The notes under the pieces: generated by a model
The model's input: the letters and a program-made list of their open reading frames with translations, nothing else
Databases searched by the model: none
Told to the model about the DNA's origin: nothing
Shown: positions 1 through 64,000 of the stretch, in pieces
Numbering within the stretch: the stretch's first letter is position 1
Layout of the letters: the number at the start of each line of letters is the position of its first letter
From: an uncultured Alphaproteobacteria bacterium
GTDB taxonomy: Bacteria; Pseudomonadota; Alphaproteobacteria; RF32; CAG-239
Direction of reading: 5' to 3'
Assembly: GCA_944390315.1 (NCBI GenBank)
Contig: CALXPO010000027.1
Span: 62,001 to 126,000 of the forward strand
DNA length: 64,000 nt
Program-made: the position numbers and the translations under genes

Positions 1-1
1 T

Positions 2-1333
2 TTGCCGATTATTCAAGTTTTGGAAGGCGGAGATATTTCTGAAAAGGCTTGGGAAGAAGACGGAGCTCATATCAATTCCGATTTCTTAAACGGTATGAAC
101 AAAGAAGACGGTATGCGCGCAGCCATAGATTATGCGGTAAAGCATAATTTTGGCAAATCAAAAGTTAATTTCAAACTGCGTGACTGGGTGTTCTCCCGCC
201 AGCGTTATTGGGGTGAACCTATTCCTATGGTTTATTGTGAACACTGCGGTTGGCAACCCATTCCCGAATCCGAGTTGCCGTTGACTTTGCCCGAAGTATC
301 GGATTATTTGCCCAATGATGAAGGCGAATCGCCTTTGTCTAAAGCAACCGATTGGGTCAATACCACCTGTCCGAAATGCGGCGGCAAAGCCAGACGGGAA
401 ACCGACGTCATGCCGAACTGGGCCGGTTCTTCTTGGTATTTTCTGCGTTACTGCGATCCGCACAATGACAAAGAATTTGCTTCCAAAGAAGCTCTTGACT
501 ATTGGATGAACGTCAACTGGTATAACGGCGGTATGGAACATACTACCTTGCACTTACTCTATTCTCGTTTTTGGTACAAATTCCTTTATGATCTGGGCTT
601 GGTGCCGACGAAAGAACCATACAAAAAGAGAACTTCTCACGGTATGATTTTGGCCTCAAACGGTGAAAAAATGTCAAAATCACGCGGCAACGTTATTAAT
701 CCCGATGATATTGTCAATTCTTACGGTGCCGATGCTTTCCGTATGTATGAAATGTTTATCGGTCCGTTTGACCAGGTTGCCATGTGGTCTGATGAAAGTT
801 TGATGGGTGTTTATCGTTTTGTAAATAAAATTTACGGCTTGATGAAGAAAGTCGCAGATGTTAAAGCCTCTGAAGCTGATTTGCGTGCTATGCACAAATG
901 CATTTTGGAAGTCAGCGAAAGAATCGACCAAATGCGCTTTAATACCGCAGTTTCTTCATTAATGACTTTTGTAAACTATATGGCGGGACTGGAGAAAATT
1001 CCGGCAGAACTGTATCTGACTCTGTTAAAATTAACCGCCCCCTTTGCGCCGCACTTGGCCGAAGAAATGTGGGCTCGCATGGGACAAGATACTTTGATTG
1101 TTACCGAAAGCTGGCCGGTGGGAGATGCTAAGTTGGCCGAAGAAAATTCCGTTACCATTGCCGTACAAATTTGCGGCAAAATGCGCGGAACAATCGAAAT
1201 GCCCAAAGATGCGCCCCAAACCGATGTCGAGGCTGCCGCTTTGGCTTTGGAAAATGTGGCCAGACAACTTGAAGGAAAACAAATCAAAAAGATTATTGTT
1301 GTTCCCAATCGAATTGTGAACATTGTCGCTTAA
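2..1333 (+). CDS. leuS: Leucyl-tRNA synthetase, 3' part (5' end outside window)
   Basis: Class I aminoacyl-tRNA synthetase that charges tRNA-Leu in the cytoplasm. The visible 443 residues are roughly the C-terminal half of the usual ~860-residue enzyme. They show the RQRYWGEPIP element, GSSWYFLRY in the catalytic fold, the KMSKSRGNV ATP-binding loop near residue 220, and the anticodon-binding and C-terminal domains that follow. The frame is open to the window edge, so the true start lies upstream; the in-frame TTG at base 2 is not a start. It is followed by lptE and holA, a common alphaproteobacterial order. Identification is secure. Confidence 0.97.
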   Translation: MPIIQVLEGGDISEKAWEEDGAHINSDFLNGMNKEDGMRAAIDYAVKHNFGKSKVNFKLRDWVFSRQRYWGEPIPMVYCEHCGWQPIPESELPLTLPEVSDYLPNDEGESPLSKATDWVNTTCPKCGGKARRETDVMPNWAGSSWYFLRYCDPHNDKEFASKEALDYWMNVNWYNGGMEHTTLHLLYSRFWYKFLYDLGLVPTKEPYKKRTSHGMILASNGEKMSKSRGNVINPDDIVNSYGADAFRMYEMFIGPFDQVAMWSDESLMGVYRFVNKIYGLMKKVADVKASEADLRAMHKCILEVSERIDQMRFNTAVSSLMTFVNYMAGLEKIPAELYLTLLKLTAPFAPHLAEEMWARMGQDTLIVTESWPVGDAKLAEENSVTIAVQICGKMRGTIEMPKDAPQTDVEAAALALENVARQLEGKQIKKIIVVPNRIVNIVA

Positions 1334-1347
1334 TAAACAATAACTAT

Positions 1348-1371
1348 CGGGGAAAGAATTTTCTTTCCCCG
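1348..1371 (+). terminator. GC-rich hairpin between leuS and lptE
   Basis: Arms CGGGGAAAGAA and TTCTTTCCCCG form an almost loop-free 11-bp palindrome 14 bases after the leuS stop. The tract after it (AAATTTGCTTG) is a poor U-run, so this may be a weak terminator or an mRNA 3'-end stabiliser rather than a full stop before lptE. Confidence 0.45.
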
Positions 1372-1395
1372 AAATTTGCTTGAAAGGATTGAGTC

Positions 1396-1947
1396 TTGTT
1401 GCGAAAACTGTTTTTGTTCGGAATATTGTTGACGGTGTGCGGTTGTGGTTTTGAGCCGCTTTATGTTGAAAAAAAACACGATAATATGTGGTATTACGGC
1501 GGTGCTTTTGATACGTCCATCAGTCAAGAAATGTCGCAAATCAGCGTAGAGCCTATTGCTGACCGTTTCGGGCAAGTTATGCGCAATAATCTTTTGGATT
1601 TGTTAACACCAAAAGGAACACCCAAAAGTCCAAAATATCGTTTATTTGCAAGTTTGGCAAGCAAGACGGTTTCTGATCAGGCCTTGCGTTCGGATATTAC
1701 CGCAACTCGCAAAATGGTAAAATATAGAGTGAGCTATTATATGACGGAAGGTGATAAGCGTTTATTTACCGGCGATAGTGTGGCTTATGTCAGCTATGAT
1801 ATTTTGGCTAACCCCTATTCAACAACTATGGCTCAGAAAAAAGGTGATGAAAATGCTGCCAAAATTATTGCCAACGATATCGCCTTAAGAATCGGAGCTT
1901 ATTTCCACAGTACGCTGACTAAACGAGGAAATCCGGATGAATATTAA
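1396..1947 (+). CDS. lptE: LPS-assembly lipoprotein LptE
   Basis: Outer-membrane lipoprotein that plugs the LptD barrel and helps insert LPS. It is 183 aa with an N-terminal hydrophobic signal ending in a lipobox-like VCGC at residues 15-18, followed by GFEPLY, the hallmark start of mature alphaproteobacterial LptE. The TTG start at 1396 is chosen because AAAGGA lies 7 bases upstream. The gene overlaps holA by 11 bases, indicating coupled translation. The partner lptD is at 32.5-34.8 kb. Sequence similarity in this family is low, so the call rests on the mature N-terminus plus the leuS-lptE-holA order. Confidence 0.85.
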   Translation: MLRKLFLFGILLTVCGCGFEPLYVEKKHDNMWYYGGAFDTSISQEMSQISVEPIADRFGQVMRNNLLDLLTPKGTPKSPKYRLFASLASKTVSDQALRSDITATRKMVKYRVSYYMTEGDKRLFTGDSVAYVSYDILANPYSTTMAQKKGDENAAKIIANDIALRIGAYFHSTLTKRGNPDEY

Positions 1948-2950
1948 ACCGCTGCAAGTAGATGCATATATTAGAAAACCAGATAATCAAATCAAAGCCT
2001 TTTTGGTATATGGCAGCAATGAAGGTTTGCAGCGTGAGATTGTCAAGAAATTAGCTCAAAGCGTTTGTCCCGATCTCAATGACGCTTTTCAGGTATCAGA
2101 ACTCAACGGTGATGATTTGGCTGCCGATATAGGCAAGCTCTATGGAGAATTTAACGGACAGTCCTTAATGGGCGGTCGGCGTGTGATTATCGTTAATAAT
2201 GCCGGAAATGACTTAAGCAAATCTTTGCGTGAGATGTTGAATGAAAGCCAAAATTCTCCTAATCTTTTGCTTTTGTCCGGCGCTTCTAACTTAACCAAAA
2301 ATTCTTCTTTGGTTAAAATGGCGTCGTCTTCCGAAGATATTGCCGTGGTTGCTTGTTATGAAGATAGAAATGAAGATATCGGTGCTGTTCTGCGAAAAAT
2401 GGGACTGACTTTTGAATCTGACGCCGTGCAGTTGCTTTATTCCCGTTTGTCGGGTGATAGAATGGTTAACCTCGGGGAACTTGAAAAACTTTCCGTATAT
2501 ATGGGCAATGCCAAAAATGTGACAGTGGATGTGGTTCGAAAAATTATCAGTGATGCTTCGGACACGAATACGGATGATATTATTTACGCTGCGTTAAGTG
2601 GAAATAAACAAGAGGCAATAAATAAATACAAAACATATATTAATGAGGGAAATGACCCGACCGTTTTAGTGAGAAATATGTGGTATCATTTTCAAAAATT
2701 ATTAATTTGTCAAGCCAGCATTGAAAAGGGAAATACGGTCGAAAAAGCTATGAATAGTTTGATACCTAAGATTTTTAAACTCAAAGAAGCGGCTTTCAAA
2801 CAGCAATTGTTCTTGTGGCAGCGAAATAAATTACTTAAAGCTATTGAACTGCTTTATGATACTGAAAAAGACTGTAAAACGACAAATATGCCTTCAACCG
2901 AAATTGTCAGCATGTTGTTGCTGAGGTTAGCAGGGGCGGCAAAACGTTAG
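1937..2950 (+). CDS. holA: DNA polymerase III delta subunit
   Basis: Clamp-loader wrench subunit that opens the beta sliding clamp during replication. It is 337 aa, the usual length. The N-terminus MNIKPLQVDAYIRKP, then FLVYGSNEGLQRE (the degenerate AAA+ start) and NAGNDLSKSLREML are typical of alphaproteobacterial HolA; the helical collar lies in the last ~120 residues. The start lies inside the lptE 3' end (11-base overlap), and this leuS-lptE-holA arrangement is conserved. The next gene starts 8 bases downstream, so a continued operon is possible. Confidence 0.93.
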   Translation: MNIKPLQVDAYIRKPDNQIKAFLVYGSNEGLQREIVKKLAQSVCPDLNDAFQVSELNGDDLAADIGKLYGEFNGQSLMGGRRVIIVNNAGNDLSKSLREMLNESQNSPNLLLLSGASNLTKNSSLVKMASSSEDIAVVACYEDRNEDIGAVLRKMGLTFESDAVQLLYSRLSGDRMVNLGELEKLSVYMGNAKNVTVDVVRKIISDASDTNTDDIIYAALSGNKQEAINKYKTYINEGNDPTVLVRNMWYHFQKLLICQASIEKGNTVEKAMNSLIPKIFKLKEAAFKQQLFLWQRNKLLKAIELLYDTEKDCKTTNMPSTEIVSMLLLRLAGAAKR

Positions 2951-2958
2951 GAGTTAAA

Positions 2959-3657
2959 ATGTATAGCGAGCGCTTTACCAAATTTATTGAAATGTGGCAG
3001 AAAGAATTTGGTATAGAACGGACAATAGATGAAAAAATTTGTGTTGATACCGAAGGAAATCCGATACCTTGGTATACTTATCCGGCGATAGAATATTTAT
3101 CTCAGTTCGATTATCGTGATAAAAAAATTTTTGAGTTTGGCTGCGGAAATTCGTCGCTATTTTGGGCAGCCAGAGCACAATCGGTTACCAGTATTGAAGA
3201 TAATCCAAAGTGGTTCGATAAGTGGCAGCAAGAATTTCATGAACCTAATCTGGAAGTGCGTTGGCGAGATGAGGGTGAAGAATATGAAAATGCCGTATTT
3301 GAGGATAATATCAAGTATGATGTTATAATCGTTGATGGAAAAAGACGTGCCGAATGTGCCAAAGCAGCCATAGAAGGTTTGGCTGACGGAGGATTGATAA
3401 TTTTGGACGATAGTGATCGTATTAATACCAGTCAGGAATATCGTTCGGCTGTATCGGCTCTAAAAGGTGCTGACTTGTTGCAAGTCGATTTTTATGGCTT
3501 TTGCCCCATGAATTGTTATTCTAAAACAACTTCGTTGTTTTTTCGGCGCAATTTTGCATTTAAAACCTTAAATGAAATTCAGCCCATAGCTGGTTTGGGA
3601 AATATTTGGTCAATGGGACGGCGTCAACGTAAAGATTTTTATAAAAAATTCGGCTGA
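2959..3657 (+). CDS. Class I SAM-dependent methyltransferase-like protein
   Basis: 232 aa. Residues ~53-75 carry KIFEFGCGNSSLFWA followed by SVTSIEDNPKW, which fit motif I (GxGxS) and an acidic motif II end of a Rossmann-type methyltransferase; YDVIIVDGKRR and GGLIILDDSDR fit motifs IV and V. The substrate is unknown. The start is ATG 2959 with TAGGAG just upstream. It lies 8 bases after holA and immediately before a membrane-protein and glycosyltransferase cluster, so a role in modifying a surface glycan or lipid is plausible but only inferred. Confidence 0.75.
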   Translation: MYSERFTKFIEMWQKEFGIERTIDEKICVDTEGNPIPWYTYPAIEYLSQFDYRDKKIFEFGCGNSSLFWAARAQSVTSIEDNPKWFDKWQQEFHEPNLEVRWRDEGEEYENAVFEDNIKYDVIIVDGKRRAECAKAAIEGLADGGLIILDDSDRINTSQEYRSAVSALKGADLLQVDFYGFCPMNCYSKTTSLFFRRNFAFKTLNEIQPIAGLGNIWSMGRRQRKDFYKKFG

Positions 3658-3672
3658 TTGGAAGGAGAAAAA

Positions 3673-4056
3673 ATGGAGAATAAATTTTCAAATCTTGACG
3701 TCGGTCATGAGTGGAAAAAAGTATTTGAGGCTGTTGACGAAAAATGTGTTGATGGAAAATGGTGGAAAAACAAACCCAAATTTAATCAGTTGCCTAAAAA
3801 AGACAGAAAAAAAATTTACAATGACATACTTAATGTAAAAATCTTTATTATAAGTGCCATTCTAGGACCTTTTTATTATTTATTTAAAGGAATGTGGATG
3901 AAGGCGATTGTTTATACTATAATTTTTATGTATGTCTGTGATTTTCTGTCAAGATATTCTTCTCTTTCGGAGCCGTATTATTTACTCTCTGTGATTTGGG
4001 GAGGATTGGTTCCCTATGATTATTATCGCTATAAAATATTGCAAAAACAATGGTAG
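3673..4056 (+). CDS. Small membrane protein, DUF2628-like
   Basis: 127 aa from ATG 3673, chosen over an in-frame upstream TTG because GGAAGGAG lies 5 bases ahead of it. A charged N-terminal ~55 residues precedes a hydrophobic half beginning ISAILGPFYYLFKGMWMKA. That GPFYYLFKGMW segment resembles the signature of DUF2628-type proteins, in which a short cytoplasmic part precedes 2-3 membrane helices. Function is unknown. It stands between a methyltransferase and a GT-C-like membrane protein and may share their transcript. Confidence 0.7.
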   Translation: MENKFSNLDVGHEWKKVFEAVDEKCVDGKWWKNKPKFNQLPKKDRKKIYNDILNVKIFIISAILGPFYYLFKGMWMKAIVYTIIFMYVCDFLSRYSSLSEPYYLLSVIWGGLVPYDYYRYKILQKQW

Positions 4057-4174
4057 TTGTAAGTCTTTGATTAAATTTTTCCGACAGCCTGCGTTGAAGC
4101 AAATATATTGTATAGGTTATGTTTTTATAAATTTTGAAAATATTTTTTATTGTTAATTTAACGGGAAAATTCTA

Positions 4175-5827
4175 ATGACGTTTTGGCAAAAATGTGAAAA
4201 GAAAATAGTTGCTTTGTTTAACAATAACTATTTTGTGTGTTTGTGCTTGTTAGCTTGCGGTAGCTATGTTTGTGTGCAAGAAAAATTTGATTATAACTGG
4301 GATTTTACCAACTACCATTATTATAATGCTTTTGCTTTTTTGAATAATCGTCTTAATTATGATATTGTGCCGTCTTCGGTTAATACTTTTTTCAATCCGT
4401 TGCTTGATTTACCGCTTTATTTTTTAATCCAAAATTTTAATCATTTGCCGAATGTTATTTATGCCATACAAGGATTATGGTTTGGATTGTTGCTTTTCGC
4501 TTTTTATAAAATTGTGCGTTTGTTTTTTGATCATAATAACTTTAACGACATTGCTTTTTCTTTGCTAACGGTTCTGATTGCGGCAACAGGTCAGGCCACA
4601 TATTATCAGGCGGGAAGTTCTACTAATGAAATTCCAATGGCTTTTTTTGCCGTTTGGTCACTTTATTTTATATTTAAGATGATAAAATTTGAAGATACTC
4701 AAAATAATGCAAGATTTTTCCTTTGCGGTCTTATTTTGGGAATAGCTTTAGGGTTGAAACCGACAATCGTTTATATTTGTGTGGCGTCGGGTTTGAGCCT
4801 TATGATTTGTTTTAAGTTTTTAAAAAAGCCTCTTGTCTTTATATCTTTATTTGCTCTCGGCGGTTTAGTCGGTTATTTGCTGATAAACGGTTGGTGGATG
4901 TATAAAATGTGGAGTTTATATGAAAATCCGTTCTTTCCGTTTTTGAATAAAGTTTTTAATTCGCCTTATTTCAATGATGAAAATTATTCGGATAGAAGAT
5001 TTATTGCCGAATTCCCATATAATTTGCTTCATCCTTTTATTTGGAATTGGGGAAAATATAGGACGGCGGAAGTCCCTTTTTATGATATTCGGGGTGCAGT
5101 TTATTATTTCTTGTTACTGACTTCCTTTGTTTATTTGCTGTTTCATCCTAAAAAAATCAAGGAATGTTATAAAAATAACCGAACTTATTTCTTTTTTGCC
5201 GTTTTTTGTATTTTGGCTTATATAATATGGCTTAACGTATTTTCTATTTACCGCTATTTGGTTGTGATTGAAATGTTTGGGGCTCTATTTTTTGTAAAAA
5301 CAATATTTTGCTACAAATCAAAATGGTGGGTGATGGAAGGAATATATTATGCGTTGGCTGTCTTTTTTTGTTTTGTAATGGTAGCTAATTATGGCGCTTG
5401 TGAATGGCCCGGAAACAAAAGAAATGCCGATCATTATGTTGAAATGGAAAAAATAACGTTACCGCCAAATACCTTATTGAAATTATATAATTTTCCAACC
5501 GCAGCTGTTATTCCTGAGTTAAGTAAAAATAATACTTTTCGTGCGTTAGGGTACTACCATTATAATGCAAGGTATATGCAAGGATCTGATTTTTCAGAAA
5601 CAGGAAAATTTAAACAAATTAAAGATGAAATATCTTCTGCTCACAAAGGTCCTACGGTCATTATTTACAGAGATTTGTGGTGGGGAGATAAAGGAGAATA
5701 TTTTCAAAAAATTATAAAAAAAGATACCAAGGGAATGTATTGTCGAAATTTGAAAAATAATTTTGAAAATACTTTGTATATTTGCGTACCTGAAAATTTG
5801 AAGTATTATATTGAAGAAAATTCTTAA
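4175..5827 (+). CDS. Polytopic membrane protein, possible GT-C glycosyltransferase
   Basis: 550 aa, about 10 predicted membrane helices, then a soluble C-terminal ~130 residues. The first periplasmic loop holds DYNWDFTNYHYYNAFAF; an acidic/aromatic loop after the first helix is a GT-C (polyprenyl-phosphate-sugar-dependent) trait. No family-specific catalytic motif is certain. It is directly followed by a DPM1-like glycosyltransferase (18 bases apart), which makes polyprenyl-phosphate sugars in characterised relatives. A donor-maker plus membrane-transferase pair is therefore a reasonable inference. AT content is high even for this window. Confidence 0.6.
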   Translation: MTFWQKCEKKIVALFNNNYFVCLCLLACGSYVCVQEKFDYNWDFTNYHYYNAFAFLNNRLNYDIVPSSVNTFFNPLLDLPLYFLIQNFNHLPNVIYAIQGLWFGLLLFAFYKIVRLFFDHNNFNDIAFSLLTVLIAATGQATYYQAGSSTNEIPMAFFAVWSLYFIFKMIKFEDTQNNARFFLCGLILGIALGLKPTIVYICVASGLSLMICFKFLKKPLVFISLFALGGLVGYLLINGWWMYKMWSLYENPFFPFLNKVFNSPYFNDENYSDRRFIAEFPYNLLHPFIWNWGKYRTAEVPFYDIRGAVYYFLLLTSFVYLLFHPKKIKECYKNNRTYFFFAVFCILAYIIWLNVFSIYRYLVVIEMFGALFFVKTIFCYKSKWWVMEGIYYALAVFFCFVMVANYGACEWPGNKRNADHYVEMEKITLPPNTLLKLYNFPTAAVIPELSKNNTFRALGYYHYNARYMQGSDFSETGKFKQIKDEISSAHKGPTVIIYRDLWWGDKGEYFQKIIKKDTKGMYCRNLKNNFENTLYICVPENLKYYIEENS

Positions 5828-5845
5828 CAACAAAGGAGCAATGGT

Positions 5846-6787
5846 ATGAATGGGTTAAAAGTGGCGGTGATTATCCCTTGTTATAATGAGGCTTTGTCTA
5901 TCGGTAAGGTGGTGGATGACTTTAAAAAAACATTACCGACGGCATCTGTGTATGTTTATGACAACAATTCAACCGATGAGACAATTAAAATTGCCCGTGA
6001 GCATGGTGCAATCGTCAGAAGCGAATCGCTGCAAGGTAAAGGAAATGTCGTTCGCAGAATGTTTGCCGACATTGAGGCTGATGTTTATGTGATGAGCGAT
6101 GGTGACGAAACTTATGATATTGCGAAAACGCCTTTGCTCATACAAATCTTGTTGGATGAAAATTTGGATATGGTGGTCGGTGCGCGTGAAGAAGTTGATG
6201 TGGCGGCTTATCGAGCCGGGCATCGTTGGGGAAATTTGTTATTAACCAAATTGGTACAGTGCTTTTTTAATCATCCGTTAAAAGATATGTTGTCCGGATT
6301 TAGAGTTTTTAGCCGCCGTTTTGTAAAAACCTTTCCGGCCCAAAGCAAAGGGTTTGAGATTGAAACCGAATTAACTGTATATGCTTTTTCGAGCCGTATT
6401 CCAATGAAGGAGGTTAAAACGGATTATTTTGCTCGTCCGAAAGGTTCGGTAAGTAAACTTTCAACTTATAAAGACGGAATGCGTATTTTGATGATGATTA
6501 TTCACTTGGTTAAGGACGAAAGACCGATGTTGTTTTTTAGTTTAATTTCTTCTGTTTTTTTTATTCTCTCGCTCCTGCTTGGACTGCCGGTTGTTTATCA
6601 TTTCTTTTTAACCGGACTGGTGCCGATGTTGCCGCGTGCCGTGTTATCCATGGGATTAATGATTTGTTTCGGAATTTGTTTGTTGGTCGGATTTATTCTT
6701 GATTCCCAATGCAAAAGCCGTAAAGAAACGCGTCGTTTGCATTATTTGCAGTATCAAGCTACGACAGCCGATTTATCAGAGGAGTAA
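5846..6787 (+). CDS. GT2 family glycosyltransferase, polyprenyl-phosphate type
   Basis: 313 aa. The GT-A domain spans residues ~1-210 with VAVIIPCYNEALSIG at the start, YDNNSTDETI (nucleotide binding) and MSDGDETYD (DxD-type metal motif), then LSGFRVFSRRF. Two C-terminal hydrophobic segments follow (residues ~225-290). This layout matches the DPM1/DPG-synthase-like branch that transfers a sugar from NDP-sugar to polyprenyl phosphate on the inner membrane face. RBS AAAGGAGC lies 7 bases before ATG. It is co-oriented and tightly packed with the genes on both sides. The exact sugar is unknown. Confidence 0.85.
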   Translation: MNGLKVAVIIPCYNEALSIGKVVDDFKKTLPTASVYVYDNNSTDETIKIAREHGAIVRSESLQGKGNVVRRMFADIEADVYVMSDGDETYDIAKTPLLIQILLDENLDMVVGAREEVDVAAYRAGHRWGNLLLTKLVQCFFNHPLKDMLSGFRVFSRRFVKTFPAQSKGFEIETELTVYAFSSRIPMKEVKTDYFARPKGSVSKLSTYKDGMRILMMIIHLVKDERPMLFFSLISSVFFILSLLLGLPVVYHFFLTGLVPMLPRAVLSMGLMICFGICLLVGFILDSQCKSRKETRRLHYLQYQATTADLSEE

Positions 6788-6790
6788 AGT

Positions 6791-7471
6791 ATGCAATATC
6801 AGGGAAAAGATAATCTGGAGGTTATGGATTGTGCCGAAAACTATAATAATTTTTTGGTAGAGTTGCTGACCTCTTTTGTGAAAAATACCGATGAAAAAAT
6901 TATGGATTTTGGCGCCGGTAACGGAAATTTTGCCCGAAAAACCCAAGATAAAATTAAAAAATCTGTTTTATGCGTGGAACCTGCGGAAAATATGAAATCT
7001 TGTTTTGAGGGATTAAATCTGAAATCTTCTTTGAATGAAGTGACAGACAATTCTTTGGATTTTATTTATTCACTCAATGTGTTGGAACATATCGAAAACG
7101 ATGAAAGTTATTTGCGAGAACTGCATAAAAAATTAAAAGTCGGCGGAAGAATTTTTATATATGTGCCGGCCTTTCCTTTGCTTTATTCTTCAATGGATAA
7201 AAAGGTGGGACACTACCGACGTTATTGTAAAAAAGAGTTGGTCAACAAGATGAAAAATGCCGGCTTTAAGGTTAATAAATGCTATTATGCCGACAGTCTC
7301 GGTTGGTTTGCTTCTTTGTTGTATAAGATGTTGCCGCAAAGAGACGGCAGTGTGGGAGTAGGGAGTTTAAAATTTTATGACAGATTTGCCTTTCCCTTAA
7401 GTTTGTTGGCAGATAAAATATGTGCCCGTTATTTGTTTGGAAAAAATTTATGGGTGTTGGCTTCAAAATAG
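6791..7471 (+). CDS. Class I SAM-dependent methyltransferase
   Basis: 226 aa, a Methyltransf_11/23-like protein. MDFGAGNGNFARK (residues ~37-49) is motif I; VLCVEPAENM is motif II; FIYSLNVLEHIEND is motif IV; and KVGGRIFIYVPAF is motif VI. The region after VPAFPLLYSSMDKKVGHYRRY resembles methyltransferases that sit beside polyprenyl-phosphate glycosyltransferases. The start is 3 bases after the GT2 stop, so the two are probably co-translated. Its target is unknown; a lipid-linked sugar is possible. A bidirectional terminator follows. Confidence 0.85.
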   Translation: MQYQGKDNLEVMDCAENYNNFLVELLTSFVKNTDEKIMDFGAGNGNFARKTQDKIKKSVLCVEPAENMKSCFEGLNLKSSLNEVTDNSLDFIYSLNVLEHIENDESYLRELHKKLKVGGRIFIYVPAFPLLYSSMDKKVGHYRRYCKKELVNKMKNAGFKVNKCYYADSLGWFASLLYKMLPQRDGSVGVGSLKFYDRFAFPLSLLADKICARYLFGKNLWVLASK

Positions 7472-7489
7472 TAATAGTTTATACAAAAG

Positions 7490-7515
7490 AAAAACTCCGA
7501 AAAATCGGAGTTTTT
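7490..7515. terminator. Bidirectional terminator between the glycan cluster and hydA
   Basis: Arms AAAAACTCCGA and TCGGAGTTTTT around an AAAA loop give an 11-bp stem with A and T tracts on both sides. It can end both the plus-strand methyltransferase transcript and the minus-strand hydrogenase operon. Confidence 0.85.
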
Positions 7516-7532
7516 CTTTTCCATGCTTTAGC

Positions 7533-9302
7533 TTATTTTTTGTATCTTTCTCTTGCGGTGTAATGCGTATGCAATAAGTGATGCGCTTTTTCTCCGTTTG
7601 GTTTTCCGATATATTCTTCGTAAAGCGTTTGTATTGATTTATTGTGGTGCGAAAGTCTGTTCTTTGCATGTAAATCTTCATCAAACAAACCTTGAGCCCG
7701 CTTGCGGCGAATATCGTCGGTAATGCCTCTCGGTTTCGGTTGTCCCGGAAGCATGACGCGCGGTTGTCCGCCGCCGGCGATGCAGCCGCCGCGACAAGCC
7801 ATCACTTCTACAAAATGGTATGGCAATTCTTCACCATTTTCTTTGGCTTGGCGAATCGTATTTAAAACCTTCTCAATATTTCCGGTGCCATGAGCTACAG
7901 CTATTTTTATTTTTTTGCCGGCAATATCAACAGTGGCTTCTTTTACACCCTCAAGACCTTCAATTTCGCTAAAGTTTAACTCTCCGAGTTCTTGACCGGT
8001 AATGTAATAATATGCTGTTCTTAATGCTGCTGTCATAACTCCTCCGGTAGCACCGAAAATCGTTCCGGCTCCCGAATATTCTCCGAGCGGATTATCGGCT
8101 TCTTCTTCAGGAAGAGTACGAAAATCTATGCCCGCTTGTTTTATCATACGGGCCAGTTCGCGTGTGGTGATAGAAACATCAACATCTTGAAAGCCCGATG
8201 AACTCATATCCTCACTGCGGACAATTTCCCATTTTTTTGCAGTGCAGGGCATTACCGAAACAACTTTAATTTTGGCGGCATCAAGTCCCATTTTATCGGC
8301 ATAATATGTTTTAGCCATAGCGCCAACCATTGATTGAGGTGATTTACAAGTCGAAAAGTGGCTAATCATGTCATGATGATATTTTTCCAGCATATCAACC
8401 CAAGCCGGACAACAGCTGGTGAACATCGGCAGAGTTTCAGGCTCTTGAGTAAATCTTCTGACAAACTCTGTCGCTTCTTCAATAATGGTCAAGTCTGCAC
8501 CGAAATTGGTATCGAAAATGCGGTTAAATCCCATTCTGCGCAAAGCTGCATAGGTTTTGCCGGTCAGGTTTTCGCCAAAATCAAAACCGAATTCTTCGCC
8601 GATGGCAACTCTGACTGCCGGTGCAATTTGGACGACGGTATAGGTATCTTTGTCGTTCAGCATATCCCATACTTTTTGAGTTTCGTCATATTCAACAATG
8701 GCGCCGGTTGGGCAGTGAGCTGAGCATTGACCGCATTTGATGCATGGACTGTCAGCCAGATTGATGCCGTTAGCCGGACTGATGCGTGTTGCCAGACCGC
8801 GATTTTGGTATCCTAAGGCCCATACATTTTGCTGATTTTGACATACCTCAACGCAGCGTCCGCATAAAATACATTTGCTCGAATCGAGAACCAAAGCCTT
8901 GGTCGAATCGTCTATCGGCCAACGTTTGGTCAAATTGGGCAACGGAGCATCTTTGATGCCGAAAGTATTTGCCAAATCTTGCAGTTCACAATGTCCTGAG
9001 CGAATACAAGTCAGGCAGGCATTGGGGTGATTGCTTAAAATCAGTTTTAGAACCGTGCGTCTGACATCGACCAGTTCGGCATCGGAGGTAATAACTTCCA
9101 TTCCTTCGGCAACCGGTGTGCAGCACGAACGCATAATTCTGCCGTTGACTTTGACAATACAAATTCCGCAACCGGCCGTGGCATCAACATCGGGGTGTTT
9201 GCATAATGTCGGGATTTCTATATGGACGCTTCGAGCCGCTTCCAAAATGGAGGTACCAGCTGTTACTTCTACATCGTAGTTATCGATTTTTAATTTAACC
9301 AT
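7533..9302 (-). CDS. hydA: [FeFe] hydrogenase catalytic subunit (HydA of a trimeric NADH-linked enzyme)
   Basis: 589 aa. Order of domains: plant-type [2Fe-2S] (C34, C45, C48, C60/61); His-ligated [4Fe-4S] (H92, C96, C99, C105); two [4Fe-4S] ferredoxin motifs (C144-C154 and C187-C197); then the H-cluster domain with TSCCPAW (295-301), MPCTAKKWE (351-359) and EVMACRGGCIAGGGQP (499-514), i.e. all L1, L2 and L3 cysteines. The C-terminus carries the small-subunit-like region ending LLHTHY. It makes or oxidises H2 with the H-cluster. It overlaps hydB by one base (TAATG) and forms one operon with hydB and hydC. No maturases (hydE, hydF, hydG) are in this window. Confidence 0.96.
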   Translation of the reverse strand: MVKLKIDNYDVEVTAGTSILEAARSVHIEIPTLCKHPDVDATAGCGICIVKVNGRIMRSCCTPVAEGMEVITSDAELVDVRRTVLKLILSNHPNACLTCIRSGHCELQDLANTFGIKDAPLPNLTKRWPIDDSTKALVLDSSKCILCGRCVEVCQNQQNVWALGYQNRGLATRISPANGINLADSPCIKCGQCSAHCPTGAIVEYDETQKVWDMLNDKDTYTVVQIAPAVRVAIGEEFGFDFGENLTGKTYAALRRMGFNRIFDTNFGADLTIIEEATEFVRRFTQEPETLPMFTSCCPAWVDMLEKYHHDMISHFSTCKSPQSMVGAMAKTYYADKMGLDAAKIKVVSVMPCTAKKWEIVRSEDMSSSGFQDVDVSITTRELARMIKQAGIDFRTLPEEEADNPLGEYSGAGTIFGATGGVMTAALRTAYYYITGQELGELNFSEIEGLEGVKEATVDIAGKKIKIAVAHGTGNIEKVLNTIRQAKENGEELPYHFVEVMACRGGCIAGGGQPRVMLPGQPKPRGITDDIRRKRAQGLFDEDLHAKNRLSHHNKSIQTLYEEYIGKPNGEKAHHLLHTHYTARERYKK

Positions 9303-10993
9303 TATTTGACCTCCTTGGAATTAGCGGCAACTTTGGCTTCGTACTCTTCACCAAAATATCTCAAAGTTGAAAGAACAGGGTTAGGGGCAGTTTGTCCCAG
9401 ACCACATAAAGATGCTTTTTGCATGGCCACGGCGATTTTTCTCAAATCTTCTATATCTTTGGGAGTGCCTCTGCCTTTGGCTATTTTTTCCAGCAGTAAC
9501 AACATTTGTTTGCCGCCGATACGACATGGGGCGCATTTACCGCAAGATTCATCAACCGTAAAGTCAAGATAGAATTTGGCAATATCGACCATGTCAGCCG
9601 TATCATCCATGACAATCATGCCGCCCGAACCCATAATTGAACCGACTTTTTTGAGTTCTTCGTAGCATACGGGTAAATTGATTTTATCTGCAGGGATAAC
9701 ACCTCCCGAAGGTCCTCCGGTTTGTACGGCTTTGAGTTTTTTACCGTTCGGAACACCGCCGCCGATTTCGTTAACGATGGTATCTATGGTTGTGCCCATC
9801 GGAACTTCAATCAATCCTGAATGCTCGACTTGACCGGTTAAGGCAAATACTTTTGTTCCTTTGGATGTTTCGGTACCAAAAGAGGCAAACCAGTCGGCTC
9901 CTTTTAAGATGATGGAAGGAACATTGGCCAAAGTTTCGACGTTGTTGATGCAACTCGGTTTATCCCAAAGTCCGACTTCGGTCGGGTAGGGAGGACGCGG
10001 ACGAGGCGTACCGCGTTTGCCTTCAATTGAGTGTATCAGTGCGGTTTCCTCACCGCAAACGAAAGCTCCGGCACCTAGGCGAATATCAATGTTAAAACAA
10101 AAATCCGTGCCCATAATATTGTTGCCGAGCAGGCGGTTCTTCTTGCAGGCTTTGATAGCTTTTTCAATTCGTTCAACGGCTAAAGGATATTCGGCACGAA
10201 TATAAAACCATCCCTCTGTTGCGCCGATGGCATAAGCCGCAATCATCATTCCTTCAATTACGTCATGTGGATTGGATTCAAGAATACTTCTGTCCATATA
10301 AGCTCCGGGGTCGCCCTCGTCGCCGTTACAGATAATAAACTTTTCATCAACAGTCGGAACTTTGGCAGCCAATTCCCATTTCAGTCCGGTCGGAAAACCG
10401 GCTCCACCGCGACCTCTTAAGCCTGATTTTTTGATTTCGGCGGCAACTTCTGCCGGTGTCATTGTTTTTAAGACTTTTTCCAACGCAAGGTAACCACCGT
10501 GAGCGATATATTCTTGGATATCTTCCGGATCCAAATGTCCGGCTTGTTTTAGAACAACTTTTTCTTGCTTGGTAAAGAAAGGTAAATCAAGAGAGAGAAC
10601 ATATTTATTCAAAAATTCCGGCAAAACAAATTCTTCCCCTTCTTCGAGTTTTGATAGCGCGGGAGCAACATGTTCGGAAATGATTATTCTGGCAACCAGT
10701 GGTTCCAAACGTTTGTAGAGAACATCTTTTTGACCTTTTATCTCAACTCTGACCAAAGGTCCTTGGGCGCAAAGTCCCATACAACCGGTCGGTACAATTC
10801 TGACCTTGCCTTCCAGCCCATGTTCAACAATTGCCGATTTCATCAGGCTGATTAAGTCATCGCTGCCGGAAGATTTACAACCGGTGGAGTGGCAGCAATA
10901 AATTGTGCAGGCAAAGCGGTCTAATTCTTGTTTTTTATTTTTGGCGATTTCGTGAATATCGAATCTTTTATCTATTTCGTTCATATCAACCAT
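9302..10993 (-). CDS. hydB: NuoF-like diaphorase subunit of the [FeFe] hydrogenase (HydB)
   Basis: 563 aa from ATG 10993, preceded by AAGGAG 7 bases away and overlapping the hydC stop by 8 bases; a longer in-frame start exists but lies deeper inside hydC. Order: N-terminal thioredoxin-like [2Fe-2S] module (CCHSTGC and GCMGLCAQGP), NADH/FMN core (GLRGRGGAGFPTGLKW, NGDEGDPGAYMDRS), SLBB region, then ESCGKCAPCRIGG for the N3-type [4Fe-4S] cluster. It passes electrons between NAD(H), FMN and HydA. Oddly, the protein ends at ~560 residues and lacks the C-terminal 2[4Fe-4S] ferredoxin module found in Thermotoga-type HydB. Confidence 0.93.
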   Translation of the reverse strand: MVDMNEIDKRFDIHEIAKNKKQELDRFACTIYCCHSTGCKSSGSDDLISLMKSAIVEHGLEGKVRIVPTGCMGLCAQGPLVRVEIKGQKDVLYKRLEPLVARIIISEHVAPALSKLEEGEEFVLPEFLNKYVLSLDLPFFTKQEKVVLKQAGHLDPEDIQEYIAHGGYLALEKVLKTMTPAEVAAEIKKSGLRGRGGAGFPTGLKWELAAKVPTVDEKFIICNGDEGDPGAYMDRSILESNPHDVIEGMMIAAYAIGATEGWFYIRAEYPLAVERIEKAIKACKKNRLLGNNIMGTDFCFNIDIRLGAGAFVCGEETALIHSIEGKRGTPRPRPPYPTEVGLWDKPSCINNVETLANVPSIILKGADWFASFGTETSKGTKVFALTGQVEHSGLIEVPMGTTIDTIVNEIGGGVPNGKKLKAVQTGGPSGGVIPADKINLPVCYEELKKVGSIMGSGGMIVMDDTADMVDIAKFYLDFTVDESCGKCAPCRIGGKQMLLLLEKIAKGRGTPKDIEDLRKIAVAMQKASLCGLGQTAPNPVLSTLRYFGEEYEAKVAANSKEVK

Positions 10994-11480
10994 GAGCCAA
11001 CTCCTTATCTTCTTCTTCAATTTTTCTGCGCCACTCGTCTATAATGTTGTGAACATCGCTTATGGTTACACGACCGTAAGTTTTGCCGTTGACAACGCAA
11101 ACGGGAGCCAAGCCGCAGCACCCGACACAGCGTACGCATTGCAAATGAAAGGAGTGATCACTCGTGCTTTCTCCCTCATTAATCCCTAATTCTTTTTTGA
11201 ATTCTTCCAAAACTTTATCATTGCCTTTGAGATAGCAAGCCGTACCGGTACAAACCGAAATAACTGCGCGACCCGGTGCTTCTAATTTAAAAAAATTATA
11301 AAAAGTTAAAACTTCATATATCCTTGCCAAAGGGATATTCATGGTTTTAGCAACTTCTAACGCATCTTCCCAGGGAACGTATCCTTTGACATCTTGAATT
11401 TCATGGAGGGCCATAATCAGCGACCCCCTCTTTTTGCGCCACTTTGTGGCTACTTGCGTTGCAACCGAAGTATCGCCCAT
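10986..11480 (-). CDS. hydC: NuoE-like [2Fe-2S] subunit of the [FeFe] hydrogenase (HydC)
   Basis: 164 aa, thioredoxin-like [2Fe-2S] protein of the NuoE/HoxE family. Ligands are visible in CTGTACYLKG (about residues 80-89) and CVRCVGCCGLAPVC downstream. It relays electrons in the NADH-dependent or bifurcating hydrogenase together with hydB and hydA. It is the first gene of the operon; RBS AAAGGAGG precedes ATG. The 89-bp upstream gap probably holds the operon promoter, but I could not pick a convincing -35/-10 pair or FNR box. Confidence 0.93.
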   Translation of the reverse strand: MGDTSVATQVATKWRKKRGSLIMALHEIQDVKGYVPWEDALEVAKTMNIPLARIYEVLTFYNFFKLEAPGRAVISVCTGTACYLKGNDKVLEEFKKELGINEGESTSDHSFHLQCVRCVGCCGLAPVCVVNGKTYGRVTISDVHNIIDEWRRKIEEEDKELAHG

Positions 11481-11569
11481 TAACTATCCTCCTTTAATTA
11501 TTTTTGTATGGTTACAGAATATTCGTAAATTTTTTTTTATACAAGGTAAAAATATTGTTTTGCTTAACT

Positions 11570-13621
11570 TTATAAATGTCCTGTTTTAAATAAAAGATGA
11601 TATTTGTATATACTACCGTCTTTGACGTCCCAACTAAAATCTTTGCGCATGGCATTTATTGTCATTTGCTTTATTTTGGGAAAATGGACATAAAATGTTT
11701 CGAGAGCCCTAATTAGGGTTTCGGTGTAAGCCTTGACATTGTTCTTTAGACGCTGTGCCGTGATATTATTACCATAAACTCGGTGTTTTTTCGGGGAGAA
11801 GAAAACTTCTGTTCTAAAACCGTCAACTCCGTTTTCAATCGTATCAACCAATCCTCCGGTTGACATTGCAATCGGAAGTGCGCCTTTGGCCATAGCTTCC
11901 ATCTGAGTCAATCCGCAGGGTTCAAAGCGGCTGGGCATCATATAGAAATCAGATGCCATTTGAATTGCGTAGGCAAAATTATCTTGGTAACCGCGAAAAA
12001 CAAAAATTCTTTCGCCGCATTTGGGATTGATATCCATAATTTTGTCTTTGAGGTTGGTTAAATATTCAAAGCATTTTAAGTCTCCGGCGCCACCTAATAC
12101 AAAAATAGGCATTTCTATATTTTTTAGTCTGCCGAATCTTTCGGCTATGTTGGTAATAGCCTGAGCGGCAATATCGTAGCCTTTTTGTTCAACCAGACGG
12201 CTGGTTGCGCAAACAATCGGCGTATGTTCAATATTTTTTATTTTTCCCGTGAGATCATTAAATTTATATGTATCAACCAGCGGAATGACTTTTTGCTTGA
12301 AATCGGCATCGGATGCCAGTTTTGACAATAAATTGATAAATTCTTTTTTATTCTCTAATTTGGCATGTAAATTATTTTCGTCATAATATTTAAACTGAAA
12401 CGGAGAAAAGTAAGTATTAATTTTTTCTATTTTTTCGGGGTTGGGCGTAATGAGTTTTTTATTGTAGCCGTTAACTATACCAAAAAAGTTGCGATGATCT
12501 TTACGCATTTTTAGTATGTCACGAAAGTCATATCCAAAATCGAGTTCTTTGGAAACTTCTTCCATGTAGTTTTTTGAAACGGTTACAACTCTGTCCGCAA
12601 GATGAAAATTGCAGGAGGCTTGATTGTAGCAATCATGAACAATTAGGGTATTGCTTGTTCTCGGATTGGAATTTTTTATGGCTTTGGCATTTTTAAAAAC
12701 AATACTTGCCATATTTTCATAAAGCGAATTAAGAATTTTTGACGTATTTAAATAATCCCACCCTTGGTAGCCTAAATGGTGAGCTAAGTGGATAACGGGC
12801 AGAGTTTTCAAGTAACGGCATGTTGATTGAGGCATGATGCCGGCGTTGAATTGAGCAATGGAAAAATATTTTGTCAGTCCCGAAATAGCGCCGCTGTGCC
12901 AGTCGTTGGCAATTAATAAATTCGGGGGCGTAATAATCTTATTTTTAGGTTTTTCATATAGTGTTTTGGCCAAAAGGTATACGCATTTGGAGAAAAAGGC
13001 AAAACGTTCGACTTCGTTGATGTTAAATTCATTTAAAATATAGCAACCGTCTTGTGCGGGATTATTGTCCGGATGCGGATTAATTGAAAAAAATCGGTCG
13101 TTATGCAAAAAAATATATTCAACATTGTTCAGTTTTCCATAGAAAACATCAACGGGAAATTTTGTAAGGCTTTTGCGCGTGCCATAAAAAGGTACTTTAA
13201 GAGTTGTGATTTTTTCTAGGGTTATAGAGTGATTTTCCGCACCATAGTATGTTGTTTCTTCAAGTTTTGTTTTCTTTTTTCCCGTATCACCGAGATAAAG
13301 CGGCGTAACAACGGTAATTTTATCATTTTCTGTCTTAAAACAATTATTAAATGCTTCGGGTAATTCGGCGGCAACCATACCTAAACCGCCCCATTTCATA
13401 AACGTTGCCGTTTCGGCCGTTATCATCCATGCATTAATATTTTCAATTTGCGGCCATTCGTCTTTACCCAAACACTGACGGCGACCCAGATTTTGTATTT
13501 CTATTAAATTGGGATTATTGACGACGCCAAAGTTTATGGAAAATTTTTTTAAATTAAAATCTTTAGGCAGCGGCTTAAAAATGCTGTCGGATACTTTGGA
13601 TGCTGCGTAAACAGAATTCAT
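11570..13621 (-). CDS. Glycogen/starch synthase-like GT5 glycosyltransferase, oversized
   Basis: 683 aa from ATG 13621 (GAGAG 7 bases ahead). The GT5 start is displaced: AWMITAETATFMKWGGLGMV near residues 60-80 corresponds to the KxGGL ADP-glucose loop at the N-terminus of GlgA. The C-terminal half has TSRLVEQKGYD and PSRFEPCGLTQMEAMAKGA with the E-x7-E active-site pattern, then TGGLVDTIENG. GlgA is usually ~480 aa, so ~60 extra N-terminal residues and insertions are present. In K-W-G-G-L the usual KTGGL Thr is Trp. No glgB, glgC or glgP is nearby. A glycogen-like alpha-glucan product is likely but unproven. Confidence 0.8.
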   Translation of the reverse strand: MNSVYAASKVSDSIFKPLPKDFNLKKFSINFGVVNNPNLIEIQNLGRRQCLGKDEWPQIENINAWMITAETATFMKWGGLGMVAAELPEAFNNCFKTENDKITVVTPLYLGDTGKKKTKLEETTYYGAENHSITLEKITTLKVPFYGTRKSLTKFPVDVFYGKLNNVEYIFLHNDRFFSINPHPDNNPAQDGCYILNEFNINEVERFAFFSKCVYLLAKTLYEKPKNKIITPPNLLIANDWHSGAISGLTKYFSIAQFNAGIMPQSTCRYLKTLPVIHLAHHLGYQGWDYLNTSKILNSLYENMASIVFKNAKAIKNSNPRTSNTLIVHDCYNQASCNFHLADRVVTVSKNYMEEVSKELDFGYDFRDILKMRKDHRNFFGIVNGYNKKLITPNPEKIEKINTYFSPFQFKYYDENNLHAKLENKKEFINLLSKLASDADFKQKVIPLVDTYKFNDLTGKIKNIEHTPIVCATSRLVEQKGYDIAAQAITNIAERFGRLKNIEMPIFVLGGAGDLKCFEYLTNLKDKIMDINPKCGERIFVFRGYQDNFAYAIQMASDFYMMPSRFEPCGLTQMEAMAKGALPIAMSTGGLVDTIENGVDGFRTEVFFSPKKHRVYGNNITAQRLKNNVKAYTETLIRALETFYVHFPKIKQMTINAMRKDFSWDVKDGSIYKYHLLFKTGHL

Positions 13622-13712
13622 TGCCAATCTCTCTTGTTTTAGTCAGAATAATCAATCATAAAAGTGTATATTGTCTGTTTTAATAATTCATTAAAAAGAC
13701 AAAAAAACTTCT

Positions 13713-13743
13713 CCCCTTGACTTGTTTATTTTTAATCATTAAA
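13713..13743 (+). promoter_or_regulatory. Possible sigma-32 (heat-shock) promoter of grpE
   Basis: CCCCTTGAC at 13713-13721 matches the heat-shock -35 (CCCTTGAA-like), and CATTAAA at 13737-13743 sits about 15 bases later, where the -10 should be, 50 bases before grpE. The -35 match is good; the -10 match is weak. Confidence 0.45.
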
Positions 13744-13793
13744 TGTTGTATTAGGAATATACGCCCATTATTCAAAAAATTAAAGAGGGAAAA

Positions 13794-14354
13794 ATGAAAA
13801 AGGATAAAAAAGAGCATAACTCTGAGATTGAGGAAAATGTTAATCAAGAGAATATCGAAAATTTGGAAGAAAAAATTGAAGAAACTTCCGAGATTATTAA
13901 TCAGGAGGCTGAAAAATTAAAACAAGAAAATGCAAAACTTAAGGATGAATATTTGCGGGCCTGCGCTGAATTAGAAAATACTAAAAAAAGATGTGCTCAA
14001 GAGATGGAGAAAAACTCTAAATATGCCATCAGTTCGTTCGCCAAAGAAATACTGTCCGTGGCCGATAATTTGCATCGTGCTTTGGAAGCTGCTTCTAAGC
14101 AAGACGGCACAGATTGTGACCAGCTTAAAAAAGGCGTAGAATTAACTGAGAATGAATTAAGCAAGGTCTTGGCTAAGTTTGGTGTGGTTAAGATGGAACC
14201 CATGGATAAAGTATTTAATCCGGCTTTTCATCGTGTCGTCCAAGAAGTTGAGGATAAAACAAAACCTGCCGGTACGGTTGTTGCAGAATTACAAACCGGA
14301 TACATGATTAATGATAGGATATTACGTGAAGCAATGGTCGTCGTTACCAGATAA
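13794..14354 (+). CDS. grpE: Nucleotide exchange factor GrpE
   Basis: DnaK co-chaperone that releases ADP. It is 186 aa with a charged, Glu-rich N-terminal ~45 residues, a long coiled coil (IINQEAEKLKQENAKLKDEY, residues ~35-55) and the C-terminal beta domain with FNPAFHRVVQEVEDK and GYMINDRILREAMVVV, the family signature. RBS GAGGGA lies 5 bases before ATG. It is alone here; dnaK is not in the window and dnaJ is 9 kb away. A heat-shock-like promoter lies upstream and twin 115-bp repeats follow directly. Confidence 0.95.
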   Translation: MKKDKKEHNSEIEENVNQENIENLEEKIEETSEIINQEAEKLKQENAKLKDEYLRACAELENTKKRCAQEMEKNSKYAISSFAKEILSVADNLHRALEAASKQDGTDCDQLKKGVELTENELSKVLAKFGVVKMEPMDKVFNPAFHRVVQEVEDKTKPAGTVVAELQTGYMINDRILREAMVVVTR

Positions 14355-14358
14355 AGTC

Positions 14359-14473
14359 GTATAACGGGTGCCTAATACAAAAATGTCGGGAGATAATTTC
14401 GGTAACGTAGGTTTAACTACGCGCCCTCATTATCTCCTTAAGTTTTTTATTATCCACCTCGTTCTCCGACTTT
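14359..14473. repeat. 115-bp structured repeat, copy 1
   Basis: Begins 5 bases after the grpE stop. It differs from copy 2 by one base (C at 14420, T in copy 2). It folds as GGAGATAAT/ATTATCTCC (9 bp) enclosing CGTAG/CTACG, all inside an outer GTCGG/CCGAC pairing. The single difference turns a G-C pair into G-U, so the inner hairpin survives. It has no ORF of its own. Confidence 0.85.
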
Positions 14474-14507
14474 ATTTCAGGTTTTGAAAATAAAATGTTT
14501 TGTTTGA

Positions 14508-14622
14508 GTATAACGGGTGCCTAATACAAAAATGTCGGGAGATAATTTCGGTAACGTAGGTTTAACTATGCGCCCTCATTATCTCCTTAAGTTTTTTATT
14601 ATCCACCTCGTTCTCCGACTTT
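14508..14622. repeat. 115-bp structured repeat, copy 2
   Basis: Same unit as at 14359-14473, offset 149 bp, with a 34-bp unique AT-rich spacer between copies. 114 of 115 bases are identical. It lies just before the terminator of the minus-strand gene at 14680. It could be a small RNA pair, a MITE-like element or a 3'-UTR element; nothing decides between these. Confidence 0.85.
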
Positions 14623-14643
14623 GTTCAAATTTCTGCAAGATAT

Positions 14644-14675
14644 AAAAAAACCTGCTGTTTAAAGCAGGTTTTTTT
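14644..14675. terminator. Terminator of the nitronate-monooxygenase-like gene
   Basis: AAAAAAACCTGCT and AGCAGGTTTTTTT around a short loop make a strong intrinsic terminator for the minus-strand gene ending at 14680. It can also stop plus-strand transcripts coming through the twin repeat. Confidence 0.85.
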
Positions 14676-14679
14676 ATTG

Positions 14680-16077
14680 TTATTCACCACGTTTGATTTT
14701 ATCAATCAATTCCTTGACTGAAGGAATACAGCCGTTGCGGTATAATGGATCTGTCGCAAAACGATATACTTGATGTCCGGCAAAAAGCAGATGGTCTTTT
14801 ACGCTGCCGCCGTGACCGACTTCGTATAGTGTTTTATGAATGCAATAAGTACGAGGATCCGGAATTCGTCCGGTTGAACCGGTCGGGCTGATAGCGGACC
14901 AAGTCGAAAACTGACATTGTGAAAGGCAGCCGACACAATTTTTTCGGTCTTCTTTCATCTGTTCCCAATCTTCCGGTGTCATAAATACAACGGTTTGATC
15001 CGGTGTTTCTTTGATTGAAGTTAAACCCGCATTTATTTGGTTGTTGGCTTTGGCCATGTCTTCGGCTTTGATAAACACCGTTTTATGTTCACTCAATTTT
15101 AAGGGCTGTGAAAATTCGGCATCAGCTTCCGGTTTGAACGCAATTTCACCATTCTTGCGATTTATCAATTTTTCGAGAAAAGTGTTTTTAATTGCCGATG
15201 AAAAGAATCCCGTTGGACTAAAACGTTGTAAGATGACATCGCCTTTTTTGACATGCATCATAACTTTTTTCCATGCTTCACTGACAGGGCTTTCTTTTGT
15301 AATCATCGGACGTGTGCCAAATTGAAAAGCTAACTTTCCGATTTCGGGATTGTCGATATAGTCTTCCCAATCTTTGAGCGACCATACACCGCCTGCCAAA
15401 ATTATCGGGATTTCGGTCAGACCGTAGCCATTCATAACGCGTCGTAAATCGGCAACCCGATTGTAAGGTGTTTCGGGTTTGGTTGGATCTTCGGCGTTGG
15501 ATAAGCCGTTGTGCCCGCCGGCAAGCCATGGATCTTCATAAACAACGCCGCCTAAGAATTCTCTAAAATTAGAATATGCTCTTTTCCATAAGATGTTAAA
15601 AGCTCTGGCTGAAGAAACAATGGGGTAATAGTAGACGCCAAATTTTGAAGCTAAAGCGCCTAAATGATAAGGCATACCTGCTCCGCAAGTAATACCGTTG
15701 ATAAGTCCTTTGGCTCTTTCTAAAACGCCTTCCAAAATTTTTTGAGAATCGGCTAATTCCCATAGCATGTTCATGTGAATACGACCATTGCCGTTAGAAA
15801 TCTCATGAGCAACTTGTGCTTGTGCAACTCCTCCTTTTATGGCACGTTCGACCATTTCGTCATGTCTTTCGGGACGTGATTTTTTAAGAAAATGTTCAGC
15901 TACAACATTGCCGTTTTCGTCATAAAAATCGGGGCTGACCCCAGAAAAGGTGCCAACACAGTTTTCATGAGCCCAAGCGCCGCTGCTGCGACCGTCACTC
16001 GCATTAATCCCTTTGCCGCCTTCTACCAACGGCAAAACTTCTTTGCCTGATATGAGAATTGGATTTAAGTTTTTCAA
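14680..16077 (-). CDS. Nitronate monooxygenase / 2-nitropropane dioxygenase-like FMN protein
   Basis: 465 aa TIM-barrel flavoprotein. Visible family features: GITCGAGMPYHLG (~residues 131-143), LAGGHNGLSNAEDP with the GGH motif near the proposed catalytic region, PIILAGGVWS and FQFGTRPMITKE at the phosphate-binding end. Typical members are 320-360 aa; here the N-terminal ~100 residues and a C-terminal ~130 are extra. The C-terminal part has CVGCLSQCQF and two more cysteines (CIHKTLY, NGCIPS), which could bind metal. True nitronate oxidation is not assured; the substrate is unknown. Confidence 0.75.
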   Translation of the reverse strand: MKNLNPILISGKEVLPLVEGGKGINASDGRSSGAWAHENCVGTFSGVSPDFYDENGNVVAEHFLKKSRPERHDEMVERAIKGGVAQAQVAHEISNGNGRIHMNMLWELADSQKILEGVLERAKGLINGITCGAGMPYHLGALASKFGVYYYPIVSSARAFNILWKRAYSNFREFLGGVVYEDPWLAGGHNGLSNAEDPTKPETPYNRVADLRRVMNGYGLTEIPIILAGGVWSLKDWEDYIDNPEIGKLAFQFGTRPMITKESPVSEAWKKVMMHVKKGDVILQRFSPTGFFSSAIKNTFLEKLINRKNGEIAFKPEADAEFSQPLKLSEHKTVFIKAEDMAKANNQINAGLTSIKETPDQTVVFMTPEDWEQMKEDRKNCVGCLSQCQFSTWSAISPTGSTGRIPDPRTYCIHKTLYEVGHGGSVKDHLLFAGHQVYRFATDPLYRNGCIPSVKELIDKIKRGE

Positions 16078-16148
16078 ATTACTTACCTTTCATTGTATAT
16101 TTCTTCTCAATGCTTATAGCATAAAAAAATTTTTTTTCATAGTAAAAA

Positions 16149-17630
16149 TTAGGATGCCAACATCACAATTTCAAGAGGGAGATGGTTAATTGAAATTAAG
16201 GTTATCAATAAACAAACAATCGCGTATATTTCCAAAATGATGGGTAAGGGGGCTAATTGAAATAACGGCAGTTTTTGTTTTAATTTTTTTATGAGTTGGT
16301 GCAGACCATATGAAATTGCTATGATGATAATGACTTGTATTCCTATGCCTATATCATGCAAAGCAGAGGAAAATGGTTTGAGAAACATATGAAGCATTCC
16401 AAAAAATAACGTGTATAATACAATACCCAAAACGGTGAAGTGATTTAATCGAACTAAATGTTGGTGCTTTAGTTTTTCTTCCGCTGCCGTTTTTTCGGGG
16501 GAAATATTTTCAATTTCAACCCCGCGGATGGTTTTGGGAGTTTGTCTTAAAATCCTTTTCTCTTCCATGTCGGATTTGAATTTTGCTTCAATCGAACATA
16601 AACCGCAGCCTTTCGAGGTAAAATAGGCATGATTGGGATTTTTTTTGCAGGGTCTAATATTTTGTAAAAGCCAACGCAAATGTTGTTCCCATTCGGCAGC
16701 ACTGGGCCTTTTCATTCCTTTTACAAAAGCGCGATCAAACAAATCTAAGGTATCTTTATGAAAATAATCGTGAATACTGTAAGGATGAGGCGCTTGATAC
16801 AAATCTGCCCAAGTTCCATAAGGGTAATGGTAGGCGGCTATGCGTTCTTGAATGGTGAGATTAGGAAGTCCTTGTTTGCGGGGAACACCGGAAAATGGAT
16901 GGATTCCGTTGTTTAGCAATTTGAACAAGATAACCGCCAATGCAAATTTATCTTGTTCTTCTCCCATTTGATCGCAACTTTCATTCATACCTTCAGGGTA
17001 GATGTATTCTTCGCTGACAAATTCCGCAGGATAGCGCTCTTTCTCGCCGCGTATTGAAAAACCGTCGCAATCTAAGAGTGTAATAAGCATACTTTGCTTA
17101 TATACGTAGACATTGGATGGTTTCAAATCTATAATGTAATGTCCTTTTTCGTGTAAGGCCGCAACCATTGTACATAAATTGTATGCAATTTGCAGTCGGT
17201 GTTCATATTTTTCGCTTAATTTTAATTTTTGACGGATTGCTTTTTGCATAAAATGATCCAGAGAAGCCGCTTGACTCAAGTCTATTAAGGGCATCAGATA
17301 GCCGACGCAAAATCCTGAATCATTTTCAAGCAAAGCCTCCGGCCAAGCAATTTGAATGTAGTTACTTCCATCGGCCATTATAAATTGTTTGCCGTCTTTC
17401 ATGGCTGGTGAAAAACTCGGACGATTGAGCAACATAGCTTGCAATTTTTCTCTATTTGTACTGCTTTTGCTGAGATTATGAAAAATTTTAGCAACCAAAT
17501 CGGGGTGTCCGTTAACACGGTATATACGTCCGGCGGCTCCGCCTTTGTTAATCATTTCGCCTAAAACGATTTGTTCCCATGTCCTATCGCCGTATATGGC
17601 ATTGTATCTTTGTTCTGTCGTTTCTGTCAT
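16149..17630 (-). CDS. Membrane-anchored protein kinase-like protein of a TerY-P-type triad
   Basis: 493 aa from ATG 17630, which overlaps the PP2C stop by 4 bases (ATGA); a GTG 12 bases upstream is less likely. The kinase fold has a Gly-rich loop GEMINKGGAAGRIY (24-37), VAKIF with Lys48, the catalytic loop IIDLKPSN with Asp168 and Asn173, and LLDCDGF with the metal-binding Asp187/189. It therefore looks active. A small Cys/His knuckle follows (C328, H334, C342, C345), then three membrane helices in the last ~100 residues. It lies in an operon with PP2C and vWA genes, a recurrent kinase/phosphatase/TerY module. Substrates are unknown; the vWA protein is the natural candidate. Confidence 0.82.
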   Translation of the reverse strand: MTETTEQRYNAIYGDRTWEQIVLGEMINKGGAAGRIYRVNGHPDLVAKIFHNLSKSSTNREKLQAMLLNRPSFSPAMKDGKQFIMADGSNYIQIAWPEALLENDSGFCVGYLMPLIDLSQAASLDHFMQKAIRQKLKLSEKYEHRLQIAYNLCTMVAALHEKGHYIIDLKPSNVYVYKQSMLITLLDCDGFSIRGEKERYPAEFVSEEYIYPEGMNESCDQMGEEQDKFALAVILFKLLNNGIHPFSGVPRKQGLPNLTIQERIAAYHYPYGTWADLYQAPHPYSIHDYFHKDTLDLFDRAFVKGMKRPSAAEWEQHLRWLLQNIRPCKKNPNHAYFTSKGCGLCSIEAKFKSDMEEKRILRQTPKTIRGVEIENISPEKTAAEEKLKHQHLVRLNHFTVLGIVLYTLFFGMLHMFLKPFSSALHDIGIGIQVIIIIAISYGLHQLIKKLKQKLPLFQLAPLPIILEIYAIVCLLITLISINHLPLEIVMLAS

Positions 17631-18376
17631 AGTTTTGCCCACAAAAAGGTTTTATCATCCGGATTAAGTTTTTGAGCTTTTAATGTCTGAAAGGTGTTGC
17701 TTAAGGCTCGTTCGGCTTTTGTTTTTTGTGTCTCTGATTTTAAAAATTTTGTTATGGGAAGTAAAAAATTTGGTTCTATTCGACTAAAATCTGATGAAAA
17801 TGAAAAATTTGTCAGACCATCAGACATCAGAATGACAGTATCAGCTTCATGAAAAGGCGTAAAGCGTAAACTTTCTTTCCAATCATCCATTGTATAAAAA
17901 TAAGTCTCGCAGGCAAAAATACCGTTCTCAGGTTTTGAAGCCGTATATTTTGACAAATCCGGACTTGTGAAGGCTAAGGCTGCTCCGTCGCCTATATGAA
18001 AGAAAAGTCCTTCTCCATGATGGCAGACAACACCGACAACGGTGGCGGAAAAAGCCATGATGCCTTTTTTGTTGTTAGAAGAATTCAGGCGGTGAAAAGT
18101 AATTTTATCTCGGGCGACTTCTATTGCATTGGTAATGGCATTGCGAATATTTTTGAAATTTGCATTCGCTAACAAGTCAATCAATGTATCACAAACAATT
18201 TTTGCTCCGATACGACCATATTTGGTCGAACCGGCTCCGTCTGATACGACGGCCACAAAATTGGCGCCGCGGGTTGAGTAACGGCAATAATCCTGACATT
18301 TTTGACCGCGACTCAAGTGAATCGGACCGGTAACGCAGGCTGTATAAACTTTTATTTTGTTGTTATTGTTCTTCAT
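17627..18376 (-). CDS. PP2C-type protein phosphatase of the triad
   Basis: 249 aa from ATG 18376, which lies inside the vWA gene's 3' end (14-base overlap). Longer starts would overlap the vWA gene further and precede the fold. PP2C metal motifs are present: GQKCQDY (24-30), VVSDGAGSTKYG (44-55), FFHIGDGAA (~130) and ILMSDGLTNF near residue 185. It should remove phosphate from Ser/Thr residues set by the adjacent kinase. The triple overlap in this operon implies stoichiometric, coupled synthesis. Confidence 0.85.
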   Translation of the reverse strand: MKNNNNKIKVYTACVTGPIHLSRGQKCQDYCRYSTRGANFVAVVSDGAGSTKYGRIGAKIVCDTLIDLLANANFKNIRNAITNAIEVARDKITFHRLNSSNNKKGIMAFSATVVGVVCHHGEGLFFHIGDGAALAFTSPDLSKYTASKPENGIFACETYFYTMDDWKESLRFTPFHEADTVILMSDGLTNFSFSSDFSRIEPNFLLPITKFLKSETQKTKAERALSNTFQTLKAQKLNPDDKTFLWAKL

Positions 18377-19049
18377 CCCAATTTTCCGTATCATCCAGAA
18401 GTTCTTCGGCGTTGGGTGCTGCTTTGGATATACAAGAAACACTGCGACTGAGCCATAAGAAAAATTCGGTAAATTTGAGTCCGCTTAGGCGTTTGGGCGG
18501 GTTAAGCGAAAACTTGGCTAATTTTTCAAGATTGGCGCCTTCCGTACCAACCGCATGTATTACAACTTTTTTATTCTCCTGTGCTTGGCAGCATTTGCGC
18601 GCTATACTTTCCCAGTCATAGTCGGTTGGTTCCCCGTCGCTGATGAGAAATATCCATGGGCGTTTTGAGGTAATGCCGCAATTATCATACAGACATTTTT
18701 GTTCTTCTATCTTTTTTAGGGCTGTTTCCATAGCTTTGCCAAGGGGAGTTAAACCGCCGGCAACCATTTCGGGCGCACTAAAATTCATAGCATCAATCCA
18801 GTCAGATGAAATTTCAATTTCGTCTTTGCCAAAGGCTTTGATAATAAGAAGTTGGACACGTGAACTTGCGTCAATATCTTCTTTGAGCTCCTTTTCTAAG
18901 GCCTTAAGGCCTATATTAAGTTGTTTTATGGGTTCTCCTCTCATGGAACCGGAACAGTCCAGCACCAAAACGCAGGGGGTCCGTTCGTTTGCATTATCTG
19001 CAAATTCTACATAGGGAATTAAATCATCAACAAAATTGTTTTCTGCCAT
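18363..19049 (-). CDS. TerY-like von Willebrand factor A domain protein
   Basis: 228 aa, a single vWA domain with an intact MIDAS: DCSGSM (D31, S33, S35), T101 in GGLTPLGKAM and D138 in LISDGEPTD. TerY-type proteins bind a divalent metal and sit with a kinase and PP2C in tellurite/stress-linked modules. It has no signal peptide, so it is cytoplasmic. It is first in the operon and its end overlaps the PP2C start. The C-terminal ~55 residues (FSLNPPKRLSGLKFTEFF onward) match the TerY-like tail pattern loosely. No terA-F genes are in the window. Confidence 0.83.
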   Translation of the reverse strand: MAENNFVDDLIPYVEFADNANERTPCVLVLDCSGSMRGEPIKQLNIGLKALEKELKEDIDASSRVQLLIIKAFGKDEIEISSDWIDAMNFSAPEMVAGGLTPLGKAMETALKKIEEQKCLYDNCGITSKRPWIFLISDGEPTDYDWESIARKCCQAQENKKVVIHAVGTEGANLEKLAKFSLNPPKRLSGLKFTEFFLWLSRSVSCISKAAPNAEELLDDTENWDEEQ

Positions 19050-19068
19050 AGATGTTTCCTTTTCAAAA

Positions 19069-19200
19069 TCAGTTGCGAGGATAGCTGTGCGGATAGCCGC
19101 TGCCGTCCATAGGACGCAGGTTGGATACCTTACCGCAACCGGAAATACAAAAGATTGACGTTATCAGTACAATGTATGTTAACAATTTTATTTTGCTCAT
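19069..19200 (-). CDS. Small LptM/YifL-like lipoprotein, 43 aa
   Basis: Too short for usual gene calling. ATG 19200, stop 19069-19071. The N-terminus MSKIKLLTYIVLITSIF is a signal peptide; the lipobox ISGC puts the lipidated Cys at 22, followed by GKVSNLRPMDGSGYPHSYP. Cys-Gly-Lys, then a Pro-rich tail ending in YPR, is the pattern of small periplasmic lipoproteins of the LptM (YifL) kind. A weak AAGG lies ~10 bases upstream. It is on the same strand as the vWA gene and 19 bases from it, so it could begin that transcript. No LysA gene is adjacent, unlike many LptM loci. Confidence 0.65.
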   Translation of the reverse strand: MSKIKLLTYIVLITSIFCISGCGKVSNLRPMDGSGYPHSYPRN

Positions 19201-19284
19201 GTTTTTTATCACCTTTGTCCTTGTCTAAAATCATATACTGTGTTTATATATTATTGCGATTTTATACACAAGTTAAAATGTAAT

Positions 19285-19833
19285 ATGGTGCCCATGATTA
19301 GTCAATTAAAGAAAGTTTTTTATAGCTTAATATTTTTCATGTGCGGGGCTCATGCTCTCGCCGCAGAAAAAGGGGTTAATATATATGCTTATCCTCGCGA
19401 ATTGCCTTCTCAGGTCGTATATAATGAATATGGCAAAAAAATTAAAATAGCCGATTTTTCAAAAGACTTTTTGATGATTGTTTTCTGGTCGCGTTATTGC
19501 GTACCCTGCATCAAAGAGCTAAAGAGTTTGAATGCTTTTGCCGCAAAAACAAAAAATGACGGAATAAAAGTTATTCTGGTATCGGATAAAAAAGAATGGC
19601 CGGGAGGATTTGAGGAACAAAAAAATTTTCTTCTAAAATACGGAGCAAACGAACTTGACTTTTATATTGATGATAAAGGCAATTTGGCGGCCGCTTTTGG
19701 AATCTTTTCTTCTCCCGTGACTGTTTTGGTCAGCCGCCAAAGTAAAGAAATAGGCCGTATTCGGGGAAGTGCCGATTGGGATGAAGATGATGTTATTGAA
19801 TATATATATCAAATTAAAGCGGAACATGGTTGA
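19285..19833 (+). CDS. TlpA-like thioredoxin-fold protein, secreted
   Basis: About 183 aa from ATG 19285; a second ATG at 19294 is equally possible, and an upstream GTG would place extra residues before the signal peptide. KKVFYSLIFFMCGAHALAAEK is an N-terminal signal peptide. The redox motif is WSRYCVPC (the family norm is WCxxC) followed by IKELKSLNAF, and a cis-Pro lies in SSPVTVLV. It is probably a periplasmic disulfide reductase or redox protein. No partner cytochrome-maturation genes are nearby, so its specific client is unknown. Confidence 0.78.
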   Translation: MVPMISQLKKVFYSLIFFMCGAHALAAEKGVNIYAYPRELPSQVVYNEYGKKIKIADFSKDFLMIVFWSRYCVPCIKELKSLNAFAAKTKNDGIKVILVSDKKEWPGGFEEQKNFLLKYGANELDFYIDDKGNLAAAFGIFSSPVTVLVSRQSKEIGRIRGSADWDEDDVIEYIYQIKAEHG

Positions 19834-19906
19834 TAAATCATGTACGGCATAAGGCGCTTCTTTATTTACAAAATCATTGCAGATTTTTGTATTAAAATAA
19901 ACAATA

Positions 19907-20884
19907 TTATAAATTTTGTTCTCGCAAATTGGGAAAAAGCTCTTTTCCGAGAAACAATCTGCTGCGTTGTGTATCAATAGAGGTTGCTAAATTCAATTTT
20001 CCCGTTTTTATGATGGCTCTGACTTGATCGCCTTGTGTCGTATCAGGGTTGGCAAAGAGGAAAGAAACAGCCGGAACTTTTTTGCGAATGCCATTTAATG
20101 TTTGATGCAATACCGCAAGCATGCCTCGAGAAAAAAGATCATAGGCCAAATCTTCTGTCATACCTGATGATGAAGCGTATTTGATAACAGAGTTTATGGC
20201 ATCCGTAACATTGTTTGCATGAATGGTTGACAGCACAAGATGTCCGGATGTGCATGCTCGTAAAACTTCGCTTGCCGTTTCGGGGGTTCTGATTTCACCG
20301 ACCAAAATAAAACGAGGCTTTGAACGGAGAGCGGATTTTAGACAGGCTCCCCAATTTCCTTCAATGGGTTGAGTTTGTTTACACAGTCCCAAACTTCCGT
20401 TTAAGGCATTGTAACTTCCGTCAAGGGGCATTTCTGCCGGATCTTCAATGGTGTAAGCAAATCCTCCTTCGTTTATCAAATATTCTTTCATTAATGATGA
20501 AATTGCGGTGGTTTTGCCGGCTCCGGTCGGACCTGACCATAAAATAAGACCGGCAGAGTTGCTCAGACTTAGTAGATATTTGCGCAATTCCGGTGCAAAG
20601 CCGAGGGTGTTAAAAGAAGGAACTTCCGCAGGCATTTTACGGGCACAATATTGGATTCCGTATATGCTGACACTTCTTTCAACACGATATAATATTTTGT
20701 TATACAGAATGGAATAGCTTGGATTGCTTCCATTATAAGAACTTTCGACTTTGTCATAGAAATAATTGAAATCATCGGCTTTTATTTTCATGAGACCGTT
20801 GGCTGTTTTGCCATCCGGAATATACGCCGTTTTTTCGGGAGTTATATAAATGTCCGAGAAATTGATTTCGTTGATGGTGCTCAT
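19907..20884 (-). CDS. PilT/GspE-superfamily secretion or pilus ATPase, orphan
   Basis: 325 aa. Walker A is GPTGAGKTTA; Asp box-like TIEDPAEMPL; Walker B-like FILVGEIRTPETA; and the His box HLVLSTIHANN. These define the PilT/DotB-type branch of type II/IV secretion ATPases. The N-terminal ~100 residues form the PAS-like half of the family. A retraction-type or DotB-like role is possible. No pilin, PilC or other secretion gene occurs in the window, so its machine lies elsewhere or it acts alone. Confidence 0.85.
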   Translation of the reverse strand: MSTINEINFSDIYITPEKTAYIPDGKTANGLMKIKADDFNYFYDKVESSYNGSNPSYSILYNKILYRVERSVSIYGIQYCARKMPAEVPSFNTLGFAPELRKYLLSLSNSAGLILWSGPTGAGKTTAISSLMKEYLINEGGFAYTIEDPAEMPLDGSYNALNGSLGLCKQTQPIEGNWGACLKSALRSKPRFILVGEIRTPETASEVLRACTSGHLVLSTIHANNVTDAINSVIKYASSSGMTEDLAYDLFSRGMLAVLHQTLNGIRKKVPAVSFLFANPDTTQGDQVRAIIKTGKLNLATSIDTQRSRLFLGKELFPNLREQNL

Positions 20885-20909
20885 ATCAGTCGTCCTGTTT
20901 TTATGACTT

Positions 20910-21407
20910 TTAATTTATAATTTCATTAGGGTATACGCCGAATAAATCTTCTTTTTTTACCCATCCTTCAATTGAAGCAAATTTAATAAGGCAAAAGTTT
21001 GTACCTTCGGGACATTTTTCAACTTGTCCGATAACTTCATCTTCGGCTCTGGCAATAATTTTAGCATCAGTCTCGGGTTTGGCATAAATATTGCTTAGAC
21101 CGGGTTTGGTGATTTTAATCCATCGCTGATTGCTCAGCATGGGTTTATAGACCCAAGTTTCCGAACCTTCCCAGTCGCGAATTTGACGCCAAAGATCGAA
21201 CTCGGCAATAATTTCTACCGGAGCATTCTTTTGTTTGTATACCCATTCTATCGGATAACGGGATCCGGGACCGGAACGTGCATTTACTAATTTTGAGCGC
21301 AAAGAAACCATTCGCGGGAGAGCGCGTTCCGAATCATTATTATTTTGCGCCCAAGCCGGCATGCTAAACATACATAACGCCAGGATTGCCGTTAAAAATG
21401 TTTTCAT
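20910..21407 (-). CDS. Periplasmic bacterial SH3-domain protein
   Basis: 165 aa. The N-terminus MKTFLTAILALCMFSMPAWAQ is a clear signal peptide. Two SH3b-like repeats follow: LRSKLVNARSGPGSRYPIEW (residues ~37-56) and the segment around NIYAKPETDAKIIARAEDEV, each with the NxRxGP or IYxKP start. Such proteins (COG3807 kind) are thought to bind cell-wall components in Alphaproteobacteria. It lies 26 bases downstream of nothing on its strand except the ATPase gene, with which it may share a transcript. Confidence 0.8.
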   Translation of the reverse strand: MKTFLTAILALCMFSMPAWAQNNNDSERALPRMVSLRSKLVNARSGPGSRYPIEWVYKQKNAPVEIIAEFDLWRQIRDWEGSETWVYKPMLSNQRWIKITKPGLSNIYAKPETDAKIIARAEDEVIGQVEKCPEGTNFCLIKFASIEGWVKKEDLFGVYPNEIIN

Positions 21408-21507
21408 TTATTTATTCCTCATTAATTCTTTTTTATCACAATTGACTTAATTATATTCGATATATGGTAAAGAAAAATTAAAATTCGATGAAATTTTGGA
21501 GGAAAAA

Positions 21508-22617
21508 ATGGATTTACAAAAAATCACTTCCGATTTAATCAAATTTAGGACCGAAACCGGAAATTTGGCAGAAGTTGAACGTTGTATGCGCTATGTGCAG
21601 CAAATTGCAAAACAAATTAAGGCGCAAGTAGAATATTACAAAAAAGATAAATTGGCGCCGGTTATCCTGATTTCAAATTGTGAAAAACAAAATTTTGATA
21701 TTTTTGCGGTGGGACATATTGATGTTGTTCCGGCTGCAGATAATATGTTTATTCCTTATATTCAGGATGGTAAAATGTATGGGCGGGGAACTTTGGATAT
21801 GAAATCTTTTGCCGTGGTTGCCTTAAATACTTTGGAGTATGTTATTGCTCATAATCTGCCGATAAATTTTGGGGTATTACTTTCTTCCGATGAAGAAAAA
21901 GGAAGTTTTGGACTGGAGGCCTTCTTAAAAGACAATCCCGATTTGAAATCTAAAATTGTGTTTGATGTGGATGTTGCCGGCGATATCGATAAAATGGTCG
22001 TTCGTTGTAAAAGCCCTGTTTTTGTGAAATTAACGGCAGAGGGTAAAGAAGCTCACGGTTCAACTCCTTGGGACGGAATTGATGCCAATGAACGCTTGAT
22101 GCAGGTTTGGCAAAACATACGTCAAATTTATCCCTATTACAGCAAAGACGGAAACAAACCTGAAAATACCTGGGTTGATACGGTTCATTTTGCAAAAATT
22201 GAGGGCGGGGAAGTGGCAAATGTTATTTCCAATCATGCCGAAGCGTTGCTCGATTTTCGTTTGACAGAAAAATCAACTATTGCAGAATTAGAAGAAAATT
22301 TAGCAAAATGTTTGGTTAAGGGGGTTGAGTATAAAATTATTTCTTCGGGGCGTCCGGTGGTTATGGATGAACACAATCCTTATATCTGCCGCTATAAAGA
22401 AATGGCAAGTGACTTTTTGGGAAAGAAAGTTGAATATGAATATATCGGCGGCGCTACGGATTCCAGAGCTTTTGCCGAGCGCGGGTCAATCGTGATTATG
22501 CATTCGGGCAGCGGTGACGGAATGCATGCTTCAGGCGAATATGTGGTTTGGAAATCCGTTGAACAATTAGCACAGATTCAACAAAAATTCGTTGATTGGT
22601 ATGTGACGGGTAAATAA
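21508..22617 (+). CDS. M20 family deacylase, acetylornithine deacetylase-like
   Basis: 369 aa from ATG 21508, with GGAGGA 6 bases ahead (an upstream in-frame TTG is part of the RBS region). Zn ligands: VGHIDVVPA (His/Asp), RGTLDMKSF (bridging Asp), SSDEEKGSFG (catalytic Glu pair) and ATDSRAF, HASGEYV near the C-terminus. The RGTxDMK motif favours ArgE (N2-acetylornithine deacetylase) over DapE, but other M20 substrates cannot be excluded. No arg genes are adjacent. Confidence 0.8.
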   Translation: MDLQKITSDLIKFRTETGNLAEVERCMRYVQQIAKQIKAQVEYYKKDKLAPVILISNCEKQNFDIFAVGHIDVVPAADNMFIPYIQDGKMYGRGTLDMKSFAVVALNTLEYVIAHNLPINFGVLLSSDEEKGSFGLEAFLKDNPDLKSKIVFDVDVAGDIDKMVVRCKSPVFVKLTAEGKEAHGSTPWDGIDANERLMQVWQNIRQIYPYYSKDGNKPENTWVDTVHFAKIEGGEVANVISNHAEALLDFRLTEKSTIAELEENLAKCLVKGVEYKIISSGRPVVMDEHNPYICRYKEMASDFLGKKVEYEYIGGATDSRAFAERGSIVIMHSGSGDGMHASGEYVVWKSVEQLAQIQQKFVDWYVTGK

Positions 22618-22716
22618 AGGGTAGCAGCCTGTTAAAATAAAAACTGGACATAAAAGTCAACTCGTACTAAAATTATGGACAAGATGTACAAAACAATTGA
22701 ACAAACTTAATATAAG

Positions 22717-23118
22717 ATGAGCACAATACTTACTTTGGGATTGATACTAGTTGGTTTGTTTACGGCAAGCTGTATTTGGTTTATCAATCTTGATTTTGAA
22801 AAACATCAGGCGGTTGCTCGAGGCGGCTCGGTGTTAGGTGTTTTTTTGCTGTTAGCGATGTTTGTATATTCTATTCATTTTGTTAAAGGAGCCGATTATT
22901 CTTGGGGATTGATTTTATCTCTGTCTTTGGGAATAACTATTGTGTGGTTGTTAGCTTGTGGTTTTACCATCGGAGTTGCTGTTATTCTTTCGGTAGGGAC
23001 ATATTGGATAGTAACAACTTGGAGACATACGGATTTTAGAGAATTTTGGTCCGGAGTGAAGTCTGATTTTAAGAATGAATTAGCCAGTCTAAAGTCGTGG
23101 ATTGATGATGAAGAATGA
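22717..23118 (+). CDS. Hypothetical membrane protein, four helices
   Basis: 133 aa; ATG 22717. Four hydrophobic segments (residues ~4-22, 36-55, 64-82, 84-104) are followed by a charged cytoplasmic tail (residues 105-133, ending SWIDDEE). The short 3' flank runs into the duplicated tRNA/terminator block at 23140. I recognise no family. The 98-bp upstream gap has no obvious promoter. Confidence 0.6.
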   Translation: MSTILTLGLILVGLFTASCIWFINLDFEKHQAVARGGSVLGVFLLLAMFVYSIHFVKGADYSWGLILSLSLGITIVWLLACGFTIGVAVILSVGTYWIVTTWRHTDFREFWSGVKSDFKNELASLKSWIDDEE

Positions 23119-23139
23119 TGCATAGGGGCGTTGTAGATT

Positions 23140-23225
23140 TCTCGGGTTCGAGCCCCAGTTTATAAATTGCCATAAAAAACCGCCCATGCAGGCGGTGTTT
23201 TTTTATGGCGTCAGCGGCGGGACTC
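23140..23225. repeat. 86-bp duplicated block with tRNA-Arg 3' end, copy 1
   Basis: It is identical to 23343-23428 except for one base. The block starts with a plus-strand T-arm-like GGGTTCGAGCCCC, runs through the ACCGCC/GGCGGT terminator hairpin (23179-23196) and ends with the first 18 bases (minus-strand 3' end) of tRNA-Arg up to GGGACTC. After that it diverges from the tRNA, so this copy holds only a tRNA remnant. Confidence 0.9.
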
Positions 23226-23342
23226 CCTGAGCTTGTTTTCTAATTTCGCCGCTTAAAGCTGTCGCTTTGCGGCTTAAGTAAGAAAACTGCGCCGCTCACA
23301 ACGAAAAGCAACATTTAGTTGCTTTTCTATCGGTTCGCGCCC
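23226..23342. other. 117-bp structured insert between the two 86-bp copies
   Basis: Contains two hairpins: GCCGCTTAAAGC/GCTTTGCGGC inside a TTTTCT/AGAAAA outer pairing (~23239-23288), and GAAAAGCAAC/GTTGCTTTTC (23300-23324). It has no ORF and no recognised family. Its placement between direct copies of a tRNA-ended block suggests a small inserted or rearranged element. Confidence 0.6.
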
Positions 23343-23428
23343 TCTCGGGTTCGAGCCCCAGTTTATAATTTGCCATAAAAAACCGCCCATGCAGGCGGTG
23401 TTTTTTTATGGCGTCAGCGGCGGGACTC
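23343..23428. repeat. 86-bp duplicated block, copy 2, joined to the intact tRNA-Arg
   Basis: Second copy, offset 203 bp. Its right end continues into the complete tRNA-Arg gene. The GGCGGT hairpin with T-run (23382-23399 on the plus strand) acts as the tRNA's intrinsic terminator when read on the minus strand. Confidence 0.9.
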
Positions 23429-23485
23429 GAACCCACTGCCCCAAGTTTAGGAAACTTGTGCTCTATCCTGATGAGCTACGCTGAC
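23412..23485 (-). tRNA. tRNA-Arg (anticodon CCT)
   Basis: Cloverleaf read on the minus strand: acceptor GTCAGCG/CGCTGAC (7 bp, perfect), D-stem GCTC/GAGC, anticodon stem CAAGT/ACTTG with loop TTCCTAA (anticodon CCT, reading AGG), variable loop GGGCA, T-arm GTGGG-TTCGAGT-CCCGC, then G as discriminator. CCA is not encoded. A terminator follows 12 bases downstream. Confidence 0.95.
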
Positions 23486-23575
23486 CTCGTTCTCCTTGAT
23501 TATCGTTAAAACCCTTAAATTGCAAGTGAAATTTTTCTTCCTAAAAAATAATTAAATCACTCTTTGCTTGCCAAG

Positions 23576-23607
23576 GGCTTGCTTTTTGAATATAACCTCC
23601 CTAAATA
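23576..23607 (+). promoter_or_regulatory. Possible sigma-32 promoter of dnaJ
   Basis: GGCTTGC (23576-23582) as -35 and CTCCCTAAATA (23597-23607) as -10, with a 14-base gap, resemble a heat-shock promoter. It ends 35 bases before dnaJ. Both elements match the heat-shock consensus better than a housekeeping promoter. Confidence 0.5.
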
Positions 23608-23641
23608 TACAAAAAATAAGAAAATTTTATGAGAAGTCGTT

Positions 23642-24772
23642 ATGAGTAAACAGGACTATTACGAAGTGTTGGAAGTTGCAAAAAGCGCAACTGCCGAAGA
23701 AATTAAAAAATCATACCACCGCTTGGCTATGAAATACCATCCTGATCGTAATCCGGGTAATGCCGAAGCGGAAGTCAAATTTAAAGAAATAAATGAAGCC
23801 TACGAAGTTTTAAAAGACGAACAAAAACGTGCGGCTTATGATCGTTATGGACATGCTGCTTTTGAACAAGGCGGCGGAGCAAATCCTTTTGATTTTAATT
23901 TTGGAGGCGGCGGATTTAGCGATATCTTTTCGGAAGTTTTTTCTGATTTTATGGGAGGAGGACGCCGTTCAAACCGAACTCCCGGTGCCGTTGACGGCGA
24001 AGATTTGCGCTATGATTTACAAATTTCTTTGGAAGAGGCCTTTAACGGTTTGGAAAAAGAAATTTTTTTTCCGAGCGAAAAAGTTTGTGACAAATGCCAC
24101 GGTTATGGCACTAAAGACGGCAAAGAACCTCCGGTTTGTCCAACCTGTAAAGGTAGCGGTCGTGTTCATCGTCAGCATGGCTTTATGATTATGGAAACTG
24201 TTTGCCCAGATTGCGGTGGAAAGGGAAGAAAAGTTAAAGAGTCTTGTCCGGAATGTAAAGGCGCCGGTACCGTTCCGTATAAAAGAGAACTCAAAATTAA
24301 GATTCCTGCCGGTATTGATGACGGAACAAGAATTCGTCTGAGCGGAGAGGGACTTCCGGGAATCGGCGGCGGTCAAAACGGTGATTTGTATGTTTTTGTC
24401 AGTATCAAAGAGCATAAGTTGTATAGCCGTCAAGGAGCAGATTTATTTGTACAAATTCCGGTTTCCATGGCTTGTGCCGCTTTAGGCGGTGTAGTTGAAA
24501 TTCCGGCTATTGACGGACATAAAATCGAAATTAAAGTCGATGCGGGAACTCAAACCGGACAACGTGTTAAAATTAAAGGCGAGGGTATGCCCAGAATTCG
24601 ATCCATAGATAAAGGTGATTTATGGGTCGAATTTAAGGTAGAGACTCCGGTTAATCTCACACCGCGTCAAAAAGAATTGCTCGAAGAATTTCGTGCTATT
24701 GACGGGGAAGATAATTGTCAACCTGCCGAAAAAAGCTTTTTTGAAAAAATAAAAGATTTGTTTGCAGCTTAA
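23642..24772 (+). CDS. dnaJ: Chaperone DnaJ
   Basis: 376 aa, canonical type I J-protein. J domain (residues 1-70) with YHPDRNPGN carrying the HPD motif; Gly/Phe linker ([16 protein letters not shown], ~77-93); four CxxCxGxG repeats ([32 protein letters not shown]) forming two zinc centres; then the C-terminal peptide-binding domains. It stimulates DnaK ATPase and delivers substrates. It is monocistronic here; dnaK is not in the window. Identification is secure. Confidence 0.97.
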
Positions 24773-24853
24773 ATAATTGTTTGATTTTTGTCTAAAAAAG
24801 TTGTAACATTATTTCTTGAAAGTTGAATTATTAATTTCTAAACACATTATTAT

Positions 24854-25282
24854 ATGGACTATATGGAAGAAAAAATTTATCTTCCCAAATTTTTGGAAGA
24901 ATTGACTCAAACGGATTTTTCACAGCTTAAAACAGAAGATTTGGCAAAATTATCTGTAAAAACAAAAGCTGCCATATCTGTATTGGGTAAGGCTGATATT
25001 AATTCGCCTAAGAGCGCTCTACTCAAGGGCTTCCTTTTTTATGATCAGCAAATGAGCGCTGAACTTAAAAGAAGGCATTGTATCTTGGTCAGCGCTGATG
25101 ATCTCCTCAAAAATAATCCCGAAGCAATTAAACAGGTACTGAAAAGTTATCCTTTTGATAAATTGCTGTTGTTGCTGGAGGGCGCAGAAGATGGAGAAAC
25201 CGAAGGCATTAAATTGCTGAAGGAACTTATCAAACAAGAAATCTCAAGCCGTGCCAATGTTAACGGTGGTGTGGTTTCTTAG
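24854..25282 (+). CDS. Hypothetical protein, paralogue 1 of a tandem pair
   Basis: 142 aa, ATG 24854 (ATG 24863 also possible). No family recognised; the protein is helical, charged and lacks signal or membrane segments. It shares a distant layout with the next gene: a start resembling F-L-E-E-L, a central S-P-K...L-L-K-G...M-S-x-E-L-K-R-R, then a D-L-L...I-K-x-x-L-x-x-x-P-x-D-x-L segment and a closing L-L-K-E-L-I-K-Q-E. It lies 81 bases downstream of dnaJ and is followed by its own terminator. Confidence 0.65.
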   Translation: MDYMEEKIYLPKFLEELTQTDFSQLKTEDLAKLSVKTKAAISVLGKADINSPKSALLKGFLFYDQQMSAELKRRHCILVSADDLLKNNPEAIKQVLKSYPFDKLLLLLEGAEDGETEGIKLLKELIKQEISSRANVNGGVVS

Positions 25283-25299
25283 CCGTTTGAAAGAATTTT

Positions 25300-25331
25300 G
25301 CGGACAGATGTTTACATTTGTCCGCTTTTTT
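25300..25331 (+). terminator. Terminator of paralogue 1
   Basis: GCGGACAGATG...CATTTGTCCGC stem with a short TTTA loop, followed by a TTTTTT run. A strong intrinsic terminator that separates the two paralogues into different transcripts. Confidence 0.85.
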
Positions 25332-25403
25332 GTCAAAAATTGATTGCTTTTCTAAAAAAAATATTTCATAATTCTGATATAAAATTTTAATTATTTATCT
25401 ATT

Positions 25404-25847
25404 ATGGAAAAAACTGAACAAACAATCAATCTGGATGAATTGGTTGTGGATTTAAAATCCTGCGATTTCCGGCATGTAGATGATACAACATTGTGCCAGT
25501 TTGGGCTTAAACTGCGTGTTGTCTCTTTGATTGCCGAGCAAATGGATCCTGACAATCTTTCTCCAAAACAAAGAGAGCTTATTGTTGAAGCTCTCAAATA
25601 CAATTCAATTGTTGAGAAGGAAATGTCCAATAGGGGATATCGTGTCATGGATTCTTCGGATCTATCGGAAATGTCTTCAGAAGAAATTCGTGCCTCTTTG
25701 ATGTACGTACCTATGCAAACATTGGTTGATTGGTATGAAGAATTAAAGCACACGACTTGTAGTGAAGAAGATGCTCAACTGTTGCTGCACCTTGGTGATG
25801 AACTTATGCGCCGCTCGCTAGAAAATTGCGGTGGAATCCCAAGCTAA
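25404..25847 (+). CDS. Hypothetical protein, paralogue 2 of a tandem pair
   Basis: 147 aa, ATG 25404. Aligned by eye with the previous gene, corresponding blocks are NLSPKQREL (SPKSALL there), NSIVEKEMSNRGYRVMDSSDL (QQMSAELKRRHCILVSADDL) and the closing LLLHLGDELMRRSLE (LLKELIKQEISSR). Similarity is weak but the order and spacing are the same, so an old duplication is likely. No recognised domain. It has its own terminator at 25871, consistent with separate regulation. Confidence 0.65.
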   Translation: MEKTEQTINLDELVVDLKSCDFRHVDDTTLCQFGLKLRVVSLIAEQMDPDNLSPKQRELIVEALKYNSIVEKEMSNRGYRVMDSSDLSEMSSEEIRASLMYVPMQTLVDWYEELKHTTCSEEDAQLLLHLGDELMRRSLENCGGIPS

Positions 25848-25870
25848 GCAGCTAATAAAACATGATGAAA

Positions 25871-25898
25871 AAAACGCTCTGATAGTGAGCGTTTTTTT
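25871..25898 (+). terminator. Terminator of paralogue 2
   Basis: AAAACGCTC/GAGCGTTTT stem with a TGATAGT loop and a T7 run. Confidence 0.8.
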
Positions 25899-26140
25899 GT
25901 GATTAGAATACATAAAACTAGCTGCATTAGCAGCAGTAGCTCTTAAGATATATCAACTCAGCCGTAAGGTTTGAGTCAACGAAAGAATTTTGAATAGGGT
26001 AAATGCCGTTTGTGCGGTTAGTGGAAGTTTATGTCTGAATTTAAATTGTTAGCTATGTTATCAGAAATCTAATTTTGTTTAATTTTGTAAAATTGTGATT
26101 ATGGGCTGCCATAATTTAATATAGGTAGTTCCTTCTGTTT
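25899..26140. other. Intergenic stretch without a supported gene
   Basis: AT-rich, no ORF with a start and RBS. It has a short GCTGC/GCAGC palindrome near 25920 and a CCGTAAGGTTTG segment near 25963 that also occurs in the structured repeat at 61.1 kb, but the rest does not align, so I do not call a repeat copy. Confidence 0.4.
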
Positions 26141-26179
26141 AAACAAGAAACCACCGATTAAATCGGTGGTTTCTTGTTT
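26141..26179. terminator. Long bidirectional terminator of tsf
   Basis: A 19-bp inverted repeat AAACAAGAAACCACCGATT/AATCGGTGGTTTCTTGTTT with a single central A. With T/A tracts on both sides it should end the tsf transcript (minus) and anything reading in from the left. Confidence 0.85.
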
Positions 26180-26193
26180 TGAACTAGTCAAAA

Positions 26194-27120
26194 TTATTTA
26201 TTAACTTGAGCGGCAACTTCTGCTGCAAAATCTTCTTCTTTTTTCTGAATACCGTCACCAAGTTTGAAGCAAGCAAAATCTTTGATTTTGATGTCGGTAC
26301 CGAGTTCTTTGGCGGCATCGGCAATAACTTGTTTAACTTTTTTGTCGGGATCCATAATATATGCTTGTTCTTCGAGAACAACTTCGTCATAGTATTTGCG
26401 AATACGACCTTCAACCATTTTTTCAATAATGTTTTCGGGTTTGCCTGAAGCTTTTGCTTGTTCAACGAAGATAGATTTTTCATGTTCAACCGCAGCCGGA
26501 TCAACGTCGGCAATGGTCAAAAACAAAGGTTGAGAAGCGGCAATATGCATAGCAATATGTTTGCCGAGTTCTTTCAATTTTTCTTTGTCTGCTTTAGATT
26601 CCAAAGCGACCAAGACGCCAATCTTACCTAAGTTGTCACGAGCAACATTATGTACATAAGAAGCTACAACGCCTTCATTGACTTCAACGACTTTTGCGCG
26701 GCGCAAATTCATGTTCTCGCCGATTTTGGCAATCATGTCGGTTAAGCGTTCTTCAAAAGATTTATGAACCTTAGGGCATTGGAAATTTTTCATATTGCAA
26801 AGATCACCGTTGTTCATTAAAGCAACTTTTGCGGCATCTTCAACATATTCTTGGAAAATTTCATTTTTAGCGACGAAATCAGTTTCGGAGTTGACTTCGA
26901 CAATGGCGCCTTTGTTGCCTTCGACAGCAACGGCAACCAAACCTTCGGCTGCGATACGGCTGGCTTTTTTAGCTGCAGAAGCCAAGCCTTTTTTGCGCAA
27001 CCAGTCAACAGCTTTTTCGATATCGCCTTCGGCTTCAACCAAGGCTTTTTTGCAGTCGAGCATACCGGCGCCGGTAGATTCTCTTAATTCTTTTACCATA
27101 GAGGCAGTAATTTCGGTCAT
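26194..27120 (-). CDS. tsf: Elongation factor Ts
   Basis: 308 aa, normal alphaproteobacterial length. EF-Ts exchanges GDP for GTP on EF-Tu. N-terminal UBA-like MVKELRESTGAGMLDCKKAL (8-27) and the TDFVAKNE core motif (~79-86) are diagnostic. It is downstream of rpsB in the usual rpsB-tsf order. An intergenic hairpin (27154-27188) could set different expression of the two genes. Confidence 0.97.
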   Translation of the reverse strand: MTEITASMVKELRESTGAGMLDCKKALVEAEGDIEKAVDWLRKKGLASAAKKASRIAAEGLVAVAVEGNKGAIVEVNSETDFVAKNEIFQEYVEDAAKVALMNNGDLCNMKNFQCPKVHKSFEERLTDMIAKIGENMNLRRAKVVEVNEGVVASYVHNVARDNLGKIGVLVALESKADKEKLKELGKHIAMHIAASQPLFLTIADVDPAAVEHEKSIFVEQAKASGKPENIIEKMVEGRIRKYYDEVVLEEQAYIMDPDKKVKQVIADAAKELGTDIKIKDFACFKLGDGIQKKEEDFAAEVAAQVNK

Positions 27121-27153
27121 TTTTATGATTCCCTAATTTGATGTTTGAATAAA

Positions 27154-27188
27154 AATGGCGATATTTCAGTTCTTAAAATACCGCCATT
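27154..27188 (-). terminator. Hairpin between rpsB and tsf
   Basis: AATGGCG...CGCCATT arms with inner TATTT/AAATA pairing, followed on the minus strand by TTTTTATTC. A leaky terminator or processing site, since tsf must still be transcribed. Confidence 0.5.
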
Positions 27189-27221
27189 ACAAAGCGTTAT
27201 AAGAGCCTGAGCGGCACGATT

Positions 27222-28070
27222 TTATTCGGCTGCTTTAGCTTTTTTGGCGGAAGATTTTGGAGCTTCTTGAGTGGCTTCGGCTTCTTCGGCGCCTTCTTCT
27301 TTAGCTTTTGCGGCTTTTTTCTTAGCCGGTTTTTCGGCATCGGCCATAATTTCTTCAACTTTAACGCCTTGAGCGGCGATTTCGGCTTGAATACCGTCTA
27401 AAATGGCTGAAGATACCAATTCACAATAGAATTGGATGGCACGAATGGCATCATCGTTACCCGGAACCGGGAAATCGACCAAAGTCGGATCAGCGTTGGT
27501 ATCGGCAATTGCGATAACAGGGATACCGAGCTTTTTGGCTTCTTTAATAGCCAAGTCTTCTTTAGGCATATCAATGACGAACAGCAAGTCCGGTTGACCA
27601 CCCATGTTCATAACACCGCTCAGCTCTTTATCCAATTTTTCTTGCTCTTTACGAAGATTGAGCAATTCTTTTTTGGTATAGCCTTCGGTAGCGTTGTTAG
27701 CGAACATTTCGTTCAATTTTACCAAACGAGAAATTGATTTATAAACCGTTTTCCAGTTGGTAAGCATACCGCCGAGCCAACGGTAGTTTACATAGTATTG
27801 ACCGCATCTCTCTGCATTTTCTTTGATAATATCCTGAGCTTGTCTTTTTGTGCCGACAAACAAAACTTTTCCACCGTTTGCCGCAATTTCTCTGGCAGCA
27901 TTCAAAGCTGTGTAGAGCATCGGGTAGGTTTGTTGCAAGTCAATGATGTGAATATTATCTTTTTTGCCGTAGATGTAGCTGGCCATTTTCGGATTCCAAC
28001 GACGAGCGTGGTGACCGAAGTGAACACCGTTTTCAATCATTTGGCGGATTGTAAATTTAGGAAGTGACAT
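27222..28070 (-). CDS. rpsB: 30S ribosomal protein S2
   Basis: 282 aa. The S2 core shows [20 protein letters not shown] (6-25), [13 protein letters not shown] and [11 protein letters not shown]. The last ~45 residues are a low-complexity Lys/Ala/Glu tail typical of some alphaproteobacterial S2 proteins. It heads the rpsB-tsf operon. The leader before ATG is ~115 bases long, after the aroK terminator, and probably holds the promoter. Confidence 0.97.
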
Positions 28071-28187
28071 TTCTTATATCCTTATATTTTCCGGTTAAAC
28101 CTCCGCAGACATTCTGGCTTATTTAAAAGCACCGGAGCGAAAATCGAATCGACTGCCGCTGCGTCTGCGTGTGAATTGTTAAAAAAA

Positions 28188-28213
28188 GCGAATATCAACC
28201 ATTTGATATTCAC
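28188..28213 (-). terminator. Terminator of aroK
   Basis: On the minus strand GTGAATATCAA-ATGG-TTGATATTCGC then TTTTTTT, 48 bases after the aroK stop. It separates aroK from the rpsB operon. Confidence 0.85.
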
Positions 28214-28260
28214 TGTCTTTTTACACATTCTTTTGCTATTTTGCAAGCAATTTTTTGCTG

Positions 28261-28803
28261 TCAAACCAAACTTTGTTTGGCAGAAAATTTTTTGATAGCT
28301 TCTATTACTCTTTCTACGGTATTGTCCACCATTTCTTCTTTGGTTTCGACGACAATGTCCGCCTCGGAATAATAGGGGTATTCTTCTTGAATGTATTTTT
28401 CCAGTTTATTTTTTAAGTGCTCGTCATTGCCTTCAATAAACGGGCGATGACGTCTGCCGGCCGTGCGGTGACACAAGACATCAATATCGGCTTTGAGCCA
28501 AATGGTTACGGCATGTTGTTTGGCCAGCTCCCGCGTTTGTGCCGGAACAAATGAGCCGCCCCCTGAGGCTAAAACACAGGGTTCGCCTTGGAGAAGGCGC
28601 TTCATAACTCTGGCTTCGCCGGCGCGGTACTCTTCTTCGCCAAAACATTTCAATACGTCAACCAACGGCAATCCCGCCGCTTTTTCAATCTCTTGATCTC
28701 CGTCAACAAAAGGTAAGCCCAATTTTTTCGCTAACCGCTTGCCGACGCTGGTCTTTCCGCTGCCCATCAGACCTACGAGCAAGATTATTTTATTGTTTTG
28801 CAT
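28261..28803 (-). CDS. aroK: Shikimate kinase
   Basis: 180 aa, cytoplasmic NMP-kinase-fold enzyme that phosphorylates shikimate in the aromatic pathway. P-loop GLMGSGKTSVGKRLA (11-25); shikimate-site residues in DGDQEIEKAAG and the GGGSF motif (residues ~80-84); and LID-region arginines in TAGRRHRPF. In many Alphaproteobacteria aroB follows and xerD diverges; here xerD diverges but aroB is not adjacent. Confidence 0.95.
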   Translation of the reverse strand: MQNNKIILLVGLMGSGKTSVGKRLAKKLGLPFVDGDQEIEKAAGLPLVDVLKCFGEEEYRAGEARVMKRLLQGEPCVLASGGGSFVPAQTRELAKQHAVTIWLKADIDVLCHRTAGRRHRPFIEGNDEHLKNKLEKYIQEEYPYYSEADIVVETKEEMVDNTVERVIEAIKKFSAKQSLV

Positions 28804-28891
28804 TTTCGTTAATCTTTATTTCAAATATTTGATGTCATAATATAAACAGTTTAAATTTTATCAATATCTTTTTTAAAAAAATGAGGGAAAT

Positions 28892-29035
28892 ATGCGTCAA
28901 CAAAGTCATGGAAAAATGTGGTTATATGTTGTGCTGGTTGCTGTTGCGGCACTTGCTTTATGGGCAATATCTAACGATATTCCGTTTACACCCGAAACAG
29001 TAGAGCAGCCGATTGAAAATACTTTTGCAAATTAA
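28892..29035 (+). CDS. Single-pass membrane peptide, 47 aa, upstream of xerD
   Basis: Too short for usual gene calling. ATG 28892 has GAGGGA 4 bases upstream, stop 29033-29035. It has a charged MRQQSHGKM start, one hydrophobic helix (WLYVVLVAVAALALWAI, residues ~10-26) and a short acidic periplasmic-looking tail (TPETVEQPIE). xerD begins 12 bases later, so the two may be co-transcribed. No family recognised. Confidence 0.6.
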   Translation: MRQQSHGKMWLYVVLVAVAALALWAISNDIPFTPETVEQPIENTFAN

Positions 29036-29046
29036 TTGAGAAAAAT

Positions 29047-29946
29047 ATGTCGGATATTAGGCTCAATCATTTTTTGGATATGATGGCGGCCGAAAAAGGG
29101 GCGTCACAAAATACGGTTGCGGCTTATCGGCGTGATATTTCTCAGTTTTTGGAGTTCTTCAAAAAAGATTGTGCTCTAGCCGATGATGATGATATTGCCG
29201 CTTTTGTACGTGAGCTTTCCATAAACGGTATGGCAGTGAAAACCGTGGCGCGCAAACTTTCGGCGTTAAAAGAGTTTTATAAATTTCTTTTTTCCGAGAA
29301 TGAAATCAAAACGAATCCGGCCGCTTCGGTATCCGCTCCAAAATTAGATAAGTCCTTGCCTAAATTTTTGACGGCAAAAGAGATTAAACGTTTGTTGGAA
29401 GTGGCAGATGAGCAAAAAGATTTTGCTCATGTTCGCTTAAAGACAATGTTGACGCTGATGTATGCTTGTGGATTGCGTGTGTCCGAATTGGTCGGATTGC
29501 CTGAAAATTGTTTGAGTTTTGAAAAAAAACAAATCCTCATTTTCGGAAAAGGCAGTAAAGAAAGAATGTTGCCCGTTGCCGAAACGGCTTTAAAAGCCGT
29601 TGCCGACTACTTGCCGTGGCGCGAACAATATCTCAGCGGCAGAAAGTCTGTATGGATGTTTCCTTCACATACGGCAATGGCCGGACATGTTACCCGTGAC
29701 AACTTTTTCAAAAATCTAAAAAATTTGGCGGTGAAAGCAGGTATTTCGCCGTCAAAAATATCCCCTCACGTTTTGCGCCATTCTTTTGCAACTCACTTGC
29801 TTAACAGAAAAGTAGATTTGCGCAGTGTTCAAAAATTGCTTGGACATGAGGATATTTCTACAACCGAAATTTATACCCATATTGTGTCTGACCAACTTAT
29901 TGAAACCGTACAGAAAAATCATCCGTTGGCCAAAGTTAAAGATTAA
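29047..29946 (+). CDS. xerD: Tyrosine recombinase XerD
   Basis: 299 aa, the usual size. N-terminal SAM-like core-binding domain (residues 1-90), then the catalytic domain with Arg in YACGLRVSELVGL, Lys in GKGSKERML, HVLRHSFATHLL (H-x-x-R) and LLGHEDISTTEIYTHI with His and the nucleophile Tyr. It resolves chromosome dimers at dif with XerC and FtsK. XerD is preferred over XerC because it diverges from aroK, as in other Alphaproteobacteria. No dif site was identified here. Confidence 0.92.
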   Translation: MSDIRLNHFLDMMAAEKGASQNTVAAYRRDISQFLEFFKKDCALADDDDIAAFVRELSINGMAVKTVARKLSALKEFYKFLFSENEIKTNPAASVSAPKLDKSLPKFLTAKEIKRLLEVADEQKDFAHVRLKTMLTLMYACGLRVSELVGLPENCLSFEKKQILIFGKGSKERMLPVAETALKAVADYLPWREQYLSGRKSVWMFPSHTAMAGHVTRDNFFKNLKNLAVKAGISPSKISPHVLRHSFATHLLNRKVDLRSVQKLLGHEDISTTEIYTHIVSDQLIETVQKNHPLAKVKD

Positions 29947-29980
29947 AAAAAAGGAGAACCTGACAGGTTCTCCTTTTTTT
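29947..29980. terminator. Bidirectional terminator after xerD
   Basis: AAGGAGAACCT/AGGTTCTCCTT arms around GAC, flanked by A8 and T8. It serves xerD and the convergent minus-strand gene at 29998. Confidence 0.9.
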
Positions 29981-29997
29981 TAATAGTTTGATGTTTG

Positions 29998-30549
29998 TTA
30001 AGGACGTGTCCAATGGGCAAAAAGCTCTTTTACGCTCATTTGCGCCACTTCATTTTCTTTCTCTGCCAATGTTCCGTCTCCGAAAATTTGGTCGCCCCAG
30101 ATGACGAATGTCAGCCATGAGTGGCTTTCATAACCCGCAACCGGAAGTTTTATGTCTCTTACCATCATTTGCGGACTGAGTTTGTCAACTTCGGTTTCCA
30201 TCTGTATTGCCAGAAAGGACCACAGCAGTTCTTCAGGTATCCTTGCGTGTGTGCATTCGGCTCTGACTTTGGCGGAGGTACGTCCCGTATGAAGCGTGAG
30301 CATTCTCGCCAAGGTTAAAAGAGAACAGTCTTTTTTGAGATAGTCCCAAGGATGAGCAGATTTTGCACTAAACTCATCAACCATATCATGGTTTGCGGGG
30401 TTAGACTGCAGGCGTTTTTTTATTTCCGTGAAAATGCTTTGCACATAGCTTGGCAAAATACGCCCGTCGTTTAAGTAGTACGTTCCCAATTTGGCTTTGC
30501 TTATCCTCAATTTTTGAGCAAAGGCAGAAAATACTTCATTTCTTTTCAT
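29998..30549 (-). CDS. Hypothetical protein of unknown function
   Basis: 183 aa, ATG 30549. It is soluble with no signal peptide. Visible traits: a helix-turn-helix-like N-terminus (FAQKLRISKAKLGTYYL), a basic helix (IKKRLQSNP), Arg/Thr-rich ARMLTLHTGRTSAKVR and a Trp-rich C-terminal half (SWLTFVIWGD, FAHWTRP). I recognise no family. It lies between convergent xerD and rsmA, with no co-oriented partner within 100 bases. Confidence 0.55.
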   Translation of the reverse strand: MKRNEVFSAFAQKLRISKAKLGTYYLNDGRILPSYVQSIFTEIKKRLQSNPANHDMVDEFSAKSAHPWDYLKKDCSLLTLARMLTLHTGRTSAKVRAECTHARIPEELLWSFLAIQMETEVDKLSPQMMVRDIKLPVAGYESHSWLTFVIWGDQIFGDGTLAEKENEVAQMSVKELFAHWTRP

Positions 30550-30651
30550 ATTGTTTAAGGTTTAATTGTTCATAAATAATTTTTTCCCAATCATTATTCT
30601 TAAACCAATCGGACAAAAATGTCAAGTATTGACAAAAAATATCACCGTCTT

Positions 30652-31479
30652 TTATAAAAATTGTGCAAGTCGTAAGTATATTTGCGGTTCCAATTCTTCA
30701 GCTCTTGCCGTCAGCTCAATGCCTTCCTGTTGACATATCTCCAGCAGTTTTGGCATTGTTTTCAGACTCTGACGCAGCATTTTGCGGCGTTGTCCAAAAG
30801 CTAAGTTGGTTATTTTTTCAACTTTATTTAATATATCGGCAGAAGGCACTTCGCTCTTTGGCGTAAAAAGTAAAACCGTTGACCAAATTTTGGGTGCCGG
30901 TGTAAAACATTCCGGCGGCAAATCCATCAATTTGCAAATATGACAAGTTAATTGCGCTAACACGGAAAGTCGACCGTAATCTTTGCAACGTGTCGGTGCG
31001 CAGATTCTTTCCGCTACTTCTTTTTGAAACATCAAAGTCATTGCTTGGTAATTTTTAATTTGATGCAGCCAACCGGTTAGAAGAGGTACGGATATGTTAT
31101 ACGGCAGATTGCTGACAATTTGTCGCGGCTCGTTTATTTCCCGACCGATGTCAAAAGTCATCGCATCACCGTTAATGATTGTAAACGGAATTTCTTTATA
31201 TGCGTTTTTAAGTTCTTCCATAATGGCGATGCAGCGTTCATCCATTTCGATAACCGTGAGAGACTTGGGATTTTCTTCCAGAGCGGCACGCGTCAAGCCT
31301 CCCGGACCGGGACCGATTTCGCATAAGTTTATTCCCGAAAATGAAGATAATCCTTGTTTGCTTAGGCTTAAACGAATGATTTTATCGGTAATATTACGGT
31401 CGAGCAAAAAATTTTGCCCTAAGGCCTTTGAGGCTAAAAGACCATGTTTTTGAACGGTTTCTCGTAAAGAAAGTAGCAT
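30652..31479 (-). CDS. rsmA: 16S rRNA m6(2)A1518/A1519 dimethyltransferase
   Basis: 275 aa (KsgA). SAM motif I is CEIGPGPGGLTRA (residues ~52-64); motif IV is ISNLPYNISVPLL with the NLPY catalytic motif; LGQNFLLD at the N-terminus is family-defining. It dimethylates two adenines in helix 45 during 30S assembly. It is downstream of surA by 2 bases, in the usual lptF...surA-(pdxA)-rsmA neighbourhood, although pdxA is absent here. Confidence 0.95.
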   Translation of the reverse strand: MLLSLRETVQKHGLLASKALGQNFLLDRNITDKIIRLSLSKQGLSSFSGINLCEIGPGPGGLTRAALEENPKSLTVIEMDERCIAIMEELKNAYKEIPFTIINGDAMTFDIGREINEPRQIVSNLPYNISVPLLTGWLHQIKNYQAMTLMFQKEVAERICAPTRCKDYGRLSVLAQLTCHICKLMDLPPECFTPAPKIWSTVLLFTPKSEVPSADILNKVEKITNLAFGQRRKMLRQSLKTMPKLLEICQQEGIELTARAEELEPQIYLRLAQFL

Positions 31480-31481
31480 TA

Positions 31482-32525
31482 CTATTCCTTTAATTCAATC
31501 ATGGCGGATTGACGAAGCTGTTGCATTTTTTCTTCGGCAAAGCGTTCGTTCTTTTGATTTTGCAACATGTTTTTGACTTCAGCTTCGGTCGGCAAAGGCA
31601 TGGTGTCTGTTTCGGGATTGAATTTCTTTTCAACTTTGAAAATATAGTAATCACCATTGTAAATAATGGCATCACTGACTTCGCCCGAGGATAATTTTTT
31701 GATTTCTTTTTCCAGTTCGGGAGCAAGTTGTCCTTCCGTAACCCAACCGAGTTTTCCGCCCGATGATGAACTCGGACTTTGCGAAAATTGGGCGGCATAA
31801 AGCTCGAATCGAGGATCACGACGCAAATTGTCTACCAGCTCAGAAATATGTTTGCCTTCTTTTACCGGTATGACAATTTCCGAGAGCATAAATTTGGGTT
31901 TGCTCATATCCCTTTTGGCAATAGTTATGGCTTCTTCGATTTCCGGCTGTGTTATGCTCTCTCTCATCGTATTAAGATGAACAACTCTTATCCAACTTAA
32001 ATCACTTTTCAATTGTTCGCGGAAAATATCTTCACTCACCCCAAATTGATTCAGCATCTGTTTAAGTTGGTTGCGGCTGATGTTGTTGTTACTGCAAAAG
32101 ACATCAATGGCGTTATCAACTTCTTTGCTGCTAATGTCTATCTGAGAACGTTCCGCTTCTTGATTTTTCAGTTTTTCGTCGATTGTATTTTGCATAACTT
32201 TGTTGATGATGAGCAGTTTTGTTTGTGCATTATATGGAATTCCGGTCGTCATGCAAAATGCACGGACACGATTATTGATATCTTCTGTTGTGATAATATC
32301 TCCGTTAACTCGTGCTAAAATGCGGATAGAACCTTTGTACGGTGTTGGCTTTTGAATATTTACGGGCTCTTGCGGCTGAGCTTGTTCTGCGGGTGCGGAA
32401 GATGGTTGTCTGAATAAGACCGATTGTCCTTCTTCTTCCGCTTGTGGGCGGTATCCGTCGGCAAATTGTGCATATGCCTCGGTTGCAAAGCACAGAAGAC
32501 TCAAAATTATTAGATTTTTTATCAT
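31482..32525 (-). CDS. surA: Periplasmic peptidyl-prolyl isomerase SurA
   Basis: 347 aa from ATG 32525 (GGAG 6 bases ahead; a TTG 6 bases upstream is less likely). Signal peptide up to YAQ at ~21; N-terminal chaperone domain (residues ~50-190) with RILARVNGDIITTEDINNRV; then one parvulin domain (SEIVIPVK to FKVEKKF, ~205-310). E. coli SurA has two parvulin domains; a single one is common in Alphaproteobacteria. It folds outer-membrane proteins such as the neighbouring lptD product. Confidence 0.9.
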   Translation of the reverse strand: MIKNLIILSLLCFATEAYAQFADGYRPQAEEEGQSVLFRQPSSAPAEQAQPQEPVNIQKPTPYKGSIRILARVNGDIITTEDINNRVRAFCMTTGIPYNAQTKLLIINKVMQNTIDEKLKNQEAERSQIDISSKEVDNAIDVFCSNNNISRNQLKQMLNQFGVSEDIFREQLKSDLSWIRVVHLNTMRESITQPEIEEAITIAKRDMSKPKFMLSEIVIPVKEGKHISELVDNLRRDPRFELYAAQFSQSPSSSSGGKLGWVTEGQLAPELEKEIKKLSSGEVSDAIIYNGDYYIFKVEKKFNPETDTMPLPTEAEVKNMLQNQKNERFAEEKMQQLRQSAMIELKE

Positions 32526-32539
32526 CAGCAACTCCTTTT

Positions 32540-34756
32540 TTAGTTTGAACCTATCCCGCCCAATGTTTTAAGTAAAAAAGTTGCGGAATATTCATAGCCG
32601 TCATCATAGTCGGGATCTGTGGAATTATATTTATGAATATCAAAAACAAGCTCAAAGCACTCATCTTCATATATGATTTGTCCTCCGTGTTCCAGTGAAC
32701 CTACCGAGTTTGAAGTCAAATCCTGACGATTGTATGCAACAATTCTCCAATCTCGGGAAAGTTTGGCTTGGATGGAGGTATATAACTCCTCTCTTTCCTT
32801 ATAGTCGTCAAAAAAGTATAATCCGCTGTCGGCACTATCGTTTTTGCGACCTTTAATTGAGGTATAAGAAATATAAAGCGAAAGCAAGTCTGTTCCTATC
32901 CTTGCATTAATCTCATTATATTTAAGCTGGTAATCGCTTTTATCAATACGGAAGCGGTAATTAAAATCAAGATAAGCGTTGGGAGAGGCATACAGGCGGC
33001 CGACATAGTCGCTTAAATGGCTGGTGTCACCCAAACTTTGTGAAAAACTTTCTTCATCGTTAAAGTAGTAGCTTTGCGCAATAAACATGGAAGTTCTGCC
33101 AAATCTGTTTCCGTATGAACTCCAGTTGATACCATAGCTGACACGACTGCCGGTGTCGTTTCTGTCATAGCCGTTGTATCTATCCAAATTTAGAATATTT
33201 GTATCGTCAAACTGGGCATTCAAGCTGTCTTCATTTGGAATTTTATTGCTTTTGTTCCCTCCGTTCGGGGCAGCAACGGCAACAATAACAGGTTCTACAA
33301 TTTGGCGAGATGCTTCGGTTGCTTTGACAAAAGGCAGACGCCATTCAATACCTGCTTGAGGAAAAATACGCCCGACGGCACCGGTGTAACTTTCATCATC
33401 GTCATTTATATATTTGTCGATATAATAAACATCGGATTTGACCGAAGCCACAAATTTATATTTTTCGCCAAACGGACTGGTGTATGGCAAATTCCACGAA
33501 TTAATCATTGTCGCGCGCTGTGTTTTTGTTTCGTTTCTCTCGCGATAAACAGAGGCCGTACTGATGGTGTTTTTGAAATAGGCACCGTATTTGCTCGGTT
33601 CACTGATATTTTCGTAGGTTATTAACGGTAAAATATAAGGTTTGCTATAATCTCGTGCCATAAATTCGGACAGGTGATATTCTTGCAAAGAATAACTGAC
33701 CAGTTTATAAGAATAGGCTTCAATCGCCGCATAATCGCGCCCTTCAAAGCGTTCCAAGGCGGCGTGCGACGTTAACCAGGTTTCTGTTTTACCCGGAAGT
33801 GACAAATCTTTGAGATAGGAGCTGTCAGAAGCATAGTTTATATCAAAGCTGCCAAGCCAAAAGTCATTTACTTCAAACCGTCCCTTAGCAAAAATATTGT
33901 ATCGTGACTCGTCCGTGTCCTTATCTTTCATATATGTACCGGAAATATCAACATCTCCATTGTAGATCATTTTACGATAGCGTCCGCCCCAAACAATACC
34001 TTGGTCAGCGCTGAGCAAGGGGATAAATAAAAAATCTTCTTGATCTGAGATGTTCCAAAAATAGCGCAATTCAAGCGAACTGCCGAGATAAGAAGTGGAT
34101 TTCATCGATGGTGCCAAAAATCCGCTGCGGCGTTTTACGGTTGGGTCCGGATGGGACATAAAAGGTGTATAAAAGACCGGAATATCTTTTATCATAATAA
34201 AGGCATCTTGATAATAGATATCTTGATTGGCCGCATCGTGGGTAATCTTTTTGGCTTGAATTTGCCACAAAGGCGAAGGATTTGCTTCGCAAATATCGCA
34301 AGGAGAATAAACACCGTAGAAGAAATATTTGTTTTTATTTTCGCTTTGTTTAATTCTGTTTGCTGCGAGGCGGCTTTCGTCGGAAAGCAACATTTTAACT
34401 TCGCGAATCGTGCCTTTGGACATTTTATCTTCTAATTGTGCGCTTTGTGCCCACATAGTTGTGCCATCGGGTTGGGTGATTTTGATATTTCCTTCAGCGG
34501 TAATAATATCGTTTTTTCTGTCATAGACCAATTTGTCAGTCGTTAAAACCGTGCCTTCTCTTTCTATGTTAACGTTGCCTGTGGCGGTTACGACTTTTGT
34601 TTCCGAATTTTCTTCGACTTGGTCTGCACTAAAATGCACCGCTGTTTTAGGCGTTATGTCCTTATCACTACTTTTGGCAAAGGACCATAATGGCATCATA
34701 AGAATTGTGCTCAAAAAGGTGCAAAGCAGAATATGTCTGGAGGTAATTTTGGACAT
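32540..34756 (-). CDS. lptD: LPS-assembly outer-membrane protein LptD
   Basis: 738 aa. Signal peptide (residues ~1-27), N-terminal OstA/LptA-like domain VHFSADQVEENSETKVVTA (~40-130) with LPS-conduit repeats, then the barrel starting IKDIPVFYTPFMSHPDPTVK and RRSGFLAPSM, both diagnostic LptD segments. Cys pair CDICEAN (~150) is present; disulfide linkage to the C-terminal part is not obvious. It abuts lptF with no gap. It works with LptE (1.4 kb) to deliver LPS to the outer leaflet. Confidence 0.95.
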   Translation of the reverse strand: MSKITSRHILLCTFLSTILMMPLWSFAKSSDKDITPKTAVHFSADQVEENSETKVVTATGNVNIEREGTVLTTDKLVYDRKNDIITAEGNIKITQPDGTTMWAQSAQLEDKMSKGTIREVKMLLSDESRLAANRIKQSENKNKYFFYGVYSPCDICEANPSPLWQIQAKKITHDAANQDIYYQDAFIMIKDIPVFYTPFMSHPDPTVKRRSGFLAPSMKSTSYLGSSLELRYFWNISDQEDFLFIPLLSADQGIVWGGRYRKMIYNGDVDISGTYMKDKDTDESRYNIFAKGRFEVNDFWLGSFDINYASDSSYLKDLSLPGKTETWLTSHAALERFEGRDYAAIEAYSYKLVSYSLQEYHLSEFMARDYSKPYILPLITYENISEPSKYGAYFKNTISTASVYRERNETKTQRATMINSWNLPYTSPFGEKYKFVASVKSDVYYIDKYINDDDESYTGAVGRIFPQAGIEWRLPFVKATEASRQIVEPVIVAVAAPNGGNKSNKIPNEDSLNAQFDDTNILNLDRYNGYDRNDTGSRVSYGINWSSYGNRFGRTSMFIAQSYYFNDEESFSQSLGDTSHLSDYVGRLYASPNAYLDFNYRFRIDKSDYQLKYNEINARIGTDLLSLYISYTSIKGRKNDSADSGLYFFDDYKEREELYTSIQAKLSRDWRIVAYNRQDLTSNSVGSLEHGGQIIYEDECFELVFDIHKYNSTDPDYDDGYEYSATFLLKTLGGIGSN

Positions 34757-35875
34757 TTATTGTATGCTCCGATTTTTATGACGGACAAACCAAGCCGGAT
34801 TATAGAAAAATAACAGATAAATACAGATAACAAAAGGTAATATCATATTAAGATAGACCAGAATAAGAAAATACAGGCTCTTTCCGCATAGATTGCCGAA
34901 AGCTAAATCCAGAGCTTCGATTAGAACCATGCAGCTTATGGAGCATGAGATGATTTTTGTTTGTCCGCGGCGATTAAAGTTACCAATCAGTAAGCCGGTA
35001 CAACCCAGCAGCGCCATGACAAGATTAAAAAATGGGCTGATTAGTCGGCGATGTCCCTCTAAAATATAGCGATTTGCTTCTTGTTCGGTCAATGTCGGAT
35101 TGGATTTGGCATTAAATAATTCCGAAAGCGTTTTGGAGCGAGCCGAATCATCTTTTTTCTTGCCGGAAGATTGCGCGCCAAAATCTATTGAATTGCGGTC
35201 AAACGAAAGAGAACTAAAACGTCCGCTTTTATTGTCTATTTCGTGTCTGACGCCGTTAATCATAATTAATCTGGGACCTTTCTCGGTGTATAAAATAATT
35301 CCGTATTCGGCCGAGACTGTTACTTTCTTTTGAGGATCTCGTTCGTCGTTGATTAGTATCCCTTTGACCGAACCATCTTTTTCGTGTGAGGTGATAAAGA
35401 CGGTCAAACCATTTTGCAGGGTTGTAAATTCGCCTTCTCTGAACATCAGATGAGAGACGTCATTTTTAACTTGCCATTCCAGCTCATTAAAGGCTTTTTC
35501 GGCATTGGGAATAGCAAAATTATTTATATAGAGGCCAAAAACAGACAAGAGCAATCCAATGTATACGGCCGGTTTACTGTTTTGCCAGGGACTGATGCCG
35601 GCTGATTGCATAACAACGAGTTCTCTGTCCGAAAGCATACGGTTGTATACAAACAAGACAGCCACAAAAATAGAGATTGGGGAAAGAAGTGAGAACAATC
35701 GCGGCATGAGGCAAGATGTCATTTTTACGAATAGGCTGAGAGGCAGACCTTTGTTGGTGACCATTTCTACAAAACGCAATGACTGAGTAAGCCACAAAAT
35801 CGACATTAACGAAAAGGTGACCAGCAAAAAACCGACAACTATCTGGCGGCAAATGTAAATATTTAATTTTTTCAT
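34757..35875 (-). CDS. lptF: LPS-export permease LptF
   Basis: 372 aa YjgP/YjgQ-family permease with six helices, three at each end, around a periplasmic jellyroll. WLTQSLRFVEMVTNKGLPL, LVVMQSAGISP, EGEFTTLQNGLTVFI and EGHRRLISPF match alphaproteobacterial LptF rather than LptG. In relatives lptG sits between lptF and lptD; here lptD follows directly. It should pair with an LptG encoded elsewhere to form the LptB2FG extractor. Confidence 0.88.
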   Translation of the reverse strand: MKKLNIYICRQIVVGFLLVTFSLMSILWLTQSLRFVEMVTNKGLPLSLFVKMTSCLMPRLFSLLSPISIFVAVLFVYNRMLSDRELVVMQSAGISPWQNSKPAVYIGLLLSVFGLYINNFAIPNAEKAFNELEWQVKNDVSHLMFREGEFTTLQNGLTVFITSHEKDGSVKGILINDERDPQKKVTVSAEYGIILYTEKGPRLIMINGVRHEIDNKSGRFSSLSFDRNSIDFGAQSSGKKKDDSARSKTLSELFNAKSNPTLTEQEANRYILEGHRRLISPFFNLVMALLGCTGLLIGNFNRRGQTKIISCSISCMVLIEALDLAFGNLCGKSLYFLILVYLNMILPFVICIYLLFFYNPAWFVRHKNRSIQ

Positions 35876-35913
35876 TTTAGCCGATACTATAAGATATATT
35901 CCGAATATGCAAT

Positions 35914-35949
35914 AAAATCCTCAAAATTGTGAGCAATTTTGAGGATTTT
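35914..35949 (-). terminator. Strong terminator after hppA
   Basis: A 16-bp perfect stem, AAAATCCTCAAAATTG-TGAG-CAATTTTGAGGATTTT, 24 bases past the hppA stop on the minus strand. It isolates hppA from the lptF operon promoter region. Confidence 0.9.
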
Positions 35950-35972
35950 TATGACATATACCTGTTTAAGGT

Positions 35973-38396
35973 TTATTTTTCAGAACTAATTCTCATACGG
36001 TAGAATGAGCGCCATACGAAAACAAGTCCGATTAAGAAGAAGGTGACGCCAAAGCCTAAAGACAGGCAACGCGGCGCGGCAACAGCCATTTCTACGGCCA
36101 ATAATCCGAATAATGTTGTAAATTTAATAATCGGATTGAGGGCAACAGAAGATGTATCTTTGTATGGGTCGCCCACGGTATCACCGACAACGGCGGCGGC
36201 ATGCAAAGCTGTTCCTTTTTCTTTTAAGTCGACTTCAACTACTTTTTTAGCATTATCCCAAGCCCCGCCGGCGTTGGCCATGTAGAGAGCTTGGAATAGA
36301 CCAAAGATAGCAATGGAAATCAAATAGCTTGCAAACAATTCGGGATTGAAGCAAGCAAAAGCAATTGTGAAGCAGAAGATGACCATAAAGATATTAAACA
36401 TACCTTTTTGGGCATAAATCGTGCAAATTCTGACAACTTTTTTCGAATCTTCTATTGAAGCTGCTTTTTTCGTATCGAGATTGATGTGTTTTTTGATATA
36501 GGCGACTGCACGGTAGGCACCGGTTGATACGGCTTGCATGGAAGCTCCGGAAAACCAGTAAATGACCGCGCCGCCCAAAAGCAGGCCAAATAGGACTAAC
36601 GGGTTCATCAAGTTAAGTTCAAGATGAAGAAGTAGAATGATTGAAAAAATCATTGTTGTTGCACCGATAACGGCAGTTCCGATAAGTACCGGTTTTGCGG
36701 TGGCTTTGAAGGTATTACCTGCCGAATCGTTCTTTTCAAGCAATTCTTTACCGGTTTCAAAGTTTGGTTTGAAACCATAATCTTTTTCAATTTCTTTGTT
36801 AATGCCTTTGATTTGTTCAATTTGCGAGAGTTCAAAAACAGACTGGGCGTTATCCGTAACCGGACCGTAACTGTCTACGGCAATGGTTACAGGACCCATT
36901 CCGAGCATTCCGAAGGCAACCAAGCCAAATGCAAATACGCTCGGATAAACCATGTAAGCATCAAGTCCGTTTAAGGAAGCAAAGTAGGCAACGGACATTA
37001 GACCGACGATAACCAAACCTTTCCAAAAAGCGGAGAAGTTGCCGGCGACAATGCCGGAGATAATGTTGAGCGATGCTCCGGCTTCGCGGCTGGCATCAAC
37101 AATTTCCTGAACATGTTTGGATTTTGAAGATGTGAAAATTTTGGTAAACTCAGGAATAAGAGCGGCAGATAATGTACCGCAACTGATGATTACGGAAAGT
37201 TTCCACCACAAATCTTCTCCCATGGAGCCAATCATAACATAAGAAATTCCAAAGGTTGCAGCAATTGATAAAATTGAAGAAATCCAAACCAAAGAAGTTA
37301 GGGGAGCTTCAAAATCAAAATCTTGTTTGTTGCCAAAACGCAGTTTGGAAAACCAGTTGTTAAGCATATAAGAAATGACCGAAGTTGCGACCATCAGCAA
37401 ACGCATTGTAAAAATCCATACAATCAATCGTGCTTGAATGTCAATACCATCGGACATTAAAGCTAATTCGCCGTTGTCGGTATAGAACATTCCGGCAGCC
37501 AAAACGATAAAACTGATAAGGGCAACACCGGTTACGCCGTAGGTTTCAAAACCATCGGCAGTCGGGCCGACCGAATCGCCGGCATTGTCACCGGTACAGT
37601 CGGCAATTACTCCGGGATTTCTGGCATCGTCTTCATCAATTTTGAAAATGATTTTCATTAAATCGGCTCCGATATCGGCAATTTTGGTAAAAATACCGCC
37701 GCAGATACGCAAAGCTGAAGCGCCTAAAGATTCTCCGATGGCAAAACCGATAAAACAAGCACCGGCATTGGCTCTGGGGATAAACAGCAAGATGATAATC
37801 ATCATAATCAGTTCAACGCAAATCAACAAAACACCGATAGACATTCCTGAGCGAAGCGGCAAGCTCATGACCGGAAAAGCCTTACCTTCGAGTGAGGCAA
37901 AAGCCGTACGTGCGTTGGCATAAGTATTGATACGCATACCAAACCATGCAACCGAGAAAGAGCCTAAAATACCCAAGACCGACCAAAGTAAAATATTTAA
38001 GACCATCGGTAACGGGGTTTGATTTAAGAAAAAGAAATAGTAGAAAATACAAACGGCGATAAAGGCTTCCAAAATAACCAACAGTACCGCTTGTTGTTTC
38101 ATGTAGGTTTTGCATGTTTCATAAATTAAAGATGCCATGTTCAGCATTGATTTGTGAGCGGGCATCTTTTTGATTTTGCAAAATTCATAAAAACCGAATA
38201 ACATTCCAAGGGCGCAGATAATCAGACCATAGCCCAAGATTTGCGAACCGGTAATAACAAAATTTCCGAATTGATATTCAACATCTAACATCGGAATTTT
38301 TAAGTCTATTTCCGAAGCAAAACTTGCTTTAGCAAACAGACACAAAAACAGCGTGACTGCCGGAGCGAGCCAACTGCATTTTTTTAATAAACTCAT
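35973..38396 (-). CDS. hppA: Membrane-bound proton-translocating pyrophosphatase
   Basis: 807 aa from ATG 38396 (AGGA 8 bases upstream; another ATG 15 bases earlier overlaps the RBS). About 16 helices. Catalytic loops: IGADLMKIIFKIDEDDARNP, GDNAGDSVGPTADGFETYG and GDTVGDPYKDTS. It couples PPi hydrolysis to ion pumping and recycles biosynthetic PPi. In GNTFKATAKP the Lys occupies the position that is Lys in K+-independent and Ala in K+-dependent enzymes (GNTTKA versus GNTTAA), which suggests a K+-independent H+ pump. Energy saving of this type suits a fermentative life. Confidence 0.95.
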   Translation of the reverse strand: MSLLKKCSWLAPAVTLFLCLFAKASFASEIDLKIPMLDVEYQFGNFVITGSQILGYGLIICALGMLFGFYEFCKIKKMPAHKSMLNMASLIYETCKTYMKQQAVLLVILEAFIAVCIFYYFFFLNQTPLPMVLNILLWSVLGILGSFSVAWFGMRINTYANARTAFASLEGKAFPVMSLPLRSGMSIGVLLICVELIMMIIILLFIPRANAGACFIGFAIGESLGASALRICGGIFTKIADIGADLMKIIFKIDEDDARNPGVIADCTGDNAGDSVGPTADGFETYGVTGVALISFIVLAAGMFYTDNGELALMSDGIDIQARLIVWIFTMRLLMVATSVISYMLNNWFSKLRFGNKQDFDFEAPLTSLVWISSILSIAATFGISYVMIGSMGEDLWWKLSVIISCGTLSAALIPEFTKIFTSSKSKHVQEIVDASREAGASLNIISGIVAGNFSAFWKGLVIVGLMSVAYFASLNGLDAYMVYPSVFAFGLVAFGMLGMGPVTIAVDSYGPVTDNAQSVFELSQIEQIKGINKEIEKDYGFKPNFETGKELLEKNDSAGNTFKATAKPVLIGTAVIGATTMIFSIILLLHLELNLMNPLVLFGLLLGGAVIYWFSGASMQAVSTGAYRAVAYIKKHINLDTKKAASIEDSKKVVRICTIYAQKGMFNIFMVIFCFTIAFACFNPELFASYLISIAIFGLFQALYMANAGGAWDNAKKVVEVDLKEKGTALHAAAVVGDTVGDPYKDTSSVALNPIIKFTTLFGLLAVEMAVAAPRCLSLGFGVTFFLIGLVFVWRSFYRMRISSEK

Positions 38397-38484
38397 AATA
38401 TTAATCCTCATAATTAAATTGGGTTAAACAACTTAATGGGCTTAGCCTATAACTTCTGGTTCGTGATTGCAAGCCTAAAAATAA

Positions 38485-38724
38485 ATTCAGCGGAAAAGTA
38501 AAAATGTAATCAACTTTGAGGATGGTACAGAAGTTGAATGTTATCCGGATAATAATTCTTTATCCGAAGGCGATGTTGTCTTCGTTGAAGGTGATTTAAT
38601 TGCATCTTCGGAAGAAGAGTTAAAAGCAAAAGAAAAAGGAAAAGCAAAAGCAATGAATATGGTTGCCATTATGGTGGCCGTTGCCATTGCTGTCGGTATT
38701 TTGGTGCCGATACTGTTTCTTTAA
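38485..38724 (+). pseudogene. Frame-broken small tail-anchored protein gene
   Basis: An open frame without a usable start covers 38485-38724. It encodes an acidic segment (VINFEDGTEVECYPDNN, LIASSEEELKAKEKG) and one C-terminal hydrophobic helix (VAIMVAVAIAVGILVPILFL). An ATG at 38504, with GGAAAAG just upstream, is one base out of frame and meets TAA at once; a single inserted base would restore a ~73-aa protein starting MVINFEDG. So it is either a recent frameshift or a sequencing indel. Its own terminator follows, which argues the gene was functional. ATT 38485 as a start is improbable. Confidence 0.6.
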
Positions 38725-38728
38725 AAGT

Positions 38729-38763
38729 TAGGCTGCCTTTCTTCGGAGAGGCGGCTTTTTTTA
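38729..38763 (+). terminator. Terminator of the frame-broken gene
   Basis: GGCTGCCT...AGGCGGCT stem with a TTCTTCGG-type loop, then T7. Confidence 0.8.
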
Positions 38764-38893
38764 TATCTAAATAATACTTGCAATTTCATTGTTATAATTT
38801 GAATACAAAACACCATTCGCTGGTTAAACTACATTGAAATTTAATTGTAAACTTAATATAAATTGATGATAAAGTCTTTTATGGGATGGTTTA

Positions 38894-39130
38894 ATGAGTT
38901 GGGAAAAATTACCGTTATTGGGAGCTGTTTCGGCAGTGTTGTTTACGCTTGCAGCGCTTAGATTGCTTGGAAATTTGCCTTTGGCAAGTTGGTTTCCTTG
39001 GGATATTTTTATTTATGTTTTTCTCGGCGGGTTGGATGTTTTTTTGATTTCTTATAAAAATACGATTTACTGGCGGCCGCTGTGCTATCTTTTGATAGCA
39101 GTTTCCGTCATACTCTTTGTTTTAGTCTGA
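38894..39130 (+). CDS. Small hydrophobic membrane protein, 78 aa
   Basis: ATG 38894. Three hydrophobic stretches (residues ~7-26, 37-54, 60-78) leave almost no soluble part. No family recognised. The last nine codons, stop and 3' flank lie in the 53-bp tandem duplication at 39103-39208, so the duplication reaches into the coding end without changing the protein. A preceding G/A-poor RBS (GGGATGG) is near the start. Confidence 0.6.
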   Translation: MSWEKLPLLGAVSAVLFTLAALRLLGNLPLASWFPWDIFIYVFLGGLDVFLISYKNTIYWRPLCYLLIAVSVILFVLV

Positions 39131-39208
39131 ATGCTTTTGAAAAAATAAAAACCGCTTCCGTCATACTCTTTGTTTTAGTCTGAATGCTTTTGAAAAAATA
39201 AAAACCGC
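39103..39208. repeat. Perfect 53-bp tandem duplication
   Basis: Two identical copies head-to-tail, 39103-39155 and 39156-39208. The unit spans the last codons of the 78-aa protein, its stop, and the first arm of the terminator AAAAACCGC. Only the second copy continues into the full terminator. Confidence 0.95.
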
Positions 39209-39228
39209 CTCTTTAGAGGCGGTTTTTA
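39199..39228. terminator. Bidirectional terminator between the small membrane protein and pnp
   Basis: AAAAACCGCCTCT/AGAGGCGGTTTTT arms with a TT(A) loop, followed by T and preceded by A tracts; it serves both convergent transcripts. Confidence 0.9.
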
Positions 39229-39242
39229 TTGAAATTATAAGA

Positions 39243-41366
39243 CTATTTTTTTTCTAAGTCTTCACCTGTTTCTTGATTGACTCTCTTAGCCGAAAGTTTG
39301 AATTTGCCTCGATTGTCCATGCCTAAGCATTTAACCCAAATACTGTCGCCTTCTTTGTAGAAGTCTGAAACAGAGGCAATTCTTTCGTTCTTAACTTCGG
39401 ATATGTGAACCAATCCTTCGGTAGTGCCGACAAATCTTACGAAGGCGCCAAAATCCATAATTTTTGTAATAACACCTTTATAAATTTTTCCTTCTTCAGG
39501 TTCGGCAACTATGCCCATAATCCAGTCGTATGCAGCCTGACCATCAGTTTGGTTAACGGTAGCAATGTGGATAACGCCGTCTTCGCTAATGTCGATTTTT
39601 GAGTTCGTTTTTTCGGTGATTTCACGAATGACTTTGCCACCCGAACCGATAACTTCACGGATTTTATCAACCGGAATTTTCATGGCAATAATGCGCGGTG
39701 CCGTTTCAGCAACATGGTCACGCGGAGCGGCAATGGCTTTTGCCATTTCGCCCAAAATGTGGATACGTCCTTCGTGCGCCTGAGCTAAGGCGTTTTTCAT
39801 AATTTCTTTGGTAATGGAAGTGATTTTAATATCCATTTGCAAAGCGGTAACGCCGTCTTTGGTACCGGCAACCTTAAAGTCCATATCACCCAAGTGATCT
39901 TCATCGCCCAAGATATCGGTTAAAATAGCGACACGACCGTCATCTTCTTTAATTAAGCCCATCGCAATACCGGCAACCGGTTTTGTCATCGGGACGCCTG
40001 CAGCCATCAAAGACAGAGTAGAACCGCAAACAGTGGCCATCGAAGAAGAGCCGTTAGATTCCAAAATTTCGGAAACAACGCGAACGGTGTAGGGAAAAGC
40101 ATCCTTATCTTTAGGCATCATCGGGTGGATGGCGCGCCATGCCAATTTGCCGTGACCGATTTCACGACGTCCGGGGCTGCCTAAACGACCGCATTCTCCG
40201 ACTGAGAACGGCGGGAAGTTATAGTTGAGCATAAAGTCTTCTTTATATTCATTCATCAGACCGTCAACAACTTGTGCATCTTCTCCGGTACCCAAAGTGG
40301 TAACAACCAAGGCTTGAGTTTCGCCGCGGGTAAAGATAGCTGAGCCGTGTGCCGTAGGCAACACATCGATTTCACACCAAATCGGACGAACAGTTTTGGT
40401 GTCACGACCGTCAATACGTCTGCCCGTATTTAAAACTTTTTCTCTAACAACAACGTGTTTTAATTTCTCAAGGACATCAAGCAGATATGTATTTTCAATT
40501 TCATTCTCAGGATCAAGAGTGGCTTTAACTTCTTCATCAAGTTGTCCGACCAAGGTACCGCGTTTGAGCTTGTCCGTTTCACAAAAAGCCTCTTCGTAGC
40601 GCGGGCGAAATTCTTTGGCAATGCGTTCGTACATTTCGTCAAATTCTTTCGGAAAGCTGGGAACTTCCCATGCTTCTTTGCCGGCTTCTTTGGCTAAATC
40701 AATAATCATATCAATTACCGGCTGAAAGCTGTCAAATCCGAACATAACGGCATTAAGCATTGTTTCTTCCGAAAGTTCATTGGCTTCGGATTCTACCATC
40801 AATACGCCTTCCTTGGTACCGGCAACGGTCAATTCCAATTCAGAAGTTTTTTGTTCTTCAATGGTCGGATTCAAAATAAAATGACCATCTTTATAACCGA
40901 CTTTGGCTGCGCCGATAGGACCCATAAACGGAATTCCAGAAACGGCCAAAGCTGCCGAAGCTGCTATCATTGAAACAACATCTGCGTTGTTTTTTTGATC
41001 ATGGCATAAAACAGTGCAGATAATTTGAACTTCGTTTTTGAAAGCATCGGGAAACAAAGGACGAATCGGGCGATCTATCAGGCGTGAAACCAATACTTCG
41101 TGTTCTGATGGTTTGCCTTCTCTTTTTACAAAACCTCCCGGTATTTTACCGGTAGCGTAATATTTTTCCTGATAATTTACGGTTAACGGGAAAAAGTCTT
41201 GATCGGCTTTTACTTCTTTAGCTGCACAAACGGTGGCCAGTACTTTGGTTTCGCCATATGTAACAACAACAGCTCCAGTTGCCTGTTTGGCAACTTTGCC
41301 GGTTTCAAGAACCAGCTTGCGTCCGCCCCATTCAAGTTCGCGGGTGGATACTTTCAAATTATTCAT
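39243..41366 (-). CDS. pnp: Polyribonucleotide nucleotidyltransferase (PNPase)
   Basis: 707 aa, phosphorolytic 3'-5' exoribonuclease of the RNA degradosome. Two RNase PH domains ([11 protein letters not shown]-like [13 protein letters not shown]; EFMxxYNFPPFS as [17 protein letters not shown]), KH ([20 protein letters not shown], ~555-575) and S1 ([20 protein letters not shown]) domains are in order. It ends the rimP-nusA-...-rpsO-pnp series in the classical rpsO-pnp order, with an intergenic hairpin that could be an RNase III-type processing site. Confidence 0.97.
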
Positions 41367-41441
41367 ATTATCTTACCTTTCTTTTACATCTTTACATCTT
41401 TAAACATCACCTGCCGAAAATCAAAGCAGGATTTTATAAAA

Positions 41442-41473
41442 GTATTGCGGGAACCGTTTTTGTCCCGCAATAC
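41442..41473 (-). terminator. Hairpin between rpsO and pnp
   Basis: GTATTGCGGGA/TCCCGCAATAC, 11 bp with a 10-base loop, just downstream of rpsO; followed by ACTTTTATAAAAT. It is a leaky terminator or a processing hairpin like that of the E. coli rpsO-pnp leader. A second small hairpin (CCTGC/GCAGG) lies at 41411-41430. Confidence 0.6.
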
Positions 41474-41483
41474 TTGGCAAAAC

Positions 41484-41753
41484 TTAACGACGAATATTAA
41501 GTTTTTTAATGATTTCCTGATATCTGTTCTCGTCTTTTTTCTTCAGGTAGTCGAGGAGGTGGCGGCGTTTGCTGACCATCTTCATCAAACCCAAACGAGA
41601 GTGAAGATCTTTGTGGTGAACATTGAAGTGCTCAATCAGGTTATTGATACGAGTTGTCCAAATCGCAATTTGAACTTCCGGAGAACCGGTATCGCCTTCT
41701 TTAAGACCGTATGTTTGAGCCAATTCACTGATTTTTTCTTTAGAAATCGACAT
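41484..41753 (-). CDS. rpsO: 30S ribosomal protein S15
   Basis: 89 aa from ATG 41753 (AAGGA 8 bases upstream); the longer in-frame extension overlaps truB and is not used. [28 protein letters not shown] and [14 protein letters not shown] are S15 signatures (helices 1-4 that bind the 16S three-way junction). It follows truB and precedes pnp, the standard arrangement. Confidence 0.97.
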
Positions 41754-41769
41754 CTTATGTTTCCTTTTT

Positions 41770-42678
41770 TCAAATATTAAACACGCGAATCGGAGAAAGT
41801 CTGCTTTCTTCAATCCGTACCATTGCCGTTAATTTCCCCTTGCAAGTAGCGGCGACAATATCTCCTACGGAAAAAATATTTTCGCGTATTTTCGGGGATA
41901 GTGCCTGTCCTTGTTTGAGTTTAGCGGCATCAGCTTCCGAAACAGCCATAACCGCGATGTCGCGCAGAGAGGTTTCTGACGGAAGCAAAAATTTTCTTCG
42001 TTCGTCAACATACAACATATTTTGCAAATTTTCCAGTAAAATTTTCGAGCTTTGGTCGAATATGCCCGAGCGAGTTCGGCGGAGACGTACCAGATGTCCG
42101 ACTGTTCCCAGTTTCTCGGCCATATCACGACCTAGACTGCGAACATATGTTCCTTTGGAACAGCACAGCTTAAAGGAAGTTTTGTTTTCGGAAAGAGTGT
42201 TGCAAAAATCTAATTTGTAAATATTGACCTTTCTTTCGGGAATCGTTACCACTTGACCTTTTCGCGCTAAATCGTAAGCCCTTTTACCATTAATTTTAAC
42301 GGCGCAAAAAGCCGGCGGAACTTGAGTAATTTCACCTACAAACTGAGGAATGATTTTTTTTATTTCTTCTTCACTCGGGATATAGTCAGAAGTTGCCGTA
42401 ATCGCACCGTCACTGTCGGCACTGTCGGTGGCCGTTCCCCACTCAACCGTAAATTCATACTCTTTGGTTTCATCGTCCAAAAAATCTATTAACTTGGTGG
42501 TTTCGCCAAAGGCTATCGGTAAAATTCCTGAGGCAAAAGGGTCGAGAGTGCCGATGTGTCCGTTCTTTTGGGCATTAAGCAAACGTCGCGTTAGATTAAC
42601 AACCGCGGTGGAATTCATACCCTCGGGTTTGTCAATAACCAGCCAACCGTTGACGGCATCTCCTTTTTTGTGTTTCAT
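41770..42678 (-). CDS. truB: tRNA pseudouridine-55 synthase TruB
   Basis: 302 aa. Catalytic Asp in [15 protein letters not shown] (motif II) near residue 43, [17 protein letters not shown] start, and [10 protein letters not shown] plus [14 protein letters not shown] motif III. It makes psi55 in the T loop of tRNAs and aids tRNA folding. It lies between rbfA and rpsO, 17 bases before the rpsO start. Confidence 0.95.
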
Positions 42679-42689
42679 AAAAACAAGCC

Positions 42690-43070
42690 TTATTTTGATG
42701 CCAAATCTTTTGAGACTTTCGGATCGTGAAGCAATTTTTCAATTTTATCAACTTCGGCAAAGCTATTGTCTATGTGAAATCTAATCTCCGGTACAAAACG
42801 AAGAGATGTTTTTGCGGCAACGATTTTACGGAAATGATTTGCTGCCAACTGAAGTCCTTCTAAAACTTGTTCGTCGGTTTCTTTATTGGAAGTGATGAAG
42901 TAAACGTCGGCGTATTTCAGGTCGGGAGAAACTTGGGCTTCCATAATCGTTACCAATGTTTCTATGTCTTCTAAATTACGAACTCGACCTTGATTAATTT
43001 CTCCGGCAATAATTTTTTTGATTTCCTGACCAACTCTGAGTTGACGTTGTGATTGTTCTTTTACAGCCAT
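42690..43070 (-). CDS. rbfA: Ribosome-binding factor A
   Basis: 126 aa KH-like 30S assembly factor that supports 16S 5'-end maturation. RQLRVGQEIKKIIAGEI (residues ~9-25) and SPDLKYADVYFITS, RFVPEIRFHIDNS are typical. Start ATG 43070 (GAGGA upstream). It is 11 bases before truB, and a hairpin (43093-43129) separates it from infB. Confidence 0.93.
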   Translation of the reverse strand: MAVKEQSQRQLRVGQEIKKIIAGEINQGRVRNLEDIETLVTIMEAQVSPDLKYADVYFITSNKETDEQVLEGLQLAANHFRKIVAAKTSLRFVPEIRFHIDNSFAEVDKIEKLLHDPKVSKDLASK

Positions 43071-43092
43071 ATTTTCCTCTTCTGATTTACGT

Positions 43093-43129
43093 AAAACCGA
43101 AAATCCGTTTATTGCGGATTTCCGGTTTT
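43093..43129 (-). terminator. Hairpin between infB and rbfA
   Basis: AAAACCGaAAATCCG and CGGATTTcCGGTTTT arms give a ~15-bp stem with one mismatch and a TTTATTG loop. A partial terminator within the operon. Confidence 0.6.
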
Positions 43130-43146
43130 AGAATTGTTTTGTTGTT

Positions 43147-45669
43147 TTATGCCAGTTTGGCGGCAATGGTTTCGATTTCATAACATTCGATGACATCGCC
43201 GACTTGAATGTCATTATAGTTTTCAAAACTCATACCGCATTCATAGCCTTCTTTAACTTCTTTAACGTCGTCCTTGAAGCGTTTGAGTTGTCCAAGATTA
43301 CCGTCGTGAATAACAACGTTATCACGCAAAAGGCGAACTTTGGTACCGCGTTTGACCAAACCTTCGGTAACCATACAACCGGCAACTTTACCGACACCGG
43401 TAATGTTAAATACGTTACGAATTTCGGCATAACCGAGCAATTTTTCACGTAATTCGGGGGAGAGCAAGCCTTCCAAACCTTTCTTAACGTCATCGGCAAC
43501 ATCATATATAATTGAATAATAACGAATATCTACACCATCACGGCGAGCCATATCACGGGCTTGCGGAATGGCGCGGACGTTAAAGCCGATAATCAAAGCA
43601 TTTGAAGCCTTGGCCAAGGTAATATCTGATTCCGAAATCGGTCCGACGGCCGAATGCAACACCTGAACACTGACTTCATCGTTTGATAATTTGTTTAAGG
43701 TTGCCTCAATGGCTTCAATCGAACCTTGAACGTCAGCTTTGATGATAACCGGTAAGTGCTTGGATTCGCCGGATTTAATCTTATCAAGCATTTGTTCCAT
43801 AGCTGATTTTGCGCTCTTAACCAGTTTGGCATCGCGTTCTTTTTGAATACGGTAATTGGTAATTTCTTTGGCTTGGGACTCGCTTTCGACAACATTAAAG
43901 TTATCACCTGCTGCAGGAGTGCCTTGCAAACCGATAACTTCAACTGGAGTTGCAGGAGCTGCTTCAAAAACTTTATGTCCGTTTTCATTAAACATGGCAC
44001 GGACATGTCCCCATTCTTTACCGGCAATAATAATATCACCGACCCTTAAGGTGCCTTTTTGAACGAGCAGAGTTGCAACCGAACCGCGTCCTTTTTCCAT
44101 TTTGGCTTCAATTACCGTGCCGCCTGCTTTGCATGTCGGATCGGCTTTCAAATCCAAAATTTCGGCCTGTAACAGGATGGCTTCTACCAATTTATCAATG
44201 TTGATGCGTTTTTTGGCTGAAACTTCCGCACACAGACATTCTCCGCCCATTTCTTCAACGGCAATTCCGTGTTGCAGTAATGCTGTTTTTACTTTCATCG
44301 GATCTGCACCAGGCAGGTCGATTTTGTTAATGGCAACCACAATCGGAACTTCTGCCGCCTGAGCGTGGCGAATAGCTTCAACCGTTTGCGGCATGATGCC
44401 GTCATTGGCGGCAACAACCAAAACAACGATATCGGTTACTTTGGCACCACGAGCACGCATTTCTGAAAAGGCTTCGTGTCCCGGAGTATCAATAAACGTG
44501 ATTTTTTGACCGTTGTGTAAAGTAATTTGATATGCACCGATATGTTGGGTAATGCCGCCGGCTTCTTTAGCGGCAACGTTTGTTTCTCTCAGAGCATCAA
44601 GTAAAGAAGTTTTACCATGGTCAACGTGTCCCATAACCGTAACGACAGGTGCTCGCGGCTGCATGTTTTCGGGTTTGCTTTCATCGTCTTTCAAAATCAT
44701 TTCGACGTCGCTGTCGGCAACACGTTTCCATTTGTGTCCCATTTCTTCAACAACAATTTGAGCCGTATCGGCATCAATGGGTTGGTTAATGGTTGCCATG
44801 ACGCCCAAAGACATTAATTTCTTAATGACTTCGGCACTCTTTTCGGCCATACGGTTGGCTAATTCTTGTACCGTAATAACTTCAGGAATGATAACTTCTT
44901 TAACAATTTTTTCTTGTGGTTGCGTGACTACGGGAGCCTGTTTGGGCTGTTTCTTTTTAAATCTTCTGCGCGGGGCACCAAAACCATAATCATCGTCATC
45001 GTCATCTTCTCCGCCGAAAGTATGAATATTGACTTTTGTATTTCGGCGTTGGGGTTCAAAACTGCGTTTGGTTATTTTTTTGCGTTCTTGTTCAAAAACT
45101 TCTTCTTTGCTTTTACCTTTTTCGGAAAATGAGGGGCGATTTTTCTTGAAATGGGAATTGTCTTCATCATCATCGTCGTCATCATCATCATAGTTTTTGT
45201 TGTGACGTTCTTTTTCTTTGGTTTTAAACGATTTTTCTTCTTCGTTTTTTTCTGTTACGCGTTTTTCTTGTTCTTGCTTCTTAGCCTTTTGTGCAGCTTC
45301 TTTTTCGGCTTGAAGACGTAAGGCTTCTTCTTCTCGGCGTTTTTGTTCGTCTGCTTCGGCTTGTTCCCGTTGGCGAGCATCTTCTTCTGCTTTTTGTTTT
45401 TGTCTCAGGGCTTCTTTTTCTGCTTCTTCCTGTTGCCGGCGAGCTTCATGTTCTTTGGCTTCGGCAATGAGTTTTAATTTTGCCGCGGTAGCTTCGTCAA
45501 TTTTTACTTCCTTAGCGGAGGTCTGACCATTGATTACTCTTTTTTTGCGCACTTCTACCTGTACTACCTTTTTACCGGCAGCCGAAGATTTTCCTTCACC
45601 GACATTTTTTAGGGTGAGGGTCTTTTTTCCCGATAATGTTAATTTTGATTTTGCATTATCATCTGTCAT
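43147..45669 (-). CDS. infB: Translation initiation factor IF-2
   Basis: 840 aa. The first ~240 residues are low-complexity and Lys/Glu-rich, with aspartate runs of eight and six residues. The GTPase core follows: [20 protein letters not shown] (P-loop, ~340), DTPGHEAF (switch II) and [10 protein letters not shown] (guanine specificity). Domains II-IV end at IEAKMEKG...ECYEIE. It places initiator tRNA on 30S subunits. It is 31 bases after ylxR, in the nusA-ylxR-infB-rbfA series. Confidence 0.97.
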
Positions 45670-45700
45670 ACTAATCTGTTCTCCATTCTACTAATGTGTT

Positions 45701-46267
45701 TTAAGAATTGAAATTTTGCCATTTCTTGAGTTGGTTATAAACCATATTTGCCATCTCGCTTTTCAGCACTGCGGCATGAACTGTATTAATTTTGTTTAGT
45801 GCCTTGTCTAACTCCTCAATTGTAAACAATGTCAAAATCTCTGTATCCTTAGCGGCGGCTCTTATTTTTGCGGTACCGTCGCTACCCGCATCTGTTGCTT
45901 CTATAATGAAGGCAACTTTATTTTTTTGCAGATTTTCGCGGACCTTTTCATAACCCGTGATTAATACGCCCGCTTTCTTTGCCAGATTTATAGCGTCAAG
46001 TGCCCGATTTTTCAAGATATTTTCAACGATATCAACTAAATTTGGGGCAATTTTTATGTTTTTTCCCAATTTTTTGAAGACATTTTTAGAAATAGCTTGT
46101 TCTAAAATTAAGCGCGAGTTGCTGATATAAAAACCTTTCCCTCCCAATTTCTTCTTGAAATCGGGAATAATTTCTCGGTCGGGGGTCAGAGTAAAACGAA
46201 GAAGATTTTCTTTGTTTTGCTCTTTCCCCGTAACCAGACAAGTACGATTTGGATTATTTTCCTTCAT
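45701..46267 (-). CDS. ylxR: YlxR plus L7Ae-like RNA-binding protein
   Basis: 188 aa from ATG 46267, which overlaps the nusA end by 14 bases (AAGGTAAGG ahead). N-terminal YlxR/DUF448 domain (NRTCLVTGKEQNKENLLRF, residues ~7-25; GKGFYISNSRLILEQAI); C-terminal L7Ae-like domain (ALDAINLAKKAGVLITGYEKV, ~95-115). It is an RNA-binding accessory in nusA-infB operons; the exact RNA is not known. The fused form is frequent in Alphaproteobacteria. Confidence 0.88.
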   Translation of the reverse strand: MKENNPNRTCLVTGKEQNKENLLRFTLTPDREIIPDFKKKLGGKGFYISNSRLILEQAISKNVFKKLGKNIKIAPNLVDIVENILKNRALDAINLAKKAGVLITGYEKVRENLQKNKVAFIIEATDAGSDGTAKIRAAAKDTEILTLFTIEELDKALNKINTVHAAVLKSEMANMVYNQLKKWQNFNS

Positions 46268-47789
46268 CCTTACCTTCTTGTCCTTCATTTTCAAACCAAT
46301 GTTGTCTTGCTGCCATAATTATTTTGTTGGCTTCTGTTTCTGACAACGTATTTTCTCCCAGCATTTCAATTAATTCATCGGCAGCCAGATCGGCTAAATC
46401 GTCCAATGTCTTAATACCTTTTTCGGCCAAAACGAGTATCATATCTTGATCAAGTCCGGTAACTGTTTTAATGGTATCGTCTATGCCGAGTGTCTTACTT
46501 TTTTTGGCAAATTCGGCGTTGCGCTTAGCTATATATTCCTGGGCGCGTTTTTGTAATTCGGTGGCGATATCCTCGTCAAAACCTTCAATTTCCGATAATT
46601 CCGAAAGAGGAACCATGGCTACTTCATCAACCGTAGAAAAGCCTTCGGCAATCAGCAGGTGAGCAATCATTTCATCTACGTCTAGGGCTTCCATAAAGCG
46701 TTGCGAACGAACTTTATTTTCGTTGGAACGACGTTCGGCTTCCTGCTCTTCCGTCAAGACATCAATGTCGCAGTTGAGCAATTGCGAAGCCAATTTAACG
46801 TTTTGACCGCGGCGTCCGATGGCAATTGAGAATTGTTCTTGCGGAACAACGGCTTCAATACGGTTATTTTCCTCATCCAAAACAACTTTGGTTACTTCTG
46901 CCGGAGCCAAAGCGCTGACAATGTATTGCGCACGGTCCTCGGAATAAGGAATAATATCAATCTTTTCGCCTTGTAATTCTGTTACGACGGCTTGAACGCG
47001 GATACCTCTTAATCCGACGCAGGCACCGACCGGATCAACGGTTACGTCTTCGGCTTTTACGGCTAATTTTGCTTTTGAACCGGGGTCACGCGATACGCCC
47101 ATGATTTTAACAATACCGTCATATATTTCCGGAACTTCTTGTGTGAACAGAGCTGCTAAAAATTCAGGGCAGGTGCGGGACAAGAAAATTTGCGGACCTT
47201 TAGTTTCGCGGCGAACGTCCAAGACATAGGCGCGGACGCGGTCGCCGTTTTTGAATTTTTCCCGTGGAATAATTTCGTCACGGCGCAAAACAGCTTCGGT
47301 TTTGCCAATGTCGAGGATAACATTGCCAAATTCAATTCTTTTAACTGTTCCGTTGACAATCGTTCCAAGTTTCTCTTTGTATTCTTCGTATTGACGATTG
47401 CGCTCGGCATCACGAACTTTTTGGACGATAACCTGTTTGGCGGTTTGTGCGGCAACACGACCAAAATCAATCGGCGGAAGGGTGTCTATAATATAGTCTC
47501 CGACAACGGCACCGGGCTTAAAAGCCTGAGCTTCTTCAACCGTTAATTGGGTAACTTCGTTGACAACTTCGTCAACAACTTCACGGTAGCGTTCCAAGGT
47601 GATGGCGCCGGTTTTGCGGTCAATGTGAGCGCGAATATCATGTTCAAATCCATAGCGAGAACGAGCTGCCTTTTGAATAGCAACTTCCATGGCAACGAAA
47701 ACATCTTCTTTATCAATATTTTTTTCTCTGGCAACGGTATCTGCAACCAAGATAATTTCGGGTCTGGGCATATTTTCGATATTTGGCAT
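46254..47789 (-). CDS. nusA: Transcription elongation/termination factor NusA
   Basis: 511 aa from ATG 47789 (AGAGGA 5 bases upstream); a longer frame upstream lacks an RBS. N-terminal RNAP-binding domain (PRPEIILVADTVAREKNI), S1 domain (YEEYKEKLGTIVNGTVKRI), KH1 and KH2 (FSIAIGRRGQNVKLASQLL), then C-terminal helical repeats (FSTVDEVAMVPLSELSEIEG and ILVLAEKGIKTLDDLADL). It binds RNAP and pause hairpins. It is co-transcribed with rimP upstream and ylxR-infB downstream. Confidence 0.97.
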   Translation of the reverse strand: MPNIENMPRPEIILVADTVAREKNIDKEDVFVAMEVAIQKAARSRYGFEHDIRAHIDRKTGAITLERYREVVDEVVNEVTQLTVEEAQAFKPGAVVGDYIIDTLPPIDFGRVAAQTAKQVIVQKVRDAERNRQYEEYKEKLGTIVNGTVKRIEFGNVILDIGKTEAVLRRDEIIPREKFKNGDRVRAYVLDVRRETKGPQIFLSRTCPEFLAALFTQEVPEIYDGIVKIMGVSRDPGSKAKLAVKAEDVTVDPVGACVGLRGIRVQAVVTELQGEKIDIIPYSEDRAQYIVSALAPAEVTKVVLDEENNRIEAVVPQEQFSIAIGRRGQNVKLASQLLNCDIDVLTEEQEAERRSNENKVRSQRFMEALDVDEMIAHLLIAEGFSTVDEVAMVPLSELSEIEGFDEDIATELQKRAQEYIAKRNAEFAKKSKTLGIDDTIKTVTGLDQDMILVLAEKGIKTLDDLADLAADELIEMLGENTLSETEANKIIMAARQHWFENEGQEGKDEGK

Positions 47790-47817
47790 TTTTTCCTCTT
47801 TATAATTTAGGTTAAAA

Positions 47818-48369
47818 TTACTTTTCTTCAATTTCTGGTCGGATTTCTTGTGTGTCATCCAATTCTATTTCGTCTTCGTTTTCGGCTTCGGCAGCGGCAA
47901 GCGCCAGCAATTCATCCGTCAACAAAAGTTTGGCTTTGGAAACGGCGTCATAGGGTATGTTGTATTCTTGTCCGTCCATAGACACAATAATGTTATTATC
48001 TTTGTCAACATTGAGAATACGTCCTTTGAAGCGTTTACGCTTTTCAATTTCGGTATCTGTTTCTATTTTTGCTTCATAACCGCTGAAACGAACAAAATTT
48101 TCCAAAGCGGTTAACGGACGATCAAGTCCGGGTGAGCTAACTTCAAGATTATAACGTCCCGATATCGGATCTTGTTCATCTAATATTGCTGAAATGGCAC
48201 GACTGACTTCAGCACAATCATCAACAATGATATTTTTTCTGTCTTTACGTTCAATCATGATTTGCAAGGTCGGATTGACATTGCCGATGGTAATAATACG
48301 AACAACGTCATAACCCATTTTGTTAATGGTGGGTTCGAGCATATCTTGCAACGGATGTCTTTTTTGCAT
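47818..48369 (-). CDS. rimP: Ribosome maturation factor RimP
   Basis: 183 aa (ATG 48369, GGAG 6 bases ahead). YDVVRIITIGNVNPTLQIMI, DDCAEVSRAISAILDE and YNLEVSSPGLDRPL are RimP signatures; the C-terminal SH3-like domain follows, then an acidic tail (ENEDEIELDDTQE). It assists 30S assembly. It is first gene of the nusA-infB operon; a terminator-like hairpin sits 25 bases before its start. Confidence 0.93.
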   Translation of the reverse strand: MQKRHPLQDMLEPTINKMGYDVVRIITIGNVNPTLQIMIERKDRKNIIVDDCAEVSRAISAILDEQDPISGRYNLEVSSPGLDRPLTALENFVRFSGYEAKIETDTEIEKRKRFKGRILNVDKDNNIIVSMDGQEYNIPYDAVSKAKLLLTDELLALAAAEAENEDEIELDDTQEIRPEIEEK

Positions 48370-48393
48370 GTAATCTCCTTTGTATTAACAAAA

Positions 48394-48415
48394 AAGCGGG
48401 GCTTTTGGCCCCACT
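48394..48415 (-). promoter_or_regulatory. Terminator-like hairpin in the rimP-nusA leader (possible attenuator)
   Basis: On the minus strand AGTGGGGC-CAAAA-GCCCCGCT followed by TTTTTTG, only 25 bases before rimP ATG. No minus-strand gene lies upstream (metG diverges), so the only transcript it could stop is the operon's own leader. Confidence 0.6.
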
Positions 48416-48513
48416 TTCAAGATATTTAGCGAAAGAATAATCCCTATATAACATACTCTTTTCTAAAAATAAAGTGTTTTTTTGAAATTTGGCGTAACAA
48501 TCTTAAAAAAGCG

Positions 48514-48540
48514 TTGATTTTGTAGCGGAGTTGTTATACT
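48514..48540 (+). promoter_or_regulatory. Possible promoter of metG
   Basis: TTGATT at 48514-48519 and TATACT at 48535-48540, with a 15-base gap, 42 bases before the metG start. A good -10, slightly short spacer. Confidence 0.45.
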
Positions 48541-48581
48541 CTCCGCAAAGATTTTGTTTTTTATTTAATGGAGATGTGCTG

Positions 48582-50105
48582 ATGCAAAAATATATTACTA
48601 CCCCGATTTATTACTTAAATGGGCTGCCGCATATCGGACATGCCTATACTTCCATTTTGGGTGATGTGATGAAAAAATTTGAGCAGATGCGGGGAAACAA
48701 CGTATATTATACCACCGGCACCGATGAACACGGCCAGAAAAACCAACATAGTATTGAAGCAAGCGGTTTGGATGCCGATACATTTTTGACGCGTCAGAGT
48801 GATAATTTCCGCAATTTGTTCATAAAATTGGGAATTGATTTCGACTATTTCGTTCGAACTTCTCGTCCCGAACATAAAAAAATTGTGCAAGAAATTTTAC
48901 AAACCATCTACGATAAAGGACTGATTGTCAAAAAGTCTTATGAGGGACTTTATTGTGAAGGTTGCGAACAGTTTAAAAAGAAAACAGATTTAGATGAAAA
49001 CGGTTGTTGTCCCGACCATAAAGTGGCTCCGAAAGCCATCAGCGAGGAAAACTATTTCTTCCGTTTGGAACCCTATCGTCAATGGTTGATTGATTATATA
49101 AAAACGCATCCCGATTGGATACAACCGGCCAAATATGCAAATGAAGTTTTGGGTATGCTTAAAGAACCTTTGGATGATTTGTGTATTTCTCGCCCAAAAA
49201 GCCGTGTTTGGCTCGGCGTCGAGTTGCCGTTTGATAAAAATTATGTTACATATATTTGGTTTGATGCTTTGGTAAACTATATTTCAAGCCTAAATTACGG
49301 ACATAACCCTGATTTTGAAGCTATTTGGGCAAATTCAAACCACCTCATTGCCAAAGATATTTTGAAGCCTCACTGCATCTATTGGCCGATTATGCTTCAT
49401 GCTTTGGGAATTAAACCCGTTTCTCACTATTTTATTCACGGCTATTGGATTGGCGAGGGCGGTGTTAAAATGTCCAAATCTTTAGGTAATGTGGTCGATC
49501 CGGTAGAAGTCGTTAATTTGCTCGGTGTTGATGCTTTGCGTTTTTATTTGATTAATAATATGACCTTGGGAGGAGACTCTCAGATTAGTATTCCGATGCT
49601 CAAGCAAGGATACAAGATGCTTGCCAACAATATCGGTAATTTGCAAATGCGCGTTTTGAAAATGGTGCAGAAAAGTTTGGATGGCAAAGTCCCTTCATCT
49701 GCCGCTCTTAATGCTGATGATAAGGCTCTGATTAATGAAATCGGCGGACGTTTTGATCGTATTTATCATCAGGATATGTCTCTCGAAACTGTCAGCGAGC
49801 TGGCTGAAAGCATTGTTAAAGCCGGAGATGCCGTTAATGCTTATTTTGCTGCTAATACGCCTTGGGTCTTAGCTAAAGATCCGACTAAACGTGAGCGTTT
49901 TGAAGCTGTTGTTTATACAACTCTTGAATGTTTGCGCTTAATCGGTATTGCCCTTTATCCTTTAACACCGATGACAGCACGCAAGATTTTGGCTTCTTTG
50001 GGGGTTGAACCTGAAACATTTAAAGCTGATTTCACACTTTGTGCTTTGCCTTGCGGTAATGAGATTAAAGTGGGTGATCCGCTCTTTCCGATGATTGAAG
50101 AATAA
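48582..50105 (+). CDS. metG: Methionyl-tRNA synthetase
   Basis: 507 aa from ATG 48582 (GGAGATG upstream); the in-frame extension to 48531 precedes the RBS. HIGH-like LNGLPHIGHAYT (residues ~10-22), Zn knuckle CEGCEQF...CCPDH (~125-145), KMSKSLGNVVDP (~300), then the anticodon-binding helical domain. The short form without a C-terminal dimerisation (EMAP-like) domain. It charges elongator and initiator tRNA-Met. It stands alone between its promoter and a terminator. Confidence 0.97.
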   Translation: MQKYITTPIYYLNGLPHIGHAYTSILGDVMKKFEQMRGNNVYYTTGTDEHGQKNQHSIEASGLDADTFLTRQSDNFRNLFIKLGIDFDYFVRTSRPEHKKIVQEILQTIYDKGLIVKKSYEGLYCEGCEQFKKKTDLDENGCCPDHKVAPKAISEENYFFRLEPYRQWLIDYIKTHPDWIQPAKYANEVLGMLKEPLDDLCISRPKSRVWLGVELPFDKNYVTYIWFDALVNYISSLNYGHNPDFEAIWANSNHLIAKDILKPHCIYWPIMLHALGIKPVSHYFIHGYWIGEGGVKMSKSLGNVVDPVEVVNLLGVDALRFYLINNMTLGGDSQISIPMLKQGYKMLANNIGNLQMRVLKMVQKSLDGKVPSSAALNADDKALINEIGGRFDRIYHQDMSLETVSELAESIVKAGDAVNAYFAANTPWVLAKDPTKRERFEAVVYTTLECLRLIGIALYPLTPMTARKILASLGVEPETFKADFTLCALPCGNEIKVGDPLFPMIEE

Positions 50106-50106
50106 A

Positions 50107-50134
50107 AATAAACCCCGCTTTTCAGCGGGTTTAT
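50107..50134 (+). terminator. Terminator of metG
   Basis: AATAAACCCcGCT/AGCGGGTTTATT stem followed by TTTTATT. The structured repeat begins right after it. Confidence 0.85.
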
Positions 50135-50140
50135 TTTTAT

Positions 50141-50280
50141 TAATGACTTACAGAAAACCCCGAGTTTACTCGGGGCCGAATGCCAAAGTGTCGGAACAAT
50201 ACAGCTCAATGCTGATGAGCGCGGTCAAACTGCAAGGTTCATAGCTGATTTATATTCTCCCGGTTTACTGGGGAATATCT
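50141..50280. repeat. Structured interspersed repeat, copy A
   Basis: 140 bp. It starts TTACAGAAAACCCCGAG and ends GGGAATATCT. It folds into a first hairpin (CCCCGAGT/ACTCGGGG), a GCTC/GAGC stem, a small AAC/GTT hairpin and a last hairpin with a shared loop sequence GTTTAC. It matches copy B at 61042-61180 across its length. No ORF. It lies immediately downstream of the metG terminator. Confidence 0.85.
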
Positions 50281-50451
50281 ATATAATATAGTAAAAAGTT
50301 GCTTTTTGTCAGATTCTACTTCAAAAAAATATCCGTCAGAAAATATTTTTGGGGTACAATTTTATTGCTAAGGAATATTTTTTTAATGTTGTTTTTTGTC
50401 AAATTTTGTGTTAAAAATGCTTTTAGCTAAATTATATATAATCTGATTATT
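50281..50451. other. AT-rich gap before the unknown gene
   Basis: 171 bases with no hairpin, ORF or repeat that I can support. It must contain the promoter of the gene at 50452. Confidence 0.4.
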
Positions 50452-50970
50452 ATGAGTAATGTTTTGATGAACACCTGTCTATGGAAATATAATTGGCGGG
50501 TTAGAATTCACGATGCGTTGAAAGAAGACAATTTCAGTTTGCCGGTGGTTTATACCGACGGTTTGGTCTCAAAATGCAAAAAATATCGCAAAGGCAGAAT
50601 TCCTTTCGGTATTTTGTGCGGTAATTCTATTTTCGTGTTGCAAAAAGACTATCTTAAAACAAGTTTTGTGCAGGCCGAGGAATATTGTCTTCAATTCGGT
50701 TTTGCCGGAAGGCAGGGCGCTTTAGCAAGCTACAAAAAGCTCGTCTTTTTGAACAGAAATGTTGAAAAATTTGATGCGATTGCCAAAGAATTTGGGTATA
50801 GCGGCATCGGCGGCGGTTGCTATTGGACGTCTGATTTCTTGCCAAAAACACGAGTGGTTCGGATGAATGGTTTTCCCGTACAGGATTATTACGCGAAATC
50901 ATCCGAAAGCATGTTCAGCGTATTGCCGCAAATTGATTTGAATGAGCCGATGTCGGCTTCTTTTGAATAA
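50452..50970 (+). CDS. Hypothetical protein with a GCYWTSDF-type C-terminal motif
   Basis: 172 aa, ATG 50452. It has no signal peptide. GGGCYWTSDFLPKTRVVRMN (~residues 121-140) resembles the Y-W-S/T-S motif of DUF1566-like domains; other aromatic/cysteine-rich segments (CLWKYNWRVRI, YCLQFGFAGRQGAL) do not identify a family. The middle has a hydrophobic GILCGNSIFVLQK strand. Function unknown. Its own terminator follows at 50987. Confidence 0.55.
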   Translation: MSNVLMNTCLWKYNWRVRIHDALKEDNFSLPVVYTDGLVSKCKKYRKGRIPFGILCGNSIFVLQKDYLKTSFVQAEEYCLQFGFAGRQGALASYKKLVFLNRNVEKFDAIAKEFGYSGIGGGCYWTSDFLPKTRVVRMNGFPVQDYYAKSSESMFSVLPQIDLNEPMSASFE

Positions 50971-50986
50971 CGCGGCTTATCAAGTT

Positions 50987-51022
50987 AAAAAAACTTCCGA
51001 ATTTTATTCGGAAGTTTTTTTT
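50987..51022. terminator. Bidirectional terminator between 50452 gene and the amidase
   Basis: AACTTCCGAA/TTCGGAAGTT arms around TTTTA, flanked by A7 and T8. Confidence 0.9.
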
Positions 51023-51028
51023 GTTTGG

Positions 51029-51757
51029 TTAACAATTGGTTTTGCTGTATATCCTGTATTGACAATATATGTTTTGTAAAGCAGTCATAAATTCTCCGTC
51101 GGAAAGCAATTTTTTGCAATCGTCGGGATATGGATTATCAACTAATTTTTTAACCGGAAGTTTAATAATCTTTTTGGGTAAAAAATGGCGGCAAAAAGCG
51201 TATGCAGAGGCTTGAACGGCTTGTTCGGTATCCGTTTTGTAGCCTATGGTCGATAGCATTTCAACCGCATCGGCCTGTGCGCAAAAACGACTGCCGTACC
51301 AAATCCCGATATTATCAGCGGCCAGTTCTTTCCACGGAAAATCTTTGCCCGGATCCGGTTTGCGTTCGGGGGCAATGTCCGAATGTCCGACAATCATTGT
51401 CGGTGCAATTTGCCTGCGGCGTATGATGTCATGACAGAGCTCTATCAATGAGGCAATTTGCTTCTTGTTGAATTTACTTTGTCCCAGAGAACGGTGGCAA
51501 ACTTCAATTCCGATGGAGCAGGAATTAATATCTGTCTCACCCCGCCAATAGCTGACGCCCGCATGCCAGGCACGTTTGTCCTCACTCACGCATTGATATA
51601 TTGTGCCGTCATAATCGACGACATAATGTGCACTTAGTTGCAAGGCTTCCAGCTGCTTTATCCCTTCATCGGCATTGTGAGCCATAGAGTGAATAACCAA
51701 AGTGCTGATGGGAAGTTTTCGTTCATTGAAAAAGGGCAGAGGACGGTACATTATCAT
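51029..51757 (-). CDS. N-acetylmuramoyl-L-alanine amidase (AmpD/Amidase_2 type)
   Basis: 242 aa, cytoplasmic or unexported (no signal peptide). Zn ligands of the Amidase_2 fold: TLVIHSMAH (His ~23), AWHAGVSYWRGE and VGHSDIAPERKPDPGKDFPW. These HxH-GHSD-PGxxF motifs are AmpD-like: it cleaves 1,6-anhydro-MurNAc peptides in muropeptide recycling or beta-lactamase signalling. It ends the cdd-punA-deoC-deoA-pgeF series with a 4-base gap from pgeF, an unusual partner for nucleoside salvage. Confidence 0.85.
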   Translation of the reverse strand: MIMYRPLPFFNERKLPISTLVIHSMAHNADEGIKQLEALQLSAHYVVDYDGTIYQCVSEDKRAWHAGVSYWRGETDINSCSIGIEVCHRSLGQSKFNKKQIASLIELCHDIIRRRQIAPTMIVGHSDIAPERKPDPGKDFPWKELAADNIGIWYGSRFCAQADAVEMLSTIGYKTDTEQAVQASAYAFCRHFLPKKIIKLPVKKLVDNPYPDDCKKLLSDGEFMTALQNIYCQYRIYSKTNC

Positions 51758-51761
51758 GACA

Positions 51762-52538
51762 TTATAACCTTATGGTTGAGAGTTCTATCGGAAAATCGTT
51801 CGGTTGAGAAATTAGACCTAAATGACAGTTGCGGCGATAACTGAAATATAATTCAGGGTTGGTATAAGTATCTACACCCGAAAAAGAAGTATTTTTTATG
51901 CCTATTAAATTCAGACGGTACCAGACATAGGCTTCTAAATCACATAACCAAGTCTTGTCGCCGTTAGGAATAAAAAATTGACTGTTGTCTTTGTCTTGAG
52001 CCAAAAATAGATCGCGCATATCGGCTTTTACCTCAAAAGATTCTCTTTGTAGGCAAGGTCCGGCGGCAACGGCTATATCTTCAACTTTTGCGCCATGCTC
52101 AATCATGACTTTTATCGTATTTTCAACAACGCCGCTTAAAGCACCGCGCCAGCCTGCGTGTGCGGCGCCGATAACGCCGTGTTTGGTGTCCGCCAGAAGA
52201 ATGGGCATGCAGTCGGCGGTGGTAATTCCCAATATAATTCCTTTAACGTCGGTGACAACGCCGTCGGCTTCTATTTGGTAGCGTGTGGCTTTGTCAACAT
52301 AAACGGCTTTGTCGGTATGAGCCTGTGCCGGTCGCATGACGTTGTCGGCTTTTAAGTTATAAAATTTACCGACCAGTTCTATATTTTTTTCAATATTTTC
52401 CGGAGCATCTTGGCTTTTGCGGTTAAAATTCAGAGAGGCATAAATCCCTTTTGATACACCGCCGTTTTTGCCGAAAAAAGCGTGATTTTCCTGCGGTAAA
52501 TTAGGGGCAAGATAGTAATTGAGCATATTTTCATACAT
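51762..52538 (-). CDS. pgeF: PgeF/YfiH-family purine nucleoside enzyme
   Basis: 258 aa. The LACC1/YfiH signature is visible: ADGVVTDVKGIILGITTADCMP with the Cys metal/base residue, AAHAGWRGALSGVVE with His, and AAGPCLQRESFEV (third metal ligand). Family members phosphorylate or deaminate adenosine/inosine-type purine nucleosides and were formerly called polyphenol oxidases. Its place behind punA and deoA supports the nucleoside role. It has no signal peptide. Confidence 0.9.
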   Translation of the reverse strand: MYENMLNYYLAPNLPQENHAFFGKNGGVSKGIYASLNFNRKSQDAPENIEKNIELVGKFYNLKADNVMRPAQAHTDKAVYVDKATRYQIEADGVVTDVKGIILGITTADCMPILLADTKHGVIGAAHAGWRGALSGVVENTIKVMIEHGAKVEDIAVAAGPCLQRESFEVKADMRDLFLAQDKDNSQFFIPNGDKTWLCDLEAYVWYRLNLIGIKNTSFSGVDTYTNPELYFSYRRNCHLGLISQPNDFPIELSTIRL

Positions 52539-52539
52539 C

Positions 52540-53850
52540 TTATTTAATAACCTCGGCTATTGTTGGTTTGATTTCCGGTTTTTCATTAGCGGTCCATATG
52601 TTCCTTTGTAATTCATCGGCGGCAAAATTATAATCTTCCTCACTTTGTGCGTGTACAAGAGCCAGAGGTGTTTGTTCATCAACATAGTCACCAATCTGGC
52701 AAAAATGAGTGTACCCCGTTGCATAATCTAATTTTTGGTCCGGAGTGATGCGTCCGCCTTTTAAGCCGATAATGCTTAAGCCGATATTGCGGGTATGCAT
52801 ACTTTCAACATAGCCTGAGGATAACGGAAAAACGGGACGAACGATTGCTGCCTGTGGTAAATAGTTATTGGGATTTTCCGTAAAATCTGCAGGTCCCCCT
52901 AATTCCGTTACCATGCGGGCAAAAATTTCCAAAGCCTTGCCCGAATCCAAATTTTGTTGCAGTTGTTGTTGTGCCGCATTTGTATCTGCAAATTGTCCGG
53001 TCATAACCAGCAATTCTGCCGCAAGTGACATCGTGACCTGATGCAAGCGTGGATTAATATCAATGCCTTTGAGATAATCGACAGCTTCTTTAACTTCTAC
53101 CGCATTGCCGGCAGTGGTGCCCAAAACCTGATTCATATCCGTCAGCAAGGCTTTGGTCTTGGTGCCGGAATGATTGGCCACATTTACAATGGACTGAGCC
53201 AAAGCTCGACCGTTTTCAATATCTTCCATAAAAGCGCCGTTGCCGAATTTTAAATCCATAATTAAATAGTTTAATCCTGCGGCTAATTTTTTGGATAGAA
53301 TCGAAGCTGTTATCAAAGGAATGGATTCAACCGTGGCACAGACATCGCGAACGGCGTATATTTTTTTGTCGGCCGGTGCCAGTGAGCCGGTTTGTCCGAT
53401 AATGGCACAACCTACTTTTTTAACGGTTTGGCGAAATAAATCGTTATCAGGATGAGTATTATAGCCGGGGATTGAGTCAAATTTATCTAAAGTGCCGCCG
53501 GTATGCCCCAGACCTCGACCGGAAATCATCGGAACATAAACACCGCAGGAGGCGAGCATTGGAGCTAACATAAGACTGACTTTGTCGCCGACACCTCCCG
53601 AAGAATGTTTGTCAACAATCGGAGCGTCAAATCCCTGCCATTGAAGCACATCGCCCGAATCGCGCATAGATAAAGTGAGGTTGAATGTTTCTTCTGTATT
53701 CATTCCGTTTAGAAAGGCGGCCATTGTAAAAGCGCCTATTTGACAATCGGCGACATTTCCGTTGGCAATTCCTTTTATAAAGAATTCAATTTCGTCTTTT
53801 GACCAAGACTGATGGTCGCGTTTTTTACGAATAATCTCTTGTGGTAGCAT
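52540..53850 (-). CDS. deoA: Thymidine phosphorylase
   Basis: 436 aa, as in DeoA. Signature DKHSSGGVGDKVSLMLAPML (~residues 82-101), SGRGLGHTGGTLDKFDSIPG, then the phosphate- and base-site LIMDLKFGNGAFMED. It splits thymidine to thymine and deoxyribose-1-phosphate. It lies directly between pgeF and deoC (no gap to deoC) and feeds deoxyribose-5-phosphate to deoC after mutase action; deoB is not in this window. Confidence 0.96.
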   Translation of the reverse strand: MLPQEIIRKKRDHQSWSKDEIEFFIKGIANGNVADCQIGAFTMAAFLNGMNTEETFNLTLSMRDSGDVLQWQGFDAPIVDKHSSGGVGDKVSLMLAPMLASCGVYVPMISGRGLGHTGGTLDKFDSIPGYNTHPDNDLFRQTVKKVGCAIIGQTGSLAPADKKIYAVRDVCATVESIPLITASILSKKLAAGLNYLIMDLKFGNGAFMEDIENGRALAQSIVNVANHSGTKTKALLTDMNQVLGTTAGNAVEVKEAVDYLKGIDINPRLHQVTMSLAAELLVMTGQFADTNAAQQQLQQNLDSGKALEIFARMVTELGGPADFTENPNNYLPQAAIVRPVFPLSSGYVESMHTRNIGLSIIGLKGGRITPDQKLDYATGYTHFCQIGDYVDEQTPLALVHAQSEEDYNFAADELQRNIWTANEKPEIKPTIAEVIK

Positions 53851-54585
53851 TTATTGTTCTCCGTTAAGTTTGGAAAGGAGGTTGTTTAGCAGTGAGCTGG
53901 CACCGATACGAAAATGTTCCGGGGTTGCCCAGCCTTCACCTAAGATAACTTCGGATAATATCAGATATTTTCGAGCCTCTTCAAATTCTCTTATTCCGCC
54001 GCTCGCCTTAAAACCAACGTTTTTCCCACTGTCGCGAATCGTTTCTAAAATGATGTTGGCTGCACCGATGGTGGCAGATACCGGTGTTTTGCCGGTGGAG
54101 GTCTTTATAAAATTAATATCGTATTCCAAGCATAAAGATGTTGCTGCGGCAATGGTTGAGGTATGTTTTAACTCTCCTGTTTCAAGAATGATTTTTGATG
54201 TGTGTTTTGCACATTCTCTTTGGACAATCTCTAAAAAGCGGCGGCAGGTATCCATGTTTCCGGCAAGAAAATCATGATAGGGGAAAACAGCATCAATTTC
54301 ATCGGCTCCGCCGCCTAAGCCTTTTTTAATTTCTTCTTTCATTTGTTTGAAATCGTTGCTTCCTTCCGGAAAGTTAACAACCGTTGCGATTTTAATCGGT
54401 GTTTTTTTAAGTTTTTTCCGAGCAAAAGCGACCCATTCCGGGTATACGCATACGGCTGCGACATGACCGAACGGGGTTAAGGCCTTTTGGCATAATAAAT
54501 CAATTTTTTCTTCTGTATCATCTCGATTCAGAGACGTTAAATCCAAGCAACCGATAAGGCGGGCGGCCAGCTCATTATCATTCAT
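53851..54585 (-). CDS. deoC: Deoxyribose-phosphate aldolase
   Basis: 244 aa. Schiff-base Lys in YDINFIKTSTGKTP, supporting Lys in VGFKASGGIREF, N-terminal LIGCLDLTSLNRDDTEEK and VCVYPEWV. It cleaves deoxyribose-5-phosphate to acetaldehyde and glyceraldehyde-3-phosphate, so nucleosides become a carbon/energy source. ATG 54585, one base after punA's stop region; stop abuts deoA. Confidence 0.95.
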   Translation of the reverse strand: MNDNELAARLIGCLDLTSLNRDDTEEKIDLLCQKALTPFGHVAAVCVYPEWVAFARKKLKKTPIKIATVVNFPEGSNDFKQMKEEIKKGLGGGADEIDAVFPYHDFLAGNMDTCRRFLEIVQRECAKHTSKIILETGELKHTSTIAAATSLCLEYDINFIKTSTGKTPVSATIGAANIILETIRDSGKNVGFKASGGIREFEEARKYLILSEVILGEGWATPEHFRIGASSLLNNLLSKLNGEQ

Positions 54586-54586
54586 C

Positions 54587-55387
54587 TTAAAGCTCCTTAA
54601 TATAAGTTGTGATAAGCGCCGTTAGATTGTCTGCGGCGCGGGCGGCATTCGTAATTGTTTCTTGATGAGAAAGCGGGGTACTCTGCAATCCCGTACCATA
54701 GTTGGTAATTGCGGAAAGGGCTAAGACGTCAATTCCGGCATGAACAGCAGCAATAACTTCGGGAACAGTGGACATGCCGACAGCGTCGGCACCCAAAGTG
54801 CGAAAAGCCCTGACCTCCGCAGCTGTTTCAAAATTCGGTCCCAAAACCATCAGATATATTCCTTCCGGCAAATCAATCTGCAGACGCTCGGCAATTTGGT
54901 TCATATGTCGGCGCAAATCGCGATTGTAAGCGTTGCTCATGTCTGGAAAACGAGGACCGATAAGGTCATTGTTTTTGCCGATGAGCGGGTTTTGTCCGGA
55001 AAAATTAATGTGATCGCTTATCATCATCAGGCTGCCGGGGGCAAAAGCCGGGTTGAGCGAACCGGCGGCATTTGTAATAATGAGTTGTTTGATACCTAAT
55101 ATTTTTAAAGCGGCAATGACCTCAGCAATAGTTTGTGGGCGATGACCTTCGTAAAGATGAAAGCGTCCCTGCAAACACAAAACTTCGGTTTTCCCGATTT
55201 TGCCGACAATCATTTTCCCTGAATGTCCGGCAACGGTTGTTTGTGGAAATCCCTCAATATCGGCATAGTTAATCACCAAGGGTGTGTCAATTGTGTCGGC
55301 AATCATTCCGAGACCGGATCCTAAAATAAGACCGACTGTTGGTTTTTTTCCGGCCATGAGTTGTTGCAATTGTTTGGTATTAATCAT
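54587..55387 (-). CDS. punA: Purine nucleoside phosphorylase (trimeric type)
   Basis: 266 aa from ATG 55387; the longer frame upstream would overlap cdd. Features: VGLILGSGLGMIADTI (phosphate loop), TVAGHSGKMIVGKIG, CLQGRFHLYEGH, TNAAGSLNP, MVLGPNFETAAEVRAFRTLG (purine site), ADAVGMSTVPEV. It phosphorolyses inosine/guanosine and their deoxy forms. Length and motifs match the trimeric PunA/DeoD2 type. It is 1 base from cdd's end on one side and deoC on the other, so translation is coupled. Confidence 0.93.
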   Translation of the reverse strand: MINTKQLQQLMAGKKPTVGLILGSGLGMIADTIDTPLVINYADIEGFPQTTVAGHSGKMIVGKIGKTEVLCLQGRFHLYEGHRPQTIAEVIAALKILGIKQLIITNAAGSLNPAFAPGSLMMISDHINFSGQNPLIGKNNDLIGPRFPDMSNAYNRDLRRHMNQIAERLQIDLPEGIYLMVLGPNFETAAEVRAFRTLGADAVGMSTVPEVIAAVHAGIDVLALSAITNYGTGLQSTPLSHQETITNAARAADNLTALITTYIKEL

Positions 55388-55388
55388 A

Positions 55389-55778
55389 TCAAAATTCCTT
55401 GAAGGCGTTGGGCAATAATTCCTGTATGGATAAAATTTTCCTAATATCTTTATCATCTGCCAATAATATCCGCGTTTCGGAATCCGAAAATTCCAGTATT
55501 CTTTGCAAACAAGCTCCGCAGGGGGTTATTAGAGGATTGCCGTCCGTCGTTATCAGTATGTTTTTTATTTTTTTGCCGCCGCCGCAGACCATGGCTGCAA
55601 TAGCACCTGCCTCGGCACAAGTGCCGCAAGGATAAGAGATGTTTTCGACGTTACATCCGCCGTAGATATTGCCGTCGTCGGCTTCTATGGCTGCACCAAC
55701 CTTAAATTTTGAATAAGGAACATGGGCGTGGTTGCGTGCCTCTCGGGCAAAAATGAAAAGTTGATGATAATTTTTCAT
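55389..55778 (-). CDS. cdd: Cytidine deaminase
   Basis: 129 aa. Zn motif CAEAGAIAAMV (Cys-Ala-Glu; the Glu is catalytic) and PCGACLQRILE with two Cys ligands; FKVGAAIEADDGNIYGGCNVEN is the substrate loop. It deaminates cytidine and deoxycytidine. It is the first gene of the nucleoside-salvage operon; its start region overlaps the 5' flank of the divergent AsmA gene. Confidence 0.95.
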   Translation of the reverse strand: MKNYHQLFIFAREARNHAHVPYSKFKVGAAIEADDGNIYGGCNVENISYPCGTCAEAGAIAAMVCGGGKKIKNILITTDGNPLITPCGACLQRILEFSDSETRILLADDKDIRKILSIQELLPNAFKEF

Positions 55779-55890
55779 GTTCAGACTTGACCTTAAGCGT
55801 TTTATTAATCAATATAAGGTATATTATGCTAGGAATATGGTTTTAGCAAAGATTATTTTTGCTTTTTGCATTTTGAAAAAGGATAGGCTT

Positions 55891-58800
55891 ATGTGGAAAA
55901 AAGTTTTACTGTTGTTTATTATCTTGATTTTGGCAGCTATTGGCGGGGTTACCGTTTATTTGAATAATATTGATTGGAATCGCCATAAAGATAAAATTTC
56001 GCAGCAGTTCTCTCAGGCAACAGGTAAAGAAGTTGTGTTTAGCGGGCCCGTACGCTTTAGTCTGTTCCCATCGCCTTATCTTGAAGCATCCGATATAAAT
56101 ATATACAATCGCACCACAAACGGTGAAAGAGTGTTGCTTGCAAATATTAAAAGTTTGGTTTCTACTCTTTCCGTTCGTTCGCTTATCAGCGGAAATTTCC
56201 ATGTCGAAAGAATGAATTTGGTCGAACCTGATATATATGTCGAAGCCTATTCCGACGGAAAATTAAATTGGATGTCTTCTGGCGGTAACCAGCAAAATAT
56301 TCAGATTGATAATGTCGAAATATCTTTAAATAGCGTCACTGTCGAAAAAGCAACAATGCATATCGTTAATGCCGACCATAATATTAACGCCGTTTTGGAA
56401 AATATGAATGCCGAAATTATTGCCCAAAATTTGTTCGGTCCGTACCGTATCGAAGGCAGCTATGTTAAAGATGACAGTCCAGGCGGATTTGCTATTTCTT
56501 TGGGACAATTTTCGGAAAGTTTTGCAACTTCTGTTAATGCCGTTATAAGCCATCCTCAATCGGAAAGTTATGTTCGTTTTGACGGAACCGTTTTGTTAAA
56601 TAACGATGCCATAAACGGTAATCTTATTTTTGAATCCAAGAATCCGATTAATTTCTTTAACAGTAATTTCAAAGGAATGAAACTTTCTGAGGATTATGAA
56701 CAGCCTATCGCCGTATCTATGGAACTTAAAACAGATAAATCCCAAATTAGTCTGGGAAATATCGTTATTAAATATGCCGGTTCTGCCGGTGCCGGAAATA
56801 TCCTTATCCCGAGAACGGAACAAAAAATCGGGGAAAACGGTATGGAGCGACGCCGAATTGACGCCGTCTTTAATATGACGGAGTTCGAACTGAAACCTGT
56901 TGTGATGCTGGTTCGCGATTTTATCAAAAAATATGATCGTCAAGAAAATTATACACCGGAATATGATTTTGACGTTATTGCAGATTTGAAAGCGCTTAAA
57001 ACAACTTATAACGGTCAGGTTATTCGTGATCTCGATTTGAGCGTTGATTTTATCAATAATGTCCTCAAAATTCAAAATCTGAGCGCAACAATGCCGGGAG
57101 ATGCTTCTGCTAAACTCAACGGTGAAATCTTTAGCATGGAAAAGAAACTTACGTATAATTTTAATTTGGTTGCCAGTATGCGCGATTTTGCCAAGTTTAG
57201 CAGTTGGTTAAATTGGAATATAAAGCCTATTGCTCAAGGAACTTATAAAAAAGCAACCGTTTCGGCAACAATAGAGGGAACTACCGATACAATCAAAATA
57301 GCTCCTTTCGATTTGCTGCTGGATAAAAGTACGATTAATGGAAAACTCGGTATTGTCAGAGCAAATCAGACAAAATGGTTTTTGATTGCCGATGCCGATA
57401 CTATAAATTTTGATAATTATTTGCAGCCACTGCCCGATGATGTGCAGCAAAAAGGTTGGCGTGAACGCTTGTTGTATCGTTTCGGTCAATTATCTTTTTT
57501 GAAAGATATCGATTTACAATATAGAGTTGGTTTAAAATCGGGAATTTGGGAAAAAATTCCATTTGAAAATTTTGAGATGGAAGCAAAGGTACGCAATGCT
57601 AACATGACAATTGCCGATGCAAGAGTGCAGAGCGTCGCAACCGGAAACTTTAATTTGAATGGCGAAGTCTTCGGATTTGGTGCCGCACCTCAAGTGAAAA
57701 ATATTCGTTACAAAGCAGATATAAAAGATGTTTCGGCTTTTGCCGATAAGTTTGGTATAAAGTCAGACAAGGTGAAACTCAAAGAATTTAACGGCTTTTC
57801 GGCTTCGGGCGTTGTGACGGGTGCTATGGATAGGTATGCAACAAAATCTATTGTCCGTCTCGGTGATGTGAACTTGGCTTATTTGGGTGAAGTCACCTAC
57901 AAAAATAATACGTATATCCTTAAAGGAAAAACAGAAGTCAGAACACCTGATTTTGTTAAAATGCTAAATAACTTCTCGATTAATTATGAACCCGAGTATC
58001 CGCTTGGATTGTTCAATATGTCGGCCGATATCAATTCAAACGGAAATGTCGTTTCGCTAAGTAAGTTGAATGTCAATATCGGAGCTAATCATTTCAGCGG
58101 TGATGCATTTTATCAATATAAAAACAATAGGAATCAATTAAAATCAAATTTGCAAATTAATAGATTTGAGTTTGAAAAGTTTTTATACAATCCTAATCAG
58201 CAAGAAGAGAAAAATAACTTTAGAAATTCTGCCGAAGATGCAACGTTTTTGGTTAAACCACGCCTCAGCCAAGTTAAAATTAATTATGATTGGTTAAGAA
58301 ATTGGGATGTTAACCTGAGCTTTGCTGCCGATGTCTTGTCCTTTAATACGTTTAATCTAAAGAGGACGTCCGGTAAGGTTCTGCTCAATCAGGGAATTTT
58401 AAAGGTTAATAACTTTATCGGTGAAAACTCTAAAGGCGTTATCAGCGGTAACGTGGAACTTAATATACAGCAAACTCCGTTGCTTAATGGAAAAATTAAC
58501 ATTAAGGATTATGTGTTGAATAAAAATATATTGAGTGGCTCAATTTATGGATTGATTTCCGGTCAGGTTAATTCAAATATTGATTTTAATACTTCGGCAG
58601 CTTCTGTCGAAAGTTTGTTGTCCGATTTTTCGGGAAATGTTAAATTTGATATTCAAAACGCAACTGTTAAAGGTTGGGATTTTACGAGAATAGAAGAAGA
58701 TTTGCAACAACGCGAAGTGTCGGACGGCTTTGCCGTTATCGTTCGTGATGCTCTCGCTCAAGGGGAAACAAATTTTGATAAGATTGAAGGAAATATTGTT

Positions 58801-60012
58801 TTCAATAAGGGAAAATATAATATTCCAAATGCCGAGTTTGATGCTGAAAATATGAGTATAAATCTCTCGGCAGAAGGCAATCTGAATGAGTGGACGCAAA
58901 ATTCTTTCTTCCAAGTCACGTTTGATGAGGCAAAAGTTCCCGGGTTCGACTTTAGTTATGAAGGCTCTTTGAGTTCTCCTATCTTAAGTGCGGACGTCAG
59001 CAGAGCCACATCCGTTTTTGATAATTATTGGGCAAAGGTTGAAGCCGAAGCTAAAGCTAAAGAACAGGCTTTGATTGAGAAATACAATAATTTGATGAAT
59101 GAACAACAACAACAAGCCCATCGTTTGGAACAAAATCTTAATGAAAAGATTAGACCTGATTTTGAAAAATTCAGTCATTTAGCTTTTGATGAGAGTATTA
59201 AAAAACAATATCAGGCTATGGGAGAAAAAATTGCCTCAATTACAAAAACTTTGCAGAATATATATGCCAAAGCTAATATTGCCCATATAGATGACGGAGT
59301 CATTTCCGGTCTTGCTTCGCAGAATAAGAAAGTAGAGCAATTATTGCAGCAAGTGGAAGACGATATGGCGCGAGTTCATCTTAAGGATGTAAAACTGCGT
59401 ATAAGTCACGAATATCGTTTGATTTCGGATGCCAATAAACAGGCTAAAAATGAAGCTGTTGCCGCGACCGATGCCATGGGGGCTTTTGAAAAGCGTCTTG
59501 CCGCAATCAATACCGATTTTTATATCAAAGGTGATGAAATGATTGCTCAATGGCAGGCGCAAATAGAGCAAAATTCAAAGGTTGTTGAACAAATAACTTC
59601 CGATGCGTCAAAAGATAATATTACGATGCAGAATATGAAAGATGTTAAGAAACTGGAAGAGTTTTACGGTCGTTTCGCAAAAGCCAGACAAAAAGCGGAA
59701 GCTGAAGTTGAAAGTATGAAAAAAACCTCGGCGGAAATGCTACGCTATACTGAGGATAAAGTTCAAAAAGAAGAAACTGCTTATGCTGATTGGCTGCATC
59801 AACAGGAAATTAAGCGAAAAATGCAAGAAAATACCGGTCAAATATCTGCCGGCAATAAGACCGTGACTGTGGGACGTGATTTGGAAGAAATCAGACGTGC
59901 CGAAGATGCGGTTAAAAAACAGCAGATAAAAGTCCTCGATTTTTCAAATGATGAAGAAAATTCCGGTGTGAGCAATATAAGCAAAAAAAGCGGAATAGTT
60001 GTGCAACAATAA
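55891..60012 (+). CDS. Giant AsmA-family protein with C-terminal coiled coil
   Basis: 1373 aa from ATG 55891 (AAAGGAT 9 bases upstream; earlier starts precede the hydrophobic helix). N-terminal signal-anchor helix (LLLFIILILAAIGGVTVYL, residues ~5-24), then the AsmA start SGPVRFSLFPSPYLEASDI, a long beta-rich bridge-like middle, and SSPILSADVSRATSVFDNYW near residue ~1040. Beyond this the last ~330 residues are Glu/Lys/Gln-rich coiled coil with almost no beta pattern. AsmA-like proteins span the periplasm and move lipids. The coiled-coil tail is unusual for the family. Confidence 0.85.
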   Translation: MWKKVLLLFIILILAAIGGVTVYLNNIDWNRHKDKISQQFSQATGKEVVFSGPVRFSLFPSPYLEASDINIYNRTTNGERVLLANIKSLVSTLSVRSLISGNFHVERMNLVEPDIYVEAYSDGKLNWMSSGGNQQNIQIDNVEISLNSVTVEKATMHIVNADHNINAVLENMNAEIIAQNLFGPYRIEGSYVKDDSPGGFAISLGQFSESFATSVNAVISHPQSESYVRFDGTVLLNNDAINGNLIFESKNPINFFNSNFKGMKLSEDYEQPIAVSMELKTDKSQISLGNIVIKYAGSAGAGNILIPRTEQKIGENGMERRRIDAVFNMTEFELKPVVMLVRDFIKKYDRQENYTPEYDFDVIADLKALKTTYNGQVIRDLDLSVDFINNVLKIQNLSATMPGDASAKLNGEIFSMEKKLTYNFNLVASMRDFAKFSSWLNWNIKPIAQGTYKKATVSATIEGTTDTIKIAPFDLLLDKSTINGKLGIVRANQTKWFLIADADTINFDNYLQPLPDDVQQKGWRERLLYRFGQLSFLKDIDLQYRVGLKSGIWEKIPFENFEMEAKVRNANMTIADARVQSVATGNFNLNGEVFGFGAAPQVKNIRYKADIKDVSAFADKFGIKSDKVKLKEFNGFSASGVVTGAMDRYATKSIVRLGDVNLAYLGEVTYKNNTYILKGKTEVRTPDFVKMLNNFSINYEPEYPLGLFNMSADINSNGNVVSLSKLNVNIGANHFSGDAFYQYKNNRNQLKSNLQINRFEFEKFLYNPNQQEEKNNFRNSAEDATFLVKPRLSQVKINYDWLRNWDVNLSFAADVLSFNTFNLKRTSGKVLLNQGILKVNNFIGENSKGVISGNVELNIQQTPLLNGKINIKDYVLNKNILSGSIYGLISGQVNSNIDFNTSAASVESLLSDFSGNVKFDIQNATVKGWDFTRIEEDLQQREVSDGFAVIVRDALAQGETNFDKIEGNIVFNKGKYNIPNAEFDAENMSINLSAEGNLNEWTQNSFFQVTFDEAKVPGFDFSYEGSLSSPILSADVSRATSVFDNYWAKVEAEAKAKEQALIEKYNNLMNEQQQQAHRLEQNLNEKIRPDFEKFSHLAFDESIKKQYQAMGEKIASITKTLQNIYAKANIAHIDDGVISGLASQNKKVEQLLQQVEDDMARVHLKDVKLRISHEYRLISDANKQAKNEAVAATDAMGAFEKRLAAINTDFYIKGDEMIAQWQAQIEQNSKVVEQITSDASKDNITMQNMKDVKKLEEFYGRFAKARQKAEAEVESMKKTSAEMLRYTEDKVQKEETAYADWLHQQEIKRKMQENTGQISAGNKTVTVGRDLEEIRRAEDAVKKQQIKVLDFSNDEENSGVSNISKKSGIVVQQ

Positions 60013-60087
60013 CAGATAAAACTTGTCGAAAGACTTTTTTGTGTTATAGTGACGCTATTGATGTAATTTTATTATTTGGAGATTTTA

Positions 60088-60981
60088 ATGTATAGAAAAC
60101 CAGAGGTTTGCATCCTCCCTGTGGCAGGGTTGTCTACGCGCAATCTGCCCGCAACGAAAGTTTTGCATAAAGGATTTTTGACACTTAACAATATACCGAT
60201 TATTCAATATGCGGTAAATGCTTGCGCCGAAATAGGCATAAAAGATATTGTTTTTGTTTACAGTGACGAATCTTGCAAGCATTTGTTTGAAAGTTACTTT
60301 TCGCCAAATCCGTGGTTGGAAGAACATTTGCAGGAAAAAGGCAAGCTCGATTTGCTGAAGGCCGTGAAAGCTATTATTCCGGAAGGAATGAACTTCCATT
60401 TTGCTCGGCAAAGCGAACCTAAAGGAAATGGACATGCCGTTCTGATGGCAAAAGAAATTGTGGGAGACAGAGATTTCGTTGTTATGTGGCCGGATGATGT
60501 TTATGTCACAAGACACGGCGGCAAAGGCATTTTGCGTCAACTTTTGGATGTCTATGAAACAGAAGGCGGAATGGTTGAAAATATTATGGAATTTCCGCGT
60601 GAGCAAATGGTGCGTTATGGCGCTTTAATCGGTGCTGTGCGTGATGGTCGAATCGTTCGGGCTAAAGGTAAAATAGAGAAACCTTCTTTGGAAAACGTAC
60701 CTTCAAATTATGCAAGTATGGGACCATATATTTTACCAAATGAAATTATGGATATTTTGCCGGAAGTCAAGAAGGGTACAAATGGCGAAATTAATTTGGC
60801 TGATGCCGCAGGTCTTGCTGCCGAGCGCGGAATGAAATTAACCGGCGTGCTGTGTGATGCTATGCGGTTTGACTGCGGAACAAATGCCGATTTGGCAAAA
60901 GCAAATTTGAAATTATCTTTGATGGAAAATCCCGAACTCAGAGCTTATTGCAAAGAGCTTTTGGATACGATGTTGATTTAG
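60088..60981 (+). CDS. galU: UTP-glucose-1-phosphate uridylyltransferase
   Basis: 297 aa from ATG 60088 (GGAG 7 bases ahead). LPVAGLSTRNLPATK is the nucleotide-binding loop (family norm GxGTRxLPxTK; here GLSTRNLPATK), MWPDDVYVTRHG holds the metal Asp, and GAVRDGRIVRAKGKIEKP matches the GalU lid. It makes UDP-glucose for LPS and other glycans. It lies 75 bases after the AsmA gene and before a terminator. GalU rather than GalF because the active-site loop is kept. Confidence 0.92.
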   Translation: MYRKPEVCILPVAGLSTRNLPATKVLHKGFLTLNNIPIIQYAVNACAEIGIKDIVFVYSDESCKHLFESYFSPNPWLEEHLQEKGKLDLLKAVKAIIPEGMNFHFARQSEPKGNGHAVLMAKEIVGDRDFVVMWPDDVYVTRHGGKGILRQLLDVYETEGGMVENIMEFPREQMVRYGALIGAVRDGRIVRAKGKIEKPSLENVPSNYASMGPYILPNEIMDILPEVKKGTNGEINLADAAGLAAERGMKLTGVLCDAMRFDCGTNADLAKANLKLSLMENPELRAYCKELLDTMLI

Positions 60982-61004
60982 TTGTAAGAATTGTAATCAA
61001 AAAA

Positions 61005-61030
61005 AGTGGTTTTGTCTGCACAAAACCACT
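61005..61030 (+). terminator. Terminator of galU
   Basis: AGTGGTTTTGT/ACAAAACCACT 11-bp stem around CTGC, followed by CTTTTTTT. The structured repeat copy B begins 11 bases later. Confidence 0.9.
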
Positions 61031-61041
61031 CTTTTTTTTAT

Positions 61042-61180
61042 TAGTGCCTTACAGAAAACCCCGAGTTTGCTCAGGGCTGCATGCCAAGGTGTTGGAACAA
61101 CGCCGCTCCACGCCAACGAGCGTGGTCAAACCGTAAGGTTTGTAGCTGTTATAGAACCCCCAGTTTACTGGGGGATATCT
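61042..61180. repeat. Structured interspersed repeat, copy B
   Basis: 139 bp, about two thirds identical to copy A over its whole length, same hairpin order: CCCCGAG/CTCAGGG, CGCTC/GAGCG, AAACC/GGTTT and CCCCCAG/CTGGGGG with loop GTTTAC. Several differences keep pairing (for example CCCGG/CTGGG changing to CCCCCAG/CTGGGGG). It follows the galU terminator as copy A follows the metG terminator. Confidence 0.85.
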
Positions 61181-61330
61181 ATGTTAATACCATACCAAAC
61201 TGTTCCTGTTTTAATGAGGTTGAATGGCAAGATTTTTAAACAATGCCGCTCTACGTCAATGAGCGTGGTCAAACCGCGAGATTTGCAGATGATTTAGAGC
61301 TCACGATTTACTGGAAAATGAATCCAGAAT
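61181..61330. repeat. Structured repeat, degenerate copy C in tandem with copy B
   Basis: Weaker copy directly after B. The core ACAATGCCGCTCTACGTCAATGAGCGTGGTCAAACC keeps CGCTC/GAGCG and the following AAACC...ATTTG stem; the outer hairpins have decayed. A possible further decayed unit follows at ~61330-61370. Confidence 0.6.
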
Positions 61331-61614
61331 TTATGCCGTATTGAAGTAAGGTATTGGAACCGGCATATAAAATCGCCTTTTATCTATATCCCTTTCTCGG
61401 GTACCGGTTGGTGTCTTTTTGTTACTTTCAAATTAATTTGAAAATTCTTGTTTGGGGAAAATGAAATACATCTAAAATGGAGGAGTTTTTTAGCTTTAAG
61501 ATAAGTAGGTATTCAAACTTTAGGCTGGTTCATTTATTGAATATCTATATGGTTTGAAATTGGACATTGATATTTTTTAGCTAAAAACTTCTTGAAAAAA
61601 CAAAAATAAAGGTG
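61331..61614. other. AT-rich gap before rplY leader
   Basis: 284 bases with no supported gene. It holds a short inverted repeat GCCG...CGGC at 61336-61365 and a 26-codon frame starting at 61477 that has no convincing RBS; I do not call it. Confidence 0.4.
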
Positions 61615-61665
61615 TAATAACCAAAGCACTTGATAAACACCCCTGGAGGTTTATTGAGGTTATTA
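61615..61665 (+). promoter_or_regulatory. Two-tier hairpin leader upstream of rplY
   Basis: Outer stem TAATAACC (61615-61622)/GGTTATTA (61658-61665) and inner stem ATAAAC (61633-61638)/GTTTAT (61649-61654). It ends 11 bases before the rplY RBS AAAGGA. A possible autoregulatory leader of the ribosomal-protein kind. Confidence 0.5.
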
Positions 61666-61687
61666 ATTTTATATAAAGGATAAAAAA

Positions 61688-61978
61688 ATGGTAGATATTA
61701 CTTTTAATGCTCAAAAGCGTGAGAAAGCAGGTAAGGGGGCAGCTCGTGCATGTCGTCGCGAAGGTCGCGTTCCTGCCGTCATTTATGGTGGAAAGCAAGA
61801 ACCGGTTATGATTAGTTTGCATCCGGTCGAACTTGAAAAGGCTTTGGATATGGTTGGTTTCTATGATGCAGATATTGAAGTTGTCGTAGATGGTAAAAAA
61901 TACGCCGTTACTTGCCAAGATGTTCAATTCCATCCGGTCAGCGATCGTCCAATTCACGTTGACTTTTTGAGAAAGTAA
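61688..61978 (+). CDS. rplY: 50S ribosomal protein bL25, short form
   Basis: 96 aa. Start MVDITFNAQKREKAGKGAAR and RREGRVPAVIYGGKQEP (residues ~23-39) are L25 hallmarks for 5S rRNA binding. The C-terminal TL5/CTC domain of longer alphaproteobacterial L25 is absent; the protein is the short E. coli-like size. RBS AAAGGA lies 7 bases before ATG. It precedes pth and ychF in a conserved set. Confidence 0.92.
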   Translation: MVDITFNAQKREKAGKGAARACRREGRVPAVIYGGKQEPVMISLHPVELEKALDMVGFYDADIEVVVDGKKYAVTCQDVQFHPVSDRPIHVDFLRK

Positions 61979-61988
61979 AACTAATTTT

Positions 61989-62037
61989 GCCCGCTTTATA
62001 AACTGGATTTTATCCGACGCTATAAAAGCGGGCTTTT
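61989..62037 (+). terminator. Terminator between rplY and pth
   Basis: GCCCGCTTTATA/TATAAAAGCGGGC arms with a long loop, then TTTTTT. pth starts only 19 bases after, so its promoter must lie in or before the hairpin, or read-through occurs. Confidence 0.8.
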
Positions 62038-62055
62038 TTGTGGACACATGAAAAA

Positions 62056-62628
62056 ATGTTTTTAATTGTCGGTTTGGGAAATCCGGGAACAGAGTACGCC
62101 AAAACAAGGCATAATGTCGGGTTTATGGTGGCAGATGCTCTGGCGGATAAATATGGCTTTTCTCCTTTTCGCAACAAATTTGACGGTTTGATTGCCGAAG
62201 GAAAAATAGGAAGTGAAAAAGTCTATTTACTAAAACCGCAAACTTATATGAATCTTTCCGGAAATTCGGTTGTTAAAGCCGCTGCTTTTTATAAAATTTT
62301 GCCACAGAATATTGTGGTTATTCATGATGATATGGATTTGCCGGTCGGCAAATTGAAAGCCAAAATCGGTGGAGGTGCCGGCGGACACAATGGATTAAAG
62401 TCTATTGATGCGGCCGTTACACCAAATTACAATCGTATTCGGATCGGCGTCGGTCATCCGCAGGGCAGTGGCGAAGCTGTTGTTAATTATGTTTTGGGCG
62501 GATTTTCAAAAACAGATGCAGAAGCTATCGAAAAGGTCGAAAATTTTATTCTTGAAAGTATTCCGACCTTGCTTGAAAAGGGAATGTCAACTTATTCCAA
62601 TTTAATCGGTATGAAAATGGCTAAATAA
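62056..62628 (+). CDS. pth: Peptidyl-tRNA hydrolase
   Basis: 190 aa from ATG 62056; the longer in-frame TTG overlaps the terminator. LIVGLGNPGTEYAKTRHNVGF (split: GLGNPGTEY with Asn, TRHNVGF with catalytic His) and VIHDDMDLPVG (Asp) plus GGGAGGHNGLKSI are textbook Pth. It recycles peptidyl-tRNA released from stalled ribosomes. It sits between rplY and ychF as usual. Confidence 0.95.
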   Translation: MFLIVGLGNPGTEYAKTRHNVGFMVADALADKYGFSPFRNKFDGLIAEGKIGSEKVYLLKPQTYMNLSGNSVVKAAAFYKILPQNIVVIHDDMDLPVGKLKAKIGGGAGGHNGLKSIDAAVTPNYNRIRIGVGHPQGSGEAVVNYVLGGFSKTDAEAIEKVENFILESIPTLLEKGMSTYSNLIGMKMAK

Positions 62629-62722
62629 CGGTAGCATCTTTTTGTTTAAACAAGTTGCATTATCAATTGTTTTCAGCTATAAGCAAAGCAATTTCATGTT
62701 TTAAATTTAAGGAGTTTTTTTT

Positions 62723-63832
62723 ATGGGATTTAATTGCGGTATTGTCGGGTTGCCAAATGTCGGTAAGTCAACTTTATTTAATGCTCTGACGCAAACCATT
62801 GCTGCTCAGGCGGCTAATTTTCCTTTTTGCACTATCGAACCGAATACCGGCAGAGTGGCCATTCCCGATGAACGATTGCAAAAGTTGGCTGCAATTGTCA
62901 ATCCTAAAAATATTGTGCCGACACAACTTGAATTTGTTGATATTGCCGGTCTGGTTAAAGGTGCTTCTCGAGGCGAAGGTTTGGGAAATCAATTTTTGGC
63001 CAATATTCGAGAAGTTGATGCCATTATTCATGTGTTGCGTTGTTTTGAAGATGACAACATAACCCATGTTGAAGGAAGCGTCGATCCTATTCGTGATGCC
63101 GAAATCGTAGAAACCGAACTGATGATTGCCGATTTGGAATCTTTGGAAAAACGTTTGGATCAAACTGTTAAAAAAGCACGAGGCGGCGAAAAAGAGGCTA
63201 AAACCAGATTGGCGGTGATGGAACCTATTATTGAGGCTCTTAAAGCCGGAAAACCGGCACGTCATGCCGCTCCGAATGAAAATGACAAAGATGCTCAAAA
63301 AGAGTATAAAATGTTACAGTTGTTGACTTCTAAGCCTGTTTTATATGTTTGCAATGTGGATGAGGGGTCTGCAGCTGAAGGTAATAAATTTTCACAAGCT
63401 GTTTTTGCTAAGGCAGCCAAAGAAAATGCGCAGGCGGTCGTTATTTCGGCAGAAATAGAATCGGAAGTTGCTCAACTTGAAAGTGAAGCTGAACAGAAAG
63501 AATTTTTGGAAAGTTTGGGGCTTAAGGAAACCGGTTTGGCTAAAATTATTAGAGCCGGTTATAAACTGCTCGGTTTGGAAACTTATTTTACAGCCGGACC
63601 GAAAGAAGTGCGGGCTTGGACTTTTATAAAAGGCTCAAAAGCTCCGCAATGCGCCGGTATCATACATTCCGATTTTGAACGCGGCTTTATTAGGGCAGAA
63701 ACCATTGCTTATGATGATTTTATTAAGTACGGTGGTGAACAGGGATGTAAAGAAGCCGGAAAAATGCGTTCGGAAGGTAAAGATTATGTTGTACAGGATG
63801 GAGATTTACTCAATTTCTTGTTCAATGTATAA
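62723..63832 (+). CDS. ychF: Redox/ribosome-linked ATPase YchF (OBG family)
   Basis: 369 aa. P-loop GLPNVGKSTLFNALT, switch VDIAGLVKGASRGEGLGNQFL, NVDEGS replacing NKxD (explains ATP preference), coiled coil in the middle, then the TGS domain (TFIKGSKAPQCAGIIHSDFERGFIRAETIAYDDF, split by me only for family). Binds ATP and associates with the ribosome. A terminator follows directly. Confidence 0.95.
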   Translation: MGFNCGIVGLPNVGKSTLFNALTQTIAAQAANFPFCTIEPNTGRVAIPDERLQKLAAIVNPKNIVPTQLEFVDIAGLVKGASRGEGLGNQFLANIREVDAIIHVLRCFEDDNITHVEGSVDPIRDAEIVETELMIADLESLEKRLDQTVKKARGGEKEAKTRLAVMEPIIEALKAGKPARHAAPNENDKDAQKEYKMLQLLTSKPVLYVCNVDEGSAAEGNKFSQAVFAKAAKENAQAVVISAEIESEVAQLESEAEQKEFLESLGLKETGLAKIIRAGYKLLGLETYFTAGPKEVRAWTFIKGSKAPQCAGIIHSDFERGFIRAETIAYDDFIKYGGEQGCKEAGKMRSEGKDYVVQDGDLLNFLFNV

Positions 63833-63857
63833 AAAAGGGCATGTACATGCCCTTTTT
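63832..63857 (+). terminator. Terminator of ychF
   Basis: AAAAAGGGCATGT/ACATGCCCTTTTTT perfect palindrome, the T-run following. It overlaps the ychF stop codon. Confidence 0.9.
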
Positions 63858-63953
63858 TCGTTGTTTTTCTAAGTGCGTGATTTTTTGGTGGTAATTTAAA
63901 AAAAAGATGTTAGAATTAACTATTATTTAAGACTTATAGATTGGGGGAACATA

Positions 63954-64000
63954 ATGTATAGATTCTATTCTCTATTGTGTAACGGAGTTTCTTTGGTCGC
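63954..64000 (+). CDS. 5' start of an unidentified gene (truncated by window end)
   Basis: ATG 63954 with GGGGAAC 3-4 bases upstream; the frame stays open to the window edge and encodes MYRFYSLLCNGVSLV, possibly a signal-like N-terminus. Too short to identify. Confidence 0.4.
   Translation, partial: MYRFYSLLCNGVSLV

Follow-up and report, generated by a model that had tools for sequence, protein, structure and literature searches.

A chromosomal vWA-PP2C-kinase triad assigned by sequence comparison to the YegL-PphC-YegI branch in uncultured Alphaproteobacteria

In this study, we analyzed a 64,000-nt stretch (the window) of contig CALXPO010000027.1 from an uncultured Alphaproteobacteria bacterium of the RF32/CAG-239 lineage, whose genome is 1.56 Mb in size, and found that, as judged from sequence, its adjoining vWA, PP2C and kinase genes are a member of the YegL-PphC-YegI branch, chromosomal, free-standing and located at a core locus. 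The kinase-PP2C-vWA unit of the YegL-PphC-YegI kind is already known, and the window contains an unusually core instance of it. What is new here is that all 33 relatives tested within the order carry the triad, that no other Pkinase or PP2C protein was found in the host genome, and that the vWA protein evolves far more slowly than the two enzymes of the triad. As a whole explanation, we consider it likely that this is a YegL-PphC-YegI-type triad in which a kinase-PP2C cycle would be coupled to an output carried by the vWA protein.

The layout of the locus is given in Table 1. The coordinates of the open reading frames agreed exactly with the minus-strand vWA-PP2C-kinase operon of the original prediction, including the overlap of 14 nt between the vWA and PP2C genes (18363-18376) and the ATGA overlap between the PP2C and kinase genes (17627-17630). 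A profile search of the three proteins yielded Pfam matches to VWA, PP2C_2 and Pkinase, all above the gathering scores.

Table 1. Coordinates of the triad, its notable parts and the adjacent lipoprotein gene (positions in the window)
Feature	Position	Strand	Evidence
Triad: vWA, then PP2C, then kinase	16149-19049	(-)	ORF calls and Pfam
YegL-type vWA protein, first triad gene, 228 aa	18363..19049	(-)	VWA 2.1e-06; 41% identity to YegL
PphC-type PP2C Ser/Thr phosphatase, 249 aa, internal ATG at 18376	17627..18376	(-)	PP2C_2 8.1e-36
YegI-type membrane Ser/Thr kinase, 493 aa, ATG at 17630	16149..17630	(-)	Pkinase 8.9e-11
Kinase C-H-C-C knuckle, C328-x5-H334-x7-C342-x2-C345, probable zinc site	16596..16649	(-)	Invariant in 77-78 relatives
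Kinase, three predicted transmembrane segments, residues 395-413, 429-447 and 463-481	16188..16448	(-)	Hydropathy and model helices
LptM-like lipoprotein ORF, 47 aa, directly upstream and co-directional, outside the triad proper	19069..19212	(-)	

The assignment to the YegL-PphC-YegI branch was based on several lines of evidence. E. coli K-12 carries yegL, pphC (yegK) and yegI in the same order as the window triad and has no ter genes. The window vWA protein shared 41% identity with E. coli YegL over 210 aa, compared with 29-32% for the true TerY proteins of an E. coli ter plasmid; the TerY_C domain was absent from it in a Pfam search, and the PADLOC TerY model matched it weakly (E 0.002). The kinase aligned with E. 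coli YegI at 27% identity across 347 aa (E 2e-25) and with the ter-plasmid kinase at 25% identity over part of its length. In both the vWA and the kinase trees, ter sequences were split from the YegL/window side at 100/100. On the YegL side, the order of the window formed its own subclade, with one gammaproteobacterial sequence and one sequence of another alphaproteobacterial family placed near its base. The PP2C protein is a point against the PphC-type reading: it was 22% identical to E. coli PphC (E 3e-10) and 25% identical to the ter-plasmid PP2C over a shorter stretch than the PphC match, so that its likeness to PphC is low and that to the ter-plasmid protein is about as strong. Neither TerD-like nor vWA-TerF genes were found in the host genome, which extends to the whole genome the earlier remark that no ter genes lay nearby. 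Of the 24 further YegL-branch genomes that were searched, 23 likewise had no TerD genes and one carried them on a contig other than that of its triad; the only ter-type genome in this search set had TerD genes adjoining its triad. Since E. coli K-12 and nearly all of these genomes are alike in this respect, the lack of ter genes is normal for the YegL branch. The original prediction had regarded the three genes as a TerY-P-type triad that happened to lack ter genes; on the basis of the vWA and kinase trees, the domain content and the absence of ter genes, we rejected TerY-P membership.

Comparison with known systems revealed both shared and divergent features. In addition to the three domains, the gene order and the lack of ter genes, the E. 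coli yegL-pphC-yegI locus shares with the window a C-H-C-C knuckle and C-terminal hydrophobic segments in the kinase. On the other hand, E. coli YegI reads GDVNQNS, without the canonical catalytic lysine, where the window kinase reads IDLKPSN, and its C-terminus is extended by a region that weakly matches a helix-hairpin-helix, whereas the window kinase stops after the third hydrophobic segment; in E. coli K-12, yegJ also sits between pphC and yegI. The ter-plasmid cluster (terY1-terX-terY2-terY-C-PP2C-kinase) resembles the window in having co-directional vWA, PP2C and kinase genes in the same order, but it contains three vWA genes, the third with a TerY_C metal-binding domain, as well as a longer PP2C (577 aa), embedded TerD-family genes, and a kinase that has no membrane segments and a cysteine pattern other than the C-H-C-C knuckle of the window. 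TerY-P kinases are expected to carry a zinc ribbon fused to the C-terminus; in the window kinase, the C-H-C-C knuckle comes after the kinase domain and is itself followed by the membrane segments. The TerY-P modules of CoCoNuT systems and of H. pylori islands follow the same triad concept (PMC11090510, PMC4978471); they are linked to McrBC, HEPN or WXG100/FtsK genes and, in H. pylori, are island-borne, whereas none of these genes was found near the window triad.

The catalytic and metal-binding residues of all three proteins were invariant among relatives, apart from a T/S exchange at one MIDAS position. The MIDAS of the vWA protein (D31-x-S33-x-S35...T101...D138) was conserved in the alignment of relatives, with D31, S33, S35 and D138 invariant and T101 replaced by S in 9 of 81 proteins, which bears out the earlier description of an intact MIDAS. 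Its model had a vWA fold (pLDDT 79.9) and matched many vWA structures, among them archaeal ArnB at rank 14 (E 3.8e-08); a PDB sequence search with the vWA and PP2C proteins found no solved relative. The PP2C was likewise intact as predicted, its metal-binding aspartates belonging to a set of residues (D46, G47, D130, G131, D186, D240 and D241) that was invariant among the 77-81 aligned proteins.

The kinase had been credited with all catalytic residues, and this was partly the case. K48, D168, K170, N173, D187, D189 and G190, which include the lysine, aspartate, asparagine and metal-binding aspartate positions, were invariant in the 77-81 aligned proteins, and the catalytic loop IDLKPSN and the DCDG motif were intact. 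However, the HRD motif is I-I-D, so that this is not an RD kinase, DCDG stands in place of DFG, and no obvious conserved counterpart of the alpha-C glutamate could be observed in the kinase branch, where K62 was invariant and E61 was not. Kinase activity in the branch of the window is therefore predicted only. The motifs do sit in a kinase fold: the AlphaFold model, built with 38 sequences and with a pLDDT of 87.5, folds the kinase region as a kinase, and in a Foldseek search its matches, at E values of about 1e-08 and target-normalized TM scores of up to 0.73, included STK40 and PknB. The model also contained long helices at residues 378-482, and hydropathy predicted three hydrophobic segments, in agreement with the proposed membrane-anchored kinase with three C-terminal helices. 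The knuckle residues C328, H334, C342 and C345 were invariant in 77-78 relatives and conserved in E. coli YegI, and they probably form a zinc site. Thus, the knuckle and the C-terminal helices are present as originally described; they are features of the YegL-PphC-YegI branch rather than oddities of this locus. The window kinase was the only Pkinase match in the host genome and the window PP2C its sole PP2C_2 match over the cut-off, and the two therefore have no other obvious partner.

To describe the distribution of the triad, we surveyed 80 named loci fetched by a vWA profile. The named relatives of the host are nearly all uncultured Alphaproteobacteria, with gut and rumen metagenomes as the majority source. 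PP2C was found in 80/80 loci and the kinase in 77/80, the missing three being loci cut by contig ends, and gene order within the triad was identical in each of the first 20 relatives' loci. The genes thus stayed together in relatives as a co-inherited unit; their separation there, which would have counted against the original prediction, was not seen. Measured on longest ORFs, the PP2C gene of loci within the order began no more than 5 nt past the vWA stop or overlapped it. The kinase was encoded in 33 of the 33 genomes sampled from the genus, family and order of the host. A YegL-type vWA gene was detected in 11 of 285 other sampled genomes of the same class and in 8 of 397 other genomes of the phylum sample, one of the eight being ter-type. 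The YegL-type vWA is therefore patchy outside the order and universal in the sample within it.

The three proteins differed in their rate of evolution. Median identity across relatives was 84% for the vWA protein versus 54-56% for PP2C and the kinase. All dN/dS values were far below 1 (vWA 0.003-0.014, PP2C 0.010-0.072, kinase 0.026-0.059), and that of the vWA gene was below those of PP2C and the kinase in all eight closely related pairs yielding a value. Slow evolution of the vWA protein fits a hub with several partners; alternatively, it could reflect a role that has nothing to do with phosphorylation.

E. coli YegI is reported to reside in the membrane, to autophosphorylate on serine and to be dephosphorylated by PphC (PMC13232886, citing Rajagopalan et al., 2018, and Rajagopalan and Dworkin, 2020), and no inducing condition is known for the E. 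coli triad genes (PMC13232886). By homology, the kinase-PP2C pair of the window should work in the same way. The membrane YegI-type kinase would autophosphorylate in response to a signal that may enter through its membrane segments, and it would probably phosphorylate the co-translated vWA protein, which could dock on the C-H-C-C knuckle; PP2C would remove the phosphates and reset the system. The vWA protein, as the most strongly constrained part, would relay the output to partner molecules at other places in the cell. We infer this role as substrate and output from co-translation, the stronger constraint and the precedent of the archaeal ArnA-ArnB-ArnC-PP2A network, in which the vWA protein ArnB is phosphorylated by the Hanks kinase ArnC, reset by PP2A and bound by the zinc finger protein ArnA (PMC12852372). 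The phosphatase of the Arn network is of the PP2A family and ArnB has extra domains, so that the analogy lies in the working and not in membership.

Alternatively, the kinase and PP2C might act directly on envelope or other targets, the vWA protein being a scaffold or a metal-dependent assembly factor and never a substrate. MIDAS-dependent scaffold roles are common among vWA proteins, and the kinase is membrane-anchored and the only one of its genome. A further point in favor is the position of the triad, which adjoins an LptM-like lipoprotein gene and has lptD in the same 64-kb window. The 47-aa lipoprotein ORF matched the LptM model weakly (E 0.058), has a conserved C-terminal GSGYPH(S/T)YPR motif, and was directly upstream of the triad in 74 of the 79 loci with room for it. 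However, the order in a sister-lineage locus (L142) is tlpA (divergent), lptM-like, lysA, DUF4175, vWA, PP2C and kinase, and lysA was not found in the window genome. The adjacency is therefore best explained, on gene order, as a relic left when lysA and the DUF4175 gene were deleted, rather than as a sign of function, and we rejected the lipoprotein as a fourth functional member, although a later functional link with the triad may have arisen. In addition, no recurrent neighbor was found outside the order. Taken together, a vWA protein that acts exclusively as scaffold or assembly factor appears unlikely.

No recurrent effector gene was found beside YegL-type triads across lineages, which suggests that the target of the triad probably acts in trans. 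A more far-reaching form of the phospho-controlled vWA output, in which the triad would be the sole Hanks-type phosphorylation axis throughout this order of gut Alphaproteobacteria with reduced genomes and a near-essential core regulator of a general cell process, for example envelope assembly, is rather speculative, and we give it a low probability. Anti-phage defence, as reported for some TerY-P-like triads, is improbable: the kinase weakly matches the PADLOC PD-T4-6 kinases, but the triad is core, syntenic, single-copy and under strong purifying selection in the order, unlike variable defence islands, and it lies among ordinary cellular genes, with no recurrent nuclease or restriction neighbor across YegL-type loci. 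Also improbable is a TerY-P triad in the strict sense, serving metal or tellurite stress and now lacking its ter effector genes or keeping them at another site, since, in spite of matching domains and gene order, distant homology of all three proteins to the ter cluster and the weak PADLOC TerY match, it disagrees with the TerD and vWA-TerF search, the closer YegL identity, the missing TerY_C domain, the ter kinase with its different cysteines and lack of membrane segments, and the separate clades.

Kinase-PP2C-vWA triads without ter genes should thus be treated as a separate branch, for which the label 'tellurite resistance' is unsuitable. The E. coli triad genes show hardly any expression under laboratory conditions, and an order in which the triad is universal offers a clean comparative setting. 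For the YegL-PphC-YegI-type reading, the slow vWA protein, the invariant knuckle and the intact catalytic loop are comparative pointers to the part that carries the function.

Several additional observations were made at individual loci. In a gammaproteobacterial triad (L146, 2861-5772), the kinase is on the opposite strand and convergent to vWA-PP2C. In two related alphaproteobacterial genomes (L166, 77-2670; L167, 5522-7947), a YegL-type vWA gene is directly followed by the kinase, with no recognised PP2C. Two MAGs have an interrupted PP2C and shortened kinase frames (L089, 796-1215; L106, 9419-10525), which are possibly assembly errors. A triad-bearing sequence labelled 'Bacteriophage sp.' (MT836238.1; L171, 1719-11473) is a fragment of a bacterial chromosome that shares synteny with the window; because its gene order is the same, it does not link the triad to phages. 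Downstream of the kinase, a nitronate monooxygenase (NMO)/FabK-like gene (14680-16077, minus strand) is co-directional in most relatives; it was present in 62 of 80 loci and absent or displaced elsewhere, and it was therefore rejected as an obligatory operon member. Finally, a gene for a PilT/GspE-type secretion ATPase (19907-20884, minus strand) was located near the triad in roughly every second relative, as well as in the sister-lineage locus L142.
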